DNA of 64,000 nucleotides, from contig JAJDBP010000007.1 of the NCBI GenBank assembly GCA_029261295.1, positions 62,001 through 126,000 of the forward strand. Reading direction: 5' to 3'. Below are positions 1-64,000 of the stretch, piece by piece. The DNA is from Nitrospirales bacterium (lineage in GTDB: Bacteria > Nitrospirota > Nitrospiria > Nitrospirales > UBA8639). Within the stretch, counting starts at the first letter, position 1. Every line of letters starts with the position of its first letter. Both the position numbers and the translations under genes were made by a program. A model generated the notes under the pieces. The model worked only from the letters and a program-made list of their open reading frames with translations. It did not search any database and was not told the DNA's origin.

Positions 1-356
1 TCCTTCGATAGATTATGAGGGCTGTTGTCTTTATAAAATATATATTCGAATTCGCACAAACTTTTAATTGCAAATTGTGCGCCAACAATATAATTAAGAT
101 AAGTTATTGTTTTTGTTAAGTTTTTATTAGAGTTTGACTTTTGAAACAAAACACTATTGTAAAAAATTCCTACTGTCTTATTACGAAATCCAATATAAAA
201 AACAGCATAACTGATTGAAATATAAAAAATTTTATAGGAAAACGCAATAAGAACCTGCGTGTGTGTGTTTAAAAATGGTTTTTTGCCAATATTACCCTGT
301 GAATTCAATGTTTTCACGACCTATTCCCCACTCATTGACGGATTTTTTAACATGAC

Positions 357-401
357 AAAAAAAACCCCCTCCCGATTATTCATCGAGAGAGGGGCCTTTT
401 T
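357..401. terminator. Rho-independent terminator, probably bidirectional
   Basis: A stem made of CCCCTC (366-371) and GAGGGG (389-394) is flanked by an A-run on the left and a T-run (CCTTTTT) on the right. Read on the minus strand it ends in a run of T and sits just past the stop codon of the S8 protease at 439, so it most likely ends that transcript. The rest of 1-438 is very AT-rich and shows no gene. Confidence 0.75.
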
Positions 402-438
402 ATGCTTCTAAACCTATCTAATATCTAGATATATTAAC

Positions 439-2292
439 CTACTTATTTCGCCCCTTCCCTCCCTTTTTTCCTCCTCCACCGGAAGTAGAGCCCTTAGAGA
501 CTTGAATTTGGATTTCGGATGAATGATTCGCTCCATCCACAGCCACAGCTTTAATTGTATGTGTGCCACTGCTGACTTTCCGTGTATTCCATGAATAATC
601 CATGGGACTTACATTGGAGGAAGCTTTTAATGATCCATTAATATAGAGCTTCACCGATGCCAGACTCACGTCGTCTGAGGCATTCACTCGAATTTGAACT
701 GTGCGACTCACGCTACTTCCGTTTACGGGATTCGTAATGTCGACGGATGGTGGATTCTGGTCTGGAGTATCAGGAACATTGTCTACGATAACCGGGTGAG
801 CCCCTGAACTGCCTTCATTATTGGCTGCATCATACGCATAGGCGATGAGCGTGATCGGCCCATCCGATTCATTGGTGGAATCCCACGAGAATTGGTAAGG
901 CGCCACGGTATCTTCACCCACCTTGAGGCTGCCCGCATACAGCACCACCTTGGTCACTCCGACGTTATCACCGGCATTCACATCGACGGGGACCCAACCA
1001 TTCACTTCCGCATCCCGCGCGGGTGTATTAATGGTTACCGTCGGACTTTGCGTATCCCCACCACCCGAAGTATTCCCCGCCATGGCCACAGCCTGAGCGG
1101 CATTGACTCGTCCTTCGCCATAATACAAGCTATTCCCAATATTATCTGCTGAATCTTCTAACACCGCTTCTGCTTCCGCTGGCGAGAGCGACGGATTTTG
1201 AGACATAATTAAGGCTACGACCCCTGCGGCTACTGGTGTCGAAAAAGAGGTCCCATACCATTGGCCCGTTCCACCGCCATTATTTGTCGTCCACAGCCAA
1301 TTACCCGGCGCCGCCACATCAATGTAATCGCCATAATTCGACCAGGAGGGCCGCACATCATTATTGTCTGTCGCAGATACATAGATCATTGAAGGGTTAT
1401 CAGCTAACCCAGGGTTGGTTCCATCATTCCCCCCGGCAGTTAAGACCACCCCACCTTTACTACGAAAATAGTTAGCCGCTGTCGTGACGGTACTGCTGTT
1501 AATCGGACCATAACTGATATTGGCCACTCGGGCGCCTTGATCGGCTGCCCAATTCAACGCCTCAGCAATATCTGAATAGTACGCATATAAATTACTTTGT
1601 TCCGTTATGCGCATAGGCATAATTTTGGCTGCTCCGGCAATCCCTGCCACGGCGGTGGAATTATGCGTCATGGCCCCAATAATGCCTGCCACGGCGGTGC
1701 CATGCCCGTGGTGATCGGAAAGATTGGAATTATTAGAGACCACGTTCCACCCGGACACCAATTGCCCTTGAAAATCTTGATGATTGGCATCGATACCCGA
1801 ATCCAGGACGGCGACTGTTACGCCCTCACCTTGTGTGGTATCCCATGCCAAAGGAGCTTGAATGATGGGCAAATGCCATTGGCTCGGATACACCGGATCA
1901 TTGGGAATGAATTCACTGGGGGCAACCAGCCCATCGACTTCGGCAAACTTGATATGAGGATTACGGGACAACGCTCGTACCATCGCTTGTTCAGCCTGCG
2001 GTGGTACATCTACGACTCGGGTTTTGAGCTTGCCAATTTTCCTCTTCGCTTTGCCTTGGCCTTTCGACACTTTCGATAAAATTTTGGAAAATTCTTTATC
2101 GGTTAACCCGGCCCGTGGTTGGACTAAGATGCGCCCCTCTGCCCATTCCAATGGCGCCTGAGCAAAACCTAATGAAGGCAGTCCAACCATTACTGACAGA
2201 ACGGTCACTGCTAACGTACCCAAAAGGCTTCGTCGTGCAGGTTTTGGGATATTAAATGATTGGGATTCTTGATTTGTTGAAGGACGAACCAT
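439..2292 (-). CDS. Secreted subtilisin-like serine protease (peptidase family S8), riboswitch-controlled copy
   Basis: A 617-residue exported endopeptidase. A signal peptide covers roughly residues 20-45, ending near FAQA. A prodomain follows at about 50-120. The S8 catalytic triad is readable as Asp164 in AVLDSGID, His197 in HHGHGTAVAG and Ser349 in GTSFSTPVAAG, with the oxyanion Asn289 in TAGGND. The C-terminal part carries two bacterial Ig-like domains (about 415-600), and the protein ends in a Gly/Lys-rich basic tail. The start ATG has a good ribosome binding site (GGAGG, 7 nt spacing). It is a close paralog of the neighbouring protease at 2777-4879, with an almost identical catalytic domain but fewer Ig-like modules. 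Its leader contains a c-di-GMP-I riboswitch, so expression probably responds to that second messenger. The substrate is unknown; an extracellular or biofilm-matrix role is inference. Confidence 0.9.
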   Translation of the reverse strand: MVRPSTNQESQSFNIPKPARRSLLGTLAVTVLSVMVGLPSLGFAQAPLEWAEGRILVQPRAGLTDKEFSKILSKVSKGQGKAKRKIGKLKTRVVDVPPQAEQAMVRALSRNPHIKFAEVDGLVAPSEFIPNDPVYPSQWHLPIIQAPLAWDTTQGEGVTVAVLDSGIDANHQDFQGQLVSGWNVVSNNSNLSDHHGHGTAVAGIIGAMTHNSTAVAGIAGAAKIMPMRITEQSNLYAYYSDIAEALNWAADQGARVANISYGPINSSTVTTAANYFRSKGGVVLTAGGNDGTNPGLADNPSMIYVSATDNNDVRPSWSNYGDYIDVAAPGNWLWTTNNGGGTGQWYGTSFSTPVAAGVVALIMSQNPSLSPAEAEAVLEDSADNIGNSLYYGEGRVNAAQAVAMAGNTSGGGDTQSPTVTINTPARDAEVNGWVPVDVNAGDNVGVTKVVLYAGSLKVGEDTVAPYQFSWDSTNESDGPITLIAYAYDAANNEGSSGAHPVIVDNVPDTPDQNPPSVDITNPVNGSSVSRTVQIRVNASDDVSLASVKLYINGSLKASSNVSPMDYSWNTRKVSSGTHTIKAVAVDGANHSSEIQIQVSKGSTSGGGGKKGGKGRNK

Positions 2293-2396
2293 TTAGCAAC
2301 CTCCACTGGAATGTGTGTAATGTCTTAAAAATTCTAAGTTTTCTGACCTGGAAATGAGCAATCACTAAGCCAGTACAGGTGGGGGTAGCCTGGATT

Positions 2397-2481
2397 CCTG
2401 GCGGTCCCGCTATCCTAGGATGTTCTCCCGTAGACCGGTGACTTTGCGTCCCTCCCTTTCGGAAGGTTTGCCATTTTCAGG
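2397..2481 (-). promoter_or_regulatory. Cyclic-di-GMP-I (GEMM) riboswitch aptamer
   Basis: On the minus strand the conserved GEMM-I blocks appear in order. GGCAAACC (2472-2465) is followed by a GAAA tetraloop hairpin, then GGGACGCAAAG (2452-2442), CACCGG, and the second-arm block CCTAGGATAGCGGGACCGCC. A short closing helix pairs CCTG (2481-2478) with CAGG (2400-2397). This matches the known class I c-di-GMP aptamer in both sequence and spacing. It lies about 105 nt upstream of the protease ATG at 2292. No convincing terminator or SD-sequestering helix was identified in the 105 nt between, so whether c-di-GMP turns the gene on or off cannot be read here. Confidence 0.9.
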
Positions 2482-2776
2482 TTTGTTGTAAAAATTTGCG
2501 TTGTGGGTGTTTTCGGAAGGATCGTAAAAATACTAAATGAGGCATTCTTCGATATTCTTTTGACTCACATGCCGTTCTTACAACTGTCGGAAAAGAGGTT
2601 GGCGACCGCCTGTTAGGGAAATGAAAGGGGATAAAATATCCGCAAAAAATGCCAGACCCTTTCAAAATCTTAGAGAATAACTATCGTTTATCTATTTTTT
2701 TTCGAATCGCCTCACGGCTTGAAGCACTTCTTCTCACCTCGCCCCAAAGCAGAGACCTCGTGAGATCCCCTCCCCG

Positions 2777-4879
2777 TTATTTCCTGGCACGCGTTCGGAC
2801 TTCGCCTGACACCTCAATTTGGGTTTCTGCCACATTGCCGGCCGCATCCGTCGCTCTGGCTTTTATGGTATGTGGACCCTTTCCTGATTTATTGGCCCGC
2901 CAATTAAACGTTAAAGGGCTGCTGTCCGACGCAGCTTTGAACTGATCATCCACATACAGTTGAATCACGGAGAGTTGGTTCTCATCAGACGCAGACACAA
3001 CAATGGGAACGTGGCGAGAGCCCCTGATTGTATTCAATGGCTTTTCAATGTTCACAGTGGGTGCCGTGGTATCTTCTGCGACAAATGCGGTCAAACTACT
3101 CCCCTGTGTATTTTCTACCGTTATCATTCGTGGGGCTGAACTCCCTTTTAAAAATTCCGTATCGTAGGCATGTGCTATCAGCGTCGTGTTTCCATCGCCT
3201 ACCGTGGTGGAGTCCCAAGAAAATTGAAAAGGGGCTTCAATATCTTGAGCGAGTCTGGTGTTCCCCACATATAAGACCACTGCCAGTAAGGCCTTATTAC
3301 TGGAAGCCACCACATCGACAGTGACGATTCCATTGGCGTTGCTTCCTTCAGCGGGATTGATGATGGTGACCATTGGTTCGTCTCCCGTGGGCGTATCAGG
3401 CACATTGTCAACGGTAATGGGATGGGCACCTGAGCTCCCTTCATTGTTGGCCGCATCATAGGCATAGGCGCTTAGTGTGATCGGCCCATCACTGATCGTC
3501 GTGGAATCCCATGAAAATTGGTAGGGTGCCACGTTATCTTCGCCAACTTCCGTGCCCCCAGCCAATAAGATCACCTGCGAAACTTCCATGTTATCCGTGG
3601 CATCCACATCTACCGTCACCAAACCACTGACTGTCGCATGCCGCGCAGGTGTGTTAATGGTGACCGTCGGACGTTGCGTATCCCCGCCTCCCGATGTATT
3701 CCCCGCCAGTTGCACCGCCTGGGCGGCATTCACGCGGCCCTCCCCGTAGTACAGGCTATTGCCTATATTATCTGCTGAATCTTTTAAGACGACTTCCGCC
3801 TCCGTTGGAGAGAGGGACGGATTCTGTGACAGAATTAAGGCCACGACTCCTGCGGCGACCGGAGTCGAAAAGGAGGTACCGTACCATTGACCTGTTCCAC
3901 CACCCTTATTGGTCGTCCACAACCACTGACCTGGGGCCGCCACATCAATATAGTTCCCATAATTCGACCAGGAAGGCCGAACATCGTTGCTGTCGGTTGC
4001 CGAGACATAGATCATTGAAGAGTTCACTGATAAACCAGGGTCGGTGTTATCATTGCCTCCGGCGGCTAACACCACGCCGCCTTGGCTGCGAAAATAGTTG
4101 GCCGCTGCCGTGACCGTGCTACTATTGATCGGTCCATAACTGATATTAGCCACTCGGGCTCCATGATCAGCGGCCCAGTTCAAGGCCTCCGCTATGTCTG
4201 AAAAATACGCGAATAAATCACTTTGTTCCGTTATGCGCATAGGCATGATTTTGGCTGCCCCGGCAATACCCGCCACTGCGGTAGCGTTATTCGTGACGGC
4301 CCCAATGATTCCCGCCACAGCCGTGCCGTGTCCGTGGTGATCTGTTAAATTGGAATTATTCGAAACCACATTCCACCCAGCAACCAATTGCCCTTGAAAA
4401 TCAGAATGATTGGCATCGATACCCGAATCCAAAACAGCGACAGTGACATCGGCACCCTGTGTGGTATCCCATGCAGCGGGGGCTTGAATCGTTTGCAAAT
4501 GCCATTGGCTAGGGTACACCGGGTCGTTCGGAATGAATTCGCTCGGGGCAACAAGCGCATCCACTTCCGCAAATTTGACGTGAGGATTGCGCGATAAGGC
4601 TCGGGCCATGGCTTGTTCAGCTTGGGGTGCTACTTCAATAACGTGGACATTGAGTTTGCGAAGTTTCCTCTTCGAACGGCATTGGGATCGTTGCAGAATT
4701 TTCCCGAACTCCTCGTCTGATAACCCGGCCCGCGGTTGCACTAAGATCCGACCTTTCGCCCATTTTTCTTGGTTTTGTGCAGAGGCAATAGGTGGCAACG
4801 CCACCCAAAAAGTGAGTGGAATCAGCAGTAAAGACCAGAAAATATTTCTGCCTGATGAGTTAGGATATTGCAGTTTCAA
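2777..4879 (-). CDS. Secreted subtilisin-like serine protease (peptidase family S8) with extra Ig-like domains
   Basis: A 700-residue secreted S8 endopeptidase, paralogous to the 439-2292 gene. A signal peptide spans about 11-35 (ending ASA) and a prodomain about 40-108. The triad is Asp151 (AVLDSGID), His184 (HHGHGTAVAG) and Ser336 (GTSFSTPVAAG), with Asn276 as the oxyanion residue. Three Ig-like modules (about 405-690) follow, one more than in the sister protein. The predicted start is a TTG. An in-frame TAA lies four codons upstream, so the start must be at or after this TTG, yet no Shine-Dalgarno sequence is visible. The gene lies upstream of the riboswitch on the same strand, so it is not controlled by that aptamer unless through transcript processing. 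The duplication is evidently old, because the linker and Ig regions have diverged. Confidence 0.88.
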   Translation of the reverse strand: MKLQYPNSSGRNIFWSLLLIPLTFWVALPPIASAQNQEKWAKGRILVQPRAGLSDEEFGKILQRSQCRSKRKLRKLNVHVIEVAPQAEQAMARALSRNPHVKFAEVDALVAPSEFIPNDPVYPSQWHLQTIQAPAAWDTTQGADVTVAVLDSGIDANHSDFQGQLVAGWNVVSNNSNLTDHHGHGTAVAGIIGAVTNNATAVAGIAGAAKIMPMRITEQSDLFAYFSDIAEALNWAADHGARVANISYGPINSSTVTAAANYFRSQGGVVLAAGGNDNTDPGLSVNSSMIYVSATDSNDVRPSWSNYGNYIDVAAPGQWLWTTNKGGGTGQWYGTSFSTPVAAGVVALILSQNPSLSPTEAEVVLKDSADNIGNSLYYGEGRVNAAQAVQLAGNTSGGGDTQRPTVTINTPARHATVSGLVTVDVDATDNMEVSQVILLAGGTEVGEDNVAPYQFSWDSTTISDGPITLSAYAYDAANNEGSSGAHPITVDNVPDTPTGDEPMVTIINPAEGSNANGIVTVDVVASSNKALLAVVLYVGNTRLAQDIEAPFQFSWDSTTVGDGNTTLIAHAYDTEFLKGSSAPRMITVENTQGSSLTAFVAEDTTAPTVNIEKPLNTIRGSRHVPIVVSASDENQLSVIQLYVDDQFKAASDSSPLTFNWRANKSGKGPHTIKARATDAAGNVAETQIEVSGEVRTRARK

Positions 4880-5314
4880 AGGGAGGAGATCTTAAAAATT
4901 ACATTTATTTCAACGTGTAAAAAATACTTGGGCCGTAGTAGTTCCTAGCAGGATAGATACCGAAACTTAAAAATACTGACGATTTACTTGATTTTTTTGT
5001 CATTCTTTTAACTTGTTGTTCTGTAAGTGATTTTTGTGGTCAAGGTTGTTTGCGTTTTAGTCATTCTTCCCAATTTTTTTAAAACATTTCTCTTGTCTGT
5101 CTTCTCTTCCCTTCAACCAGTATTTTTCTGCAGGGCTACCCCTACATCAATGAAAAGTGGAATTTGCCCAAGTTATAGGCATACCAACAGAATTTCTCTT
5201 TGATGGAATGGGGATGGAGGATTAAAGACTTACGAAGTTTTGCCGAAAATAATAAGAAGAGCAAAAAAAAGAAGAGACTCCTTACAATCTCCCCAAAAAC
5301 CTTAGAGGTGTTTT
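4880..5314. other. AT-rich intergenic region
   Basis: This stretch lies between the divergent protease and small-ORF genes. It contains long A/T runs and presumably promoters for both sides. I saw no second GEMM aptamer here, no convincing protein and no clear terminator. Confidence 0.5.
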
Positions 5315-5515
5315 ATGGAGATCAATCACCTTCCACCCCCTTCAGCAATCGCCCCCCTACGAGCGCCTTCAGCGGTTGGTGATGGTGATGCTGGCCCAAA
5401 TAGTCCGTATTATCGACAACGGAAAAAAAAACAGAAGCCTTCCCAAAATGATTCGGAAACAAACCAGGCTCCCCGCATAGAAGGGTCGACCACTCATATC
5501 GATATTCGTGTGTAG
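5315..5515 (+). CDS. Small hypothetical protein, proline- and lysine-rich
   Basis: A 66-residue ORF with an ATG preceded by GAGG at 6 nt spacing. The protein begins MEINHLPPPSAIAPL, carries a basic stretch (RQRKKKQKP) in the middle and ends THIDIRV. No signal peptide, transmembrane helix or known domain is apparent. Its composition and termini look protein-like rather than random, but coding status rests only on the start site and the length. It stands alone between the proteases and the glycoside hydrolase. Function unknown. Confidence 0.45.
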   Translation: MEINHLPPPSAIAPLRAPSAVGDGDAGPNSPYYRQRKKKQKPSQNDSETNQAPRIEGSTTHIDIRV

Positions 5516-5791
5516 CCTCCCCTCTGAATTGTTGGATTCGTTTGTCTTCTCTTCCAGTCAAAAACTTTCAATACAGCCGTTGATTGTTCTATCCGATAAA
5601 AGGAGTACGGCGTATACGTATGGGCCACATACTTCCAAAAAATCCCTACCTTATGATGGAAGGTTAAGGTCTGCCACCAATATCTTGATGTAGATGGATA
5701 ATTTTATCACCACATATAGTATTTTCCACGTATTTTGGGTATATTGGCGCCTTGCCTTTTTCGATCAATTCCTTATTTCAAAAGGAGTCTA

Positions 5792-7642
5792 ATGAGTTAC
5801 ACCAATATTGGTGATTACGGAATAATTGGAGATTTGCATACCGTAGCTCTTGTCAGTATTGACGGGTCTATCGACTGGTGCTGCCTCCCTCGGTTTGATT
5901 CCCCCAGTATTTTCGGTTCCATCCTCGATGACAAAATTGGCGGGCATTTTAAAATTGCGCCCGTACAAAAAGGCAATACCCGGCAAATGTATCTGCCGGA
6001 AACCAACATTCTTCTCACTCGCTTTCTCCAACATGATGGTGTCGGTGAACTCACCGATTTTATGCCGGTGGAATCGGATGAAGCCGGGTACCGTCCTCGC
6101 CGCCATCAAATTATCCGCATGTTGTCAGTTGTCCGTGGCACCGTGACCTTTCGCTTGGAATGTTCCCCCGGGTTTAACTTTGGACGGGATGCCCATGATA
6201 TTGAAAGTCACCCGAAAGGCATCATTTTCCAATCTGGCGATCAATCGATTGGATTAGTGAGTCCTATTCCTCTGAAAACACACGAAGGCGTCGCCTTTCA
6301 AGAATTTACTCTGCAACAAGGCGAAAGCCTGACCTTCTTTTTAGAGTACCTAGAAACCAAAAATGGCACTCCTCTTTTATCGACCCCAGAATCTGGTGAA
6401 GAAGCATTTCGCAATACCTCGGCTTTCTGGCAACGCTGGCTCTCGCAATGTCAGTATGACGGACGCTGGCGAGAAGTCGTTCACCGTTCAGCGCTCACAC
6501 TCAAGCTCCTGACCTACGCACCCACGGGGGCTATTGTCGCTGCACCCACAACCAGTTTACCTGAACATATCGGAGGACCTCGCAATTGGGATTATCGCTA
6601 TACCTGGATTCGCGATTCTGCGTTTGCCCTCTATGGATTATTACGTTTGGGATTTACTGTCGAGGCTGGCCGATTCATGGAATGGATTAATGCTCGCTGC
6701 CATGAATTGAATCCTGATGGATCAATTCAACTCATGTATGGCATTGATGGCCGTCGCAATCTAGAGGAGCATGAACTCCCCCATCTTGATGGGCACCGTA
6801 GCTCTCGCCCTGTTCGAATTGGCAATGGTGCGGCGTCACAATTACAAATGGATATGTATGGTGCGTTAATGGACGCAGTCTATCTCTACAACAAACATGG
6901 CGCCTCGATTTCGTACGACTTGTGGGTCAACCTGTGTCGCCTATTAGATTTTGTGTGCGAAAATTGGGAACAACCGGACGAAGGCATTTGGGAGGTTCGC
7001 GGTGGGCGAAAACATTTTGTCTATTCCAAAGTCATGTGTTGGGTGGCCTTAGACCGAGGGATTCGATTAGCGGACAAACGTGGATTTCCTGGTAATCGTG
7101 CTCGATGGATGACCGAACGCGACCGGATTTACCGAGAAATCATGGATCGAGGATGGAATCCGAAAATTGGTGCGTTTGTACAATCCTACGATAGTGAAGC
7201 TCTCGATGCCGCGAACTTAATTATGCCCTTGGTCTTCTTCGTCTCTCCAACTGATCCTCGCATGCTTTCGACTCTCGACCGAACCTTGGAGCAATTAGCG
7301 TTGGGGAGCTTGGTCTATCGGTACGATACCAACACCGCCGCTTCTGATGGCATAGAAGGAGAGGAAGGCACCTTCAGTATGTGTACCTTTTGGTTAGTCG
7401 AGGCGTTAACCAAAGCCGGGCGCTTAACGGAAGCGCGACTGATCTTTGAAAAGATGTTAAGCTATGCCAATCATCTTCGTTTATATGCTGAGGAGGTCTC
7501 ACATTCTGGCGAGCAACTGGGGAATTTCCCCCAAGCCTTTACACATTTTGGGCTCATTACCGCGGCTTGTAATTTAGATGTCGCATTGAATACCAAACGA
7601 GCCGCCCATACCGTCGCCCGCCGAAACCGACCCTCTACCTAA
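5792..7642 (+). CDS. Glycoside hydrolase family 15 (glucoamylase/trehalase-like)
   Basis: A 616-residue protein of the bacterial GH15 type that starts with the typical MSYTNIGDYGIIGDL N-terminus. The ATG at 5792 follows AAGGAGTCTA; the reading frame continues upstream, but without a comparable ribosome binding site. An N-terminal beta-sandwich (about 1-230) precedes an alpha/alpha barrel. The barrel has WDYRYTWIRDSAF, the acid-catalyst region DEGIWEVRGG (about 395-400) and the base region AEEVSHSGEQLGNFPQAFTH (about 565-585). There is no signal peptide, so it should be cytoplasmic. Family members release glucose from alpha-glucans or hydrolyse trehalose. The genes immediately downstream, gnd and zwf, would take glucose 6-phosphate into the oxidative pentose phosphate pathway. 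Exact substrate not determinable from sequence. Confidence 0.9.
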   Translation: MSYTNIGDYGIIGDLHTVALVSIDGSIDWCCLPRFDSPSIFGSILDDKIGGHFKIAPVQKGNTRQMYLPETNILLTRFLQHDGVGELTDFMPVESDEAGYRPRRHQIIRMLSVVRGTVTFRLECSPGFNFGRDAHDIESHPKGIIFQSGDQSIGLVSPIPLKTHEGVAFQEFTLQQGESLTFFLEYLETKNGTPLLSTPESGEEAFRNTSAFWQRWLSQCQYDGRWREVVHRSALTLKLLTYAPTGAIVAAPTTSLPEHIGGPRNWDYRYTWIRDSAFALYGLLRLGFTVEAGRFMEWINARCHELNPDGSIQLMYGIDGRRNLEEHELPHLDGHRSSRPVRIGNGAASQLQMDMYGALMDAVYLYNKHGASISYDLWVNLCRLLDFVCENWEQPDEGIWEVRGGRKHFVYSKVMCWVALDRGIRLADKRGFPGNRARWMTERDRIYREIMDRGWNPKIGAFVQSYDSEALDAANLIMPLVFFVSPTDPRMLSTLDRTLEQLALGSLVYRYDTNTAASDGIEGEEGTFSMCTFWLVEALTKAGRLTEARLIFEKMLSYANHLRLYAEEVSHSGEQLGNFPQAFTHFGLITAACNLDVALNTKRAAHTVARRNRPST

Positions 7643-7714
7643 TCATCGCCCTAATTTTTCGTTCTTCACGAACCGAGAAGTGAGTAAAAAGTCTCAAACC
7701 CAAGGAGGGGCATG

Positions 7715-8608
7715 ATGGATATTGGATTTATTGGGCTCGGTAAAATGGGAATGAATATGGTGACCCGCTTAAGCCAAGGCGGGCACAAAGTTGTGGCCTA
7801 TGATCGCACGGCTGACCTGATCTCCCAAGCAGAATCAATTGGTGCCTCTGGCGCAAATTCACTCGAAAATCTCGTCTCAAAACTACCTACACCTCGAGCT
7901 GTCTGGGTCATGGTGCCATCCGGCAATCCCACCGAGGAGACCATACAACAGCTTTCCTCGATCTTAGACAAAGATGACATCATCATTGACGGGGGCAATA
8001 CTAAATTCCATGATGATGTGCGTCGAGCAACAGACCTTCAAAAACGCGGCATTCATTATGTGGATGCTGGCACCAGCGGGGGAATTTGGGGGTTACAAAT
8101 TGGGTATTGTTTGATGGTTGGCGGAGAGAAAAGCCCCGTGACGCAACTCGCTCCTATTTTCACTACGCTTGCGCCGGAAAATGGGTGGGCACATGTCGGG
8201 GGCCATGGCGCAGGGCATTACGTCAAAATGGTCCACAACGGCATTGAGTACAGCATGATGCAGGGATATGCCGAAGGCTTTGAACTTATGTCGAAAAGTG
8301 AATATAACTTGGACCTCGGAAATATTGCCGATCTGTGGATGCATGGCAGTGTCGTTCGTTCCTGGCTCCTGGAATTAGCGGCAGGTGCGCTGAAAGATGA
8401 TCCTAAGTTAGAAGGGTTAAAGGGATACGTCCAGGACTCGGGTGAAGGTCGGTGGATGCTTATGGATGCCTTGGATAAAGACGTGCCCGTGCCTACCCTT
8501 TCCACCGCATTGTTTACACGCTTCCGTTCTCGACAAGAAGAATCGTTTTCTGAAAAGATGTTGGCAGCACTCCGAAATGCATTTGGTGGGCATAGCGTGA
8601 AACGATAA
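7715..8608 (+). CDS. gnd: 6-phosphogluconate dehydrogenase, decarboxylating (short form)
   Basis: Oxidises and decarboxylates 6-phosphogluconate to ribulose 5-phosphate. The Rossmann motif is GFIGLGKMGMNM at the N-terminus. DGGNTKFHDD and the substrate-binding DAGTSGGIWGL are present, as is the catalytic KMVHNGIEY segment. At about 297 residues this is the short bacterial form (YqeC/GndA-like), about 170 residues shorter than the E. coli enzyme. Two ATG codons are adjacent. The second (7715) sits 6 nt from GGAGG and is preferred; the first (7712) is only 3 nt away. It lies 27 nt upstream of zwf and is almost certainly co-transcribed with it. Confidence 0.93.
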   Translation: MDIGFIGLGKMGMNMVTRLSQGGHKVVAYDRTADLISQAESIGASGANSLENLVSKLPTPRAVWVMVPSGNPTEETIQQLSSILDKDDIIIDGGNTKFHDDVRRATDLQKRGIHYVDAGTSGGIWGLQIGYCLMVGGEKSPVTQLAPIFTTLAPENGWAHVGGHGAGHYVKMVHNGIEYSMMQGYAEGFELMSKSEYNLDLGNIADLWMHGSVVRSWLLELAAGALKDDPKLEGLKGYVQDSGEGRWMLMDALDKDVPVPTLSTALFTRFRSRQEESFSEKMLAALRNAFGGHSVKR

Positions 8609-8635
8609 CCGAAGTGTTGATACGTTAAGGAAACC

Positions 8636-10186
8636 ATGGCTCAAACTTCTCCCCCCGCAACAGCGACTGATCCGGGGAAATCCGTTCGTTCGATTGTCAC
8701 CCAGCCTTGCACGATTGTGATCTTTGGGGCCTCGGGGGATCTCACCCGTCGAAAACTACTCCCTGCCTTGTACAACCTGTTATTGGATGGGCTGTTACCG
8801 GAAAACTTTGCGGTCTTAGGATTAGGGCGAAAAGATCTTTCTGACGAGGATTTTCGTGCGATCGCGCGGGATGGAATTGAACAGTTTTCACGCCAAACGT
8901 TCCAATCGGACAAGTGGGAAATGTTTCATAAACGCCTATTTTATTGTGCAGGGAATATCACGGCTTCAGAATACTACGATAGTATCAAAGATCGTCTTTC
9001 TTCTATCGAAACCCAATTCAATCTACCCGGTAATCGCATGTTTTATCTGGCCATTCCTCCCGATTCCTTTGCCCCAGCCTGTGAAGGATTGCACCAGGTA
9101 GGATTGGTTTCTCCAATTGAGGTTTCCGAGGTCTATTCGCGAGTGATTGTAGAGAAACCCATTGGACATGATTTAGCTTCAGCTCAAACGATCAACACCG
9201 CTATTGGTAATGTGTTTGATGAATCACAGATTTATCGTATTGACCATTACCTTGGGAAAGAAACCGTTCAAAATATCATGGTCATGCGATTTGCCAATTC
9301 CATTTTTGAGCCAATTTGGAACCATAAGTATATCGATCATGTCCAACTGACCGTGAGCGAGGCCGTAACCCTTGGCAGTCGAGCTGCTTATTACGAGGGC
9401 GCTGGCGCACTTCGCGATATGGTGCAAAATCATATTTTGCAATTATTGTGTCTGATCGCCATGGAACCGCCTTATTCCCTCGATCCCGATGTGGTACGTA
9501 ATGCGCGCATGGATGTCTTACGCGGACTGCGACCTATTCGAGGGAAGGAAGTAGATGAGATGACCGTTCGGGCGCAATACGCCCATGGCACCATTAACGG
9601 AAGCGAAGTCCCAGGGTATCGGCGAGAAGAAGGGGTACAACCCGATTCAACGACTGAAACCTACGTGGCGTTAAAAGTATTTGTCGAAAATTGGCGGTGG
9701 GCTGGTGTTCCCTTTTACGTGCGAACCGGAAAAGCCATGACCAAACGTGCATCGGAAATTGCTGTGCAGTTCAAGGATATTCCGCAAATATTATTTAATG
9801 CCAACCCAAATGTTCCACAGGCTCCCAATGTCCTAAAATTGCGCATTCAGCCCGAAGAAGGATTGTCCTTGCGAGTGATCTCCAAGGTCCCTGGCTCCAA
9901 GGCCAATACTCACCCAGTGGAAATGGATTTCAAATATGGGGATGCATTCGACGCCCCGTCTCCTGAAGCCTATGAGCGCCTCTTATTGGATGTGATGACC
10001 GGGGATACATCGCTGTTTATGCGTCGAGATGCCGTAGAAGCCTCATGGGCATGGGTTACAGATATCCTCGAAGGCTGGTCAACGCATGGGCACAAATGGT
10101 TGCCGGAATATCAAGCTGGTACCTGGGGGCCTGTCGAAGCTGACCGTCTTATTCAAACTGATGGGCATCATTGGCGCGAAGTATAA
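8636..10186 (+). CDS. zwf: Glucose-6-phosphate 1-dehydrogenase
   Basis: First enzyme of the oxidative pentose phosphate pathway, converting glucose 6-phosphate to 6-phosphogluconolactone with NAD(P)+. At 516 residues it has the usual length. The nucleotide-binding motif is FGASGDLTRRKLLPALYNL. The active-site signature RIDHYLGKE lies at about residues 200-208. GAGALRDMVQNH and the C-terminal VRTGKAM block are also present. The start ATG follows AAGGAAACC. It follows gnd closely; no 6-phosphogluconolactonase gene is visible in the window. The gene converges with tal-pgi, whose stop lies 46 bp away. Confidence 0.96.
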   Translation: MAQTSPPATATDPGKSVRSIVTQPCTIVIFGASGDLTRRKLLPALYNLLLDGLLPENFAVLGLGRKDLSDEDFRAIARDGIEQFSRQTFQSDKWEMFHKRLFYCAGNITASEYYDSIKDRLSSIETQFNLPGNRMFYLAIPPDSFAPACEGLHQVGLVSPIEVSEVYSRVIVEKPIGHDLASAQTINTAIGNVFDESQIYRIDHYLGKETVQNIMVMRFANSIFEPIWNHKYIDHVQLTVSEAVTLGSRAAYYEGAGALRDMVQNHILQLLCLIAMEPPYSLDPDVVRNARMDVLRGLRPIRGKEVDEMTVRAQYAHGTINGSEVPGYRREEGVQPDSTTETYVALKVFVENWRWAGVPFYVRTGKAMTKRASEIAVQFKDIPQILFNANPNVPQAPNVLKLRIQPEEGLSLRVISKVPGSKANTHPVEMDFKYGDAFDAPSPEAYERLLLDVMTGDTSLFMRRDAVEASWAWVTDILEGWSTHGHKWLPEYQAGTWGPVEADRLIQTDGHHWREV

Positions 10187-10232
10187 AACACCTCTCCTGC
10201 CTCAGACTCTATTCAAAACTCACAGACCATTT

Positions 10233-13094
10233 TCATCGGGCGGCGGCACAGAGGGCTGACTCGATAGCCTGTTCAAGACGAGCTAGTCCTTGTGAGACAT
10301 CTGCGCCAAGATGTACCCGAATCACACGTCGGCCTTTGGCGGTCAAACTTTGCAAATCGCCTAAGGCTTGCGCGGCTTTGAGAACCCCAAACGAATAGGG
10401 TTCATCGGGAATAGCAAGATCTTCGGCATCATCAGAGGTCACTTGAATAAACAGACCAGAGTTGGGACCACCTTTATGCAGTTGTCCCGTAGAATGAAGG
10501 AAGCGTGGGCCATAGCCTAGAGTGGTAGCAACTTGTTTGGTTTGACGAATTTTTGCACGAATACGATCAAAGACTGCATGTACGGCATCCGTTCGTTCTA
10601 CATAGACATTCATACCGAAATAGTCCCCTGCTTGAAGACGGGAGACATGCGCAGCAACAAGGTCGTCCAAGGTCGAAATATCCTTGAAGGCCTGCTGGTT
10701 CGCCTCATCCGCAAAGATCTGAACATCACCATCTACCAATAGTGGGGAGGACTCGGTTAACTTTCCTTCTTTTTTGAATGTCTCAAGATACCCTTTGGTG
10801 TAATCTTTACTTTCTTGTACATTCGGTTGATCAAAAGCATTAATACCCAACAAGGATCCCGCCACAGCAGTCGCCATTTCCCATAAGAAGAACTCCTGCC
10901 CAAGATTAATTAAATCAAACATATCGATGCGAATTATTGGATGCCCTGCTTGTTCCAACGTCTTTATGCGGGCCTCTTGTTCAGGATCAATTCCCTGTTC
11001 ATATCGGATGTAAGCAAAGACCCGATCTGAACCATAGACCTCAGGTGCGCCAATGGATTCTCCCTCGACAGGAATAATGCCTTTACCTTCTTTCCCTGTA
11101 CTTTCCGCGACCAATTGTTCCAGCCATGCACCCAAATCCCATAACGCCGGTGACGTCACAAAAGTCAATTTATCTCGACCCGCTTTCGCTAATGTTCCCA
11201 ACACCGTTCCAAGTATCACTCCAGGATTGTCCTGCGCCGGCACTGCGGCCTCACACGAATATCGCATGCGTTCTGCCTGATGTAAGAACTGTTCAATATC
11301 CACTCCCATCAGAGCTGCCGGGACAATGCCAAAATTGGAGAGGGCGGAATAGCGCCCTCCGATCTCTGGAACTCCGGATAGGATGTGTCTGAATTTCAAT
11401 GTGGTCGCCACACCCTCAAGTAATGATCCCGGATCGGTTATAGCCACAAAATGATCACCGGCCTTCTCCCCGACCACCTGCCGCATGCGCTCAAAGAAAT
11501 ATTTCTGAAAAACAAGAGGCTCAGTCGTTGAGCCCGATTTGCTCGCCACAATACAGAGCGTTTTTGATAAATCGACCTGTTGCTCAAAGGAGCGAACTTG
11601 AGAGGGTATCGTGCTATCCAATACATGTAATTCAGGATAACCATCAACAACTCCATAGGTCATCCGCAAGACCTCCGGGCACAGGCTACTCCCTCCCATT
11701 CCCAAGAGAAGGATATGCTCGAAATCCGCGTCTTTAATATCTTTCGCGACGGCTTGAAGTTGAACAATATGAGGCAATTGGTCTTGGGAAATGGTCAGCC
11801 ACCCCAACGCATTACGGATATTTTTTTGATGCTCTGGATTTTGATGCCATACAGTGGGATCTTTGGCCCAAATTCTGCGAACAAGATTTTTGGCTTGTAT
11901 CTCAGTGAGCATTTGATCAACAGCACTCTGTAGCGGACCCAAGGAATAGGTCACCCGATCGAGTTTCGTTCCAAGCACATCCGCACGTTTACGACTAATG
12001 ACACTCATCAACTGGTCAAAGGCATCGACGAATACTTTGGCGCCATCCAGTAAAAGGGTGTCGGTGACTTCCTCAATGGACACTCCCACGTCAGCCAACT
12101 GCTGCATGACGACCTTAGCCTGATCTAAATTTTCTTGGATGGTACTCTTCACTGTGCCATGATCCCGAAAAGCCGAAAAGGTCGCTTCGGGCATTGTGTT
12201 GACGGTGTCTGGCCCAATGAGTTGATCAACATACAACGTATCTGGATACTGAGGATTCTTCGTACCAGTACTGGCCCACAAGACCCGCTGGACCGTCGCC
12301 CCTTTGGTTTTCAACGATTGGAAATCCTTGCTAGCAAATATTTCCTGAAATTTTTCGTAGGCCAACTTGGCATTAGCAATAGCCACCTTTCCCAGAAGCT
12401 CCTCCATCACTCCACGTTTTCCGGCATTCGATTCGTTCTTGATGAGCGCTTCCAGTTGTTTGTCGATAAGGTTATCGATTCGACTTACAAAAAAGCTGGC
12501 GACCGAAGCTACCTGCCCCACATCACCTCCATTGGCAGCGAAACGCTCAAGTCCACGGACATAACGCCACGCCACTTGTTCATACATGGCGACACTGAAC
12601 AACAGAGTGACATTGATATTAATCCCGCGTGATACCAGTTCTTCAATGGCAGGCAGGCCCTCAAGTGTGCCGGGCACCTTAATCATCACATTCTTCCGTG
12701 CCACCGCTTCATGAAGGCGAACCGCCTCCTCAATGGTCCTCTGCGTATCAAAGGCTAAATCCGGCGAGACTTCCAAACTGACATAACCATCACGACCTTT
12801 TGATGACTCGTACACCGAATGCATGACATCTGCCGCATCCTGAATATCTTTAATCGCCAGTCGCTCATAAATTCCTTTCACCCCGATCACATCAGACGCA
12901 GCATGTTTTAGGGCATCATCATAATCCGTACTACCTGCAATGGCTTTTTCAAAAATAGCAGGGTTGGAAGTCATGCCCATCAGGCCGTCCTGATCGATCA
13001 AGGTTTGCAATTGGCCAGACGTGATCATCCCGCGACGGATATAGTCATACCAAGGACTTTGCCCACATTCCCGAAGTTTCACGAGAGGATTCAT
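10233..13094 (-). CDS. Bifunctional transaldolase / glucose-6-phosphate isomerase
   Basis: A fusion of about 953 residues. The N-terminal third (1-365) is a TalB-type transaldolase, with GMTSNPAIFEKAI near the start and the Schiff-base lysine in MIKVPGTLEG (about residue 136). The rest is a phosphoglucose isomerase, with MGGSSLCPEV and the sugar-phosphate site KSGSTTEPL (about 513-521). The enzyme would link the non-oxidative pentose phosphate pathway to fructose and glucose 6-phosphate. Such tal-pgi fusions are known in several phyla. The ATG at 13094 is preferred over the GTG two codons upstream, because GGAG is 8 nt away from it and only 2 nt from the GTG. It lies 25 nt downstream of tkt and is probably in the same transcript. 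Confidence 0.93.
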   Translation of the reverse strand: MNPLVKLRECGQSPWYDYIRRGMITSGQLQTLIDQDGLMGMTSNPAIFEKAIAGSTDYDDALKHAASDVIGVKGIYERLAIKDIQDAADVMHSVYESSKGRDGYVSLEVSPDLAFDTQRTIEEAVRLHEAVARKNVMIKVPGTLEGLPAIEELVSRGININVTLLFSVAMYEQVAWRYVRGLERFAANGGDVGQVASVASFFVSRIDNLIDKQLEALIKNESNAGKRGVMEELLGKVAIANAKLAYEKFQEIFASKDFQSLKTKGATVQRVLWASTGTKNPQYPDTLYVDQLIGPDTVNTMPEATFSAFRDHGTVKSTIQENLDQAKVVMQQLADVGVSIEEVTDTLLLDGAKVFVDAFDQLMSVISRKRADVLGTKLDRVTYSLGPLQSAVDQMLTEIQAKNLVRRIWAKDPTVWHQNPEHQKNIRNALGWLTISQDQLPHIVQLQAVAKDIKDADFEHILLLGMGGSSLCPEVLRMTYGVVDGYPELHVLDSTIPSQVRSFEQQVDLSKTLCIVASKSGSTTEPLVFQKYFFERMRQVVGEKAGDHFVAITDPGSLLEGVATTLKFRHILSGVPEIGGRYSALSNFGIVPAALMGVDIEQFLHQAERMRYSCEAAVPAQDNPGVILGTVLGTLAKAGRDKLTFVTSPALWDLGAWLEQLVAESTGKEGKGIIPVEGESIGAPEVYGSDRVFAYIRYEQGIDPEQEARIKTLEQAGHPIIRIDMFDLINLGQEFFLWEMATAVAGSLLGINAFDQPNVQESKDYTKGYLETFKKEGKLTESSPLLVDGDVQIFADEANQQAFKDISTLDDLVAAHVSRLQAGDYFGMNVYVERTDAVHAVFDRIRAKIRQTKQVATTLGYGPRFLHSTGQLHKGGPNSGLFIQVTSDDAEDLAIPDEPYSFGVLKAAQALGDLQSLTAKGRRVIRVHLGADVSQGLARLEQAIESALCAAAR

Positions 13095-13119
13095 GAACAC
13101 ATCTCCTTTTCGTTAAATA

Positions 13120-15204
13120 TCACAAAGCCGCCACTTGATGCTGAGCCTGATCAATCTGGGATTTCGCTGCTGCCACAACATGATCTACCGTAAATCCAAA
13201 TTTTTTCGCAAGTTCCTTAAGAGGGGCTGAGGCTCCAAAAGATTGCATGCCAATTGTTTGGCCCTGAGTCCCCACATACCGCCCCCATCCAAAGGTAGAA
13301 GCGAGCTCCACAGACACGCGCGCTGTCACACCTGGCGGAATGACTGACTGTTGATAATCCTCAGATTGCTGCTCAAATAATTCCCAGGATGGCATACTGA
13401 CGACTCGACTCTTAATCCCTTCAACAGCGAGTTGTTCATGCGCTTGAATACAAAGTGCAACTTCACTCCCGGTAGCCAGAAGCAACACGTCAGGGCAACC
13501 ATCGGGAGCATCGGCCAAAATATAGGCCCCCTTGGCCACGCCAGACGCTGAGGCGTATTTTGCCCGATCCAACGTTGGTATGGCTTGCCGAGTTAAAATT
13601 AACACAACCGGCTCATGCCGCAACTGCATGATGACTTTCCATGCTTCAACAATTTCGTTGGCATCACCTGGACGCAATACGATCAGTCCAGGAATGGCGC
13701 GGAGAGATGGAAGCTGTTCAATAGGTTGATGCGTGGGGCCATCTTCCCCCACTCCAATAGAGTCATGGGTGAAGATATGTAGGGCTGGGATTTCCATCAG
13801 CGCCGAAAGACGAATGGCTGGCCTCGCATAGTCACTGAAAATGAGAAACCCCGAACCATAAGGCCTGACCTTGGATAATGACAGTCCATTCAAAATAGCC
13901 CCCATGGCATGTTCTCGCACACCAAAATGTACATTTCGCCCTGAGGGATTCTCACTGGTAAAGTCCCCCGCGCCCTCAAATGTTAGCCGAGTTTTTGTCG
14001 AGGGTGCTAAATCCGCAGCACCCCCTAACACCCAGGGAACATTGGTGGCTACGGTATTTAATACCTTTGCTGAGGCTTCGCGACCTGCTAGTCCTTTTTC
14101 GTCTGCGGGGAAGGACGGCAGACCATTCTCCCATCCAGCAGGTAACTGCCGGTGCTGCATCTTATAGAGATGATCAGCTAATTCCGGATACGTTGCTTGA
14201 TACCTGGCAAATTGCTCCATCCACGCCTTCCGCAATTCGGCACCCCGAACCCCAATTCCTTGATGAAAATGGGCAGGTACCGTATCGGGCACCAAAAACT
14301 TGGCGTCTTCCGGCCAATCATAATTTCGTTTGGTCAGGCGAATTTCTTCATCGCCCAACGGCTCCCCATGGGCGGCATGCGTGTCCTGTTTATTGGGAGA
14401 CCCGTACGCAATATGACTGTCCACAATAATAAGGGTCGGACGCTCGGATTCTTTGCGAAATACGTGAAAGGCTCGATCCAACATCTCTAGATCATTGGCA
14501 TCCCCTACTCGTATCACATTCCATCCATAGGCAATAAACCGGGTGGCCACATCTTCAGTAAATGCCCAATTCGTATGGCCTTCAATCGTAATTTTATTAT
14601 TGTCATAGAGCCAGCAAAGATTTGAAAGTTTCAAATGTCCTGCTAACGAGGCGGCTTCTGCAGAAACCCCTTCCATCAAACACCCATCACCACATAATGC
14701 ATAGACATCATAGGAAAACATTTCAAAGTCAGGTCGGTTGAAATAGCTCGCCATCCAACGTTGGGCCATAGCCATTCCCACGCTTGTCGCCACACCCTGT
14801 CCGAGTGGACCAGTCGTTGTTTCTATTCCCGAAGTCCAACGATACTCAGGATGCCCAGGGCACTTACTTTCCAATTGCCGAAAGCGTTTAATATCGTCTA
14901 ACGTCACCGCTGGTTGGCCCAACTGCTCATACTCAGAATTGACCGATTTCACTCCACATAGATGAAGCAATGAATAGAGCAACATCGAGGCATGACCTGC
15001 CGATAACACAAACCGATCCCGGTTTGGCCAAATGGGATCAGCCGGATCGAAACGCAACAGGCGATTCCATAACCAATAGGCTACCGGAGCAAGAGCCATA
15101 GGCGTACCGGGATGCCCTGAGTTAGCCGCTTGGACCGCATCCATCGCCAAGGTTCGAATCGTGTTAATACAGAGCTGGTCCTGTGAATCGATTGAGGACT
15201 TCAT
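13120..15204 (-). CDS. tkt: Transketolase
   Basis: A thiamine-diphosphate enzyme that transfers two-carbon units between sugar phosphates. At 694 residues it is full length. SGHPGTPMALAP lies near the N-terminus, the TPP motif begins GDGCLMEG, and the pyrimidine-domain motif is VREHAMGAILNG. The C-terminal domain is complete. The start has GAGGAG 6 nt before the ATG. It is the first gene of a two-gene unit with tal-pgi, facing the GH15-gnd-zwf unit, so the whole pentose phosphate cycle except the lactonase and the ribulose/ribose phosphate enzymes is clustered here. Confidence 0.95.
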   Translation of the reverse strand: MKSSIDSQDQLCINTIRTLAMDAVQAANSGHPGTPMALAPVAYWLWNRLLRFDPADPIWPNRDRFVLSAGHASMLLYSLLHLCGVKSVNSEYEQLGQPAVTLDDIKRFRQLESKCPGHPEYRWTSGIETTTGPLGQGVATSVGMAMAQRWMASYFNRPDFEMFSYDVYALCGDGCLMEGVSAEAASLAGHLKLSNLCWLYDNNKITIEGHTNWAFTEDVATRFIAYGWNVIRVGDANDLEMLDRAFHVFRKESERPTLIIVDSHIAYGSPNKQDTHAAHGEPLGDEEIRLTKRNYDWPEDAKFLVPDTVPAHFHQGIGVRGAELRKAWMEQFARYQATYPELADHLYKMQHRQLPAGWENGLPSFPADEKGLAGREASAKVLNTVATNVPWVLGGAADLAPSTKTRLTFEGAGDFTSENPSGRNVHFGVREHAMGAILNGLSLSKVRPYGSGFLIFSDYARPAIRLSALMEIPALHIFTHDSIGVGEDGPTHQPIEQLPSLRAIPGLIVLRPGDANEIVEAWKVIMQLRHEPVVLILTRQAIPTLDRAKYASASGVAKGAYILADAPDGCPDVLLLATGSEVALCIQAHEQLAVEGIKSRVVSMPSWELFEQQSEDYQQSVIPPGVTARVSVELASTFGWGRYVGTQGQTIGMQSFGASAPLKELAKKFGFTVDHVVAAAKSQIDQAQHQVAAL

Positions 15205-15437
15205 TATTGGCTCCTCTCGTTAACCATCAATAGTTGTGCCTATACCTTGCTGTCTGGTCTTTCAAAATTCCATTACATTCTGAAGAGGACTCTTTCATTC
15301 ACATCATAAGAAATCATACCACTTTGCATAATGTCCCAATAGATTTTTCGGCAGATGGAATTGCCGACTTAATAGAAGAAACAGATCAGCCTCCCCATGT
15401 TGCCAATTCCATGGATTGGTCATTATGATTCAACCCT

Positions 15438-15632
15438 ATGAAAGTTCATCTCAGTCATCCCAACCGCGACATCGAACTTCAGGGACCCAAACGAGTGGCG
15501 GACATCTTCAAAGAACTGCAGTTGATTCCAGAGGCTTTTTTAATCATTCGGGGGCAAGACCTTATGACCGAAGATGAAATTGTTAAGGATGAGGATAGTA
15601 TCGAAGTCCGGCCGGTCATTTCTGGAGGGTAG
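15438..15632 (+). CDS. ThiS/MoaD-family sulfur carrier protein, TtuB-like
   Basis: A 64-residue beta-grasp protein ending in the Gly-Gly tail (VRPVISGG) that is thiocarboxylated in this family. Its stop codon lies 4 nt before the ATG of the TtuA-type thiolase. The two Gly codons double as the downstream gene's ribosome binding site (GGAGGGTAG), so the two proteins are translationally coupled. By that association the likely role is sulfur donor for tRNA thiolation (TtuB) rather than thiamine synthesis. No activating E1-like enzyme is in the window. A 64-codon frame immediately upstream (15234-15428) looks non-coding. Confidence 0.8.
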   Translation: MKVHLSHPNRDIELQGPKRVADIFKELQLIPEAFLIIRGQDLMTEDEIVKDEDSIEVRPVISGG

Positions 15633-15636
15633 ACCT

Positions 15637-16572
15637 ATGCGATGCCGAAAATGTCCACAACGTGCCGTTTTGGGGATGCCTCGCCATAATACCGCTTACT
15701 GTGGCCCTTGCTTAACCGAATTCGTCCGCACCCAAGTCCAAAAGGCCATCAAAGCCCAAACCATGTTTTCGCCAGAAGATCGGATTCTGGTTGCCGTCTC
15801 CGGCGGAAAAGATAGTTTGACCCTCTGGGAAATCCTCCTCAAACTTGGCTATCGTACCGATGCCCTGTATGTGGATTTAGGCATTGCCGGGTACTCAGAA
15901 CGGTCGCACGAAAAAGTTGAACGTTTTGCTCGGGATGTGGCGAAAGCTTGTGGATCGAAACTCATCATTCATACGGTGGAAGAAGATGCCGGAGCCGGCA
16001 TTAAAGAATTAGCGAATCTCATCAAACGCCCAACGTGCTCAGCTTGCGGCACGATCAAACGCTACCAATTCAATCGGGTGGCCTGGGAGAACAAATACGA
16101 TGTGATGGCCACCGGTCATAATCTCGATGATGAAGCCGCAAGGCTTCTCGGAAATGTCTTAAATTGGCAGGAGGAGTATCTCCAAAAACAATCGCCCACA
16201 CTTCCAGCTTCAGTTGAAGGTTTTTCCAAAAAGGTCAAACCGCTCTATCGGATGACTGAACGGGAAGTTGCCGCGTATGCGGTGGTGAATCGAATTGATT
16301 ATTTAGTGGAAGAATGCCCCATGTCTAAAGGGGCGAAAATGTTAGTGTACAAAGATGTCCTGAATCGACTAGAAGCGGAATCACCCGGAACCAAACACCG
16401 TTTTTATTGGGGGTTTTTAGAAAAACAAAAGAAAGCAGCGGAATCAACACCCTCAATGACTGACAGCGACCAAGCCACTCTTCTTCCTTGTGAGACCTGT
16501 GGGCAACCGACGACGGCAGGCACCTGCACATTCTGTCGAATGATGGCCCGCGCGAAAACTGCTACACATTAA
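15637..16572 (+). CDS. TtuA/TtcA-family tRNA 2-thiolation protein
   Basis: A 311-residue PP-loop ATPase that activates tRNA uridine or cytidine for sulfur insertion. An N-terminal zinc finger uses C3, C6, C22 and C25. The PP-loop is SGGKDS (55-60). The iron-sulfur cysteines are in TCSACG (about 134 and 137) and EECPMSKG (about 227). A second zinc finger (CETCG...CTFC) lies at the C-terminus. The two zinc fingers and the adjacent sulfur-carrier gene favour the TtuA/Ncs6 subgroup over TtcA. The start is fixed by GGAGG 8 nt before the ATG. In Thermus the TtuA/TtuB pair makes 2-thioribothymidine at position 54; the position modified here is not known. Confidence 0.85.
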   Translation: MRCRKCPQRAVLGMPRHNTAYCGPCLTEFVRTQVQKAIKAQTMFSPEDRILVAVSGGKDSLTLWEILLKLGYRTDALYVDLGIAGYSERSHEKVERFARDVAKACGSKLIIHTVEEDAGAGIKELANLIKRPTCSACGTIKRYQFNRVAWENKYDVMATGHNLDDEAARLLGNVLNWQEEYLQKQSPTLPASVEGFSKKVKPLYRMTEREVAAYAVVNRIDYLVEECPMSKGAKMLVYKDVLNRLEAESPGTKHRFYWGFLEKQKKAAESTPSMTDSDQATLLPCETCGQPTTAGTCTFCRMMARAKTATH

Positions 16573-16625
16573 GCACCTGGGCTCTGCATTATTTTTAGGT
16601 TTGAGTCATTTCTCATGCTTCCTCT

Positions 16626-18374
16626 TTATTCTCGATAGAGGCGAACTTTAACTTTCTTCCCTTTAATTCTTGTCCGGCCTAGTACTTTGATAATTCCCTG
16701 AGCCAAATCCTCTGGCACCTTCACAAGCGAAAAATCATCAGAAATTTTTATAGGCCCAATGAGGCTCGAGTTCAAGTTGGCTTCATTGGCAATAGCACCC
16801 ACAAAGTCACCAGGACGGACTCCCATACCTTTCCCTGCACTAAAATGCAAGGTGGCCATGGGAGTTACAGGCCCGCCACGATCGCGCCTTCTAGGTGGCC
16901 TAGCCGAATCACCTAAGGGTTTTCCCCCTTGAGCCCACCCTGGTGGTTCACGCCTTGGGCGTCGTGACGGAGACGGATTTTCCTGAGCACGATCACGTAT
17001 AGCAGGAATCTCTTGCTCCGCAAGATCACCGTCTTTTGTTCGGGAAGCCAATTGGATAGCAGCCGCCGCCACATCGGCGGGGTCGAATTTTTCAGTCAAT
17101 GTATTGACTACCGTTTTAAATTGGTCAAAATTCTTGCCTGCAAGGATCTCTTGAATGGATGCCCCAATCCGTTCCAATCGTTTAGCTTGGAGGTCGGCCA
17201 CCGTCGGAAGGGTCGCCATTTCAATTTTTGATTTGGTCAGACGCTCGATATTCTGTAACAACCAACGTTCACGAGGTTCAACCAAACTAATGGCTTCTCC
17301 ACCTCGTCCGGCGCGGCCTGTTCGTCCAATTCGATGAACGTACGCTTCGGGAGACGAGGGGACGTCATAATTCATCACATGAGACACATGAGAAATATCC
17401 AAGCCACGTGCAGCCACGTCTGTCGCGACCAAAAGATCCGTCTGCCCTGCCCGGAAAGACTGCATCACACGATCTCGTTGCGCTTGATTCATTCCTCCAT
17501 GAAGCCCTTCTCCCCGATACCCACGACTATTCAGCATAGAAGTCAATTCATCAACTTCCAGTCGAGTCCGGCAAAACACCAGAGTCGACTTCGGGTTAGC
17601 CATATCTAGGATACGAATCAAGGCCAACCCCTTATGTGCCCTCGCCACCAAATACCCAGTTTGATGCACCAGAGGCGCCACGCCGGCTTTTACCGGTTCT
17701 TTGGCAATCTGAATTTCGACAGGATCTTGTAAGTGCCGACGCGCAATGGACGCAATACGGGGAGGCATGGTCGCCGAAAACAGTGCAGTCTGTCGCTCTT
17801 TTGGAGTCTGCTGCAGAATGGCATCTAAGTCTTCAGCAAACCCCATATTTAGCATTTCGTCCGCCTCATCTAATACCACGACTTGCAGGTCCTGAAGCTT
17901 CAACGTTTTACGACGGATATGATCCAATGCTCGACCTGGAGTCGCAACCACCACATTCACCCCGCGCTTGAGCGCCACAAGTTGAGGTCTGATCGCCGCA
18001 CCACCATAGACAGCAAGAATGGCAATTCGCTGTTGTTTTCCATAACGCTCTACGGCTTCTGTCACCTGGATAGCCAATTCTCTTGTTGGGACTAGAATAA
18101 GGGCAGAGGGGTTTGTTTGCGGTGCAAGATGAGCCAACCGCTGAAGAAGGGGCAAGGTAAATGCTGCGGTCTTTCCGGTTCCTGTTGCAGCACGACCAAG
18201 AAGATCGCGACCAGTCAGTAGGGGTGGAATTGCCTCACGTTGTATGGGAGTGGGCTCTTCGTATCCCAGGGACTCCAGAGTCGTGAGTAAGGCAGCTTCT
18301 AGCCCTAGAGATGCGAAGCCTGGTGAGAAACCTTTCATTGTCGGTGTAGGTGGGACGTTCTTGCTCTGTTTCAT
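16626..18374 (-). CDS. DEAD-box ATP-dependent RNA helicase
   Basis: A 582-residue RNA helicase. The Q-motif region (GYEEPTPIQ) is near residue 40. Walker A is ATGTGKT (63-69), the DEAD box is at 169-172 and SAT at 200-202. The C-terminal RecA domain has ARGLDISHV and HRIGRTGRAGR. A dimerisation-like segment, an Arg/Pro-rich linker and a DbpA/CsdA-type RNA-binding domain (about 505-582, ending KVKVRLYRE) follow. This is the DeaD/CsdA architecture, used in ribosome assembly and cold adaptation. Its length is typical. The ribosome binding site is weak, so the start could instead be the ATG at codon 13. Confidence 0.92.
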   Translation of the reverse strand: MKQSKNVPPTPTMKGFSPGFASLGLEAALLTTLESLGYEEPTPIQREAIPPLLTGRDLLGRAATGTGKTAAFTLPLLQRLAHLAPQTNPSALILVPTRELAIQVTEAVERYGKQQRIAILAVYGGAAIRPQLVALKRGVNVVVATPGRALDHIRRKTLKLQDLQVVVLDEADEMLNMGFAEDLDAILQQTPKERQTALFSATMPPRIASIARRHLQDPVEIQIAKEPVKAGVAPLVHQTGYLVARAHKGLALIRILDMANPKSTLVFCRTRLEVDELTSMLNSRGYRGEGLHGGMNQAQRDRVMQSFRAGQTDLLVATDVAARGLDISHVSHVMNYDVPSSPEAYVHRIGRTGRAGRGGEAISLVEPRERWLLQNIERLTKSKIEMATLPTVADLQAKRLERIGASIQEILAGKNFDQFKTVVNTLTEKFDPADVAAAAIQLASRTKDGDLAEQEIPAIRDRAQENPSPSRRPRREPPGWAQGGKPLGDSARPPRRRDRGGPVTPMATLHFSAGKGMGVRPGDFVGAIANEANLNSSLIGPIKISDDFSLVKVPEDLAQGIIKVLGRTRIKGKKVKVRLYRE

Positions 18375-19098
18375 AGCCTATCTCAATAACCTTTCTGGGT
18401 GGGATTCTGAATTATGTATCTAGCCAAAATCTTGCCGAGCTGCATTCAATCGCATGGAGTCGTCAACACGACATCATGCACCATTTCAAAGCCTCTGATG
18501 TGGCTTTGAGCACCAGCTTCCATATTGTCGCGATCGAAAATGCGGCCTGGGAGGTTTTGGCCAATGTCACAGAGGTGACGTCAAAGGCGACTTCCACACA
18601 TTTTGTGTTGGGCTCTGGCCCTATTACACGTGTTGAGTCGGTGTCAGGGATAAAGTCCGTTGTAATGGCGGTGAAGCAGAGCTTACTTTACGCGGTCCGT
18701 TGGATGACAATCAATGAGCCATATTTCCGTCCTCAATAGGCTAATGGTCAGCCGCTGAGCTCACTCGTCATTCTCTAGATATTTAACAACATTCATAATG
18801 AGAATTGGCTTTTAGACCAGCAGGCCAGTTTTTTCTAATGTGCTTTTATCAGAGGCCTTTTGGTTCATTGCATAACTGTTCAGGGTGTCTTCTTCTGTCA
18901 ATTTCGGCAGGGTGCTAGACGATTAAGTGGGATATGGGATTATCCGACAAGTTCCTACATATTTAACCACTTTTTCATAGGGTTATCGCTTTTTTGTACA
19001 GATCTCTTTTCACCCCCTTCTTTTGATGAATAGTCAAAACACGATTTTCATTATGTAATGATCAGAATACTGAACGGCAGAAAGAGGAGAACCGATTC
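18375..19098. other. Long intergenic region
   Basis: These 724 bp separate the helicase from a divergent small secreted protein. A plus-strand frame at 18476-18739 (87 codons) has no Shine-Dalgarno site and no recognisable similarity; I do not call it a gene. No RNA gene or strong terminator was seen. Confidence 0.4.
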
Positions 19099-19521
19099 AT
19101 GAAATTAACAGGTCTTTCACTAATTGTTTTGAGTGTCATGTTCCTCGCGCCACTCACCGCTTCTGCAGAAACCTCGACTACCACAGATTGCAAAAACGCC
19201 CGTGGTGAAAAAAAGCAGGCCCGTAGCGTTCATGGATCATTTGAACTTCAACGTGAACAAACTAAAAAACGAGTTCGTCACATCTACCAAGAACTATTTA
19301 TCTGCCATTCCAACGACCTTCGCAATTCTGATCAGTTGCTCCATTGCCAACAATTAGCGCAAGAAGCCCCAAAGCAATTTCAAACCATGATCAAACTTAT
19401 CACCGCCTCTCACCAAGCTTCGCTCGAATTGAAATCACTCGATAAGCAAGTCCAACAACTTTGCTCCTCGCCTTCGACCCCAACCTCCCTAACCCGTATC
19501 AGTCAACTCGCCATCCGATAA
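19099..19521 (+). CDS. Small secreted hypothetical protein
   Basis: A 140-residue protein with a clear signal peptide (about 1-23, ending ASAE). The mature region is charged and probably helical and contains four cysteines. The ATG follows GAGGAG at 9 nt spacing. I do not recognise the family. It converges with the bd-like oxidase gene. A periplasmic role is inferred from the signal peptide only. Confidence 0.65.
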   Translation: MKLTGLSLIVLSVMFLAPLTASAETSTTTDCKNARGEKKQARSVHGSFELQREQTKKRVRHIYQELFICHSNDLRNSDQLLHCQQLAQEAPKQFQTMIKLITASHQASLELKSLDKQVQQLCSSPSTPTSLTRISQLAIR

Positions 19522-19607
19522 ATGTTCTTCGTTCAACTCGCCACATTACTCCCCTTCAAATAATCCCAAAGGGACAGAACACAGGTTTGTTAACTCAAAA
19601 CCTTGTC

Positions 19608-21482
19608 TCACCCAAATAGCTTTTGGGAAACCTCTTCCCTGCCAACGTGTGCAGGAGAATAACTTCCTTTACTAGTCTGTCTGGCTATCCAGAAAATCAG
19701 ACCGATCCCCAGCCAAAACAGGAGCGCGTTGAGTGAAATCAGATTCGTGGCAAATCCAATACTATGGGTAAAGGCCCATGGGGATTCATCTCGTATCACT
19801 TCGTTGATATGCCAAAAGAGCCGTACGGAGGAACGGCGATAGCCACCTAATCCCATCACCCAGGTCACAACAAAAGCTAAAAAGATGAGTGCCGCATAGC
19901 CACGGGAAGACAACCCTCCCCAAGGGGCATCCGTATGAGAGACGCCCGATGACTTGGGAGAAAAGATCAAAGCCAGCACACCCAGAGACACCATGGTCCC
20001 CAACATTGGGATCTGCAATCCAATCCGAACATTGGCCGGTATAAAGTACCCATAAATTCCTAACGCAAGAATATTGGCTGCCCCAATGATAAAAGCGACG
20101 ACCAAGAACCAATCTCGCCTGGTTGCCCTCAACATATGATCAGGAACACAACATCTCTTCCATAGAATCCAGGACCAAAGAGTGACGACAATCATCAACC
20201 ACGCCGCTGTGGATTTAGCCGATTCTACACCATAATTTCCAAGAACCTCATGTTGTTGCCCACCCATTTGTTGAAATTCCAAAGGAGTCATCGTGATAGT
20301 ATGAGGCGTGACAGCAACCATCATGCATAATGCAAGAATGGCATACACATATTTGGAGTAGCGTCCATACCGCACAGATCCTCCAGCTCCATCTATTCGC
20401 TGCCAGAGGTAATAATTAATCGCAAAGAACAAGAGCCCCATCGCCATGACTAACACCACACCCAGCCACGCCAATAGACCACCCAAGAGCGTAATTCCCA
20501 TTTGTTGTCGATAGGCATAGATCTCTCTCATAAGCCAATAACCCCCAAAGGGCATCGTGATCAGCGCCACAACTCCACAGGAAAATGCAATACACGACAA
20601 CCAGTCGTAATGCTGTCGTTCCTCGAATGATTTTGCAGTCATCACACGATAAGCACCATAGACTGCAACCACGCAAGCTCCTAAGAGGATATGACTGGCT
20701 ATCCGATGTACATTTAGCGGATTCCATAAGGCGGTGTGTATCACGTGCCAGACATTTCCTAAAAACGATCCATTCGCAGTAACCCCTGCTGGGGAAAGCA
20801 TAAAGCTACTCCAAGCATTTCCCAACATCGTCAATACAATCCCGACCACATTCACAAGCACCCCCAGGCTAACATGTAGCCATTTCGCCAATCGGACCTG
20901 CATCCTCTCCCAGGAATAATAGTATCCATACGTCAGTAAAATAAAACCGATCACAAGCGCTCCATACACGAGAAACACAGGTCGGAAAATATTGGTGAGA
21001 TACATCGTGAGATCGGGATACAACACCATAAGGCTTATAAACAACAGCCCTCCTAAAGCAGCCGCAATCGACAGCGCTAGCACTATAAATCTAAAAATCT
21101 CCTTGCCAAAACGATCATAGGAATGTGGATGCCCTGATCCCCAACCCATTATCCCAATAACTTCTAAAACTGTGACCAAAAACAATCCCCCCACCACAAA
21201 CCCACTCCAATACACATGTTGTTGTGCGACAATCCACACCACCACCCGGCTTTCCCCAAACTCCGCCGGATAGGATTCGGCCGTTAACCGAGGCGCCCGC
21301 GGCCCAGATACAGGTCCCTCAACCTTATAATAGGCGTCTCTAGAGTTTTTAGATTTGATCGGCTTTAAAGTATTCGAAGGAGGTGAACTAAGGAGATGAG
21401 TGTTGGCAGGAATTTGGGCAACCGCTAGTATCGGCGGTGACAATAAACCAAATAACAAGACCAAAAGAAATTTTAGTCGCAT
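19608..21482 (-). CDS. Cytochrome bd-like oxidase, subunit I (CydA)-related membrane protein
   Basis: A 624-residue membrane protein with an N-terminal signal peptide, a periplasmic extension of about 60 residues and roughly fourteen transmembrane helices. The CydA-like features are a His in the first core helix (AQQHVYWSGF), NAWSSFMLSPAG (cf. the CydA NxWMQxPxG block) and HRIASHILLGACVVAVYGAY, whose His matches a heme ligand helix. Nitrospira genomes carry several divergent cytochrome bd-like proteins proposed as terminal oxidases or quinol-linked components, and this protein fits that group. No CydB partner is adjacent. The upstream gene (21577-22302) encodes another membrane protein that may be associated. 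The electron donor and whether it reduces oxygen are not known. Confidence 0.75.
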   Translation of the reverse strand: MRLKFLLVLLFGLLSPPILAVAQIPANTHLLSSPPSNTLKPIKSKNSRDAYYKVEGPVSGPRAPRLTAESYPAEFGESRVVVWIVAQQHVYWSGFVVGGLFLVTVLEVIGIMGWGSGHPHSYDRFGKEIFRFIVLALSIAAALGGLLFISLMVLYPDLTMYLTNIFRPVFLVYGALVIGFILLTYGYYYSWERMQVRLAKWLHVSLGVLVNVVGIVLTMLGNAWSSFMLSPAGVTANGSFLGNVWHVIHTALWNPLNVHRIASHILLGACVVAVYGAYRVMTAKSFEERQHYDWLSCIAFSCGVVALITMPFGGYWLMREIYAYRQQMGITLLGGLLAWLGVVLVMAMGLLFFAINYYLWQRIDGAGGSVRYGRYSKYVYAILALCMMVAVTPHTITMTPLEFQQMGGQQHEVLGNYGVESAKSTAAWLMIVVTLWSWILWKRCCVPDHMLRATRRDWFLVVAFIIGAANILALGIYGYFIPANVRIGLQIPMLGTMVSLGVLALIFSPKSSGVSHTDAPWGGLSSRGYAALIFLAFVVTWVMGLGGYRRSSVRLFWHINEVIRDESPWAFTHSIGFATNLISLNALLFWLGIGLIFWIARQTSKGSYSPAHVGREEVSQKLFG

Positions 21483-21576
21483 ATCTTATGCTCAAGAAAT
21501 TTTATCAGATTCGGCAAAAATTACATTCCTAAGTTTCCCCTCTCACAGGAAGAAATCCAATTTATACATATGATCC

Positions 21577-22302
21577 TTAATGGACTGCGAACCAACTTCG
21601 TTGATTCTTGATCGTCCAAATGATTAGCAATAGAAGACTAGCGGGAAAAATAATTTCTGGTAAGGGTAATCCTTGTAATACAAATGCTAGCGAGTCTTGG
21701 GCCCATCGAAACACAGGGTTATCAGAGAGCAACTTTTCCCACGTCCAATCAAGCACTAAGAATCCAATGGCCAGACAAATACCAATAACCGCATTTCGAA
21801 AAAAGGCCACCACCTGCTCCCATGGTTCCTGAAAACTTCCAGCACTTGGATTGAGCAGAGACCGCCATACAATACATTCTGCCATCAAACAAAATGATGC
21901 CAAGAAACCTAAGGCATACAATATTGCAGCCATAAGAGTGAAACCTTCAATGTTGGCCGTTCCTGTGTACATCTTGAATAAAGGAAGACTTCCGCTGAAA
22001 AGAAAGATTGGAGCTAGTACAATCATTATTCGAATATGTTGCACAAGAAACGTCGTTTCAGCAGAAACGGCGACCCTCGAAAGCTCGCTCTTAGGAAATC
22101 GCCACCTAGCAATCAGGTATAACGCTCCACACCAGAAAAATAAGTGCCCACGCCCAGCGGTTCCTAAAAAAATTGCGCCCATATGAACAAAAAAAATCAT
22201 GCCACTCCAAGAGCATGCATCCCGAATATCTTTTTGAAGCAACTCCCAAATCGAACAAGTTTCAGTACTCACATCATCCATTAACGCGCTCGAGTGTTCC
22301 AT
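21577..22302 (-). CDS. Membrane protein of unknown function, upstream of the bd-like oxidase
   Basis: A 241-residue protein with about six hydrophobic segments and no motif I recognise. An aromatic, His-containing first helix (MIFFVHMGAIF) and an amphipathic N-terminus are visible. It lies 94 bp upstream of the bd-like oxidase on the same strand, so a partner or assembly role is conceivable but unproven. The surrounding DNA is more AT-rich than the core genes. Confidence 0.65.
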   Translation of the reverse strand: MEHSSALMDDVSTETCSIWELLQKDIRDACSWSGMIFFVHMGAIFLGTAGRGHLFFWCGALYLIARWRFPKSELSRVAVSAETTFLVQHIRIMIVLAPIFLFSGSLPLFKMYTGTANIEGFTLMAAILYALGFLASFCLMAECIVWRSLLNPSAGSFQEPWEQVVAFFRNAVIGICLAIGFLVLDWTWEKLLSDNPVFRWAQDSLAFVLQGLPLPEIIFPASLLLLIIWTIKNQRSWFAVH

Positions 22303-22507
22303 ATAGAAAATATTTCTCTTTAGCGAATATATAAAAATTACTTATGGCCTGGTATAGCAAGACAACAAAGCTACTCTCAAAATTTCATGCTCGCTGCGCC
22401 ATTCTATTGGAAAGATGTCATTCCCTACATCTCAAAAATTTTTACTAAATCAGCCGTATCGCTAAACTTTAAAAATGGCGCCTCGCAAGAAAGCTGTACT
22501 GTGAACA

Positions 22508-23227
22508 CTAACCCGCCATTCCACTACCCCACCATTCGGTGGATTGGAATATATTGTTGGCGAGCAAGATAGTTTCTACCTTGGTGACAATGTCTACGTA
22601 ATCTGAAAAATTGTTGTTCTCTTTTTCTTGTTTCCCCTCATCTTTGAATGCTTCAACACGAATTTGGTGTTGGTGCCAAGCAGCCTCTACTGTTTGGGAT
22701 TCTCCCTGTCTGTAAACCTGGAAATTTTCATCAACGAAACTTGGTGTTCGATCATCGTTTCCAGTAATTAGGGTTGTTCCATCTGTAAATAACGTCAAGA
22801 ATTGAATTTCAAAGGCATAGACAGTTGCAAAGGTTCCCTGATAAGGAAGATTCAAAAGAGGGTAACCAGTCGAAATACGCAGGGGAGAGCGTATTTTTAT
22901 TATCTCATTTTTCGAACACATAATTAAAAATACCAAGAAACTTGAAATGAGACTAAATGGCCCAGTGATTTCCCAATAGTAACAATGCTCTTCGAATCCC
23001 AATCGCCTTAAGTCCGTTAGCCCCCCTTGATACCGTTTCTCAATCCGACTTATGACCTTACTAGAAAGAATTCTTTCAATGGTCGTTTTGGCCTCTCGAC
23101 CAAATCCTACGGGAAAAAGTATCCCTAGAGTCCACAATCCACCAAAGCCCACAAGACCAATCCCTCCGAGGAGAGCTCCATAGTACAATAGCATTGTGAA
23201 GTAATCCCCACGCTCATACGCATTCAT
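22508..23227 (-). CDS. Membrane protein of unknown function
   Basis: A 239-residue protein with an N-terminal membrane hairpin (about 10-40), a cytoplasmic charged stretch, a second hydrophobic segment (about 88-105) and a soluble C-terminal half. No family recognised. It lies 205 bp upstream of the previous membrane-protein gene, on the same strand, and need not be co-transcribed. The start at 23227 is the first ATG in the frame. Confidence 0.55.
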   Translation of the reverse strand: MNAYERGDYFTMLLYYGALLGGIGLVGFGGLWTLGILFPVGFGREAKTTIERILSSKVISRIEKRYQGGLTDLRRLGFEEHCYYWEITGPFSLISSFLVFLIMCSKNEIIKIRSPLRISTGYPLLNLPYQGTFATVYAFEIQFLTLFTDGTTLITGNDDRTPSFVDENFQVYRQGESQTVEAAWHQHQIRVEAFKDEGKQEKENNNFSDYVDIVTKVETILLANNIFQSTEWWGSGMAG

Positions 23228-23709
23228 CCCTGCGGAATTGCCCGCTCACGTTGCTGAAGTTAAAACAAATAACAATATCCCAGCCCACAAAAGTTCCCGC
23301 ATGAAATATCTCAAAATATTCATTTTTTGAAGTAAGCCTGTTCAGCTAAAGAAAGCGTAGAAATTTGGACACCCTTTTTCCTCAGACTAACCCTCCTCGC
23401 TTACAGCGCATATAGTCATTAAAGACCATTAAGCATCTTCCTTGAGAAGAAGGCTCTCCCGCATACCATAATTTTGCTCTTTATCGGTAAATGTCAGAAG
23501 TAAAGAGAGAACACAAGAGACAATAAAGGGCAGTGAAAATTAACCCCTCATATTGGGTTGAATTGAGAAACAACTAAAAAGATTGGCGAGATATGCTGTA
23601 GGAGAGAGAAAACCAGGGCACGTAGACTTTTAGCGGGGCAGCAATACCCAGATATGGCAAGATGGATTCCCACTGGTTGTATGCGGGAATGACGGAGAGA
23701 GAGCTTCGG
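23228..23709. other. Intergenic region
   Basis: These 482 bp hold no supported gene. The only structure seen is the REP-like stem-loop at 23664-23693 close to the stop of the next gene. Confidence 0.4.
23664..23693. repeat. REP-like palindromic element
   Basis: The arms ATTCCC (23666-23671) and GGGAAT (23685-23690) enclose a 13-nt loop in the context GGATTCCC...GCGGGAATGACGG. This resembles the extragenic palindromes found in many bacterial genomes. It sits 17 nt past a stop codon and has no T-run, so mRNA stabilisation is more likely than intrinsic termination. Confidence 0.4.
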
Positions 23710-24141
23710 TTATTCAGGGAGTTCGATGGCGCCGCCTTCGAGATCAGTGTCGATGCCGGTCAATTCCATTTTATTACCAACACGCCACCATTCAGCAGAG
23801 ATTTCTGACAGTGTTCCTTTAGATGTGTAGAACTTTGCAGCAGGAATATTCACTATTTTATTCTCGGCTTTATGAATTTCCATCACAGTCGTTTTCAAAG
23901 TCGTATCTTCAACTTTGAGTATTTCTGGGGTACTCGTAAGCAAAAACCGGTCATTTGGATTGGTTTCCCACACGTTCTGCTTTAACGTCGCCACCTCGGT
24001 TCCCGTGGGCATAAACACACCCATCGTCAGCGCCAACGTTTGTTGGTCTTCGGCCCACTCAATTCGGATCTGTTCTTTTCCATGAGCGAGAAACGTCCCG
24101 TTGGTATTTCGCAGGGTGTTGGTTCCTAATTGAATATCCAC
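23710..24141 (-). CDS. Hypothetical cytoplasmic protein
   Basis: A 143-residue protein with no signal peptide or membrane helix. The start is a GTG with an excellent ribosome binding site (AGGAGGA, 8 nt spacing). The sequence is beta-rich in appearance (many T/V/I alternations) and contains a conserved-looking ISAEWWRVGNKMEL segment. No family recognised. It lies 119 bp downstream of the flippase-like gene and could be the last gene of the phosphonate-lipid cluster, but nothing in the sequence ties it to that pathway. Confidence 0.6.
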   Translation of the reverse strand: MDIQLGTNTLRNTNGTFLAHGKEQIRIEWAEDQQTLALTMGVFMPTGTEVATLKQNVWETNPNDRFLLTSTPEILKVEDTTLKTTVMEIHKAENKIVNIPAAKFYTSKGTLSEISAEWWRVGNKMELTGIDTDLEGGAIELPE

Positions 24142-24260
24142 AAAACTGTCCTCCTAAAAATTCAAGAAATAATAACTCTAATTATTCCTCATAAGAATCA
24201 TAAAGTTCAAGCATATTGGCCATGAATCTCTTCAAAACTAGGCCTCCGAAGAAATCCCGT

Positions 24261-25259
24261 CTAGAGTGACGAACTTGATTCAGGTGCCATTGGCAGGTCT
24301 TTGCCTTTTAACAGGAGTAAACAACCCAAGCCAATGACGATCCAAAGAATTTCCCGCATTCGCCGAATAAGCGCAAAGGTGATGCCGGTCACCTCCGTGT
24401 ACCCAAAACTGATAAGTAGAAGGGTGTAGCCTCCTTCCTGAGCTCCAAGACTACCAGGAATAAAAAAGGTTCCCCCTTTAATAAAGACCGTCAGGGCCGC
24501 GATTGAAATAGAGGTCCACACGTCGACGCCAACATCCAGATAATACAAAATGGCATAGACTTCCAGAGTTTCACAGAGCCAGGCAAGAAAAAATGTTCCC
24601 AAAGCTACATAAAAGGTTCGACGATTTTCCGAATAAAATCCTCGAATCGTCCTATCCATTTCCTGTAATTGCGTTTCTCGTTTTTCCAGAAAGGCTAATC
24701 GAATTCCACAGGCTCGCAAAAGCGTTAAGCAGCCCATCCCGAGCCCATACCGTTGAAACATGACAAACAGACCGACACCAAAGGCTAAAAGCCCGAGGCT
24801 CACCAACATGGCCATCCAATAGTGACTGGCCGCATCCATGATCCAAAACGCCAGACCCAGCCCGGTGAGAATAAACAGCACTTGCGCCAACGTCATCGTC
24901 GTCTTGGCAGTAATGACAGAAGCCATCCCCTCTACCATTGGTACGCCATAACGTTTGAGCAAATAGGCTTTCAACGGCTCCCCACCAACATACGCCGCTG
25001 GCGTGGTCACATTGACCGTTTCTCCGGCCATTCGGATGGCAAAAAGACGGAGAAATCCGACGCGCTCGGCATAGGCACCTAATGTAAGGCGCCAACCCCA
25101 GGCTTCAAGGCCATACACCAGAATCATGGGTAACAGGATAACGAGGAAGGGAAAAATTCCGAGTTGAGAGACGGCATCAAGGATCGGTTCGAAACCGATA
25201 TGCCACACAATCCCGACTAGGGCAATTAGCCCAAGGACCAGGAAGACGAGTTTAAGCAC
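24261..25259 (-). CDS. Flippase-like membrane protein (LPG_synthase_TM / YbhN family)
   Basis: A 332-residue integral membrane protein with about eight helices. It carries the conserved family blocks AGETVNVTTPAAYVGGEPLKA and PGSLGAQEGGYTLL, known from the transmembrane part of lysylphosphatidylglycerol synthase and AglD/YbhN proteins. It lacks the soluble aminoacyl-transferase domain, so it is not a full MprF. It overlaps the phosphatidyltransferase gene by 8 nt. It is the last gene of the head-group pathway cluster, which suggests lipid translocation or a late modification step (inference). Confidence 0.8.
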   Translation of the reverse strand: MLKLVFLVLGLIALVGIVWHIGFEPILDAVSQLGIFPFLVILLPMILVYGLEAWGWRLTLGAYAERVGFLRLFAIRMAGETVNVTTPAAYVGGEPLKAYLLKRYGVPMVEGMASVITAKTTMTLAQVLFILTGLGLAFWIMDAASHYWMAMLVSLGLLAFGVGLFVMFQRYGLGMGCLTLLRACGIRLAFLEKRETQLQEMDRTIRGFYSENRRTFYVALGTFFLAWLCETLEVYAILYYLDVGVDVWTSISIAALTVFIKGGTFFIPGSLGAQEGGYTLLLISFGYTEVTGITFALIRRMREILWIVIGLGCLLLLKGKDLPMAPESSSSL

Positions 25260-26736
25260 GAGAGGTGAAATGACGACGGAGGAGCCAGGCCATGGACATC
25301 ACAAAAAACCATGATCCAACTGCGGCAAGAGCGAGGAACCAATGCAAGAAACCTGCGCCTGCTCCAAGCAACACCACAACAGAAAAATCTCGGTTGGCTA
25401 CATTACCCAGCATAAATTCAATTTTCTGACGTTCGCGTTCGGTCAATCGACGCCAATGACGTTGGCGAGATCGCACCCGCCGAGCTACATTGACCAACAA
25501 CAACGACACCATATTGGCCAACACCGCTGAGGCCCCGAGGATGAGTGGAAGCAGCGTCTGCTCCCACGGCCCTTGGAGGTATGCCCCACAGGCAATCCCT
25601 GCAAAAATGGCAATATGCACCACATTATCCGCCCAGATATCTAATTCCTGCCCAAACTTGGATTCGGTAAACGTTAACCGAGCCACTTCGCCGTCACAGC
25701 AATCAATGATAACTGACAACTGAAAAAGCAGTGCCCCGACAAGTGCAAATTCCCAGGAGCCGGGGACAAAAAATCCAGCCGCCACTAACCCCACCACCAT
25801 GGACACAATCGTGATCGTATTGGGTGACCATCGTAGCGCCAGAAAGAGTCTCGTCAGTAGACCGGAAAACTTTCGATTAACATAGCGGTCAACAAATCCA
25901 TCCAGCCCGCCTTTTAATGTCTGAAGGGATTGCACTAACGTTTGTTCGGCCAATTTTGGCCCTTTAGGGCCACGGACATCCCTGAACCAATGCTTCTCAC
26001 TGTGAATCGTTTGTACCGTTCCTTCGACCGCCGCTTGCTCTAACGCTAACCGCAATGGGTTGGTCCCGCTCGCTTGCAACACACCCGATATACCTAATAA
26101 ACGTCCAGGCAACACCATCAAATCCCCGACAATAGGTAATGGCGCACCATGTTGCGCGTTACCCAATGACGGTGTTCCCGCAGCTGGCATCAAAGGAGGA
26201 TCGCGGAACATCACAGAAGAAGACGTTTCGCCATCCAGATTCGATGTTTTGATGATCACACCAGGATTGCCAATTTGATGCCCCATTTCAGCCTTTCCAA
26301 TAACCACCACCGCTTTTCCTTGGGAACCTTCATGCCGTAGTCGTTGGATCAACGAAGTAGAAAACACGGTATGGCATCCCACCACCATACAGGCCCCGCT
26401 CACTTCCTCAGCCAAGGTTTCCCACGTTTGAGGATCATGGGGAGGAAATTCCCGGACCGGCAACCACCGAACCGCAGCCTGCAAGCGACGATCTTCTCGC
26501 AACAACTCACGTAATGCCGGCTCTTCCGGTCCAGCTAATACCCATATTTGAGAGATCCCCCCTCGTTGCAACGTCAACACCGCTCGTTGGAACAGCGTCA
26601 TCCCACCGACGCGCGTGAGCGGACTAGGGATGGACTGGGCTGGCTCGGAACTCCCCTGAGAAAACACACCAGCCGAGGTCAGCAGAATGGCCGTATCAAC
26701 CGCGTCAATCGTTTCTTGTTTGAGAATTCCATCCAT
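25252..26736 (-). CDS. CDP-alcohol phosphatidyltransferase fused to a nucleotidyltransferase-like domain
   Basis: A 494-residue two-domain protein. Residues 1-220 look like a Rossmann-type nucleotidyltransferase fold (PLTRVGGMTLFQRAVL, ...GGISQIWVLAG), but the G-x-G-x-R loop of active enzymes is absent, so the domain may be degenerate. Residues 270-490 form a membrane domain with the complete CDP-alcohol phosphatidyltransferase motif, D-CC-DG-EV-AR-(8)-G-(3)-D-(3)-D, at about 343-370. The architecture recalls IPCT-DIPPS fusions. In this cluster the likely reaction is transfer of a CMP-activated head group, perhaps aminoethylphosphonate, to a lipid alcohol. It overlaps its downstream neighbour and lies 26 nt from the cytidylyltransferase upstream. 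Confidence 0.85.
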   Translation of the reverse strand: MDGILKQETIDAVDTAILLTSAGVFSQGSSEPAQSIPSPLTRVGGMTLFQRAVLTLQRGGISQIWVLAGPEEPALRELLREDRRLQAAVRWLPVREFPPHDPQTWETLAEEVSGACMVVGCHTVFSTSLIQRLRHEGSQGKAVVVIGKAEMGHQIGNPGVIIKTSNLDGETSSSVMFRDPPLMPAAGTPSLGNAQHGAPLPIVGDLMVLPGRLLGISGVLQASGTNPLRLALEQAAVEGTVQTIHSEKHWFRDVRGPKGPKLAEQTLVQSLQTLKGGLDGFVDRYVNRKFSGLLTRLFLALRWSPNTITIVSMVVGLVAAGFFVPGSWEFALVGALLFQLSVIIDCCDGEVARLTFTESKFGQELDIWADNVVHIAIFAGIACGAYLQGPWEQTLLPLILGASAVLANMVSLLLVNVARRVRSRQRHWRRLTERERQKIEFMLGNVANRDFSVVVLLGAGAGFLHWFLALAAVGSWFFVMSMAWLLRRHFTSRA

Positions 26737-26762
26737 TGTTAGGAAAATTTCCTCATGAATGC

Positions 26763-27524
26763 TTATGATGACACTGGAACGGCTGAGCTGGGTTTTCGTA
26801 AATTTTCTATTGCTGGCAAAATCTGGGAGGTTGCTCTCTCAATATCCTCGGGAAAATCAATTTCAATCCACGGCAATCCGCCAATTTTTTCATATCCGAC
26901 AGACACATTTGTAAAAAATGTGGTAAGCGCATCTTCATATTCCATATCTAATTTATCAGCCTCTATGTACGTTTGAACAGAGCTCAACAACAAGGGAATC
27001 TCTTCTTTTTTGACCTTCAGGAAACCAACGCCTTCTCCAGCTTCATCGTAATGAGCAGGAAGTGTTTTGCTTAATGACAGCACGCGCCCCTCTTGCGCAG
27101 CAATCATACATTCTTCGGAATCTTGCTTCACCGTTTCATCCATCAGCAAGGCCGATGAGTGAGACGATCGCACCAAGCGAGCCAAAATTTCTGGGGCATA
27201 CAACACATCCGCATCCATCAGTAAGACGTCGTCATCCATTTCTTCTCGAGCAGCCCATAACGAGGTGATACTCCCTCGCACAAACTGTTCATTCACCACC
27301 CAATGAATTTCACAAGTGGGAGATTGACTTGTTATGGCTTCACGAATGGCGTCTTGAGCAAACCCAACGACCAGGACAATGCAATCGACACCTAATTGGG
27401 CCAAACATTCGACATGCCGGGCCAAAAGTGTCTCCCCACCAATGCCCACAAGACATTTAGGCTTGCCTTGAGTCACCGTCTGCAATCGACGCCCCACACC
27501 TGCCGCAAAAATTATCGCCTTCAT
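26763..27524 (-). CDS. Sugar/choline-phosphate-type nucleotidyltransferase, candidate CTP:phosphonate cytidylyltransferase
   Basis: A 253-residue protein with the active nucleotidyltransferase signature AAGVGRRLQTVTQGKPK at the N-terminus and an acidic metal site in LLMDADVLY. It resembles LicC/PntC-type cytidylyltransferases that make CMP-choline or CMP-2-aminoethylphosphonate. The start ATG overlaps the stop of the aminotransferase gene by 4 nt (ATGA), indicating coupled translation. Between an aminoethylphosphonate-type aminotransferase and a CDP-alcohol transferase, activation of 2-aminoethylphosphonate with CTP is the most economical assignment. Choline or ethanolamine phosphate remain possible. 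Confidence 0.8.
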   Translation of the reverse strand: MKAIIFAAGVGRRLQTVTQGKPKCLVGIGGETLLARHVECLAQLGVDCIVLVVGFAQDAIREAITSQSPTCEIHWVVNEQFVRGSITSLWAAREEMDDDVLLMDADVLYAPEILARLVRSSHSSALLMDETVKQDSEECMIAAQEGRVLSLSKTLPAHYDEAGEGVGFLKVKKEEIPLLLSSVQTYIEADKLDMEYEDALTTFFTNVSVGYEKIGGLPWIEIDFPEDIERATSQILPAIENLRKPSSAVPVSS

Positions 27525-28609
27525 GCGCGGGCTTTCTCCAGAGTACTTTGAAACGCTGCCAGAAATCCCTCAATATTCGCATTGGTCAACGCACCAATAT
27601 TCGCTACCCGAAAAATTTTGTCTGCAAGCTTCCCTTGGCCGGCATAAATGATGTAGCCCTCTTGCTTCAAACCATCGTGAAGTTGCGGATAGGAAACCCC
27701 ATCTGGGAGATTGAAAGCCGTGAGTGTATTGCCTTGTACTTCAGGGGGTAAAACAGCTTGAATGCCCATGTTTTTCATGCCAACTCGAATTGTCGAAGCA
27801 TATCCTTGAAAACGCTTCATTCGATTGGCCACCCCTTCTTCTAACAATTCATCCAGGGCTTCCCGAAAGGCATAATAGACCTGTACCGCGGGAGTAAAAG
27901 GGATTGTCCCACGTTCTTGATCCTCATAATAATTCGCAAGATTCAAATACATAGAGCGCTTGGGGTATTTCATCACCTGCTCCATGAAACCCTTCCGAAC
28001 CAGGACAAACCCCAAACCTGGGAACCCTTGAATACATTTCTGCGAAGCCCCGGCCACCACATAGATCTTACTCCCACCAATATCGAGTGCCTCCCCTCCC
28101 AAGCCACTCACCGAATCCAGCACAAAGACGCGATTTTTGCTATCCACCATTTCCGCAATTTCTTTGACGGGATTGATAAAACCCAGCGTCGTTTCATGAT
28201 GCACCATGGCCACGGTATACACCTCAGGATGTTGGATCATGGCCTTCTCTATCATGTCGATGTTCGGTGTCACCCCCCAATCATATTTCATATCAGGAAC
28301 ACCCAATCGATGCATTTTGATCATGCCTGACAGTCGATCCCCATACACCCCATTGGTGATCACCATGGCCCGTTTCCCCAAAGGCAAACTGGAAAGCAGC
28401 GCCGCTTCAACTGCCGCTGTCCCAGAGCCCGTGAGAATGATTGCCGTATATTCGTCCTCCTCCCCAGGAACAAACGCTTTCAGCAATTTTTGGCGAATAT
28501 CGCCAATCAATTCCGCACATTCCGATTCCCGATGACAAATATCCGGCTGAAGTAAGGCCTGCCGCACGCGATCAGACACATTCACCGGCCCGGGATTTAA
28601 TAAGATCAT
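27521..28609 (-). CDS. 2-aminoethylphosphonate-type aminotransferase (class V, PhnW-like)
   Basis: A 362-residue PLP-dependent class V aminotransferase. It starts with MILLNPGPVNVSDRV, typical of the PhnW / serine-glyoxylate group. The TGSGTAAVEA block, the PLP-contacting D165 (VFVLDSVSGLGG) and the Schiff-base Lys191 (AGASQKCIQGFPGLGF) are present. In phosphonate synthesis such an enzyme runs toward 2-aminoethylphosphonate, aminating phosphonoacetaldehyde. The decarboxylase subunits lie directly upstream. Alanine-glyoxylate aminotransferase activity cannot be excluded on sequence alone, but the neighbours argue for the phosphonate role. Confidence 0.85.
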   Translation of the reverse strand: MILLNPGPVNVSDRVRQALLQPDICHRESECAELIGDIRQKLLKAFVPGEEDEYTAIILTGSGTAAVEAALLSSLPLGKRAMVITNGVYGDRLSGMIKMHRLGVPDMKYDWGVTPNIDMIEKAMIQHPEVYTVAMVHHETTLGFINPVKEIAEMVDSKNRVFVLDSVSGLGGEALDIGGSKIYVVAGASQKCIQGFPGLGFVLVRKGFMEQVMKYPKRSMYLNLANYYEDQERGTIPFTPAVQVYYAFREALDELLEEGVANRMKRFQGYASTIRVGMKNMGIQAVLPPEVQGNTLTAFNLPDGVSYPQLHDGLKQEGYIIYAGQGKLADKIFRVANIGALTNANIEGFLAAFQSTLEKARA

Positions 28610-28657
28610 AGAAACAATTCCTTTATAATAATTTTTCGTGCAAATATATTCGGTGGG

Positions 28658-29239
28658 TTACGACAAGCTCTGCTTAAACCGCTTAGTCATGTCTGCTGGC
28701 GATAACGCAATGCGGTCGGCTTCTTCCAACTGTTCGTTGACTTTGATCAACAAAAAACTTGGCCCAGAATCGGCAAGCATCGTCTTAAACTCATACACGA
28801 TATCTTCCTTTTCCCACACCCGCTCTACATTGACGTAACCAGCCGCTTTGGCCATTTTATCCAACCCCACCGATCGAGAGTACGTAGGTTGATTGCCTGT
28901 CGTCCCATAGACTTCATTATCGAACACCACATGAATGAGATTCTTTGGTTTCAACGCGCCAATCGTCGCCAATGTCCCCAAACCCATCAGGACATTGCCA
29001 TCGCCATCAAAAACCACCACCGTTTTCTGAGGCTGCGCTAAAGCCAGCCCCAATCCGATTCCGGCTGTAACCCCCATCGACCCAATCATATAAAAATTCT
29101 GATCACGGTCACGCAGCTTACATGCCTCACGTGAGGGAAACCCATTACAGACAATAAGGGGCTGGTCGGTCAGCAATTCAAAAATCGCCGCCATCGCTTG
29201 CGCACGACTTTGCATCACCCCTTCTTCAGGACCAATCAT
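28658..29239 (-). CDS. Phosphonopyruvate/sulfopyruvate-type decarboxylase, beta (TPP-binding) subunit
   Basis: A 193-residue protein equal to the C-terminal half of thiamine-diphosphate decarboxylases. The TPP/Mg motif runs from GDGNVLMG to VVFDNEVYGTTG, and GSMGVTAGIGLGLA precedes it. Its partner, the alpha subunit, is encoded 146 bp upstream. Bacterial phosphonopyruvate decarboxylases are usually single chains of about 380 residues, whereas methanogen sulfopyruvate decarboxylase (ComDE) is split as here. The product would be phosphonoacetaldehyde (or sulfoacetaldehyde), feeding the adjacent aminotransferase. Confidence 0.87.
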   Translation of the reverse strand: MIGPEEGVMQSRAQAMAAIFELLTDQPLIVCNGFPSREACKLRDRDQNFYMIGSMGVTAGIGLGLALAQPQKTVVVFDGDGNVLMGLGTLATIGALKPKNLIHVVFDNEVYGTTGNQPTYSRSVGLDKMAKAAGYVNVERVWEKEDIVYEFKTMLADSGPSFLLIKVNEQLEEADRIALSPADMTKRFKQSLS

Positions 29240-29385
29240 CGTTTTTGTTCCCCTATACGAGACCGGTTTAGCATATACACGCTCTCAAAACTTCCTCGCC
29301 CCTTCGGAGAGAGGATTGAGGTAAGGGGCACGCATTAAATAGTCGTGGACCTTCCCAGATTTCAGCATTCACTCGACTAACCACC

Positions 29386-29883
29386 CTACGGCTGCACCGT
29401 CTTCACAATGCCTTTTTTCAAAAGCAGAGCCACCGGGATTCGTTGTTCCATAAAGGTTTTGGCCATCCATTGAAGATCATCTGTAATGGTTTCGGCAGAA
29501 AGCGTCCGGTGAGGAATCTTGATGGTGTCCAAGAGCTTGGTCATCGTCTCGCCCATGACCAAATGCTCCGGAGCGTCTTTTCCTTCAAACCCACGCCAAG
29601 AGACCAACAACAGACAGGGGACTTGATAAATTAAATTCAAGGATTCCAAGACATTCAACGCATTGCCCAAACCAGAATTCTGCATCAGCACCGCTGGGAT
29701 TTTCCCACCGAAATATGCTCCCGCTGCCATCGCCACCGCTTCATCTTCTCGAACAGCAGGGGTATAGATCCGCTCTTCAGTTAAATGGGCAATGATCCCG
29801 CCAAGTATCGTATCCGGTACCCCAGTGAAAAAATCAAACCCAATTCCCTGAAGCCCTTTAACAAAATCGTCCGCTTCTAACAT
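29386..29883 (-). CDS. Phosphonopyruvate/sulfopyruvate-type decarboxylase, alpha (pyrimidine-binding) subunit
   Basis: A 165-residue protein equal to the N-terminal half of TPP decarboxylases. FFTGVPDTIL lies at the start, the TPP-activating Glu is in VREDEAVAMAAGAYFGGK, and MQNSGLGNALN and APEHLVMG follow. It is the first gene of the cluster. No PEP mutase gene (needed to make phosphonopyruvate) lies upstream; the next 400 bp are non-coding. The ATG has only a weak ribosome binding site. Confidence 0.87.
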   Translation of the reverse strand: MLEADDFVKGLQGIGFDFFTGVPDTILGGIIAHLTEERIYTPAVREDEAVAMAAGAYFGGKIPAVLMQNSGLGNALNVLESLNLIYQVPCLLLVSWRGFEGKDAPEHLVMGETMTKLLDTIKIPHRTLSAETITDDLQWMAKTFMEQRIPVALLLKKGIVKTVQP

Positions 29884-30296
29884 CGTGATATATCCAAAAA
29901 ATTACACAATTCTGTTATTCGCCCTCATGAAAACCAGGCGTTCGACAGAGAATTGTTCCGGTTAAAAATACCTACGGGAATGTTGAATGAATAACACCGG
30001 CACCGGCAGAAGAACAACGGGCCGAACAAGGCAGGGATTATAGCCCCCGAGCAGGGCCATTCTCAAGAAACATGACGATCTAAGTTGCGAGAAAAATTCA
30101 GAAAAGAGTAAACTAGCGAATAGTTAAACAATCAGCTAGCACTGAAAAGGCATCATCCCCAACAAGCCCGTAAACATAAGGCAGGCACACAAGGGCGAGA
30201 CTGATCTTCCCCTCCATTGTAAGGAGGGGTGAGGGGAGGTAGAAGCCTCAAAGCGTCACAAGGCTATCATCGAACCCATTGCCACCTAAATTAGAT
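29884..30296. other. Divergent intergenic region
   Basis: Presumably holds the promoters of the phosphonate-lipid cluster and of queF. A G/C-rich palindrome lies at 30209-30229. I looked for a preQ1 riboswitch ahead of queF and did not see one. Confidence 0.45.
30209..30229. repeat. Perfect inverted repeat, 7-bp arms
   Basis: CCCCTCC (30209-30215) and GGAGGGG (30223-30229) flank a 7-nt loop, followed by TGAGGGGAGG. There is no T-run, so it is not a standard terminator. The form resembles short dispersed extragenic repeats; copy number in the genome is unknown. Confidence 0.45.
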
Positions 30297-30698
30297 ATGA
30301 AATCCACAAAACGCCCCTCGAAATCAGCCTATACGGAACAGCATGCCCAAAGTGGCCTCACGGCCAAGTTGCCACGATTGGAAACATGGCCCAATCAATA
30401 CTCTGGCTACGTCATCACCATAGAAATACCAGAATATACGGCGATCTGCCCTAAAACCGGCTTGCCAGATTTCGGAACCATTCAGCTCACCTATATGCCA
30501 GATCAATCGTGCATCGAACTCAAATCACTCAAAGTTTATATGCACGGCTACCGCAATCTCGGCATCTTCTACGAAAATGCGGTCAACAAAATTTTGGCCG
30601 ATATCGTCAAAGCCTGCAAACCCATCTCCGCCACCGTCGTTGGCGAATTCACCGCCCGAGGCGGCCTCAGCAGCACCATCGAAGCTTCCTACCCATAA
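30297..30698 (+). CDS. queF: NADPH-dependent 7-cyano-7-deazaguanine reductase
   Basis: A 133-residue type I (single-domain, YkvM-like) QueF that reduces preQ0 to preQ1 in queuosine biosynthesis. The catalytic Cys is in TAICPKTGLPDFG, with the conserved Asp in PDF. The NADPH/substrate motif is SLKVYMHGYRNLGIFYEN. The first ATG (30297) is chosen; an upstream TTG in frame has no support. It is isolated, and no queC, queD, queE or tgt is in the window. Confidence 0.92.
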   Translation: MKSTKRPSKSAYTEQHAQSGLTAKLPRLETWPNQYSGYVITIEIPEYTAICPKTGLPDFGTIQLTYMPDQSCIELKSLKVYMHGYRNLGIFYENAVNKILADIVKACKPISATVVGEFTARGGLSSTIEASYP

Positions 30699-30927
30699 CA
30701 ACACTCTATCTAGGCCTAACACGCAACGCTCACCCAAAAGAACCTAGCCTAAATCCACTCCCAGGACTTTATAAGTTTCTTGGTAGTTCTTTCCCGTATT
30801 AGCAAGAATTCCTACATCATACCGATGGTAGATTCAGACTAAACTTGTCCATATTTTGCTATTTGGCCAAATTTATTCGGTGGTGGGTAATGAATAACAA
30901 ATAACTACATCAAGGAATAGGGTGTTT

Positions 30928-31635
30928 ATGCACAATAGAAAAAAGCCCAGATTCCTTTTCAGAATTGGACTTACCATTATTTTTTCAGCAAACATTTCGT
31001 TTGCACAACTGAGCACCACCACGACCTTTGAAGGAATTCTCCACAGTACCGTTACCCAAAAAGGAAAAACTTCTAAAGGTAGAATTTACATTAAAGGTCA
31101 AAAGGTGAGAATCGATTTGGTTTCACCTTCTACCAATCAACCAATAACCATTCTCTTAAATGCCGAAAAACAGAGGGGGTTCTACTTGGACTCCTTGGAC
31201 AAAACTGCTGATGAGATTGACCTCTTCAAATCCGAACAATCCTCTCAAAAAACACTGAGTACTCCTACCTGTTGTATCGAAACGGGTAATACTGAAATCA
31301 TTGCTGGGTATTTAGCGAAAGAAACTCTTTTTCATTATGAAGACGGACGCACGGATGAAAGTTGGACTTCGCCTCAATTCGAAATTTCTGAAAATGTTGT
31401 GCGTGCAATTCAAGCGTTGTGCAATGGAACACCGAAAAATGAAATGAGCAAGGCACCCCATCCCCACTTTGTCCCGCTTCGCACCATCCGCAAACTTTCC
31501 GATCAAACCATTTGGTCCTATCAGGAAGTTGAAAAAATCGAACTCGGCCATATAAGTGAGACTCTATTCGAAATTCCTAAAGACTTCCAGATTCATCAAC
31601 TAGAATCCCTGAATCAAACGTCCACCAAAAATTGA
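30928..31635 (+). CDS. Exported protein, DUF4412-like
   Basis: A protein of about 235 residues with a basic N-terminus and a signal peptide ending near SFAQ. The mature part begins TTTFEGILHSTVTQKGKTSKGRIYIKG and continues KVRIDLVSP, a pattern typical of DUF4412 / outer-membrane lipoprotein-sorting-like beta-barrel folds. Two adjacent cysteines (TCC) lie mid-protein. The ATG at 30928 is preferred over the GTG two codons upstream. Function unknown; a periplasmic lipid- or protein-binding role is possible. Confidence 0.65.
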   Translation: MHNRKKPRFLFRIGLTIIFSANISFAQLSTTTTFEGILHSTVTQKGKTSKGRIYIKGQKVRIDLVSPSTNQPITILLNAEKQRGFYLDSLDKTADEIDLFKSEQSSQKTLSTPTCCIETGNTEIIAGYLAKETLFHYEDGRTDESWTSPQFEISENVVRAIQALCNGTPKNEMSKAPHPHFVPLRTIRKLSDQTIWSYQEVEKIELGHISETLFEIPKDFQIHQLESLNQTSTKN

Positions 31636-31840
31636 TTAATTAGCATTTGGGAGCCCCATTTCTTCCCTACCAAAAGTTTTAGAGTGAATTCCCTGAACAA
31701 TAAAATTCAAGAAGGTTCCTGGCACCTTGATAAAAACGTCCAACTCTCCCAGACTTGTCGGTAGAGCTTTCAATCTTTCAAGATTTACAAGCTAATGCCC
31801 GAAGCTTCCTGATAGTTACTCCCATCATTAAAGAACTAAA

Positions 31841-32281
31841 ATGCGACATTCTGAAGTACTTCTGCTACCCATCCTAATGTTTATGGACTATTTCCTCACC
31901 GTTCTGGGCGCCAAGTACAGAGAAAGGAAGTACGGGGAACACTTTAAGACTCCACACTATGAACTGAATCCTATCTTTCAAAAAGCCATATCTCAAAAAC
32001 AGTGGATTAATCCTTTTCACATAGTTTCAACGATTTTGTCTTCGGGATTATTGCTTGTCCTCATCCAATTAGAATATTTTTCCTATCCATTGATTGATTT
32101 CTTGCTAGGGTGTCTGTTCGTTTTTTTCGGTATAGTTATTGGGAGACATCTATCAAGTCTATGTATTTTCAGATACTTGCTTAAAAACCCTCAAGAAATT
32201 TCCGGACAAATCACAATGACACATTCTTTGGGCTTGTCTCTCTCAATTTTCCAGAGTTTGGTGATAATATATTTCCCATGA
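31841..32281 (+). CDS. Small membrane protein of unknown function
   Basis: A 146-residue protein with about four transmembrane helices and a conserved-looking MFMDYFLTVLGAK...ELNPIFQ segment. No family recognised with confidence; it is similar in style to DUF5658-like small membrane proteins. Its stop codon overlaps the ATG of a 45-codon frame, suggesting a coupled pair. Confidence 0.55.
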   Translation: MRHSEVLLLPILMFMDYFLTVLGAKYRERKYGEHFKTPHYELNPIFQKAISQKQWINPFHIVSTILSSGLLLVLIQLEYFSYPLIDFLLGCLFVFFGIVIGRHLSSLCIFRYLLKNPQEISGQITMTHSLGLSLSIFQSLVIIYFP

Positions 32282-32415
32282 TTTTGATAAGTATTTTCTC
32301 GCCCTCCTATTTTGTTCTGGGTGGACTGCTCGGAGCGATTCTTCACCTATCCATACATTGGATATGGATTAGACAGCATAAAAGAGCATTATCCAACAAC
32401 TTTGTCGCTCAATAA
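32278..32415 (+). CDS. Putative 45-residue membrane peptide
   Basis: A short frame beginning at an ATGA that overlaps the preceding stop codon. It encodes one hydrophobic helix (SYFVLGGLLGAILHLSIHWIW) followed by a basic tail (RQHKRALSNN). The stop/start overlap and the positive-inside tail support translation. Nothing else is known about it. Confidence 0.4.
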   Translation: MILISIFSPSYFVLGGLLGAILHLSIHWIWIRQHKRALSNNFVAQ

Positions 32416-32636
32416 TATTTTGATTTAGGGGTTAAGACTGTTGTTGCGAGATTCAATTTACCATGTATCCCAACATGGCCATGAAAGACTTCTCAGGAAG
32501 GTGTACGGAATCTAGCGGAGTGGAACCCATCAGCACTTAAGAAAACGCTTGGATCCTGAGAAGAAGAGACTAGTCCCACTTTCCCCATTCCTAACAAACA
32601 ACAAAAGATCTGCACCCCTTCAAGGAGAGCACCGAA

Positions 32637-34184
32637 TTAGCCTACGCAATAGTACATCCATGCCGCCTCATCGGTGTTAGCCAGGATCGCCCGCTCCTCC
32701 TGTTTCCCAGGTCCAGTCATGCCTTCCAACACCACATACCACCGAACAGGGTCAGGGACCTCTGCATGAGGAATCTTAGGATTGAAGACCAGCAGCTCTG
32801 GTCCAAACGGAGGAAAAAGCTGAGGAAAATCTTTTTGTTCAACCAAAACCCTGCTCTCATCATCCTTCTCGTAATAGAGGGAAACGGTCCCGTCACTAAA
32901 GTTCAAATCTGACGGAATGGTAAACTCCACATGGAGAATGCCATCCGGGGACCCTGCGTCAGGCGGCGGTCCACACTCTACGGTGGGGGGGTCTGCAAAA
33001 ATTTCGAATTCGTGGTCACTAGGATCCTGTACATTAGGCTCAAATGTATATTGTGGGCGAAAGAAGTAGGTCAGGACCGCGGCAGAGTAGTCGATAGCGC
33101 GGGGAATGAGATTTTGGGCTTGGGCATCGTAAACGGCATCATCTAATTCTAGTTTGCCAATCAAGTCAAAATACGTATTGGTGAGTAAAAATTGCGCAGC
33201 AGCTTGATTGCTGGTGAGTTTGGCCGCGCGTGCGGCAGGGAAGGTGGAACTTCCAAGACGAGGAAGAGTCAAATAAGGAAGGTTGGATAGACCTGGGACT
33301 AATTCGGTAACATCAGGAAAGGGGAACAAAACCAAAGTACTTTGACCAGGAATGGTGTCATCACTGAAAAAATTCGCATTGGTAAATTCCGCAATACCTA
33401 CATCGGTTCCAAGCGTGGCTCCTGGATTCCCCCCATTATATGTGTTCCTATCAAAGAGATTGGAAAAAGGCTCACTTCTTATGGCACCTTCAGTCTCTAA
33501 GAGAGAGGAGGCCGGAGTAAAGAATGTTGCGCCTGGATAGGAACTCACACTTTGCCGAGCCATATAATCATGTAAGCCATCCACATCTCCTATGCCACCA
33601 AGAGAAAGATGATCATCATTCCGAACATGTGAAGGATTAGCAGAATCTTGCAGGAGATGCATTAGTTGCCCCAAAGCCCGGAACGTCTTGCCCCAATATT
33701 CATCCCGCTCCGTTTTTGTTTCAGACGTTAGCGCTTTAAAATAATACTCGCGAGCATCGTTCCAGGAATAGTGGCCAAAACTTTGTTCCCCGACTGCGGC
33801 AAGACTCCAATCGATGGCAGATGTACCACTCAACGCAGCTTCTAAACCCCTATTGTTTAAAGCATCATGAAAGTGATTTAGGAATCTGGGTAAGGTATCT
33901 TCAAAATCACTGCCTTCAATCATCCATTGTCTGACAGTTTTTTCATTTACCACTTCATCTAAGCCATTTTCCAAGCCCAGGTTGTTCTTAAGATAGCTAT
34001 TTAAAATGTCTATCTTGATATTGATAGCCTGTTCGGTCAGTTCTTTATGGGTGACGATTTCCCAAGCCAACACTGGAAGACTGCTCGCTATATTCCCCAC
34101 GATTAATATAATGCCAAGACAAATCATCTTTCCACAGGGAAGGGATCTTTGTGGTCGAGGCCAGAGTTCGATAAAGAATTTCAT
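32637..34184 (-). CDS. Exported zinc-dependent phospholipase C / P1-nuclease-like protein
   Basis: A 515-residue protein with a signal peptide (about 18-41, ending VLAW). The mature N-terminus carries a Trp followed by EIVTHKELTEQAI, then FLNHFHD and LMHLLQDSANPSHVRNDDH. This metal-ligand arrangement (N-terminal Trp, several His/Asp) is typical of zinc-dependent phospholipase C and S1/P1 nucleases. The C-terminal third is a beta-rich domain with several prolines. Activity on phospholipids is inferred from the family; the substrate is unknown. It stands alone. Confidence 0.75.
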   Translation of the reverse strand: MKFFIELWPRPQRSLPCGKMICLGIILIVGNIASSLPVLAWEIVTHKELTEQAINIKIDILNSYLKNNLGLENGLDEVVNEKTVRQWMIEGSDFEDTLPRFLNHFHDALNNRGLEAALSGTSAIDWSLAAVGEQSFGHYSWNDAREYYFKALTSETKTERDEYWGKTFRALGQLMHLLQDSANPSHVRNDDHLSLGGIGDVDGLHDYMARQSVSSYPGATFFTPASSLLETEGAIRSEPFSNLFDRNTYNGGNPGATLGTDVGIAEFTNANFFSDDTIPGQSTLVLFPFPDVTELVPGLSNLPYLTLPRLGSSTFPAARAAKLTSNQAAAQFLLTNTYFDLIGKLELDDAVYDAQAQNLIPRAIDYSAAVLTYFFRPQYTFEPNVQDPSDHEFEIFADPPTVECGPPPDAGSPDGILHVEFTIPSDLNFSDGTVSLYYEKDDESRVLVEQKDFPQLFPPFGPELLVFNPKIPHAEVPDPVRWYVVLEGMTGPGKQEERAILANTDEAAWMYYCVG

Positions 34185-34305
34185 TTTGTACTTCCTCTCA
34201 TGTTCATTCCCTTATCCATTATTCTATTCCTACCTTCCTCATCCTCAATATTAGTTTGTTTCACTTGAGCACTATCTCTATCCCATTCCGAACAGATCAT
34301 CCCTC

Positions 34306-34596
34306 TTAGGACGATTGCCGTACCCAATCACCGATCCAGCCAATTAACCAACCCAAAAACGCATACATCAGAGTTCCCAAAATATACAAAGTTGGGCCAA
34401 ATATGTTTTCCCATGGCCCAATGAAACTACTCCAGAGATATAAAATTGGGAAGTCCATATAAAGCAGAATAAAACCTGGACCTTCTCCGCCTTCAAGTAC
34501 GGCTCTCGCAAGAATCAAAAGATGTAGTCCCCCCCCTACAGAGGCTCCAATAATTCGGAAGATGTATTTCCGTAAGAATTTGTCAAAGGATGTCAC
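34306..34596 (-). CDS. Small membrane protein
   Basis: A 96-residue protein with two to three hydrophobic segments and a Gly/Trp-rich C-terminal helix (FLGWLIGWIGDWV). The GTG start follows AAGGAGGAGTAG, a strong ribosome binding site. It begins 41 nt after the stop of the PKD-repeat protein gene on the same strand and may be co-transcribed. No family recognised. Confidence 0.6.
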   Translation of the reverse strand: MTSFDKFLRKYIFRIIGASVGGGLHLLILARAVLEGGEGPGFILLYMDFPILYLWSSFIGPWENIFGPTLYILGTLMYAFLGWLIGWIGDWVRQSS

Positions 34597-34637
34597 CTAC
34601 TCCTCCTTGGATATGAGTGCGTGAGACACTTCTCTTC

Positions 34638-37600
34638 TTAATAATTCCTAATCCGCCATTGACCATCTGTGTCCAAGACGAATTCCACCTCTAATGGGAA
34701 TTGTATCGCCCCCATGGTAATAGGATGCGCGGATGCCCCGATCACACGTCGCCCCCGTCCATCTGTGAGTTGCAGTGGCACATTAAAGGTGGTGGCCAAT
34801 TCGCCCAGATGATCCTTCAACACGGTCCAGTCATGGCCCATGACCTCGCGTTTTCTGGAATGAATATGTGTGAGTGCTTGTTCGATGTTGCCCTGTACTA
34901 AGGCATCCATCATGCCCGACCATTCGGCGTTCAGCATGTCCTCGAACGCCACGGGATCTTCCACTAGCACAACCGCAGTCGCTTCAAATGTATCGCCCGC
35001 ATCATCGGTGACGATCACTTTCGGCTGATAAAGACCCGGCTGCGTGAAGGTCACGTTTTGTTCCAGGAGATCTGGTCCCTGCGCATCAATGATGCCATCG
35101 CCTTGATAATCCCATTGAATCTGGGTCACAAGCTGCTGAATATCAATCGACACCCGCATTGTCACCTCGCTGGATGCGACATTCCGGTCTGGCGAGACTC
35201 GAAACTGCACCTGATTATTCGGCGCTTCCGTGGCCTGGACTTGCATCGATGTCGTAGCTCGAGCCCCACAGGTATTTGTGGCTTCCGCAACGACGGTGGT
35301 CGGCCCAAGAGTGCCCGTACCTTCTCGAACAGGCAGCCCATCTACCGCATAGGCAGAGCCAAAGACTTTGGCCACTTGTTGATTCACCACAACGCCCACT
35401 GTGCTCGTACTACTGGTTGTCACCATACCGCTCACCACCATGGTTGGTTGGTTGATGGTAGCATCCGCTAGTGGAGCGTCAATGTTAATGCTCAAACAAT
35501 TGGCCGTACACACAATAAAGGCTTGCACCTGTGCGCCGATTGGGCCTTGAAGGTGGACATCCAACTCATTGATGGCTTGAACAGCAATAGGCTGAGTGAT
35601 TTGACTATGCTCTCCTGTAAAGTTTTCGGCGCTGATCACTTCCACTCCATTCAACAGCACGGTGCCTTGGCTTATCCGATTTGCTCCTCCAGCCATGCCG
35701 TTAATAACGACCAATTCGTATTGGGCTGATAATTCACAATTCGAAAAACTCGCGTTGAATATTTCTTCATCTGTGGTCTGTTTGACCCATTCATTGGGTC
35801 CCCACAAGGGATCAAGATGGGTCGGCAAGGCAGACGACAAGGTGACCCTTCCGCTCACGCTATTGGTATTGCCTTGGCTATCTGTTCCGTTCACGACAAT
35901 CGTGTTGCTCCCTTCCTGTAAGACAATCCCATCGGCCACAAACACTCCACTTGTCACTATCGCAGGGAACCCGTTAACCGTCACAGTGGCGTTAGAATCA
36001 CTAACAAATCCTGTCGCCGTGATCGGACTGAAGGCCACGACCGTGCCATCAACCGGACTATTGAGAATCAAACTTGGCAAGCTTGGCAGAGGATTCTCCA
36101 GGGCATTAATGACCACTGTATCCAACGTACTTGAAGCTATCCCATCTGACACGACTAATTGCACGACATAGGTGCCAGGGAGATTCGGGATAAAAGTCGG
36201 TTGGGCAAACGTTGGATTGAGAAGGGAGGTAGTGCTGCCGGCAGGTTGACTGCTTAACAACCACTGAAAAGTCAGGGGATCTCCATCGTCAGCATAAGAA
36301 CCGGCTCCGTTGAGGAATACAAGCGATTGAACCGGCACGATTTGATCAGGGCCAGCTTCAGCAATCGGAAGGATATTTTCCGTCGTGATCGTAACCGTAG
36401 CGGGGATACTATTTTCTTGCCCGTCATTGACGATGAGCTGGACCACATATAACCCAGTGAGATCGGCGACAAAATTTGGTGCCTCAACCGTGGGATTTGA
36501 TAAATTTGCGGAACTCCCTTCCGGCAGCGAAGTAATTGCCCATTGAAAGGTCAGAGCATCACCATCTACGTCATGAGATTGGCTACCATCTAACTGTACC
36601 GTCGAACCAGGTGCCACGTTTTGGTCAGAACCAGGGGCGGCAACCGGCGCTGAATTCAGCGTATTGATCATCATCGTATCCACCACACTGTCCAGATTCC
36701 CATCGTTCACCACCAGTTGCACCACGTAGGTGCCAGATTCATCAACTGTAAAACTAGGGGTCATAGACGTCGCGTCGGAAAGGGCTGCTAGGCTTTCTAT
36801 AGGTTTGGAAACGAATGCCCATGAAAATGATAGATGATCATTGTCGTCATCCTGCGAACCAGTACCATCTAATAAAGCCAATTGGGTAACAAAGACTGTC
36901 TGATTCGGTCCAGCATTAGCCACTGGCGCCGAATTCACCGTCATAATCGTGACGAAATCAACATCACTCGCTAGAGCTCCATCATTGACGGTGAGTAGTA
37001 CAACATACGTCCCAGGAAGGTCTGCAACAAAAGTCGGCATCACCACGTTAGGATCTGAGAGAGTGGCCATACTCCCGCCTGGCTTCGCACTTAAATCCCA
37101 AAGAAAGGAAAGCGTGTCTCCGTCTACATCACTTGAGCCGCTTCCATCTAGGTAAACCATGTCTAATAATTGCACTGTTTGATTAAGCCCGGCCTCTGAT
37201 ACAGGAGCAGAATTCAGGGTTGAAATGCTGACCAAATCAGGCAAACTGTCCACCGTGCCATCATTTACCATTAATTGAACAACATACGCCCCTGGCAGAT
37301 CTGGAACAAAGCTAGGATTCACGGCTACGTCATTTAATAATCCCGTTGAACTGCCATTTGGGGATGATACTAGTATCCATTGATACGTCAGAGGATCCCC
37401 ATCATCATCTATCGAATGGCTTCCATTTAAAACCACCGTCATGCCTACTTGAAAAGATTGATCAGGGCCTGCGTCCGCCCTAGGCGGAATGTTCTCTCCT
37501 GTCGGGAAACCTGTCTCACCTAAATGATTGACGACAAATTGAAGATCGTCATTATCGACATCCCCATCGCCATCAGTATCGGCTACAGCAAATAGGCATT

Positions 37601-37817
37601 TGGGCTTATTCTGAGGATTATTGCCTTTACACTGTGCCACGATAGCAACATCCTGCCCTGTCACCGTACCATCGTTATTCAAATCTGGGTCTGTGGCTTG
37701 TGCTATCGATTGAAGTGGCATAACAGTGCCAAGCCATATAAACACCAATACACTCATGATTCCTAGAAGCACCGGCTTTAGTCCCGTATTCGCGGAAAAT
37801 GATCTATAACGATTCAT
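34638..37817 (-). CDS. Large secreted protein with dockerin-like EF-hands and five PKD/REJ-type repeats
   Basis: A 1059-residue protein. Residues 15-40 form a signal peptide. Residues 41-105 hold two calcium-loop motifs (DPDLNNDGTVTGQDVA and DTDGDGDVDNDDLQ), as in dockerin type I, but at the N-terminus. Five tandem modules of about 93 residues follow, each starting like PVANAGPNQTV and containing a GSxSxDxDGDxLxFxW core. Ig-like regions and a further PKD-like domain (QWDYQGDGIIDAQGPD) come next. The C-terminal 120 residues form a unique domain. Such proteins are usually surface or matrix components. No cohesin partner is visible. Confidence 0.8.
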   Translation of the reverse strand: MNRYRSFSANTGLKPVLLGIMSVLVFIWLGTVMPLQSIAQATDPDLNNDGTVTGQDVAIVAQCKGNNPQNKPKCLFAVADTDGDGDVDNDDLQFVVNHLGETGFPTGENIPPRADAGPDQSFQVGMTVVLNGSHSIDDDGDPLTYQWILVSSPNGSSTGLLNDVAVNPSFVPDLPGAYVVQLMVNDGTVDSLPDLVSISTLNSAPVSEAGLNQTVQLLDMVYLDGSGSSDVDGDTLSFLWDLSAKPGGSMATLSDPNVVMPTFVADLPGTYVVLLTVNDGALASDVDFVTIMTVNSAPVANAGPNQTVFVTQLALLDGTGSQDDDNDHLSFSWAFVSKPIESLAALSDATSMTPSFTVDESGTYVVQLVVNDGNLDSVVDTMMINTLNSAPVAAPGSDQNVAPGSTVQLDGSQSHDVDGDALTFQWAITSLPEGSSANLSNPTVEAPNFVADLTGLYVVQLIVNDGQENSIPATVTITTENILPIAEAGPDQIVPVQSLVFLNGAGSYADDGDPLTFQWLLSSQPAGSTTSLLNPTFAQPTFIPNLPGTYVVQLVVSDGIASSTLDTVVINALENPLPSLPSLILNSPVDGTVVAFSPITATGFVSDSNATVTVNGFPAIVTSGVFVADGIVLQEGSNTIVVNGTDSQGNTNSVSGRVTLSSALPTHLDPLWGPNEWVKQTTDEEIFNASFSNCELSAQYELVVINGMAGGANRISQGTVLLNGVEVISAENFTGEHSQITQPIAVQAINELDVHLQGPIGAQVQAFIVCTANCLSINIDAPLADATINQPTMVVSGMVTTSSTSTVGVVVNQQVAKVFGSAYAVDGLPVREGTGTLGPTTVVAEATNTCGARATTSMQVQATEAPNNQVQFRVSPDRNVASSEVTMRVSIDIQQLVTQIQWDYQGDGIIDAQGPDLLEQNVTFTQPGLYQPKVIVTDDAGDTFEATAVVLVEDPVAFEDMLNAEWSGMMDALVQGNIEQALTHIHSRKREVMGHDWTVLKDHLGELATTFNVPLQLTDGRGRRVIGASAHPITMGAIQFPLEVEFVLDTDGQWRIRNY

Positions 37818-38366
37818 GCTGTGCTCCTCAATATTGATAAATATGGGCCTGGCCCACTAAAAAACCCAATTCGGCCTTCAGTCTAGTATTGACCGCCATG
37901 CTTTGAATTATTCAAGAACATGTGTTGAAAGGAATTAATGTCTTAAGGCGGGTTGGAGTATCTATGTCGGCAGAGAAGAAACACAAGGGCGTTGGAAATT
38001 TTTCCTATCAAACTTTCAACATACTGTCTAAGGAAATATTTTAGAGAGTTTTTGGGTGTGTGCTGTAGACTTTCAAGAATTTTTCAGATTGAGATCGATT
38101 ACAGAACTTGATTCCACAAGATAGCCTTCACTTCCTACAAAATGTACGCGAACTGATAATCTAACAAAAAATTTAATTTTGATTGGAAACTCAGGACTGT
38201 TCTACTGTTCAAAACGAAGCGTTGTTCCTTAAGTATTGGCTTACAGGTATTGCGTTACTTTCTGGAATAAGCTTGGGAGGCTCGGCTTTTCGTTGGCCGG
38301 TAGAGGTAGGTGGGGAAATAATTTGAACGCCAATGAAAATTAGCGTATTGGGTCTTGCTTACCTGG
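37818..38366. other. Intergenic region
   Basis: These 549 bp lie upstream of the PKD-repeat protein. A perfect 13-nt palindrome (TGGGCC-T-GGCCCA, 37844-37856), 27 bp before the start codon, is a possible operator or short hairpin. Nothing else was identified. Confidence 0.4.
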
Positions 38367-39479
38367 TTAGTCGAAAAAGTCTTTGATTGATTGAACGACG
38401 AAGACTAATTGCTCATCGGTCAGCTCGGGGTAGATGGGGAGGGAGAGGACTTCTTGGGCAGCTTGCTCTGCTGCGGGAAAATCACCTTTGTGATAGCCGA
38501 GCGTTTCATAGCATTCTTGAAGATGGAGTGGGACGGGATAATAGATTCGGTTGCCAATGTTTTTTTGAGTTAAATGTGCATTCAAGGCATCTCGTCGTGG
38601 CGTACGGATGGTGAATTGGTTATAGACATGCGTGTTCCCTGCGCCGACTACGGGAAGGGTGACCTTCTCATCCAAACCACTGTCGTGAAAAAGTTGTCGG
38701 TACCTTGTGGCATTTTTTTGCCGCATCGCCGTCCAATCAGCTAGGTATTGAAACTTCACTTGTAAAACTGCGGCCTGCAACGCATCTAATCGGCTGTTCA
38801 TTCCAATGAGATGATGATGGTATTCCGACCGACTCCCATGCACCCTCATGAGTTTCAATCGTTCAGTGATCTCAGAATCATTGGTGGAGATTAATCCACC
38901 ATCTCCAAATGCCCCTAAATTCTTTGAGGGAAAAAAGCTGAAACATCCTGTTCGCCCAAAGGCGCCGGCTTTTGTTCCGTTTTGAACTGCACCAATCGCT
39001 TGGCACACGTCCTCAATGACCGGAATGCCCTTGGCTTGTGCAATTTCATTGATAGCCTCCATATCCGCACATTGCCCAAAGAGATGCACTGGAAGAATGG
39101 CTTTGGTTCTGGGAGTAATCGCATCGGCCAATTGAGTGGGGTCAAAATTAAACGTATCCGCGCACACATCGACAAATACTGGACGGGCATGCAACCGTGA
39201 GATGACGCCAGTCGAGGCAAAAAAGGTAAAGGGCACCGTGATGACTTCATCGCCAGGCTGGATGCCAAGCTCCATGAGGGAGAGCAATAAAGCATCACTT
39301 CCTGACGCCACACCAATCGTATGTTTGGTTCCCAGAAAATTTGCTAAGGTTTCTTCCAAATGTTCAACGTGTGCGCCAAGAATAAAGCTTTGTTGAGCAC
39401 AGATCTCTTCAATCACCTTCATGATTTCTGGTTGCATGCGCGCATATTGCGTTTTTAGATCTAGGAGGGGGACATTCAC
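38367..39479 (-). CDS. DegT/DnrJ/EryC1/StrS-family sugar aminotransferase
   Basis: A 370-residue PLP-dependent aminotransferase acting on nucleotide-linked keto-sugars. GVASGSDALLLSL and the internal-aldimine Lys186 in FSFFPSKNLGAFGDGG are clear, as is the substrate-loop NSRLDALQAAVL. The start is a GTG with GGAG about 10 nt upstream. No other sugar-nucleotide genes are adjacent, so it is an isolated part of a surface polysaccharide pathway. The exact sugar is unknown. Confidence 0.92.
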   Translation of the reverse strand: MNVPLLDLKTQYARMQPEIMKVIEEICAQQSFILGAHVEHLEETLANFLGTKHTIGVASGSDALLLSLMELGIQPGDEVITVPFTFFASTGVISRLHARPVFVDVCADTFNFDPTQLADAITPRTKAILPVHLFGQCADMEAINEIAQAKGIPVIEDVCQAIGAVQNGTKAGAFGRTGCFSFFPSKNLGAFGDGGLISTNDSEITERLKLMRVHGSRSEYHHHLIGMNSRLDALQAAVLQVKFQYLADWTAMRQKNATRYRQLFHDSGLDEKVTLPVVGAGNTHVYNQFTIRTPRRDALNAHLTQKNIGNRIYYPVPLHLQECYETLGYHKGDFPAAEQAAQEVLSLPIYPELTDEQLVFVVQSIKDFFD

Positions 39480-39628
39480 TCGAGTATCACTCCGTCAAAT
39501 GTTAGGTGAATGAAAAAAACTGGTTTGCACTTGTTTGTCGGACTGTCAGCACGATTCTAGGACCACGCCTGACTCTGAAAGAGAGTCAACCTTACCAACT
39601 ACTTTTCCAGAAGGCCAGAGTAATTGCC

Positions 39629-40069
39629 TTACGTCCCTGAGGCGGGCAAGAGCGAAAGCAGTACCCAATATCGAAGGGCTTTCCCAATCGCAATATACAC
39701 CAAAGCCCCAAGCCAGGATATTCGCAACCAGCCAGCGGCCACACACAAGGGGTCGCCGATTACCGGCACCCACGAGAGCAACAGGATCGGGCTCCCCCAC
39801 TCTCGTACTCGTTCTACTGCGCGCCGCTGCGATTCTTTGGATAATTCTGTCAGGGGATACCGTATCGCAATCACCCATCCCAACACCCATGAAGTCATCC
39901 CACCTAAGGTATTGCCCGCTGTCGCCACAGCCAAAAGATCCCACTGAGGACTGTGATTTTGCGTGGCTAACGCGACCAATACTATTTCTGAACTTCCTGG
40001 CAAAATAGTCGATGACAGAAAGGCACTCAAAAACAGCCCCAACAAGGAATAGTCTTCGCCGGTCATCAC
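39629..40069 (-). CDS. YqaA-family (DedA/SNARE-associated) membrane protein
   Basis: A 146-residue membrane protein with FLSSTILPGSSEIVLVALA at the N-terminus and GNTLGGMTSWVLGW and SWVPVIGDPLCVAAGWLR further on. These match the YqaA branch of the DedA superfamily, implicated in lipid transport and membrane homeostasis. A GTG and an ATG start are adjacent. It lies 7 bp after the DUF2835 gene and is probably co-transcribed. Confidence 0.82.
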   Translation of the reverse strand: MMTGEDYSLLGLFLSAFLSSTILPGSSEIVLVALATQNHSPQWDLLAVATAGNTLGGMTSWVLGWVIAIRYPLTELSKESQRRAVERVREWGSPILLLSWVPVIGDPLCVAAGWLRISWLGALVYIAIGKALRYWVLLSLLPASGT

Positions 40070-40076
40070 AACCTAT

Positions 40077-40313
40077 TCATTGGGAAGAGGGAACGCCTGC
40101 GCGCTGAATCCTTTGAAATTTCAAGTTGGCATCATAGGTAATCTCGAACATACCCTCGACACCTTGATAGGTCAGAAAAGGCCGCAACACTCGGGCTGGG
40201 AATTGCACAGTGCGGCCATCAGTGGTCGTAGCCACCACCGATTCCACCATTCCCTGGTAGTACGCCTGAAACCGTTCAGGTGAAATGTTGAGCCGAACCC
40301 TTACTCGTTGCAT
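40077..40313 (-). CDS. DUF2835 family protein
   Basis: A 78-residue protein matching DUF2835: an N-terminal strand RVRVRLNISPERFQAYYQG, then VQFPARVLRPFLTYQGVEGMFEI near the middle. Function unknown for the family. It lies immediately upstream of the YqaA-like gene and divergent from the inositol-phosphatase-like gene. Confidence 0.8.
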   Translation of the reverse strand: MQRVRVRLNISPERFQAYYQGMVESVVATTTDGRTVQFPARVLRPFLTYQGVEGMFEITYDANLKFQRIQRAGVPSSQ

Positions 40314-40450
40314 TGCGGTTCACCCTTGAAAGACGTTGCTTGTTACCGGACATGATCTTTTCAGACTTAACATACCTTCTCAGGTATGATAGATCTAAGG
40401 GTTGCGCTTTTTTCCACAAAAATATTCACGGGTTCTCCTTTTACAAAATT

Positions 40451-41242
40451 ATGTCAGGATACCTCAACGAATTACAGACCATTCGCACCGCCTTGAACCA
40501 CGCTGCCCATCGCGTCCAACGTGTCATCTATGACGGTCTACAAATCCAAATCAAATCCGACGGGTCTCCCGTGACCAATGCTGACCTTGAAGTCAATCAG
40601 ATCCTCCAAGAGGCTGTGCTGACGGCCTTTCCAAACGATAGTTGGTTGTCAGAGGAAGTGCCGGATACTCCTGCAAGACTCCAATCTCAACGCGTCTGGA
40701 TCTTGGACCCTATTGATGGCACCAAATCCTTAATCAACAGTTTGCCGCATTACTCGATCTCTCTGGCACTCATTGAAAAAGGTCAGCCGGTTATCAGCGT
40801 CATCTTCAATCCGACCACCCAAGAATATTTTTGTGCGGTGCAAGGGCAGCCCGCCACGCTTAACGATCACCCTATTCATATACGGACCTCTACCAGTCCT
40901 TCGCGTCACACTTTCCTCATCAATACGTGGCAAGTGGGCAAGCCCCGATTGACGGCTTGGCGCCAGGAACATCACTGCCCTCCGATTTTAGGATCCATTG
41001 CGTATTCCTTAGCACTTGTCGCAGCAGGCCAAGTTGACGGCCTGATCAATGTCGGCCCACAACATGAATGGGATATTGCGGCGGGCCTCCACTTGGTTCA
41101 AGCGGCTGGTGGCCTGGTGTTTGATCGCCACCAACAACCGATCATCTGTAACCAACCCACACCCTTGGTGAATGGTATTATCGCCATTCGCCCGGACACA
41201 CTCCCCACCATCCAAAAATGGCTCAAGGAGATAAACGCCTGA
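40451..41242 (+). CDS. Inositol monophosphatase-family protein, CysQ-like
   Basis: A 263-residue Mg-dependent, Li-sensitive-type phosphatase. The metal site is complete: SEE (in NDSWLSEEVPD), DPIDGTKSLINSLPHYS and the C-terminal EWDIAAGLHLVQAAGG. The presence of K instead of NF after DPIDGT and the overall length resemble CysQ (3'-phosphoadenosine 5'-phosphate phosphatase), used in sulfate assimilation, but histidinol-phosphate or inositol-phosphate phosphatases are possible. The frame continues 46 codons upstream to a TTG, but homologs begin near MSGYLNEL, so the ATG at 40451 is used. Confidence 0.82.
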   Translation: MSGYLNELQTIRTALNHAAHRVQRVIYDGLQIQIKSDGSPVTNADLEVNQILQEAVLTAFPNDSWLSEEVPDTPARLQSQRVWILDPIDGTKSLINSLPHYSISLALIEKGQPVISVIFNPTTQEYFCAVQGQPATLNDHPIHIRTSTSPSRHTFLINTWQVGKPRLTAWRQEHHCPPILGSIAYSLALVAAGQVDGLINVGPQHEWDIAAGLHLVQAAGGLVFDRHQQPIICNQPTPLVNGIIAIRPDTLPTIQKWLKEINA

Positions 41243-41563
41243 GGCACGGTTTTTTCTTTCCCCGACTCTCATTTTCTTAAGCTTGGCCCCTGACCAACAC
41301 CTTTCAAGCCACATGTTCCGTTTTCATGGATCAATGAAGTAAGATCTGCCACCCTGGGATCTATGATGTTAGAGCGTATTACTATAGATTTCTTGTCTTT
41401 TCTTCATCATATTCTACCCCTCCAAAATCCTTAACCCTATCCACTTTTCAACCGAAAATAGAGAAGAGGTAAAAACTCGTTTTCTCGCGAGTTGTTTACA
41501 TTCACGAATGAGGTTGCTCTCTTTGTCAATTGCCCCAGGGCAACATTGAGTGTGGGTTGTGGA

Positions 41564-42016
41564 ATGCGCGGAGCCGTCAAAAATACCATTAAGATTTTGA
41601 CCATTGAGGATGACCCGTCTCAAACGGAAGCCTTAAAGGAAGCGCTGACGGTCGCCCAAATTATTTGCGTCGAAATTCTTGAAGCTGAAGATGGCGAGCA
41701 AGCCCTGGCATTTTTACACCAGGAATATCCGCATGTTGATGCTCCCCAACCCGACCTTATCTTCTTATCCAATCACTTGCCTGATCGTACTGGTCCTGGG
41801 ATTATTTCTGAACTACAACACGATCGTCGACTGCAGAGTATTCCGATTGCCCTATTTTCTGAACAAGATCCCACTGAATCCAAAGATATTGATTTTCCAG
41901 ACAATTGCCATTTATTTAAGCGCCCGAATACATGCGATGAATGGATCTATGTCTTGCGCTGTATTGAAGATGTGTGGATTACCCTCTTAAATATGGGCGG
42001 GACTCCTCGACTCTAA
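41564..42016 (+). CDS. Response-regulator receiver-domain protein with a substituted phosphoacceptor
   Basis: A stand-alone receiver domain of about 150 residues, with no output domain. The acidic pocket (EDD at 15-17), the switch Ser99 (ALFSEQD) and Lys119 (LFKRP) are kept. The phosphoacceptor segment reads DLIFLSNHLP, so the usual Asp (DLILLDLNMP) is a Ser at about residue 69. Such atypical receivers act by protein contact rather than phosphorylation. The frame extends 24 codons upstream (41492), but that part is not receiver-like. No kinase gene adjacent. Confidence 0.75.
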   Translation: MRGAVKNTIKILTIEDDPSQTEALKEALTVAQIICVEILEAEDGEQALAFLHQEYPHVDAPQPDLIFLSNHLPDRTGPGIISELQHDRRLQSIPIALFSEQDPTESKDIDFPDNCHLFKRPNTCDEWIYVLRCIEDVWITLLNMGGTPRL

Positions 42017-42023
42017 CCCCACG

Positions 42024-43193
42024 TCAGTTTCCGCGTTGTTGTTTGGCAAGCCGTGCAGTTTTCCTATTCCCACCGGCCACCATCTGAAATTCATACAACC
42101 GCGACTCTAACGCTCCATTAAAGAGCGGAATTTTTCTCGATGGTGCCAACCGAATAAGTTTCGGAAAACGAAAATCGGCAGTCAGCACATAGACTGTCCA
42201 ACCCGAAAATCGCTGTTTCAACACATCTCCAAATTTCGGATACCACTCCTCCAGAATCGTTTGATTTCCCATCCGCACGCCATACGGGGGATTCGTGACA
42301 ATGATTCCTTTGGCAGCAGGTGGGGTGATCTCCAACACATCTCCCTGATTTACCTGAATGTCAGACAACTTCAAATACTGCAGATTACTCCTTGCCGTGG
42401 ATAACGCCTGAGCATCGTGATCATACCCAAAGATATGTAATGCGTGATTGAGTGGATTGACTTCAGACACTTCCTGCCGAACACGACCCCATACCGGTTG
42501 ATCCATATTCTTTAAATGGGAAAAATCAAATTCTCGTCGACCTCCAGGTGGAACGCCTTTCGCCATGAGTGCCGCTTCAATTAAAATCGTCCCCGCTCCA
42601 CACATGGGATCGAGTAACACCTGGTCACTGGTCCACCCCGCGAGCTTGAGAATCCCTGCCGCTAAATTCTCCCGCAGAGGAGCCTCTCCAGCCGCTTGTC
42701 GCCAGCCACGCTTAAAGAGCGGGGAACCCGTTGTGTCCAGATACCAGGCCACCTGATCTTCATTAACGAATACCACAATTTGGATATCGGGATTGCGTTT
42801 ATCCACTTCTGGACGTGCATTTTGCTCACGTAGAAAACGATCACAAATGGCATCCTTGACGCGAAGCGTCGCAAATTCAAGACTCGTCAGTGGTGACTGT
42901 TGGGCCACCAGCCGAACTTTGATTCGACAATTTACTGAAAACCATTGAGGCCATGGCAATTGAAACGCCAGACGATAGAGATCTTCTTCATGCCGATACG
43001 AACCTTGCCCAACTCGCCACAAGATTCGACTGGCGATTCGACTCTCAAGATTCAATCGGTAACACAGAGGAAACGTTCCCTGACATTCCACCCCACCAGG
43101 AATCACAGAAATGGTCTGGCCGCCTAGGGCATGAAACTCATTGGCTAATTCGTCTTCTAAGCCGCGAGGACATGTGGCAAAAAATGTTTCCAT
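42024..43193 (-). CDS. THUMP-domain class I RNA methyltransferase, RlmL (rRNA m2G)-like
   Basis: A 389-residue SAM-dependent RNA methyltransferase. It has the N-terminal METFFATCPRGLEDELANE, a THUMP domain (about 45-155), and the RlmL/YpsC block LFKRGWRQAAGEAPLRENLAAG. The SAM site is LLDPMCGAGTILIEAALMA and the catalytic motif is NPPYGVRMG, typical of N2-guanine methylation. It lacks the RlmK half found in the E. coli fusion RlmKL. The gene converges with the receiver gene with 7 bp between stops. Its TtuA- and TadA-type neighbours in the window are also RNA modification enzymes, but not in the same operon. Confidence 0.88.
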   Translation of the reverse strand: METFFATCPRGLEDELANEFHALGGQTISVIPGGVECQGTFPLCYRLNLESRIASRILWRVGQGSYRHEEDLYRLAFQLPWPQWFSVNCRIKVRLVAQQSPLTSLEFATLRVKDAICDRFLREQNARPEVDKRNPDIQIVVFVNEDQVAWYLDTTGSPLFKRGWRQAAGEAPLRENLAAGILKLAGWTSDQVLLDPMCGAGTILIEAALMAKGVPPGGRREFDFSHLKNMDQPVWGRVRQEVSEVNPLNHALHIFGYDHDAQALSTARSNLQYLKLSDIQVNQGDVLEITPPAAKGIIVTNPPYGVRMGNQTILEEWYPKFGDVLKQRFSGWTVYVLTADFRFPKLIRLAPSRKIPLFNGALESRLYEFQMVAGGNRKTARLAKQQRGN

Positions 43194-43228
43194 ATCAACA
43201 ATAACCTGTATACCCTTTCAGAAAAAAC

Positions 43229-44248
43229 CTAATGATAGACTTCTGGATTCACACAATATGGAAGACGCTCGCCGGATAATCCGGCAATCACATTTTGAAC
43301 AGCCATATCTGCCATGAGCGATCTGGTCGCCGTCGAGGCGCTGCCTAAATGTGGAATCACCAGACAATTGGGTCGCGTAAGCAACCGATGAGAAGCCGGA
43401 AGCGGCTCTGGATCTGTGACATCCAACGCTGCTCCACGAATCGTTCCATCCTGCAAGGCGTGAAACAGCGCATCGGAATCCATAACAGTCCCACGAGATG
43501 TATTGATCAAGATACTTGACGGTTTCATCAAGTGAAATTCATCACGACCAAAAAACTGGTTGGTATCTGGTGTAAGTGGAACATGCAGACTGACAAAGTC
43601 TGATTGTGCCAATGCTGTTGGCAAATCCACAAAGGTGACAGAAGGCTCTTCTGCTGTTTCTCCAATCATCGCCTCTCTATCTTTTAATGCCGATTCTTCA
43701 CGATTCTGTCTGGGTGATCGCACGGCTAGCACCTTCATCCGAAAACCGTGAGCTCGCTTAGCCATGGCCTGTCCAATTCGCCCGAAACCCACTATGCCTA
43801 ATGTGGCCCCAAACACATCTGTACCCAGTAAGAGATCTGGCTTCCATTCAGCCCAATGACCCTGCCGAACATAATCTGCGCCTTCAACCACCCGCCGAGC
43901 CGATGCCATCAAGAGAGCAAAAGCTAAATCCGCGGTTGTTTCTGTCAAAATTCCCGGAGTATACCCCACGGGAATTTTTCGGGAAGTACAGGCTTGGATA
44001 TCAATATGGTCATACCCGACCGACATGGTACTGATCACACGTAGTCGTTTGCCTAACCGCAGAACATCTTGATCAATCTGATCCGTCAACAAACAATACA
44101 ACCCTTCGGCTTCGGCAATCCCATCCAACAACCATTCATGGGTAGCAGGGCAATCAGACTCCCAACTCACGACATGGGCGTAAGTTGAAAGATAATTCCA
44201 CATTTTTGGAGAAAGCTGTCGACTGACCACGACAGTAGGAAGCGGCAT
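43229..44248 (-). CDS. D-2-hydroxyacid dehydrogenase, glyoxylate/hydroxypyruvate reductase-like
   Basis: A 339-residue NAD(P)H-dependent oxidoreductase. The Rossmann motif is GIVGFGRIGQAMAKRA. The catalytic Arg is in INTSRGTVMD, the Glu in DVTDPEPLP and the His in IPHLGSAS. SVGYDHID is the substrate-loop motif of the glyoxylate reductase (GyaR/GRHPR) group. An insertion between the NAD domain strands (around residues 175-205) is slightly longer than usual. It lies 50 bp downstream of the exchanger gene. Confidence 0.88.
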   Translation of the reverse strand: MPLPTVVVSRQLSPKMWNYLSTYAHVVSWESDCPATHEWLLDGIAEAEGLYCLLTDQIDQDVLRLGKRLRVISTMSVGYDHIDIQACTSRKIPVGYTPGILTETTADLAFALLMASARRVVEGADYVRQGHWAEWKPDLLLGTDVFGATLGIVGFGRIGQAMAKRAHGFRMKVLAVRSPRQNREESALKDREAMIGETAEEPSVTFVDLPTALAQSDFVSLHVPLTPDTNQFFGRDEFHLMKPSSILINTSRGTVMDSDALFHALQDGTIRGAALDVTDPEPLPASHRLLTRPNCLVIPHLGSASTATRSLMADMAVQNVIAGLSGERLPYCVNPEVYH

Positions 44249-44298
44249 GGGGTTACCTATTTACAGTTTTAGAGATGATTCTAACAACCATCTGTGTG

Positions 44299-45303
44299 CT
44301 AGAAGAAGAGTATGGATAGGACAAAACCAAGATAACACAGGCCATTCACCACTAGATGAATGGGCTTCACTGTGCCCTTTCGCACTAACCACGTTAAGTA
44401 GGTGGCGGCCAATAACGTCATCGCCATCCCGACGAGAATTTCCTTTTGCGGAACCCAGGCAGTCAACATAATACCCACCGCCGGCAATAAACTGCCTTGA
44501 AACATCATGGCCCCGGTCAAATTGCCTACAGCCAGCGTATCCCGACCACGCCGTATCCAAAGAATACTATTGACCTTTTCTGGAAGTTCTGTCGCGACAG
44601 GCACGATCAAAAGAGACAGCGTCAAAGCTGAAATACCCCACTTCGGTGCCAGATGCTCAATGCCGTAGACAAATCCCTTGGCCCCCAACATGATCAATCC
44701 CAAGCCAAATCCGAGCTGAACCAAAATGATTACTAAATTATCAGGCAGCCGAATTTTAGTGAAGTACAGAGGGTGATCGGCTTCTGTTCCATGGCCATCA
44801 TCAACTAATTCCGTCGAAGCACGAATGGTCAACGTCAAATAAACCACATACATCCCCACTAACGTGAAAGCCAGGAGTCCGCGTATTCCTGACCATTCCG
44901 TGGGGACGAAGGTTGCCAGTACACCAATAGAAAATGCCCAATTAAACCAAACCAAGTCACGCGCAAACCCTTTTGGCTCTGGATTCAACGATCCGTGCCA
45001 ACCACGTGACCGAGCTGCAAAAATCCCAACCAGAAAAAACGCCACGGTCGCCAACAACAACGGCGCTCCCAAGATGGCCCCAACCGCAACTTCATGCCGA
45101 ATGACTTCCGAGCCCGTCCCTAATAAAATGGCAAACAGGGGAACCATAGTTTCTGGCAAAGCCGTGCCTATCGCGGCGAAAACGGATCCCGTAACCCCTT
45201 CAGAAATCCCAAGTCGTTCGCCAAAATGCTCTAAACTATTGGTAAACGCTTCTGCCCCCAATAGAATGATGATGAGGGCTCCAAGTAAAATCAGCAGTTC
45301 CAT
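44299..45303 (-). CDS. Sodium/calcium exchanger family membrane protein
   Basis: A 334-residue cation antiporter of the CaCA family with about ten helices. The two inverted alpha-repeats are visible as AIGTALPETMVPLFAILLG near residue 50 and VPVATELPEKVNSILWIRRG near 240, each with the conserved acidic residue in the P-E-x motif. Exchanges Na+ or H+ for Ca2+ in the family. The prediction is solid, but ion specificity is not. Confidence 0.88.
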   Translation of the reverse strand: MELLILLGALIIILLGAEAFTNSLEHFGERLGISEGVTGSVFAAIGTALPETMVPLFAILLGTGSEVIRHEVAVGAILGAPLLLATVAFFLVGIFAARSRGWHGSLNPEPKGFARDLVWFNWAFSIGVLATFVPTEWSGIRGLLAFTLVGMYVVYLTLTIRASTELVDDGHGTEADHPLYFTKIRLPDNLVIILVQLGFGLGLIMLGAKGFVYGIEHLAPKWGISALTLSLLIVPVATELPEKVNSILWIRRGRDTLAVGNLTGAMMFQGSLLPAVGIMLTAWVPQKEILVGMAMTLLAATYLTWLVRKGTVKPIHLVVNGLCYLGFVLSILFF

Positions 45304-45469
45304 GCGTAAAACCTATGGGAAATAGAGTCGAAGAACACTGAATGTGTTTTGTGCAAAATTCATTAATATTTCAAATACTTAGAGGATAAAAACAGAAAAC
45401 ACTAGGACAATCTCGCAATCTTTCTATGGGATCTTGCCATCTGGAAAAATATTCTTCTACACTATCCTT

Positions 45470-45622
45470 ATGGACGGTTTGACCACAGGCCTCATTCTTA
45501 CCCTGAGCACCATTCTTATTTATACCATTGTTCAAAAATGGTGGCGGCAGCGACGGGCAGCCAAGCTCGCCGATCAACTCTTATCTGACGTCATTAAAGA
45601 CAAAGACGCCTTTCGTCGATAA
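45470..45622 (+). CDS. Putative 50-residue single-span membrane protein
   Basis: An ATG at 45470 opens a frame with one transmembrane helix (GLILTLSTILIYTIVQKWW) followed by a basic and then charged tail (RQRRAAKLADQLL...). The frame extends 12 codons upstream, but that part is not needed. It lies between two minus-strand genes. The pattern looks like a real small membrane protein, but no family is known to me. Confidence 0.45.
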   Translation: MDGLTTGLILTLSTILIYTIVQKWWRQRRAAKLADQLLSDVIKDKDAFRR

Positions 45623-45652
45623 TCTGATTTTTTCTCTTCTTTCACTTCACTT

Positions 45653-46309
45653 CTAAAACCCAAAACATAATTGTTGGGGCGGCAATTGCTCTAAACAGGG
45701 CTCCTCTCGGTGGAGCTCCGCAACTTTTCCCGAACCTGCCATCTGCCCCCCTTCCAATGATACTTCCACTAAGGCCCCTCGGCAGCGACTGCAAAGATGT
45801 CGTGCAGGCACAATGGTGCGCCGGTGCCGATAATAAGCCATTCCACAACGTTTGCACTGCCAAGCATATCGATTCAACGCATTCACCGTTTCATTCAATT
45901 GATGGCGAATGGAAATATCCAAACCGGCCTCATTCATCCGATCCATCATTTCCCGAAAGGTTGGCCCATGAGAAGGACGCCGTTTTCGAATATCATATTC
46001 CCACTGATGAATCATTTCATGTGCAAGGGTTCCCAAAAGCTCTGTCTCTGGTTCCCCACGAAGTAACGGAGCCGATAAGCGAATGACTCGGGCGTCACCA
46101 TGCCGATAGGCAGACGACACCCAACGACTTCTCGGACCAACTTGGCTCACAAATAGTCCTGCCGATGCGGTTAACCGGGTGCTCCATTCGATCGTAATGG
46201 GGGGAAGCCTGTTCTCAAAAAATCGAGAGGCCAAGTCTTGCCACATCGCCTGCACAGACGAGATTGGCATAAGACCCTGAGGGGAAGCAGAGGTGGGACC
46301 GGTCACCAA
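45653..46309 (-). CDS. SprT-like zinc metalloprotease-fold protein
   Basis: A protein of up to 218 residues with the gluzincin motif AHEMIHQWEYD (HExxH) and downstream HGPTFREMMDRMN, as in SprT/Spartan. A zinc ribbon follows (CKRCGMAYYRHRR...CSRC). The family acts on DNA-protein crosslinks in eukaryotes; its bacterial role is little known. The GTG at 46309 gives the longest form; an ATG at 46270 (MPISSVQAMWQDLASRF) is closer to the start of the conserved domain and may be the true start. Confidence 0.82.
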   Translation of the reverse strand: MVTGPTSASPQGLMPISSVQAMWQDLASRFFENRLPPITIEWSTRLTASAGLFVSQVGPRSRWVSSAYRHGDARVIRLSAPLLRGEPETELLGTLAHEMIHQWEYDIRKRRPSHGPTFREMMDRMNEAGLDISIRHQLNETVNALNRYAWQCKRCGMAYYRHRRTIVPARHLCSRCRGALVEVSLEGGQMAGSGKVAELHREEPCLEQLPPQQLCFGF

Positions 46310-46427
46310 ACGTACCGGGCAAGTTGCCTATACATGGGATAGTGGCTATGTTACCATTTTTTTTTGCAGTTCGTAACAATTCAGATCCATAAAATTCGAA
46401 CACTCATTTCAAATCCATAAAATAGTT

Positions 46428-46910
46428 ATGTTAACCAAATGTTCCGACATTCTCGATAAAGATCAGAAGTTTATGCACATGGCGTTGGGTGTGGCGAAAG
46501 AAGCCTATCGGGCTGGGGAAGTTCCGGTTGGCGCAGTCTTAGTCAAAGAGGGCGAAATCATTGCCACGGGCTTTAATCGGCGAGAAAGCTTACAAGACCC
46601 AACCGCGCATGCAGAACTCCTGGCTATTCGCGCAGCCGCAGAAGTCATTGGTTCTTGGCGCCTGACGGATTCCACCCTGTATGTCACATTAGAACCCTGT
46701 ACCATGTGTGTGGGAGCGATTGTGCAATCGAGAATACCGCGTTTGGTCTTTGGCACCCACGCGGCAGGTGAATCAAATTGCGATTTCACGGCTGAAACCC
46801 TGTTCAACCATCATGTCATCGTCCAATCAGGGATTTTGGCAGAGGACTGCCGGAATCTGTTACAACAATTTTTCCAGCAACTTCGCGAGGGCCAACCAGT
46901 TCCATCCTAA
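46428..46910 (+). CDS. tadA: tRNA-specific adenosine deaminase
   Basis: A 160-residue enzyme that converts adenosine 34 to inosine in tRNA-Arg(ACG). The zinc-dependent deaminase motifs are H61-A-E63 and P90-C91-x2-C94, with the Glu63 proton shuttle. The N-terminal helix and the C-terminal NHHVIVQSGILAEDCRNLLQQFF match TadA. It lies directly upstream of tRNA-Ser(CGA). Confidence 0.93.
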   Translation: MLTKCSDILDKDQKFMHMALGVAKEAYRAGEVPVGAVLVKEGEIIATGFNRRESLQDPTAHAELLAIRAAAEVIGSWRLTDSTLYVTLEPCTMCVGAIVQSRIPRLVFGTHAAGESNCDFTAETLFNHHVIVQSGILAEDCRNLLQQFFQQLREGQPVPS

Positions 46911-46922
46911 AATATATTTGTC

Positions 46923-47010
<88 letters not shown>

Positions 47011-47110
47011 CACAGTCTACAGCGAAATGGGCCTCTCTCTCCATTGCCAAAATACTCCTAACAAGTCCGCGAGTTAGGCTCCATTGGAGCTATGATTGAC
47101 TCTCTCTTCC

Positions 47111-47905
47111 GGTTTTGTCGCAAACAGGAACTGGAGACGAACAGAACCGCATCACCCACCTGAGTTAGGCGGCGAGCATATAGAACTGTTCGGCGAACGA
47201 GGGCTCCTGGCCTCTCGCTGTTTTCATCTGCCCTTTCTTGATCATGGCCATAACTTCGATTCCTGCTAACGTGCATTGCGCGGCAAAAAAGTTCTTGAAG
47301 CCGAGCATCGGTCGCGTCAACCGTTTGATCCGTCGATGATCTTGCTCAATGATGTTGTTCAGGTATTTGCATTGGCGAATCTTGATGCGTGTGTGTTGCT
47401 CCCGATTCACCAGTTAAAGGCCTGCGGTATTCGCGCCGCTCTGATTGATATTGACCAGACTTGGTTCGCCATTTCGCTTGATGGCTTTTTTGAAAAAGCG
47501 CCGTGCGGCCTGCCGATCACGGGTGGCAGTTAAAAGAAAGTCGATGGTGTGGCCTTGTTCATCAACCGCACGATAATAGTATTTCCATTGGCCTTTCACC
47601 TTGATATACGTCTCATCCATTCTCCAGCAGGTGCCCACCCGTTTCTTCTTGTACCGAAAGGTCGCGTCCAGTTGTGGAGAGTACTGTAAAACCCAACGAT
47701 TGATGGTACTGTGCTCGACGGAGAATCCACGTTAAGCCATCATTTCCTCAATGTCTCGGTAACTGAGCGCACACGCGAGGTACCACCGCATACTTTGAAG
47801 GATCATGTCGCGTTGAAAATGGCGCCCTTTAAAGGATATCGTGGGCATCAGGATCTCCTCTGAAAATAACCCATGCTACCAGACCTGGCTATTTGCGACA
47901 GAACC
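47111..47905 (-). mobile_element. IS6-family insertion sequence, decayed
   Basis: A 795-bp element bounded by inverted repeats: GGTTTTGTCGCAAA at 47111-47124 and its near-complement TTTGCGACAGAACC at 47892-47905 (one mismatch). It encodes one IS6-type transposase, now broken. No matching 8-bp target duplication is visible in the flanks, which suggests rearrangement after insertion. Confidence 0.85.
47165..47848 (-). pseudogene. IS6-family transposase with two in-frame stops
   Basis: The reading frame from the ATG at 47848 to 47165 stays in phase (228 codons) and reads as a complete IS6 DDE transposase: MPTISFKGRHFQRDMI, then RMDETYIKVKGQWKYYYRAVD with the first catalytic Asp. IEQDHRRIKRLTRPM carries the catalytic Glu. 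Two stop codons interrupt it, one after EEMMA and one after GANTAGL. The second catalytic position reads LVNINQSGAN, with Asn where active relatives have Asp. The element therefore cannot move on its own. Confidence 0.88.
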
Positions 47906-48012
47906 CATTAGGGCTCAGAGGGATTTGTTTGAGTAGTGGATTTAAATTTCAAAATGTACAGTAACCATTAAATTGGCCTCCGTCCTCAATTTAGGTATTA
48001 AACCTTATTTAA

Positions 48013-48028
48013 GGTTCTGTCGCAAATA
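48013..48028 (+). repeat. Orphan IS6 terminal inverted repeat
   Basis: GGTTCTGTCGCAAATA matches, over 16 nt, the right terminal repeat of the IS at 47111-47905, in opposite orientation and 107 bp away. It lies 38 bp from the stop of the TIR-WD40 gene. It looks like the end of a second element, or of a unit that carries that gene. Confidence 0.65.
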
Positions 48029-48065
48029 CTCGACCAAGACGAAAAGCCAAAGAAATCGGGAGGGA

Positions 48066-51000
48066 CTAGGGTAGGCGGCCATAGCGACGTTCACAGGCTT
48101 CGAATTCATCCTTTGCTGTCTGGTCATCTTCAAACAAATAATTTATTCGCTGGGATTTTGTTAAACATGCAGTGGTTCGTTTCTGTAAAGTAGCTAAAAG
48201 GCTTTTCCAACCAACCGCCCAGATCCCCGCATTCTTATCCCTTGAGGCGGTCACCACCCACTGTCCATCGGGCGAAAACTCTGCGTGTTTTACTCTATCT
48301 TGATGTCCCTTAAGAACCATCGGTGCACCTGTTCCATCTGCTGGCCACACCTGCGCTGTGTTGTCCCTCGAGGCTGTTACTACCCATTCGCCATCGGGCG
48401 AAAATGCTGCGTGCGTCACGTCGGTGCGATGTCCCTTGAGTGTCACGGGCACCCCCGTTCCATCCGCCTGCCATACCCGCGCGGTCCCATCTCCCGAGGC
48501 CGTTACCACCCGCTGCCCATCGGGCGAAAACTCCGCATGCCATACATCACCTTTGTGTCCCGTGAGTGTCACGGGCGCCCTCGTTCCATCCGCCGGCCAT
48601 ACCCGTGCCGTGTCATCCATCGAGGCTGTTACTACCCATTCGCCATCGGGCGAAAATGCTGCATGCGTCACGTCGGTACGATGTCCCTTGAGTGTCACGG
48701 GCGCCCCCGTTCCATCCGTCGGCCATACCCGTGCGGTCCCATCTCCCGAGGCCGTTACCACCCGCTGCCCATCGGACGAAAACTCCGCATGCCATACTTG
48801 ATCTTTGTGTCCCCTGAGTGTCACGGGCGCCCCCGTTCCAGCCACTGGCCACACCCGTGCGGTGTCATCCGCCGAGGCTGTTACTACCCATTGCCCATCT
48901 GGCGAAAATTCTACGTGTATCACAGGATTCTGATGTCCCTTGAGTGTTACCGGTGTTCCTGTCCCGTCTACCCGCCACATCCGCGCCGTGTTATCCCTCG
49001 AGGCTGTTACCACCGATTGCCCATCGGGCGAAAATGCTGCGTGAAACACATAACCGTGATGCCCCCTGAGGAGCGTTAGCACGCCCGTTAAAGGCCACAC
49101 TCCCGCGGTCCAATCATCCGAAGCCGTCACCACCCATTGTCCATCGGGAGAAAATGCCGCGTGATTCACCGCACCCTGATGCCCCAAGAGTCCAATGGAC
49201 GCCCTCATCTCAGCCACCGGCCATACCCGTGCGGTCCCATCTCCCGAGGCCGTTACCACCCATTGCCCATCGGGTGAAAACGCTGCGTGCACCACAGCAT
49301 TCTGATGTCCTCTGAGTGTTGCTGGTGTCCCCATCCCATCCGCTGACCATACTCGCGCGGTCCAATCCCTCGAGGCCGTCACCACTCGCTGCCCATCGGG
49401 TGAAAACGCTGCGTGCAGGACTGGATTCTGATGTCCCCTGAGTGTTACTGGTGTTCCCATACCGTCCACCTGCCACACCTGTGCCGTGTTATCCATCGAG
49501 GCCGTTACCACCCGTTGCCCATCGGGTGAAAATGCCGCGTGTGTCACCAAACGCAGATGCCCCCTGAGCACTACCGGGGCCTCCATTCCGTCCGCCCGCC
49601 ACACCCGTGCTGTCTTATCCCGCGAGGTCGTCACCACCCATTGCCCATCGGGTGAAAATGCTGCGTGTGTCACTGTGCCCTGATGACCTATGAGCATCAC
49701 CGGCGTCCCCGTCCCATCCGCTCGCCATACCTGTGCTGTGTTATTATCTGACGTCGTTACCACCCATTGCCCATCGGGTGAAAATGCTGCGTGTGTCACC
49801 TCGCCCTGATGTCCTGTGAGCACCACCGGCGTCCCCGTCCCATCCGCTCGCCATACCCGCGCAGTCCGATCCCTTGAGGCCGTCACTACCCATTGCCCAT
49901 CGGGCGAAAATGCTGCGTGATATATCCAATCGTGATGCCCCGTAAGTGTCACCGGTTCCTCCGTTCCATTCCCTCCCCACGTTTGGACAGTTCCATCCCT
50001 CGAGGCCGTTACTACCCGTTGCCCATCTAACGAAAATGCCACGTGTGTCACCTCACGCAGATGTCCCGTGAGCACGACCGGGGCCTCCCTTCCATCCGCT
50101 CGCCATACTCGTGCTGTGCCATTCTCTGACGTCGTTACCACCCATTGCCCATTTGGCGAAAATGCTGCGTGCGTTACCTCACCCTTATGCCCACGTAAAA
50201 CATGTTTAGTAATCTGTTTTTGCGCCAGTGCATGGGCCGTCTGTAAAGCCCCAAGTGGCATTAGGGTAGGATCTAAATTGGTGATAATAAGGGCACAAAG
50301 GGTTGGATCTTTTTCAATGTTTTCCAATAAGGTCGCTTGTGTCGCCGTTTCTCGAGCTCGCTGCTCCTGTCTTCTGGCCTCTTGTTTTTGTATCTTTGCT
50401 TCAAGATCTGCTTTACTTTTAGCCCCTCGCAGACGTTGTGTTGCTATATCCTGGTTCCAAATAAAGAAGGAAATTCCAGCAAATATTACTGCCAGAATGC
50501 TGGCCACTAATAATAGGATACTTCGCTTTCTAGCTTGTGCACGCCGGTCCCTTTGTTCAATTTCATCACGAGTTCGTTCAAATATATTTGCAAGGAGCGT
50601 ATACCAGACTCCTTCAAATTTCCCTTTTTGAATCTTTTCCTTGTTGATATCGATTCCAACGAATGATACGGCGAGGGGGATTCCATTCTCGTTTTTATGA
50701 ACCTCTTCGTACAGGGCAGGGGGAAATGCTTTAAGTGCCTCTTGGTCATTCTTTGCTTCGTTATTTGGAATGCCTTGAAGCAAAATTGGGATAATTCCTT
50801 TTAAACCTTTGAGTTTGACCCATCGACGAATCTCATCGTTCACATACTTGCTCTCCCTGGCCTCGGGAGAACAAATCACGATGAGTTTGTTGGATTGCCG
50901 TAAATGTCTCTCAATAGCTTCGTAATATTCTGTTCCAGTTAAATCCCCTTCATCTCGGAATATTTTTAGATTTCTCTGGGGAACATTCAGATCTTTTGGT

Positions 51001-51131
51001 GGTCGATAGGCCTCCAAAGTTTTGTCCAGCTTGGCGGCAAACTCCACATCCTTCCGGCTATAGGACAGGAAAGCGTCAAAGACAATTTCTTGGGTTTCAG
51101 GATCGTTAGGCATATTTAACGGTAGTGTCAT
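48066..51131 (-). CDS. TIR domain - transmembrane - WD40 repeat protein
   Basis: A 1021-residue protein. Residues 18-185 form a TIR domain (FDAFLSYSRKD) with a candidate NADase Glu at about 100 (SKYVNDEIRRW). A coiled segment precedes one transmembrane helix (about 204-226). A helical linker with Lys/Glu/Arg repeats follows (to about 305), then sixteen WD40 repeats of about 42 residues (310-982), and a Cys-containing tail ending EACERRYGRLP. The repeats are unusually alike. The ATG at 51131 is chosen because GGGGAG lies 9 nt before it. TIR-WD40 fusions are thought to be conflict or signalling proteins in which the WD40 propeller senses a ligand and TIR consumes NAD. This protein is membrane-anchored and sits between IS6 remnants in an accessory island. 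Confidence 0.88.
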   Translation of the reverse strand: MTLPLNMPNDPETQEIVFDAFLSYSRKDVEFAAKLDKTLEAYRPPKDLNVPQRNLKIFRDEGDLTGTEYYEAIERHLRQSNKLIVICSPEARESKYVNDEIRRWVKLKGLKGIIPILLQGIPNNEAKNDQEALKAFPPALYEEVHKNENGIPLAVSFVGIDINKEKIQKGKFEGVWYTLLANIFERTRDEIEQRDRRAQARKRSILLLVASILAVIFAGISFFIWNQDIATQRLRGAKSKADLEAKIQKQEARRQEQRARETATQATLLENIEKDPTLCALIITNLDPTLMPLGALQTAHALAQKQITKHVLRGHKGEVTHAAFSPNGQWVVTTSENGTARVWRADGREAPVVLTGHLREVTHVAFSLDGQRVVTASRDGTVQTWGGNGTEEPVTLTGHHDWIYHAAFSPDGQWVVTASRDRTARVWRADGTGTPVVLTGHQGEVTHAAFSPDGQWVVTTSDNNTAQVWRADGTGTPVMLIGHQGTVTHAAFSPDGQWVVTTSRDKTARVWRADGMEAPVVLRGHLRLVTHAAFSPDGQRVVTASMDNTAQVWQVDGMGTPVTLRGHQNPVLHAAFSPDGQRVVTASRDWTARVWSADGMGTPATLRGHQNAVVHAAFSPDGQWVVTASGDGTARVWPVAEMRASIGLLGHQGAVNHAAFSPDGQWVVTASDDWTAGVWPLTGVLTLLRGHHGYVFHAAFSPDGQSVVTASRDNTARMWRVDGTGTPVTLKGHQNPVIHVEFSPDGQWVVTASADDTARVWPVAGTGAPVTLRGHKDQVWHAEFSSDGQRVVTASGDGTARVWPTDGTGAPVTLKGHRTDVTHAAFSPDGEWVVTASMDDTARVWPADGTRAPVTLTGHKGDVWHAEFSPDGQRVVTASGDGTARVWQADGTGVPVTLKGHRTDVTHAAFSPDGEWVVTASRDNTAQVWPADGTGAPMVLKGHQDRVKHAEFSPDGQWVVTASRDKNAGIWAVGWKSLLATLQKRTTACLTKSQRINYLFEDDQTAKDEFEACERRYGRLP
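48190..50204 (-). repeat. Sixteen tandem ~126-bp WD40-coding repeats
   Basis: Tandem units of about 126 bp, each encoding a GH...HAAFSPDGQWVVTAS...TARVW module. Units 12-13 and 14-15 (counted from the N-terminus, about 48315-48820) form two almost identical pairs of about 250 bp, which shows a recent tandem duplication. Near-identity among all units points to ongoing expansion, contraction or gene conversion. The long frames on the opposite strand here are by-products of this repetition. Confidence 0.92.
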
Positions 51132-51277
51132 GTATGAATGCTCCCCAGAAAGCAAGGATGATTTGTCGAAAATAGCGATGTAGGCTTGCAGTCATGTATC
51201 CGGCCTGTTTACGCAGTCCCGTAACCGCTGGCCTTGATGGAATCCGCCTGTAAAAGGTCGAGGATAGACGCCCAGTC

Positions 51278-52154
51278 GGTTTTGTCAATTTATCTAAGCG
51301 AGAGTGCCATAAACTAATTCGCACCATCCCTTATGCACAGACCGCGTCCTGCCAAATTTGGAACGCACGAGCACGCAACAGTCGATAATTGACCGCCTGC
51401 ATCAGGTGACGACCGAGGCGAAAAAGATTTTGCGTGAGTCCATGTAATGTCAAAAAGAGTTGAGCTTGAGTCGGCGAAGAAAATCCGCGCATATGATATT
51501 CTTGTTGGCGCGTCGCTTGTTGCGAGCCTTCCACGCGGTTATTGGCATAGACCGTATTGAGATGCTTCACAGTCGGCATAACCTCACGGTGTGCTGCATC
51601 ATAGCTGCGTAGTTTATGGGTGATGAGCCAGCGCGGTTCGCCGCCTTGGCCTTTGAGCAAGCGGCGGAAGAATCGACCGCTGCCTTCTTGTTCCGCCGCC
51701 GTTGCACAAGAATATCAATAGTATCGCCATCTTGATCGACCGCACGCCAAAGGTACTGATGTTCTCCTTGAATGGTGATGACCGCTTCATCGAGGTGCTA
51801 GGCATCGCCCAACTTGCCTTGCCGTTTTTTCAGTTTGCGGGCATAGGCGGGGGCAAACTTCAGACACCATCGCCGGACCGATTCGTAGGTCACGAGAATG
51901 CCGCGTTCAGCCAACAATTCTTCCACTTCGCGGAAACTGAGACAAAATCGATGGTAGAGCCAGACGGCGTGACTGATAATGTCAGCAGGAAAACGATGAC
52001 GTTGGTAGCTAATCGTTGGAATGGTCATACGGAATAGTCTGTCAAATAGGAGTTAATGTGATAATGCCGTTCTATGCTTTGGCTGCCTGATCCCTCCGGC
52101 AATCAGAAATACCCCACCTCCGCCAATTATTCAAGTTAAAATAGGAACAGAACC
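51278..52154 (-). mobile_element. Second IS6-family insertion sequence, decayed
   Basis: The right end is clear: GGTTCTGTT on the minus strand (complement of 52146-52154), directly abutting the stop codon of the TIR gene at 52155. The left end is tentatively GGTTTTGTC at 51278. The internal transposase (51331-52028) differs clearly in sequence from that of the first IS, so this is a different IS6 subgroup. It separates the TIR-WD40 gene from the CHAT-MBL-TIR operon and may have supplied or removed a promoter. Confidence 0.65.
51331..52028 (-). pseudogene. IS6-family transposase, broken by a stop and a frameshift
   Basis: From the ATG at 52028 the protein reads MTIPTISYQRHRFPADII and AERGILVTYESVRRW up to GKLGDA, where a TAG replaces the usual Trp before HLDEAVITI. 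The frame then continues to RRRNKKAA and shifts before FFRRLLKGQGGEPRWLI. The rest (KLRSYDAAHREVMP, then NNRVEGSQQATRQQ, to the end at 51331) is intact. It is inactive. Confidence 0.88.
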
Positions 52155-53453
52155 CTATTGCGAGCTCGGGGCCATTCGGGCAAGCTCTGAAGTGACATGA
52201 GTTGCCAGGCGTGCCCTCGGTCCGAGGCCCTCCCGGCATACATCGAAGGCCAACTGCAATTGCTCTCGAGCTCGTATCACATCGCCTTCCGTCACCAGGT
52301 CGTTGGCAAGGTCGCGACGTCGTTCTACCAATAGCTCTCGCATTTCTAATGCACCAGCAGTATTGCCAAGGACCATCAAGTCGTTCGCGACGCGTTCGCG
52401 GGTCTCGAGAGTCACTACATGTAAAGACCCGAAGCTCTGGACGTAGCGATCTAGGGCACGGCGCTCGTACTCGAGTGCTTCCTCGAAGGAGCGATTACGT
52501 CGGAACACTGCGGCGATCCTGGCAAAGGACGCCCCAGTCTCTGACGGAGTCGAGGCGGCTCGCTCTGCCGTCTTTGCCATCAGTTCGAGCCCTTCGCTAG
52601 GAAGGGTTGGTAGCATCGAGTCTGCGACGAGTAGGATCGTCGTAAGTATTCGCTCGTTCACGAGATCGGTTCCGATGGGACCAAGTAGCTCGAACGCTTG
52701 CGAACTCGCCGCCTCCATTTCGTTCGACCGGACGCTCTCGATAGCTTTCTCGCAGATTCGATTCTGCTCGTGCTCACTCTCCGGCTCACTAGCCTGGGGC
52801 CAAGAAAAGTCACCTGCCCAAACAGTAGAACCTGGCTCGACGCTCTCGATCCACGGCTTGATGGCTTCGGAGTCCGGGAATCTAAAGTTCGAGCAAGTGC
52901 CACGTCCTTCAAAAGCTCCCGCCTTTGAGAGCACTCGATAGCGCCTCGCGATCTCTCTAGCGAGGCCCATGATCTGCTCCTGGGCAGCCTTCTCTTCGAA
53001 ATCGGATTCGACTATGATGTCCGTGAAGTCGAGCGGAGTCCTGGCCTCGAGCTCCTTTGGAAGATGTTCACGACCGCGGAAAACAACCGGCAGGATCAGG
53101 CTCATGTTGCCGATCTCCTTGCCGTAGAGCCTCCTGCGTTGCTTCTCCAGTTCAACCATCGCCTGATACTCAAGCGCACAGTAGATGTGCTCCGAATCAA
53201 AGTGCTGTGGCGAAAAGAAAATCACCAGGCAAGCGCTGCGACACAGCTGTAAGGCGAGCTCGTCGTGGAATTCCGTTCCGACCTTGATGCCACTTTCATC
53301 GAAGAAAATTGGTACATTGGGAATCTCGAACGAGAGGCTCTTCCTGAGCTGTCGGACGAAGGTCTGAACGTATCTCTGTGCGTCCTCGTTCCGCGTGTGC
53401 CGATAGCTGATGAAACACGCCTGCGCCTTGGGTGCGTCGACCATATGAGCCAC
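52155..53453 (-). CDS. TIR-domain protein with C-terminal helical/TPR-like region (third gene of CHAT-MBL-TIR operon)
   Basis: About 432 residues. The N-terminal 170 residues are a TIR domain: ACFISYRHTRNED, then FFDESGIKVGTEFHDEL, then YCALEYQAM, whose Glu (about residue 95) matches the NAD-cleaving Glu of the WCxxE motif. A linker containing CSNFRFPDSEAIKPW follows, then a helical region with TPR-like character (SFEEALEYERRALDRYVQSFGSLHVVTLETR, split by its own motif). A GTG at 53453 lies 7 nt from GGAGG; the GTG two codons earlier is too close. Its TAG stop directly touches the IS6 end, so the native C-terminus may have been cut by insertion. It follows the MBL gene by 44 bp. The likely role is a toxic effector that depletes NAD upon a signal from its neighbours (inference). 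Confidence 0.85.
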   Translation of the reverse strand: MAHMVDAPKAQACFISYRHTRNEDAQRYVQTFVRQLRKSLSFEIPNVPIFFDESGIKVGTEFHDELALQLCRSACLVIFFSPQHFDSEHIYCALEYQAMVELEKQRRRLYGKEIGNMSLILPVVFRGREHLPKELEARTPLDFTDIIVESDFEEKAAQEQIMGLAREIARRYRVLSKAGAFEGRGTCSNFRFPDSEAIKPWIESVEPGSTVWAGDFSWPQASEPESEHEQNRICEKAIESVRSNEMEAASSQAFELLGPIGTDLVNERILTTILLVADSMLPTLPSEGLELMAKTAERAASTPSETGASFARIAAVFRRNRSFEEALEYERRALDRYVQSFGSLHVVTLETRERVANDLMVLGNTAGALEMRELLVERRRDLANDLVTEGDVIRAREQLQLAFDVCREGLGPRARLATHVTSELARMAPSSQ

Positions 53454-53497
53454 TGACACGCCTCCTTTCCGATCGAATGTTCTCTACCGCTCCACTA

Positions 53498-54619
53498 CTA
53501 CAGCGAAACGCGCAACCCTTCAGAGCCTTCCGGGTAGATCGCACTGTACTTGTGTTTCGACTTAAGAGTCTCATCCGCCCAAGGCAAGCTTTCGTCACTC
53601 TTGTAGTTAAAACAGAACTCAACACCATCCTCGTTTATCGTTAACACACGTGCCAGCGTCTCCGGATCTGGATGGTGATGCCTTGAGCCGTTACTCGAGA
53701 GCAGATAACGACGGCAGTCGAGTAACTCCAGCAGTTCGTAGGAATTATTTCTGGCGCTGCCGTGATGCGCCATCTTGAGTGCGTCGAGGGAAAGTCTTCC
53801 GTCAAGCCCACGCGCTTTGATAAGGCGTTGAACCGAAGAAGCAAGTTGCGGTGCGTGTGCGTCTCCTGCGAAAAGGACGGCCTTGCCGTCAAACTCCGCC
53901 AGAAACGAAATGCTGCTGCCGTTCGGTTCGCTGCCATCCGCGTTGAATGGAACTTCGGCAAGCTCCTCGACGAGGATCGGGCCCTCATGACCCGCGCTCA
54001 AGATGTCGGGGCCATGACGTCTGTCCCTTCCGAGCAGTTCGAGCGCACGTTCCCAATCCCCCGGCTCAATCTGTTTTTCCGGGTCTGCACTGATTAGGTC
54101 GGATTCCCATCGATCGCGCATTTCACTCAACTTGTCCTTCGTCGGGCCCAACAGAGTGAGCACCATGCCGTCCGCCAGCTCGACTCGTGGGAGCTCTTCC
54201 TCCTCATCCACAACAACGCCAAACCCAGAGAAGTTTTCGTTCCATGGATAGTTACGTTCTCGCAAAACGGCCCCAAAAAATTCTCCTTGCTTTGCACCTA
54301 GAACACGGACACTCTCATTTTCATCGCGGTGCTGGCCATTGAGGTGTCGCCAACCATTAAACCAGACGTCACCCACCCGGTCAGGACCAAAGCGTTGGTC
54401 TTGTAGCAAGGGAACGGCACCAGCAATGTGGTCAGCGTCAACATGGGTTAGAACGAAAAGTTCGAAAGTAAGCTCTCGCAAATCATCAAGTCTATCGGCA
54501 ACAGCCCGGTAAGCAGTCTTTCGGCCACAGTCTATCAGGATCCGGCGGATCGGATTGGAACCGTACTCGATCCAAATAGCGTCGCCTTCGTTGGCTGGGA
54601 GCATCTCGATTGTGAACAT
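53498..54619 (-). CDS. ComEC/Rec2-like metallo-beta-lactamase-fold hydrolase (second gene of CHAT-MBL-TIR operon)
   Basis: A 373-residue soluble MBL-fold enzyme. The metal motifs are THVDADHIAG (58-67), AGDAH (251-255) and MAHHGSARNN (283-292), with a late histidine cluster SRHHHPD. The fold and motif spacing match the isolated ComEC-type hydrolase domain, which acts on nucleic acids or phosphodiesters. There are no membrane helices, so it is not a DNA-uptake channel. The ribosome binding site AAGGAGGT lies 6 nt before the ATG, and the gene starts 12 nt after the CHAT gene stop. Proteins like this occur as effectors or processing enzymes beside CHAT and TIR proteins in bacterial conflict loci. 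Confidence 0.88.
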   Translation of the reverse strand: MFTIEMLPANEGDAIWIEYGSNPIRRILIDCGRKTAYRAVADRLDDLRELTFELFVLTHVDADHIAGAVPLLQDQRFGPDRVGDVWFNGWRHLNGQHRDENESVRVLGAKQGEFFGAVLRERNYPWNENFSGFGVVVDEEEELPRVELADGMVLTLLGPTKDKLSEMRDRWESDLISADPEKQIEPGDWERALELLGRDRRHGPDILSAGHEGPILVEELAEVPFNADGSEPNGSSISFLAEFDGKAVLFAGDAHAPQLASSVQRLIKARGLDGRLSLDALKMAHHGSARNNSYELLELLDCRRYLLSSNGSRHHHPDPETLARVLTINEDGVEFCFNYKSDESLPWADETLKSKHKYSAIYPEGSEGLRVSL

Positions 54620-54631
54620 TTGAATACCTCC

Positions 54632-56596
54632 TTAGCTAGTTCCCTGAAGGGCTTGCAAATGGGAATGAAGTTCCTTTGCTTGGTTGACCAACTTGGAGGG
54701 CAGCCGCAATTTCGGATCAGCACCCCACCACTTCTCGTATCGCTCGAGTTGATTGAGTGTTGCTGTAATTGGAGAATATTCGAATTCGAGGTCAGCGCAG
54801 GCTTTTGCCAGTTCATCCAGGTGGCCCTTTGCCTGGGCCAGGGCTTCCCCGCGCCCGACCATCGGCGAGAGGAGACAAAGCTCCATCAGAGAGCCACGAG
54901 CCCAGATGGACTGCTCCAGCAGACCCCGGCGCTCCTTGGCACTAGCATAGTCAGTGGGTTGCCGTATCACGGCATCCTGTGAAGCAGCTTTCGATATGAT
55001 CCAATCATCCTCTCGTCCCTCAAGCGATCCGCGGACCACCGCCTCCAAAACCAGCCATTGAACCCAGGTCCAGTGATGATCACGGGATCTAGTTGCCGCT
55101 TTTGCATAAGCCTTCGCGGCATCCCGCAACGCGTCCCGACTCCGTTCCTGCCAAATTTCAGCATCGTCTCCAGATAACACTTGACTCAGATTCCAAGCCG
55201 CCTCGGCTTCTCTCTTTAGCGAGCTTGCCTGTAGACCATGAAGCTCCTCTCGTTGTGCTTTGCTCAATGTGGGGTCTGGTTCCAGCTTCATCAATCGCTC
55301 TCGCACCGAAGCAAAACGATTGGCGATCTCGTCCGCCTCTGCGTGCAATTCAGCACTCAATCCTTTCTGCGAATCTCCCAATTGGGGTAGTACTTTTTCT
55401 ACTCGTTTTTTTGCATACTCCGAAGCGGCTTTGAGACGGGCCAGCGCGACCTCGAACTTCCTCTGCGGCAGGCGCTGCTCCAACCCATCGTCGATGTGGA
55501 TGTATCCAACGAGCGCGACATGGTCGTAGTAGGTCTTCTCGGCGTTGGCGCACAGAGCGTCGCGACACGCGCCAAGCGCTTCTCTCGGATCATCCCCATT
55601 GATGACCTTAGCGAGAAAGGTTGTGATGAGCTCATCCGAGCCGTCCTGCGTTAGCGCTAATTGCGACGCCAAAACGACCGGCACCCCCACGGCGTGCAGC
55701 ACATGGGCGAGTGTTCCTCCCGATTCAATCGACGCGACTTCCCCACTGTGACAGGTCGCGATCGCGAAGCTCGCCGGCCTCGGAACCTCCGGCTGGAACA
55801 TGCCAGCCAGTGTCCCCGGACGGCAACGGTCTATTATCCCATCTTCAGTTTCCAGCGCTAAGAAGGTTGAGGGCTCAGGCTCTTCCGAAAGGTCAATTGG
55901 TGTCATCCGATCGAGCGCGCTAATGGACGGCCCGATCCCGTGCGCGAGCAGATGGACATGGGTGAAGCTTTGGTTCGTGTCCGAGAGCGCCGCGGCGAGC
56001 TTCGCTCGGGTGACGTGGTCGATCTCTACGGCCGCTCCACCCACGAAACCTCCCCAGTCTGATAGAAGATTGTCAAGGAGCTCACGGTGACGCTCATGAG
56101 GTACGTCCATGCCTTTTTGCGAGGTTATTCTTTGCTTCGGTGCAGCCCACGCAAACAATACTTTGGGGGTACTGCTATGAACAACCGGTGGAGGTGGCCA
56201 TGGCTGTCGAATACGGCGCGTGACAACGATTTCCGGAGTTGCGAGCACTTCAAATGGGAGCTGAGCCAGCTCCAGCGCACGCGTCACGACTTCCATTTGG
56301 TATGGACCGCTGGAGTGTTTTGGTAGCGACGCAGTTGAAAGAAAATCCTCCAGTAATGGCTTGATGTCAGAGAGAAATTTTGTTGCGACCTTGTAAATAG
56401 CGTCCACGTCCCCGGGTCCACGAAACCGGTCATAGTCCAGGGTCTTCATACCTCTGATCAGGACAGCCTGATCGAGTCCAAAATGGACCTCATCCGCTGG
56501 CGCCGATGTCCCAACTGTTCGAATGTACCGATCGGACCTTCGAAGCACACCTGGTGCGTCCCCAAACCTTTGAAACTCGACCGTAATTGAATCCAT
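54632..56596 (-). CDS. CHAT-domain cysteine protease-like protein (first gene of CHAT-MBL-TIR operon)
   Basis: A 654-residue protein. The N-terminal 140 residues form an unassigned alpha/beta region. The CHAT (caspase-like) domain spans about 145-370, with the catalytic His219 in HVHLLAHGIGPS and Cys282 in FAIATCHSGEVAS. GVPVVLASQLALTQDGSDELITTF is the conserved follow-up. The C-terminal half is alpha-helical with possible TPR-like repeats (ERRGLLEQSIWARGSLMEL). The ATG at 56596 is chosen because GCGGAGGAATC precedes it; the longer frame has no such signal. It is the first gene of an operon with MBL and TIR genes. It should act as a sensor-activated peptidase, possibly cutting its partners. 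Confidence 0.88.
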   Translation of the reverse strand: MDSITVEFQRFGDAPGVLRRSDRYIRTVGTSAPADEVHFGLDQAVLIRGMKTLDYDRFRGPGDVDAIYKVATKFLSDIKPLLEDFLSTASLPKHSSGPYQMEVVTRALELAQLPFEVLATPEIVVTRRIRQPWPPPPVVHSSTPKVLFAWAAPKQRITSQKGMDVPHERHRELLDNLLSDWGGFVGGAAVEIDHVTRAKLAAALSDTNQSFTHVHLLAHGIGPSISALDRMTPIDLSEEPEPSTFLALETEDGIIDRCRPGTLAGMFQPEVPRPASFAIATCHSGEVASIESGGTLAHVLHAVGVPVVLASQLALTQDGSDELITTFLAKVINGDDPREALGACRDALCANAEKTYYDHVALVGYIHIDDGLEQRLPQRKFEVALARLKAASEYAKKRVEKVLPQLGDSQKGLSAELHAEADEIANRFASVRERLMKLEPDPTLSKAQREELHGLQASSLKREAEAAWNLSQVLSGDDAEIWQERSRDALRDAAKAYAKAATRSRDHHWTWVQWLVLEAVVRGSLEGREDDWIISKAASQDAVIRQPTDYASAKERRGLLEQSIWARGSLMELCLLSPMVGRGEALAQAKGHLDELAKACADLEFEYSPITATLNQLERYEKWWGADPKLRLPSKLVNQAKELHSHLQALQGTS

Positions 56597-56657
56597 GATT
56601 CCTCCGCTGTCAACTTTGTAGAAAAACACCAAAAGAGAAATGCTTTAAAAATCGATG

Positions 56658-56690
56658 TTTCAAATTTGAAAAAATTCGTTTAAACAAATT
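56658..56690 (-). promoter_or_regulatory. Palindromic operator-like sites upstream of the CHAT operon
   Basis: A perfect 14-nt palindrome TTTCAAATTTGAAA (56658-56671) is followed by the 8-nt palindrome GTTTAAAC (56678-56685). Both lie 62-90 bp upstream of the CHAT start codon in an AT-rich 171-bp gap. This is where a repressor or other regulator would be expected to bind. No regulator gene is in the island. Confidence 0.4.
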
Positions 56691-56767
56691 CTTCATCTCA
56701 TGAATCCCGTAATTTTATCGTTTTTTCAAAATTCGAAATTTCCTCGAATCCTTGCGCCTGACTGCAA

Positions 56768-57916
56768 TCAATCGTGGGATATAGAATGCCGTTTGTCCGT
56801 GCTGGTCTCCATCTTTAAGCGAGGGTGATTGTGTACCACGACGGAAAGCTGCACCCAAGGTTCTACCCGATATTCATCAGGAATATTGGACGGTCTATAG
56901 TCCTTCATGGCTTCCTTTCGTTCTAGGACGGATTCATGAACCAACGATTCCGAGGGAATAGTACGCCGTTTCCCGAGATTGAAATGTGGCTTTCGACGGA
57001 AATGATCACGTGGGTCTGAACGCAGTTTTGGCCAAACTTCTCCCGGCCACCAATACCATTTCATGGACTGATGCAACATTGCCTGACAATCAGGCTGCAC
57101 TGGGTCAGATACGGCTCGGTTAGACTTCGTTCCGTCCAAGAACAGTCCAGCATGAACCGCTTCAACCATCATCCATTCCAAGGCAATTTTTGACAGCCCA
57201 CTTTCGTTTTCTGGATAGGAACCCCCTACATCACTATGCACTCCCGCGAACCACACTTGCTTCACATCCTGTGGCGAATCCCTTGGAGGCGTTCCCCAGA
57301 GATTTTGACGGTAGAAGGCTCGACATTCATCAATTGATACGGCATGGCGGACGACCGACACATTTGGATTATTCGTGGTGTACGGCAGGGTCAATGGATC
57401 CCATACCCACCCAACTGACGTAACGGTATCCCATAACCCCAGGAAATGGATTGGACAAGGACGGGCAAAGGTCTCCTGAAAACCGGCTACGACCGGCTCA
57501 CGAATTTCTCGCTTGAAAATCCGCGTGGCATCCGCAATCAAATTTTGATTATCAGGATAGAGTAACCCACATTTATTGATGAGAGCTGCGACCGCTCTTG
57601 CGGTATAAGCCCCTCGGCTGAACCCAAAGAGAAAGACTTTATCTCCCTCTTCATAATTCTGCATAAGGAACCAATAGGCATCTTGAATGTTCTTCGTCAA
57701 ACCAAGACCAAAGCCCAGGCCAAGAAGGCGGAAAAATCCCCTGGCTGTCTTGGTTAAGGCTGGGTGAACACTAAAAGTCCCGACTCCAGGATCATAGAAA
57801 GACATTTGCGAGGCGGGATCACGATTGAGGGATGAATACAGTCTGACAACGTTCGTATTATGATCTCCATATCGATTTCCTGTCCCATCGCAGCACACCA
57901 CTAAGTTTTTAGCCAT
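56768..57916 (-). CDS. DUF2235-family alpha/beta hydrolase (T6SS phospholipase-like)
   Basis: A protein of about 382 residues with the DUF2235 hallmarks: VVCCDGTGNRYG at the N-terminus, FYDPGVGTF, and the nucleophile elbow FGFSRGAYTARAVA (GxSxG). WFAGVHSDVGGSYPE carries a catalytic Asp and His. The family includes type VI secretion phospholipase effectors (Tle) and many stand-alone proteins; no VgrG, PAAR or immunity gene is beside it. The ATG at 57916 lies 8 nt from GGAG; one two codons upstream is too close. It lies upstream of the CHAT operon on the same strand with 171 bp between, so separate transcription is likely. Confidence 0.85.
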   Translation of the reverse strand: MAKNLVVCCDGTGNRYGDHNTNVVRLYSSLNRDPASQMSFYDPGVGTFSVHPALTKTARGFFRLLGLGFGLGLTKNIQDAYWFLMQNYEEGDKVFLFGFSRGAYTARAVAALINKCGLLYPDNQNLIADATRIFKREIREPVVAGFQETFARPCPIHFLGLWDTVTSVGWVWDPLTLPYTTNNPNVSVVRHAVSIDECRAFYRQNLWGTPPRDSPQDVKQVWFAGVHSDVGGSYPENESGLSKIALEWMMVEAVHAGLFLDGTKSNRAVSDPVQPDCQAMLHQSMKWYWWPGEVWPKLRSDPRDHFRRKPHFNLGKRRTIPSESLVHESVLERKEAMKDYRPSNIPDEYRVEPWVQLSVVVHNHPRLKMETSTDKRHSISHD

Positions 57917-58749
57917 CAGCATTTCTCCATGTCTGGGGTTCCTTCAAAAAACTTATGGGGTTCCTGTATTAATAAGCCTCCTCTTCTCAAACTTTATTGT
58001 CTTTTATTGATTTCCAGAGAAAGGTTAGAAGAAATAGTGAAATAAATCTAGTATTGATTTTGTGAAATAGTTCACGAAATAACCAACCCTATTCTTGACC
58101 GAACACCTGTTGTCAAAAATCTTTGCTATTCTTATCTCAGTCGTTTCCAAAACGTTCCTAATTGACTTTAATGAGGGGTCTCGTGAAACCATTGCTAGCT
58201 AACCACTGTTCGTTTCTTGACCTCATACATCTGTGGGACGGAAGTCGACCTTTTACGGGAGTGGCAAATTGAAAGGAACCGCCTAGCCGACTGGCGGCTA
58301 ATCGAAGATACCTGTTGAATTTACTAGGAAAGATTAGGTTACAGGAGAGAGAATTCCACGACTGAAGACATACGCAGTTGGCATATCCCTTTCATTAAAC
58401 TCATAGATCATACCTTCTTTAACTCAAGAAACCTGATGCTGTGATATTCAATCGAGTGGATGGGAAAGAAAGAGAAGAGGGTGGGGAAAAGAAAGGGATT
58501 CTAATTTTTTTGGCGAGCCAACACAACAATCGTACCCAGCCAAGCCAAAAAGAGAATATTCATGAAGAATCCTTCCATGATTATCTTTATCGGTAGATTA
58601 GCTACTTAGATTAAGTTTTTTGTTGTTTCCTCTTATTATTACTGGTTCTTTGGCTCCCAAATAGAAAAAAACTATTCTGAATGTCATACACTCTCAACTT
58701 ATTAGAAGCAGGACTTTCACTTATCTAAAAAGTGAAGAGACCTGATGAA
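57917..58749. other. Intergenic region at the right edge of the island
   Basis: These 833 bp are AT-rich. An imperfect operator-like site GTGAA-ATAG-TTCAC lies at 58063-58076. A tiny frame at 58501-58563 is listed separately. I saw no copy of the tRNA-Ser 3' end that would mark an attachment site, and no integrase. Confidence 0.4.
58501..58563 (-). CDS. Possible 20-residue membrane microprotein
   Basis: The minus-strand frame reads MNILFLAWLGTIVVLARQKN. It is preceded by GGAAGGA at 6 nt spacing from the ATG. It forms one hydrophobic helix with a basic C-terminus, as in KdpF- or CydX-like small subunits. The Shine-Dalgarno match and helix composition are suggestive only. Confidence 0.3.
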   Translation of the reverse strand: MNILFLAWLGTIVVLARQKN

Positions 58750-59997
58750 TTAGGAAAGGGGGTGCAAGGCGGAAGGCTGAGACTGGGGAGAGACGGAAAG
58801 CGTTTTCATGCGATCCAAAAGAATGTCGGCTAATTGCCTTTTTGGCACCCGAGAAATTGGAGAGGGTGCGGCATTGGGCGTTAGCACAATAACCGCATTG
58901 GAATCATTTCCAAAGGCTGAATCTTCTCCTCCGACTTGATTGGCGACCAACATATCTAATTGTTTGCGTTGTAGTTTGGCTTGGCCATGTTCTACGAGAT
59001 TATCCGTTTCAGCAGCAAATCCAATCATGCGTTGATGGGTGCGTTGAGCAGACAGTGCTAATAAAATGTCCGGCGTCCGTTCTAATTGAAGCGCCTCACC
59101 ATTCCATTGATCTTTTTTTACTTTATGGTTATGTGGGTCTTTAGCACGAAAATCTCCAACCGCAGCTGCCATGACCAGCGTGGTAGCCCAGTCAAAACGC
59201 GCCGCGAGGGCTTGCAACATATCATTCGCCGTCTCGACAGGTACGTGCAGCACACCCTGAGGACATTCGAGCTGAGTCGGCCCTGAAACCAAAACGACCT
59301 CGGCCCCTCGCGCTGCGGCTGCTTCCGCAATCGCATATCCCATTTTCCCCGAGGACCCATTGCTTAAGAACCGAACAGGGTCAATGGGTTCTCGCGTGGG
59401 ACCGGCCGAAACTAAAACCCGCTCGCCTAGCCAATCCCTTCGAGGTTGCAAAACTTTTTGTACCGCAGCGAGAATCACCTCCTCAGCAGCCAGCCGCCCT
59501 TGTCCCCATTGGCCAGAGGCCAGGGGTCCCTTCTCAGGCTCCACTATGATGGCCCCTCGGTTTTCCAGAGTCTTGGCATGACCTTGTACCGTGGGGTGAG
59601 CCCACATTTCTCCATCCATGGCAGGACAAATCACCATGGGACATTGCAGTGTCAGCGCCATCGTTCCCAACACATTGTCCGCGAGGCCCAAGGCTAATTT
59701 GGCAAGCGTATTGGCAGTACACGGGGCAACGACCAGGACATCAGCATGTGCCGTTAGGGAAAGATGCTTCATCTCTTCTTGGCCTGAAAACAGGTCACTG
59801 GTGACGGGCGAGCCTGAGAGCACTTCAAAGGTAAGGGGAGTGACAAACCGTGTGGCAGATTCGGTCATAATGACGTGGACCGTGGCTCCCTGCTGAGAAA
59901 GAAGGCGAAGGAGGCCAATAGCCTTATATACCGCAATACTCCCTGTCACTGCGAGAATGACTCGTTTCCCCGCCATTGGAGAATTCGCTGTGGTCAT
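58750..59997 (-). CDS. coaBC: Bifunctional phosphopantothenoylcysteine decarboxylase / phosphopantothenate-cysteine ligase
   Basis: A 415-residue coenzyme A biosynthesis enzyme. The N-terminal CoaC flavoprotein half has [18 protein letters not shown], the [17 protein letters not shown] segment and PAMDGEMW. The CoaB half has [30 protein letters not shown] and the nucleotide-binding [10 protein letters not shown]. Last gene of the hflX-nth-yicC-gmk-rpoZ-coaBC run; it starts 3 bp after the rpoZ stop. Confidence 0.95.
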
Positions 59998-60000
59998 ACT

Positions 60001-60381
60001 CTACGTTGACGAACCTTCAGCTGAAGGTTCGACCTCAGCAATACCATGTTGAGCGGTATCGTCTATATAGACACTCAATTCTTTTTTAATTTCTTGGGCA
60101 TTTTCATCTGGCTGAGCGTAGAGGGCCGGATCAATCGGTCGTTGATTGGCCATTTTGGCATCGCGAATCGCTTGTTTGGCTTCATCTCCCACAAGATAAG
60201 GCACCTCACCACTCAACACTTCTTCAAGAGCCACTGATGTGTCCTTGGAAAATTTACTGGCACCTTTAGCTTCTGCACCTCGAACCAATTGTTTGGCACG
60301 TTGGGCCGCAATTAAGACAATCCGATAGCGGGAATCAAAGTCTTTTTGATGATGTTGCGGCAATAATGATAATGCATCCAT
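60001..60381 (-). CDS. rpoZ: DNA-directed RNA polymerase omega subunit
   Basis: A 126-residue protein with the omega features: SRYRIVLIAAQRAKQLVRGAE near the N-terminus and VALEEVLSGEVPYL in the middle. The C-terminal tail is acidic and extends past the core domain. The gene order gmk-rpoZ-coaBC is the common bacterial arrangement, which supports the assignment. Confidence 0.9.
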   Translation of the reverse strand: MDALSLLPQHHQKDFDSRYRIVLIAAQRAKQLVRGAEAKGASKFSKDTSVALEEVLSGEVPYLVGDEAKQAIRDAKMANQRPIDPALYAQPDENAQEIKKELSVYIDDTAQHGIAEVEPSAEGSST

Positions 60382-60459
60382 GGACTTACCTCATCCTTTC
60401 TGTAACAGTGAACAATGACACCCTTAAGTATACCGTACTAGACCACTTCAATGCAGCCC

Positions 60460-61065
60460 CTACCGAAAGACCTGGGCTGGCTCCAGATGAGCCGTTTTCA
60501 CTCGCTCAGCCACGATGACCGCTCGTAATTCCTCTATGGCTTGTTCCAAGGTCTCGTTTCGAATCGTGTATTGGTATTCCGAATAATTTTTCATTTCATC
60601 CTGGGATTTTTGAAAACGCCGGCTTTGTTCCTCGGCAGAATCTGTGCCTCGACCGGCCAACCGTGTTCGCAACGTTTCCAACGATGGGGGAAGAATAAAG
60701 ATCGTCACGGCCTTTTTTAACGTTTGCATCACCTGACGAGCCCCTTGCACATCGATATCTAATAAAATATCAGTGTGAACTCCTGGCGCTTGCTCTAATT
60801 CTTTCCACGGAGTCCCATACAAGCGGCCATAGACTTCCGCCCATTCGGCAAACGCATGTTCTTCAATTTTTTCACGAAACTCCTTTTCAGGGATAAATCG
60901 ATACTCCTTACCATCTGTCTCCCCGCTACGTGGAGAACGAGTGGTACATGATACTGAAAGGCGTATCTCAGGAATATCTTGTAAGATATGCCGACAAAGC
61001 GTGGATTTTCCCACACCAGAAGGCCCGGAGACCACAAACAACAGTGCTTTTCCCTCTAAGGACAT
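60460..61065 (-). CDS. gmk: Guanylate kinase
   Basis: A 201-residue enzyme that phosphorylates GMP to GDP. The P-loop VSGPSGVGKSTL, the GMP-binding SCTTRSPRSGETDGKEY and the Asp-containing DILLDIDVQGA are all intact. It starts 33 bp after the yicC stop. Confidence 0.95.
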   Translation of the reverse strand: MSLEGKALLFVVSGPSGVGKSTLCRHILQDIPEIRLSVSCTTRSPRSGETDGKEYRFIPEKEFREKIEEHAFAEWAEVYGRLYGTPWKELEQAPGVHTDILLDIDVQGARQVMQTLKKAVTIFILPPSLETLRTRLAGRGTDSAEEQSRRFQKSQDEMKNYSEYQYTIRNETLEQAIEELRAVIVAERVKTAHLEPAQVFR

Positions 61066-61098
61066 TTCACCTTACCTTTTGAGCCTATCCCAACCAAC

Positions 61099-61977
61099 TT
61101 ATTCAATATTTTGAACTTGCTCACGAATTTTTTCCAATTCACTTTTTAACTCGACGACTTCGGCAGAAATATCCCCATCGTTGGCTTTTGATCCAATCGT
61201 GTTCACTTCCCTTCCCATTTCTTGAAGAAGAAAATCAAGTCGTTTACCTACCGGCCCTTTGGCTTTCAGTGCGGTACGGAATTGCCCGACATGACTCTTA
61301 AGCCTGGTCAGCTCTTCTGTCACATCTGAACGTTCAGCCAACATCGCAATCTCTTGCGCCAACCGATCCATATTCACGGAATGCCCTTCTAATAATTTCG
61401 CCACTCTCCCTTTCAAACGTGAGCTAGAGGCTTTCAATGAGAGAGGAATTCGTTGCTGAACCGTTTGAAGACGACCTTCGATGGCATGAAGTCGCTGGGT
61501 TAAATCCTTTTGCAAAACCGCCCCTTCTTGTTTTCGCATTTTCTCTAAATCGCCTAAGGCTTTCTTGGTCAATCCCGTGACCACGGTTGACATGTCCCTC
61601 ACCGGTCCAGGTTCCTCATTGACGGTAAAAAGGTCGCGGAAACTAGCCACAACATTGACATCAACCGTTCCACTCAATTGACATTCACGTTGTAACCCCT
61701 TCAACCCTTGAATATAACGACGAGCCAGATCCCGATCTAATTGGACAACCTTTTTTGAGGAAGAACTGCCTCCATTGACGGTCACCATCACCTCAACGCG
61801 CCCTCGTTCACATACGTGCTTTACTTGTTCTTTCAAATCGAGTTCCATATTCGAGAGGGTTTTAGGAAGGCGCGCCATGATTTCACAAAATCGATGATTC
61901 ACCGATCGAATTTCCACCCCTACCATTGTTCCCTGTGAGAGGGTTTCTCGTTTCCCAAATCCTGTCATGCTTTTCAT
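61099..61977 (-). CDS. yicC: YicC family endoribonuclease
   Basis: About 292 residues, starting MKSMTGFGKRE as in the family (MIRSMTGF...). The longer upstream frame overlaps nth and is not used: the ATG at 61977 overlaps the nth stop by 4 nt (ATGA). The C-terminal block LDFLLQEMGREVNTIGSKA is the family signature. YicC proteins are single-strand endoribonucleases in sRNA decay. The neighbourhood with gmk is conserved widely. Confidence 0.93.
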   Translation of the reverse strand: MKSMTGFGKRETLSQGTMVGVEIRSVNHRFCEIMARLPKTLSNMELDLKEQVKHVCERGRVEVMVTVNGGSSSSKKVVQLDRDLARRYIQGLKGLQRECQLSGTVDVNVVASFRDLFTVNEEPGPVRDMSTVVTGLTKKALGDLEKMRKQEGAVLQKDLTQRLHAIEGRLQTVQQRIPLSLKASSSRLKGRVAKLLEGHSVNMDRLAQEIAMLAERSDVTEELTRLKSHVGQFRTALKAKGPVGKRLDFLLQEMGREVNTIGSKANDGDISAEVVELKSELEKIREQVQNIE

Positions 61978-62678
61978 ACGAGTTTTCGCTTTCCTTCCCA
62001 TTCACAATCGTCGAACAGTGAACATTGGTCACAATGTGGCGTTCTCGCCTGACACACATGACGCCCATGCAATAAAATTCGCTGCGCCCCTATGGTCCAT
62101 TGAGATTGCGGCATAAGAGATTGCAGATCTTCTTCGATTTTGGTTGGATCTTGGCTATCCGTCAAGCCCAGTCTATTGGCCACTCGCTTCACATGCGTAT
62201 CTACCACGACCGCCGGTTCGCCAAAATAACTTCCTAAAATCACATTCGCCGTTTTGCGACCGACTCCGGGAAGCACGGTCAGCTTTTCCATCGAATCAGG
62301 AACTTGCCCATGAAATTGTGTCACTAAGGCTTTTCCGCACCCGATAAGATGTCGTGCCTTACTTTTAAAAAACCCCGTCGACTTAATGAGTAATTCCACT
62401 TCAGTCTGATCAGCCTTGGCAAAATCTTCCGCAGTTCGATAGCGCGCGAAAAGATTTGGGGTCACCTGATTCACCCGCTCATCCGTACATTGAGCCGACA
62501 GAATGGTCGCCACCAATAACTCGAAGGGATTTTTCGAATTGAGTGCGACCGTGGGGTCAGGAATAGTTTGGGCTAATGTTGCGAGAATCCGTGCTACACG
62601 TTTTTTTGCAGCATGTGGAGACCTCTGGGGAAGGCCTACTTTTTTTGAGGAAACCCTTGGAACCACCACTGCTCTCAT
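61974..62678 (-). CDS. nth: Endonuclease III
   Basis: A 234-residue DNA glycosylase/AP lyase for oxidised pyrimidines. The helix-hairpin-helix segment is LPGVGRKTANVILG with the catalytic Lys, and the catalytic Asp is in VVDTHVKRVANRLG. A C-x6-C-x2-C-x5-C iron-sulfur loop (CQARTPHCDQCSLFDDC) closes the domain. Its start overlaps the hflX stop by 4 nt (ATGA). Confidence 0.95.
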   Translation of the reverse strand: MRAVVVPRVSSKKVGLPQRSPHAAKKRVARILATLAQTIPDPTVALNSKNPFELLVATILSAQCTDERVNQVTPNLFARYRTAEDFAKADQTEVELLIKSTGFFKSKARHLIGCGKALVTQFHGQVPDSMEKLTVLPGVGRKTANVILGSYFGEPAVVVDTHVKRVANRLGLTDSQDPTKIEEDLQSLMPQSQWTIGAQRILLHGRHVCQARTPHCDQCSLFDDCEWEGKRKLV

Positions 62679-64000
62679 CCAACACTCTTGCCCGATGTCG
62701 CATTTTCGATCATGACCCCTGGGTTCATCCCATGATTAGGAGAATGAGGTCCCTGGAAGGTGGGGAGCAACCGGACAATCTCCTGTCGAATCAAATCAAG
62801 AGACGCCTCCTCTAACGCTGAACCACCAATCCCCTTATACCGGCTACATAAACCCTGCATGTCTTCGTTTGCCATAAGATCCCCTTTATTGAAAAACCGA
62901 AGACAGGGGATATTTTGAAGACCTAATTCCGTCAAAATAGTTTCAACAGCAGAAATATGCTGATCCGGATTTGGTGAATGCGCGTCAATAACATGTACGA
63001 GGACATCGGCTTCTTGTAATTCTTGTAACGTGGTTTGAAAGGCTGCGACCAAGTCTTTTGGTAAATCTCGAATAAACCCAACGGTATCAGTCAGAATAAC
63101 TTCTCCCAAGTTTGGAAAACCCAAACTCCGACTCACCGTGTCTAAGGTTTCGAAGACTCGATCTTTTACAGACACCTGACTGTCCGTCAACGCATTAAAC
63201 AAGGTCGATTTTCCGGCGTTGGTATACCCAATTATAGAGACCACAGGCAGCCCACGCTTGATTCGTCGCTTTCGCTGCTCTTGACGACCTTGTCCTATTG
63301 ACGTGAGATCTCGCTCCAAATGTTGAATGCGTTCACGAATCCGTCGACGATCCGTTTCCAACTTCGTTTCTCCAGGACCCCGAGTTCCAATTCCACCAGC
63401 AAGCCGAGAAAAAGCTGTGCTTGACTGAGCCAATCGCGGCAGCCGATATCGCAACTGAGCCAATTCCACTTGAATATTTCCGATATGGGAATGGGCTCGT
63501 TTGGCAAAAATATCAAGAATGACTTGCGAACGATCCAATACCCGAATATCGGTAATTTCAGAAATTCCTCGAACTTGTGCCGGCGTCAAATCTTGATCAA
63601 AGATTAACAAATCCGCTCCAGATTGCAGAGCCTGAATCGCTAAATCTTTCATTTTACCTGAACCCACCACATACTTAGGGTGTATGGCGGCAGGACGCTG
63701 CGTGACACATCCCAAGACCTCCACATCTTGCGCCCGCACCAATTCTTGTAGTTCATCTAACCGCTCTTGCTGAAAAGCGACATGACCTATTCCCACGCTC
63801 ACTAATAATGCACGCCCTTCCCGAACGCCTTCCTTGGATATTTGGCAGCCTTTCAGAATATCTTGCTCTAAGGACTGGACAAACTCCTGACAATTCATTT
63901 CAAAGGACTGAAACGCACAGGGCTGTATCTGCTTGTAACCCTGACCATTCGGGGAACTTGGCACGTTATGAGCCACATAGACATCCTGCAGTCCACCTGA
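62675..64000 (-). CDS. hflX: GTPase HflX (5' end beyond the window)
   Basis: A ribosome-associated GTPase that splits stalled or hibernating ribosomes. The G1 motif is GYTNAGKSTLFNAL, the G3 DTVGF segment follows, and the N-terminal HflX domain (SGADLLIFDQDLTPAQVR) is present. A GTG at 63976 could start a 433-residue protein. However, the frame stays open to the window edge with DVYVAH directly before it. Long-form HflX proteins carry an extra N-terminal region of about 100 residues at exactly this point, so I treat the gene as truncated by the window end. Confidence 0.88.
   Translation of the reverse strand, partial: SGGLQDVYVAHNVPSSPNGQGYKQIQPCAFQSFEMNCQEFVQSLEQDILKGCQISKEGVREGRALLVSVGIGHVAFQQERLDELQELVRAQDVEVLGCVTQRPAAIHPKYVVGSGKMKDLAIQALQSGADLLIFDQDLTPAQVRGISEITDIRVLDRSQVILDIFAKRAHSHIGNIQVELAQLRYRLPRLAQSSTAFSRLAGGIGTRGPGETKLETDRRRIRERIQHLERDLTSIGQGRQEQRKRRIKRGLPVVSIIGYTNAGKSTLFNALTDSQVSVKDRVFETLDTVSRSLGFPNLGEVILTDTVGFIRDLPKDLVAAFQTTLQELQEADVLVHVIDAHSPNPDQHISAVETILTELGLQNIPCLRFFNKGDLMANEDMQGLCSRYKGIGGSALEEASLDLIRQEIVRLLPTFQGPHSPNHGMNPGVMIENATSGKSVG

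Follow-up and report, generated by a model that had tools for sequence, protein, structure and literature searches.

A c-di-GMP-I riboswitch probably acquired together with a secreted S8 protease in a Nitrospirales genome, and its recurrent PEP-CTERM neighbour

Introduction

The locus studied here raises the question of how a c-di-GMP riboswitch came to stand before one of two tandem secreted proteases in a Nitrospirales bacterium, and what a protease under such control would act on. The window (the whole stretch of DNA analysed, 64 kb) contained this locus at its left end (Table 1). We consider it likely that the c-di-GMP-I riboswitch entered the genome on an insertion that also brought its target protease, that control is probably translational, and that the likeliest role is the adjustment of PEP-CTERM surface proteins.

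Table 1. Features of the protease locus and of two related loci (L040 and L157, own coordinates)
Feature	Position	Strand	Remarks
Window part of ~8.3-kb insertion	1..5220		C35 ~58.9-67.2 kb; remainder left of window
Intrinsic terminator after protease A	365..393	-	12-bp stem, then T run
Protease A, secreted S8 subtilase, aptamer-controlled (predicted)	439..2292	-	Fervidolysin-type prodomain, two Big_7 repeats; PF00082 5e-47, PF17957
Post-aptamer leader, candidate expression platform acting on translation	2293..2396	-	104 nt; no intrinsic terminator
Shine-Dalgarno GGAGG before ATG 2292	2300..2304	-	Identified from sequence
GGCUACCCCCAC	2379..2390	-	Pairs 10/12 with Shine-Dalgarno region in minimum-energy fold; shuffled leaders give as much
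c-di-GMP-I aptamer	2397..2481	-	Complete; P1 CCUG 2481-2478 / CAGG 2400-2397, P2 with GAAA tetraloop, P3
Pocket base equivalent to Vc2 C92, here C	2401	-	Alignment of 116 aptamers
Pocket base equivalent to Vc2 A47, here A	2445	-	Alignment; RF03167 consensus is G
Pocket base equivalent to Vc2 G20, here G	2472	-	Alignment of 116 aptamers; G in c-di-GMP type, A in cGAMP type
Protease B, tandem paralogue without aptamer	2777..4879	-	Homology to A from codon ~49 to ~510 only
Protease B leader	4880..5314	-	AT-rich (35% GC), no aptamer
L040 VPxP-CTERM gene with own aptamer	Aptamer 5582-5664, ORF 5464-4829	-	Beside protease
L157 VPxP-CTERM gene with own aptamer	Aptamer 791-883, ORF 736-146	-	Beside protease

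Identity of the aptamer and its predicted ligand

A cmscan search of the whole window against Rfam identified a sole riboswitch at 2396-2481 on the minus strand, and it was reported as RF03167 (c-di-GMP-I-GGC; 68.0 bits against a threshold of 59 bits, E 6e-14), while the canonical c-di-GMP-I model RF01051 gave 74.9 bits at the same place against a threshold of 35; no other RNA family scored above threshold within 1-6000. The sequence-only reading had placed a GEMM-I aptamer at 2397-2481 and had proposed a covariance search as its check: the score lay well above threshold, and the coordinates proved correct within one base. The window aptamer shared with the RF01051 class its P1/P2/P3 fold, the GAAA tetraloop in P2, and the pocket G20/A47/C92, and it occupied a leader position conserved among the homologous loci. 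Nothing essential set it apart from this class, and only the class of its target gene was new within the searchable literature; the riboswitch as such is ordinary and its class well known, but its setting is unusual.

Pocket positions are given in Vc2 numbering, for which we take 47 and 92, together with the mapping of the pocket onto the window aptamer, to be the correct equivalents. The specificity positions and the stacking base have been described in the crystal-structure literature, and G20 is replaced by A in cGAMP aptamers (PMC6274999, PMC9262584). This cGAMP (GEMM-Ib) marker was absent from the window aptamer, which had G at 2472. Since all the pocket bases were canonical, plain c-di-GMP is the predicted ligand.

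The paralogous proteases and the insertion

The two neighbouring genes had been read from the sequence as paralogous subtilisin-like proteases, and both were indeed S8 subtilases with Big_7 (Ig) repeats and with intact D/H/S and oxyanion-Asn motifs; their fold family was taken from Pfam, and protease A was assigned to Peptidase S8 by its family score together with its catalytic triad. Proteases A and B matched in 79% of bases from about codon 49 to codon 510, while their leaders and signal peptides were unrelated. The second copy was also correctly described as free of the element: the leader of protease B contained none, and no weak c-di-GMP-I element was detected there at E up to 5. After the duplication, aptamer control was either kept by one copy or lost by one copy, and protease B, with its different leader and signal peptide, would lie outside the control of the aptamer.

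The insertion carried the two protease genes with the aptamer between them and, left of the window, genes for a PEP-CTERM protein and for a DCC1-like-domain protein (PF04134). The corresponding empty site was recognized in two relatives (G011 and G020), in which the flanking genes were ~190-230 bp apart versus ~8.3 kb here, and no protease homologue was found at E <= 1e-30 in 59 relatives from the genus, family, and order. The nearest kin of the protease were proteobacterial, and the named homologues came from Methylomicrobium, Methylotuvimicrobium, Methylomonas, Seongchinamella, Roseateles, and others. The protease was present in 22 of 201 genomes from the order of Methylotuvimicrobium, 13 of 300 from that of Roseateles, and 3 of 295 from that of Seongchinamella (orders which we take to be Methylococcales, Burkholderiales, and Pseudomonadales, respectively), and in 4 of 296 genomes from the window's own phylum, the window genome included. 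In a tree of 52 catalytic cores, A and B were sisters placed among Methylococcales sequences, with weak support for the forks around the pair. Judged from these sequence comparisons, the protease is probably foreign to the lineage and was acquired horizontally on the insertion.

Recurrence and common movement of aptamer and protease

The comparison was extended to 50 homologous protease loci, mostly proteobacterial, and 26 of them had a c-di-GMP-I aptamer in the leader, in the orientation of the gene. This recurrence strongly supports the earlier claim that a c-di-GMP-I element controls a secreted protease. The aptamer-bearing homologues came from Methylococcales, Pseudomonadales, and Burkholderiales and, within the phylum of the window, from two further families, and they were spread across the protease tree; in the 24 loci with a start assigned by script, the aptamer lay 43-153 nt upstream of it. 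Aptamer presence on this tree required eight changes versus 17.5 in shuffles, and the simplest reading is an early aptamer-protease association with repeated loss (in the Methylomonas clade and in one Burkholderiales clade). No aptamer was detected in just under half of the homologues, the large Methylomonas clade among them, and the protease can therefore run without it. In the searchable literature on c-di-GMP riboswitches with subtilisin, extracellular protease, or PEP-CTERM, the pairing was not described.

The aptamers themselves were also compared. The 15 nearest of 115 aptamers to that of the window were all protease-leader aptamers (69-80% identical), and the closest one (80%) belonged to the locus L146, whose protease, with B set aside, was likewise the nearest; the 89 aptamers of the window's own genus reached 68% at best and 54% on average. 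An 85-nt aptamer carries little phylogenetic signal, and this nearest-neighbour comparison is thus strong rather than final. Because the window aptamer was nearer to protease-leader aptamers than to those of its own genus, aptamer and protease probably moved together, and the sensor would have arrived with its protease on foreign DNA. A riboswitch and its target gene thus apparently move together between distant bacteria and are kept.

Two other readings of the aptamer bear on this origin and on the predicted ligand. The genus is rich in c-di-GMP-I aptamers (90 in the 21 genomes searched, one to nine each), and a resident one might have been recruited before the protease after its insertion; this was rejected as very improbable, since the window aptamer was closest to protease-leader aptamers of other bacteria rather than to native ones, and homologous proteases had an aptamer at the same position. 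An equally slim chance is left to the element being a true c-di-GMP-I-GGC variant with a ligand other than c-di-GMP, a reading that draws on the lowest Rfam E-value having gone to RF03167. By our own reading of the consensus, the "GGC" in that name denotes G at model position 37 (Vc2 A47), and the window aptamer, despite its score above the RF03167 threshold, had A there, as did all 26 protease aptamers and 88 of the 89 other genus aptamers (the remaining one had C); G was absent from this position throughout the 90 genus aptamers and the 26 protease aptamers. With RF01051 outscoring RF03167 and all three pocket bases canonical, the variant was rejected as well: the window aptamer was similar to RF03167 in overall score but without G at the A47 equivalent, and its "GGC" label reflects overall similarity.

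RF03167 was the best match by E-value not only at window 2396-2481 but also for most of the genus aptamers, though their marker base was the canonical A; annotation pipelines may thus wrongly name canonical aptamers as the GGC variant.

Leader structure and mode of control

No terminator was found between the aptamer and the start of protease A, and transcription attenuation was rejected for the window leader for this reason; across the data set, terminators were found in 2 of 26 protease leaders versus 29 of 84 other genus leaders. The absence of a terminator, together with the pairing of GGCUACCCCCAC with the Shine-Dalgarno region, favours translational control, and we infer that protease A is probably controlled at translation. 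In the proposed mechanism, c-di-GMP would bind the junction, the bound junction would stabilise P1, and stabilised P1 would change the leader fold around the Shine-Dalgarno sequence, so that control would most likely act at translation initiation. When P1 was forced in folding, the Shine-Dalgarno sequence became only slightly more accessible (0.15 to 0.26), and the low accessibility in this leader was no lower than in shuffled leaders. The direction of the switch received no clear answer from folding of the full leader, with the core forced, with P1 forced, or of the post-aptamer RNA alone with shuffled controls. The region just upstream showed no sigma-70-like promoter, and transcript read-through from gene B is possible. 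Of the seven GGDEF domains encoded in the genome, five had the exact GG[DE]EF motif.

The PEP-CTERM neighbour

The next gene 3' of protease A, also on the minus strand and starting at window -8, encoded a PEP-CTERM signal protein (PF07589, 26.8 bits). A gene with a PEP-CTERM or VPxP-type C-terminus was found in the flanks of 26 of the 50 homologous loci (162 kb in total), with strict VPEP in 22; these loci were not independent, several being close Methylomonas relatives, and the neighbours still fell into several sequence groups. In control DNA (800 kb, taken from 20 of these genomes) there were no strict and three relaxed matches, and the enrichment of such neighbours, as estimated from motif counts, was ~40-fold over background. 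Aptamer and PEP-CTERM neighbour were both present in 12 loci, among them those of Seongchinamella sediminis (L046) and Roseateles violae (L044), and in L040 and L157 the neighbour gene had a c-di-GMP-I aptamer of its own (48.1 and 35.9 bits, respectively). Methylotuvimicrobium buryatense 5G (L039) had the aptamer with its protease, and no PEP-CTERM gene was seen within 3 kb of that locus.

Two minor features of the neighbours were observed. A single close family was rejected for them, since blastp yielded several groups, and about ten shared, as judged by eye rather than by a homology test, a short S-H/N-hydrophobic-S/A motif near the C-terminus. The neighbour aptamers of L040 and L157 had canonical pocket bases, while the pair adjoining the pocket was, by eye, C-G and not G-C.

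Likely role and comparison with Zmp1

To our knowledge, no enzyme is known to take PEP-CTERM proteins off the cell surface. As PEP-CTERM (exosortase-type) surface proteins were frequent companions of the protease, its likeliest role is to adjust them: the protease would trim or release such proteins according to the c-di-GMP level, on the switch between attached and free life. Matrix or surface turnover had been suggested from the sequence as the role of the protease, and it gains support from the recurrent neighbour; c-di-GMP-dependent trimming or release of surface proteins is the most plausible role that we infer.

Two systems are relevant to this role. In strain GP59, c-di-GMP riboswitches precede PEP-CTERM genes (PMC12530212); control of PEP-CTERM proteins by such riboswitches is common to that strain and the loci described here, while the term "protease" is absent from that paper. 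In Clostridioides difficile, the secreted protease Zmp1/PPEP-1, turned down by a class I riboswitch, releases surface proteins that are turned up by class II riboswitches (PMC6366702). The window locus and the Zmp1 system, with its substrates, the sortase-anchored adhesins CD2831 and CD3246, shared a c-di-GMP-I riboswitch on a secreted protease and a nearby gene for a surface-anchored protein (with its own aptamer in two genomes here), but they displayed three differences: (i) Zmp1 is a zinc protease, while the protease here is a serine S8 protease; (ii) the substrates of Zmp1 are of the LPXTG/sortase type, while sorting here is of the PEP-CTERM type; and (iii) the hosts here are Gram-negative-type, unlike C. 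difficile. As far as gene arrangement goes, the locus has the form of a Zmp1-type module, i.e., a riboswitch-controlled secreted protease adjoining a gene for an anchored surface protein. By this analogy, the locus may be a mobile cross-phylum counterpart of Zmp1, in which the riboswitch would set the level of the S8 protease and the protease would release the neighbouring PEP-CTERM protein, a reading offered tentatively and held clearly below an even chance. If true, it would amount to c-di-GMP-controlled shedding of exosortase-sorted proteins, leading to floc or biofilm dispersal; floc formation in some activated-sludge bacteria is reported to need PEP-CTERM proteins (PMC9850573, PMC9012009).

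The protease might instead have a general nutritional or self-processing function that is unrelated to its neighbour, and this explanation keeps a sizeable, if minority, share of the probability: half of the loci had no such neighbour within the flanks read, and the neighbours that were found belong to several families, against which stand the ~40-fold excess of such neighbours relative to random DNA of 20 of these genomes and the neighbour's own aptamer in L040 and L157. Much less weight is given to the possibility that the intact aptamer is a relic that no longer controls the gene, or that the two protease genes are expressed constitutively from a single transcript. The lack of a clear expression platform in folding, the lack of a consensus promoter, and the loss of the aptamer in related clades would all agree with it, but the aptamer core was undamaged and scored as high as those of the homologues, and the protease gene and its terminator were intact, which makes this an unlikely account. 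The preferred reading, a riboswitch-controlled protease that adjusts PEP-CTERM proteins, concerns a cassette that occurs in distant bacteria, appears to have been moved horizontally, and has a recurrent PEP-CTERM neighbour; it puts names to an enzyme and a signal and proposes a substrate, each of which can be tested.

Other aptamers of the genome and genus

The window genome harboured six further aptamers, one of which (L054, 559-640, plus strand; G000:C2:467858) preceded the gene P0001 (734-3517, plus strand) for a secreted M11-type zinc metalloprotease with the motif HELGHNIGWHH; P0001 would be a second riboswitch-controlled protease of the genome, beside the S8 protease. Homologues of P0001 in two relatives (G017 and G024; 75-77%) had no aptamer in view; the sequence of one locus (L141) begins at the gene, with the leader outside it. 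Two aptamers 1.2 kb apart were also found in a Tad/Flp pilus locus of this genome (L051, 4931-5008 and 6182-6262; G000:C35:39930 and 41181), one before a Flp pilin gene and the other before a TadE/G-like gene.

The change of G20 to A is known from cGAMP-sensing aptamers, and A at the G20 equivalent was seen in 10 of 89 genus aptamers (e.g., L053, 4486-4577; G000:C29:59885) as well as in the protease aptamer of L145; on these bases, a mixed-ligand regulon within one genome is possible. The genes downstream of the genus aptamers encoded (i) a sigma-70-family factor (regions 2, 3, and 4) in 20 loci, (ii) Flp pilin in 13 loci (TadE/G-like in the window genome), (iii) response regulators in seven loci, and (iv) secreted FN3, InlB-B, or FG-GAP proteins. 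The aptamer before the sigma-70-family factor recurred in 20 of the 21 genomes (e.g., L055, 4502-4592, minus strand) and was directly followed by a clear terminator in the leaders read, which suggests c-di-GMP control of a sigma regulon in the genus.
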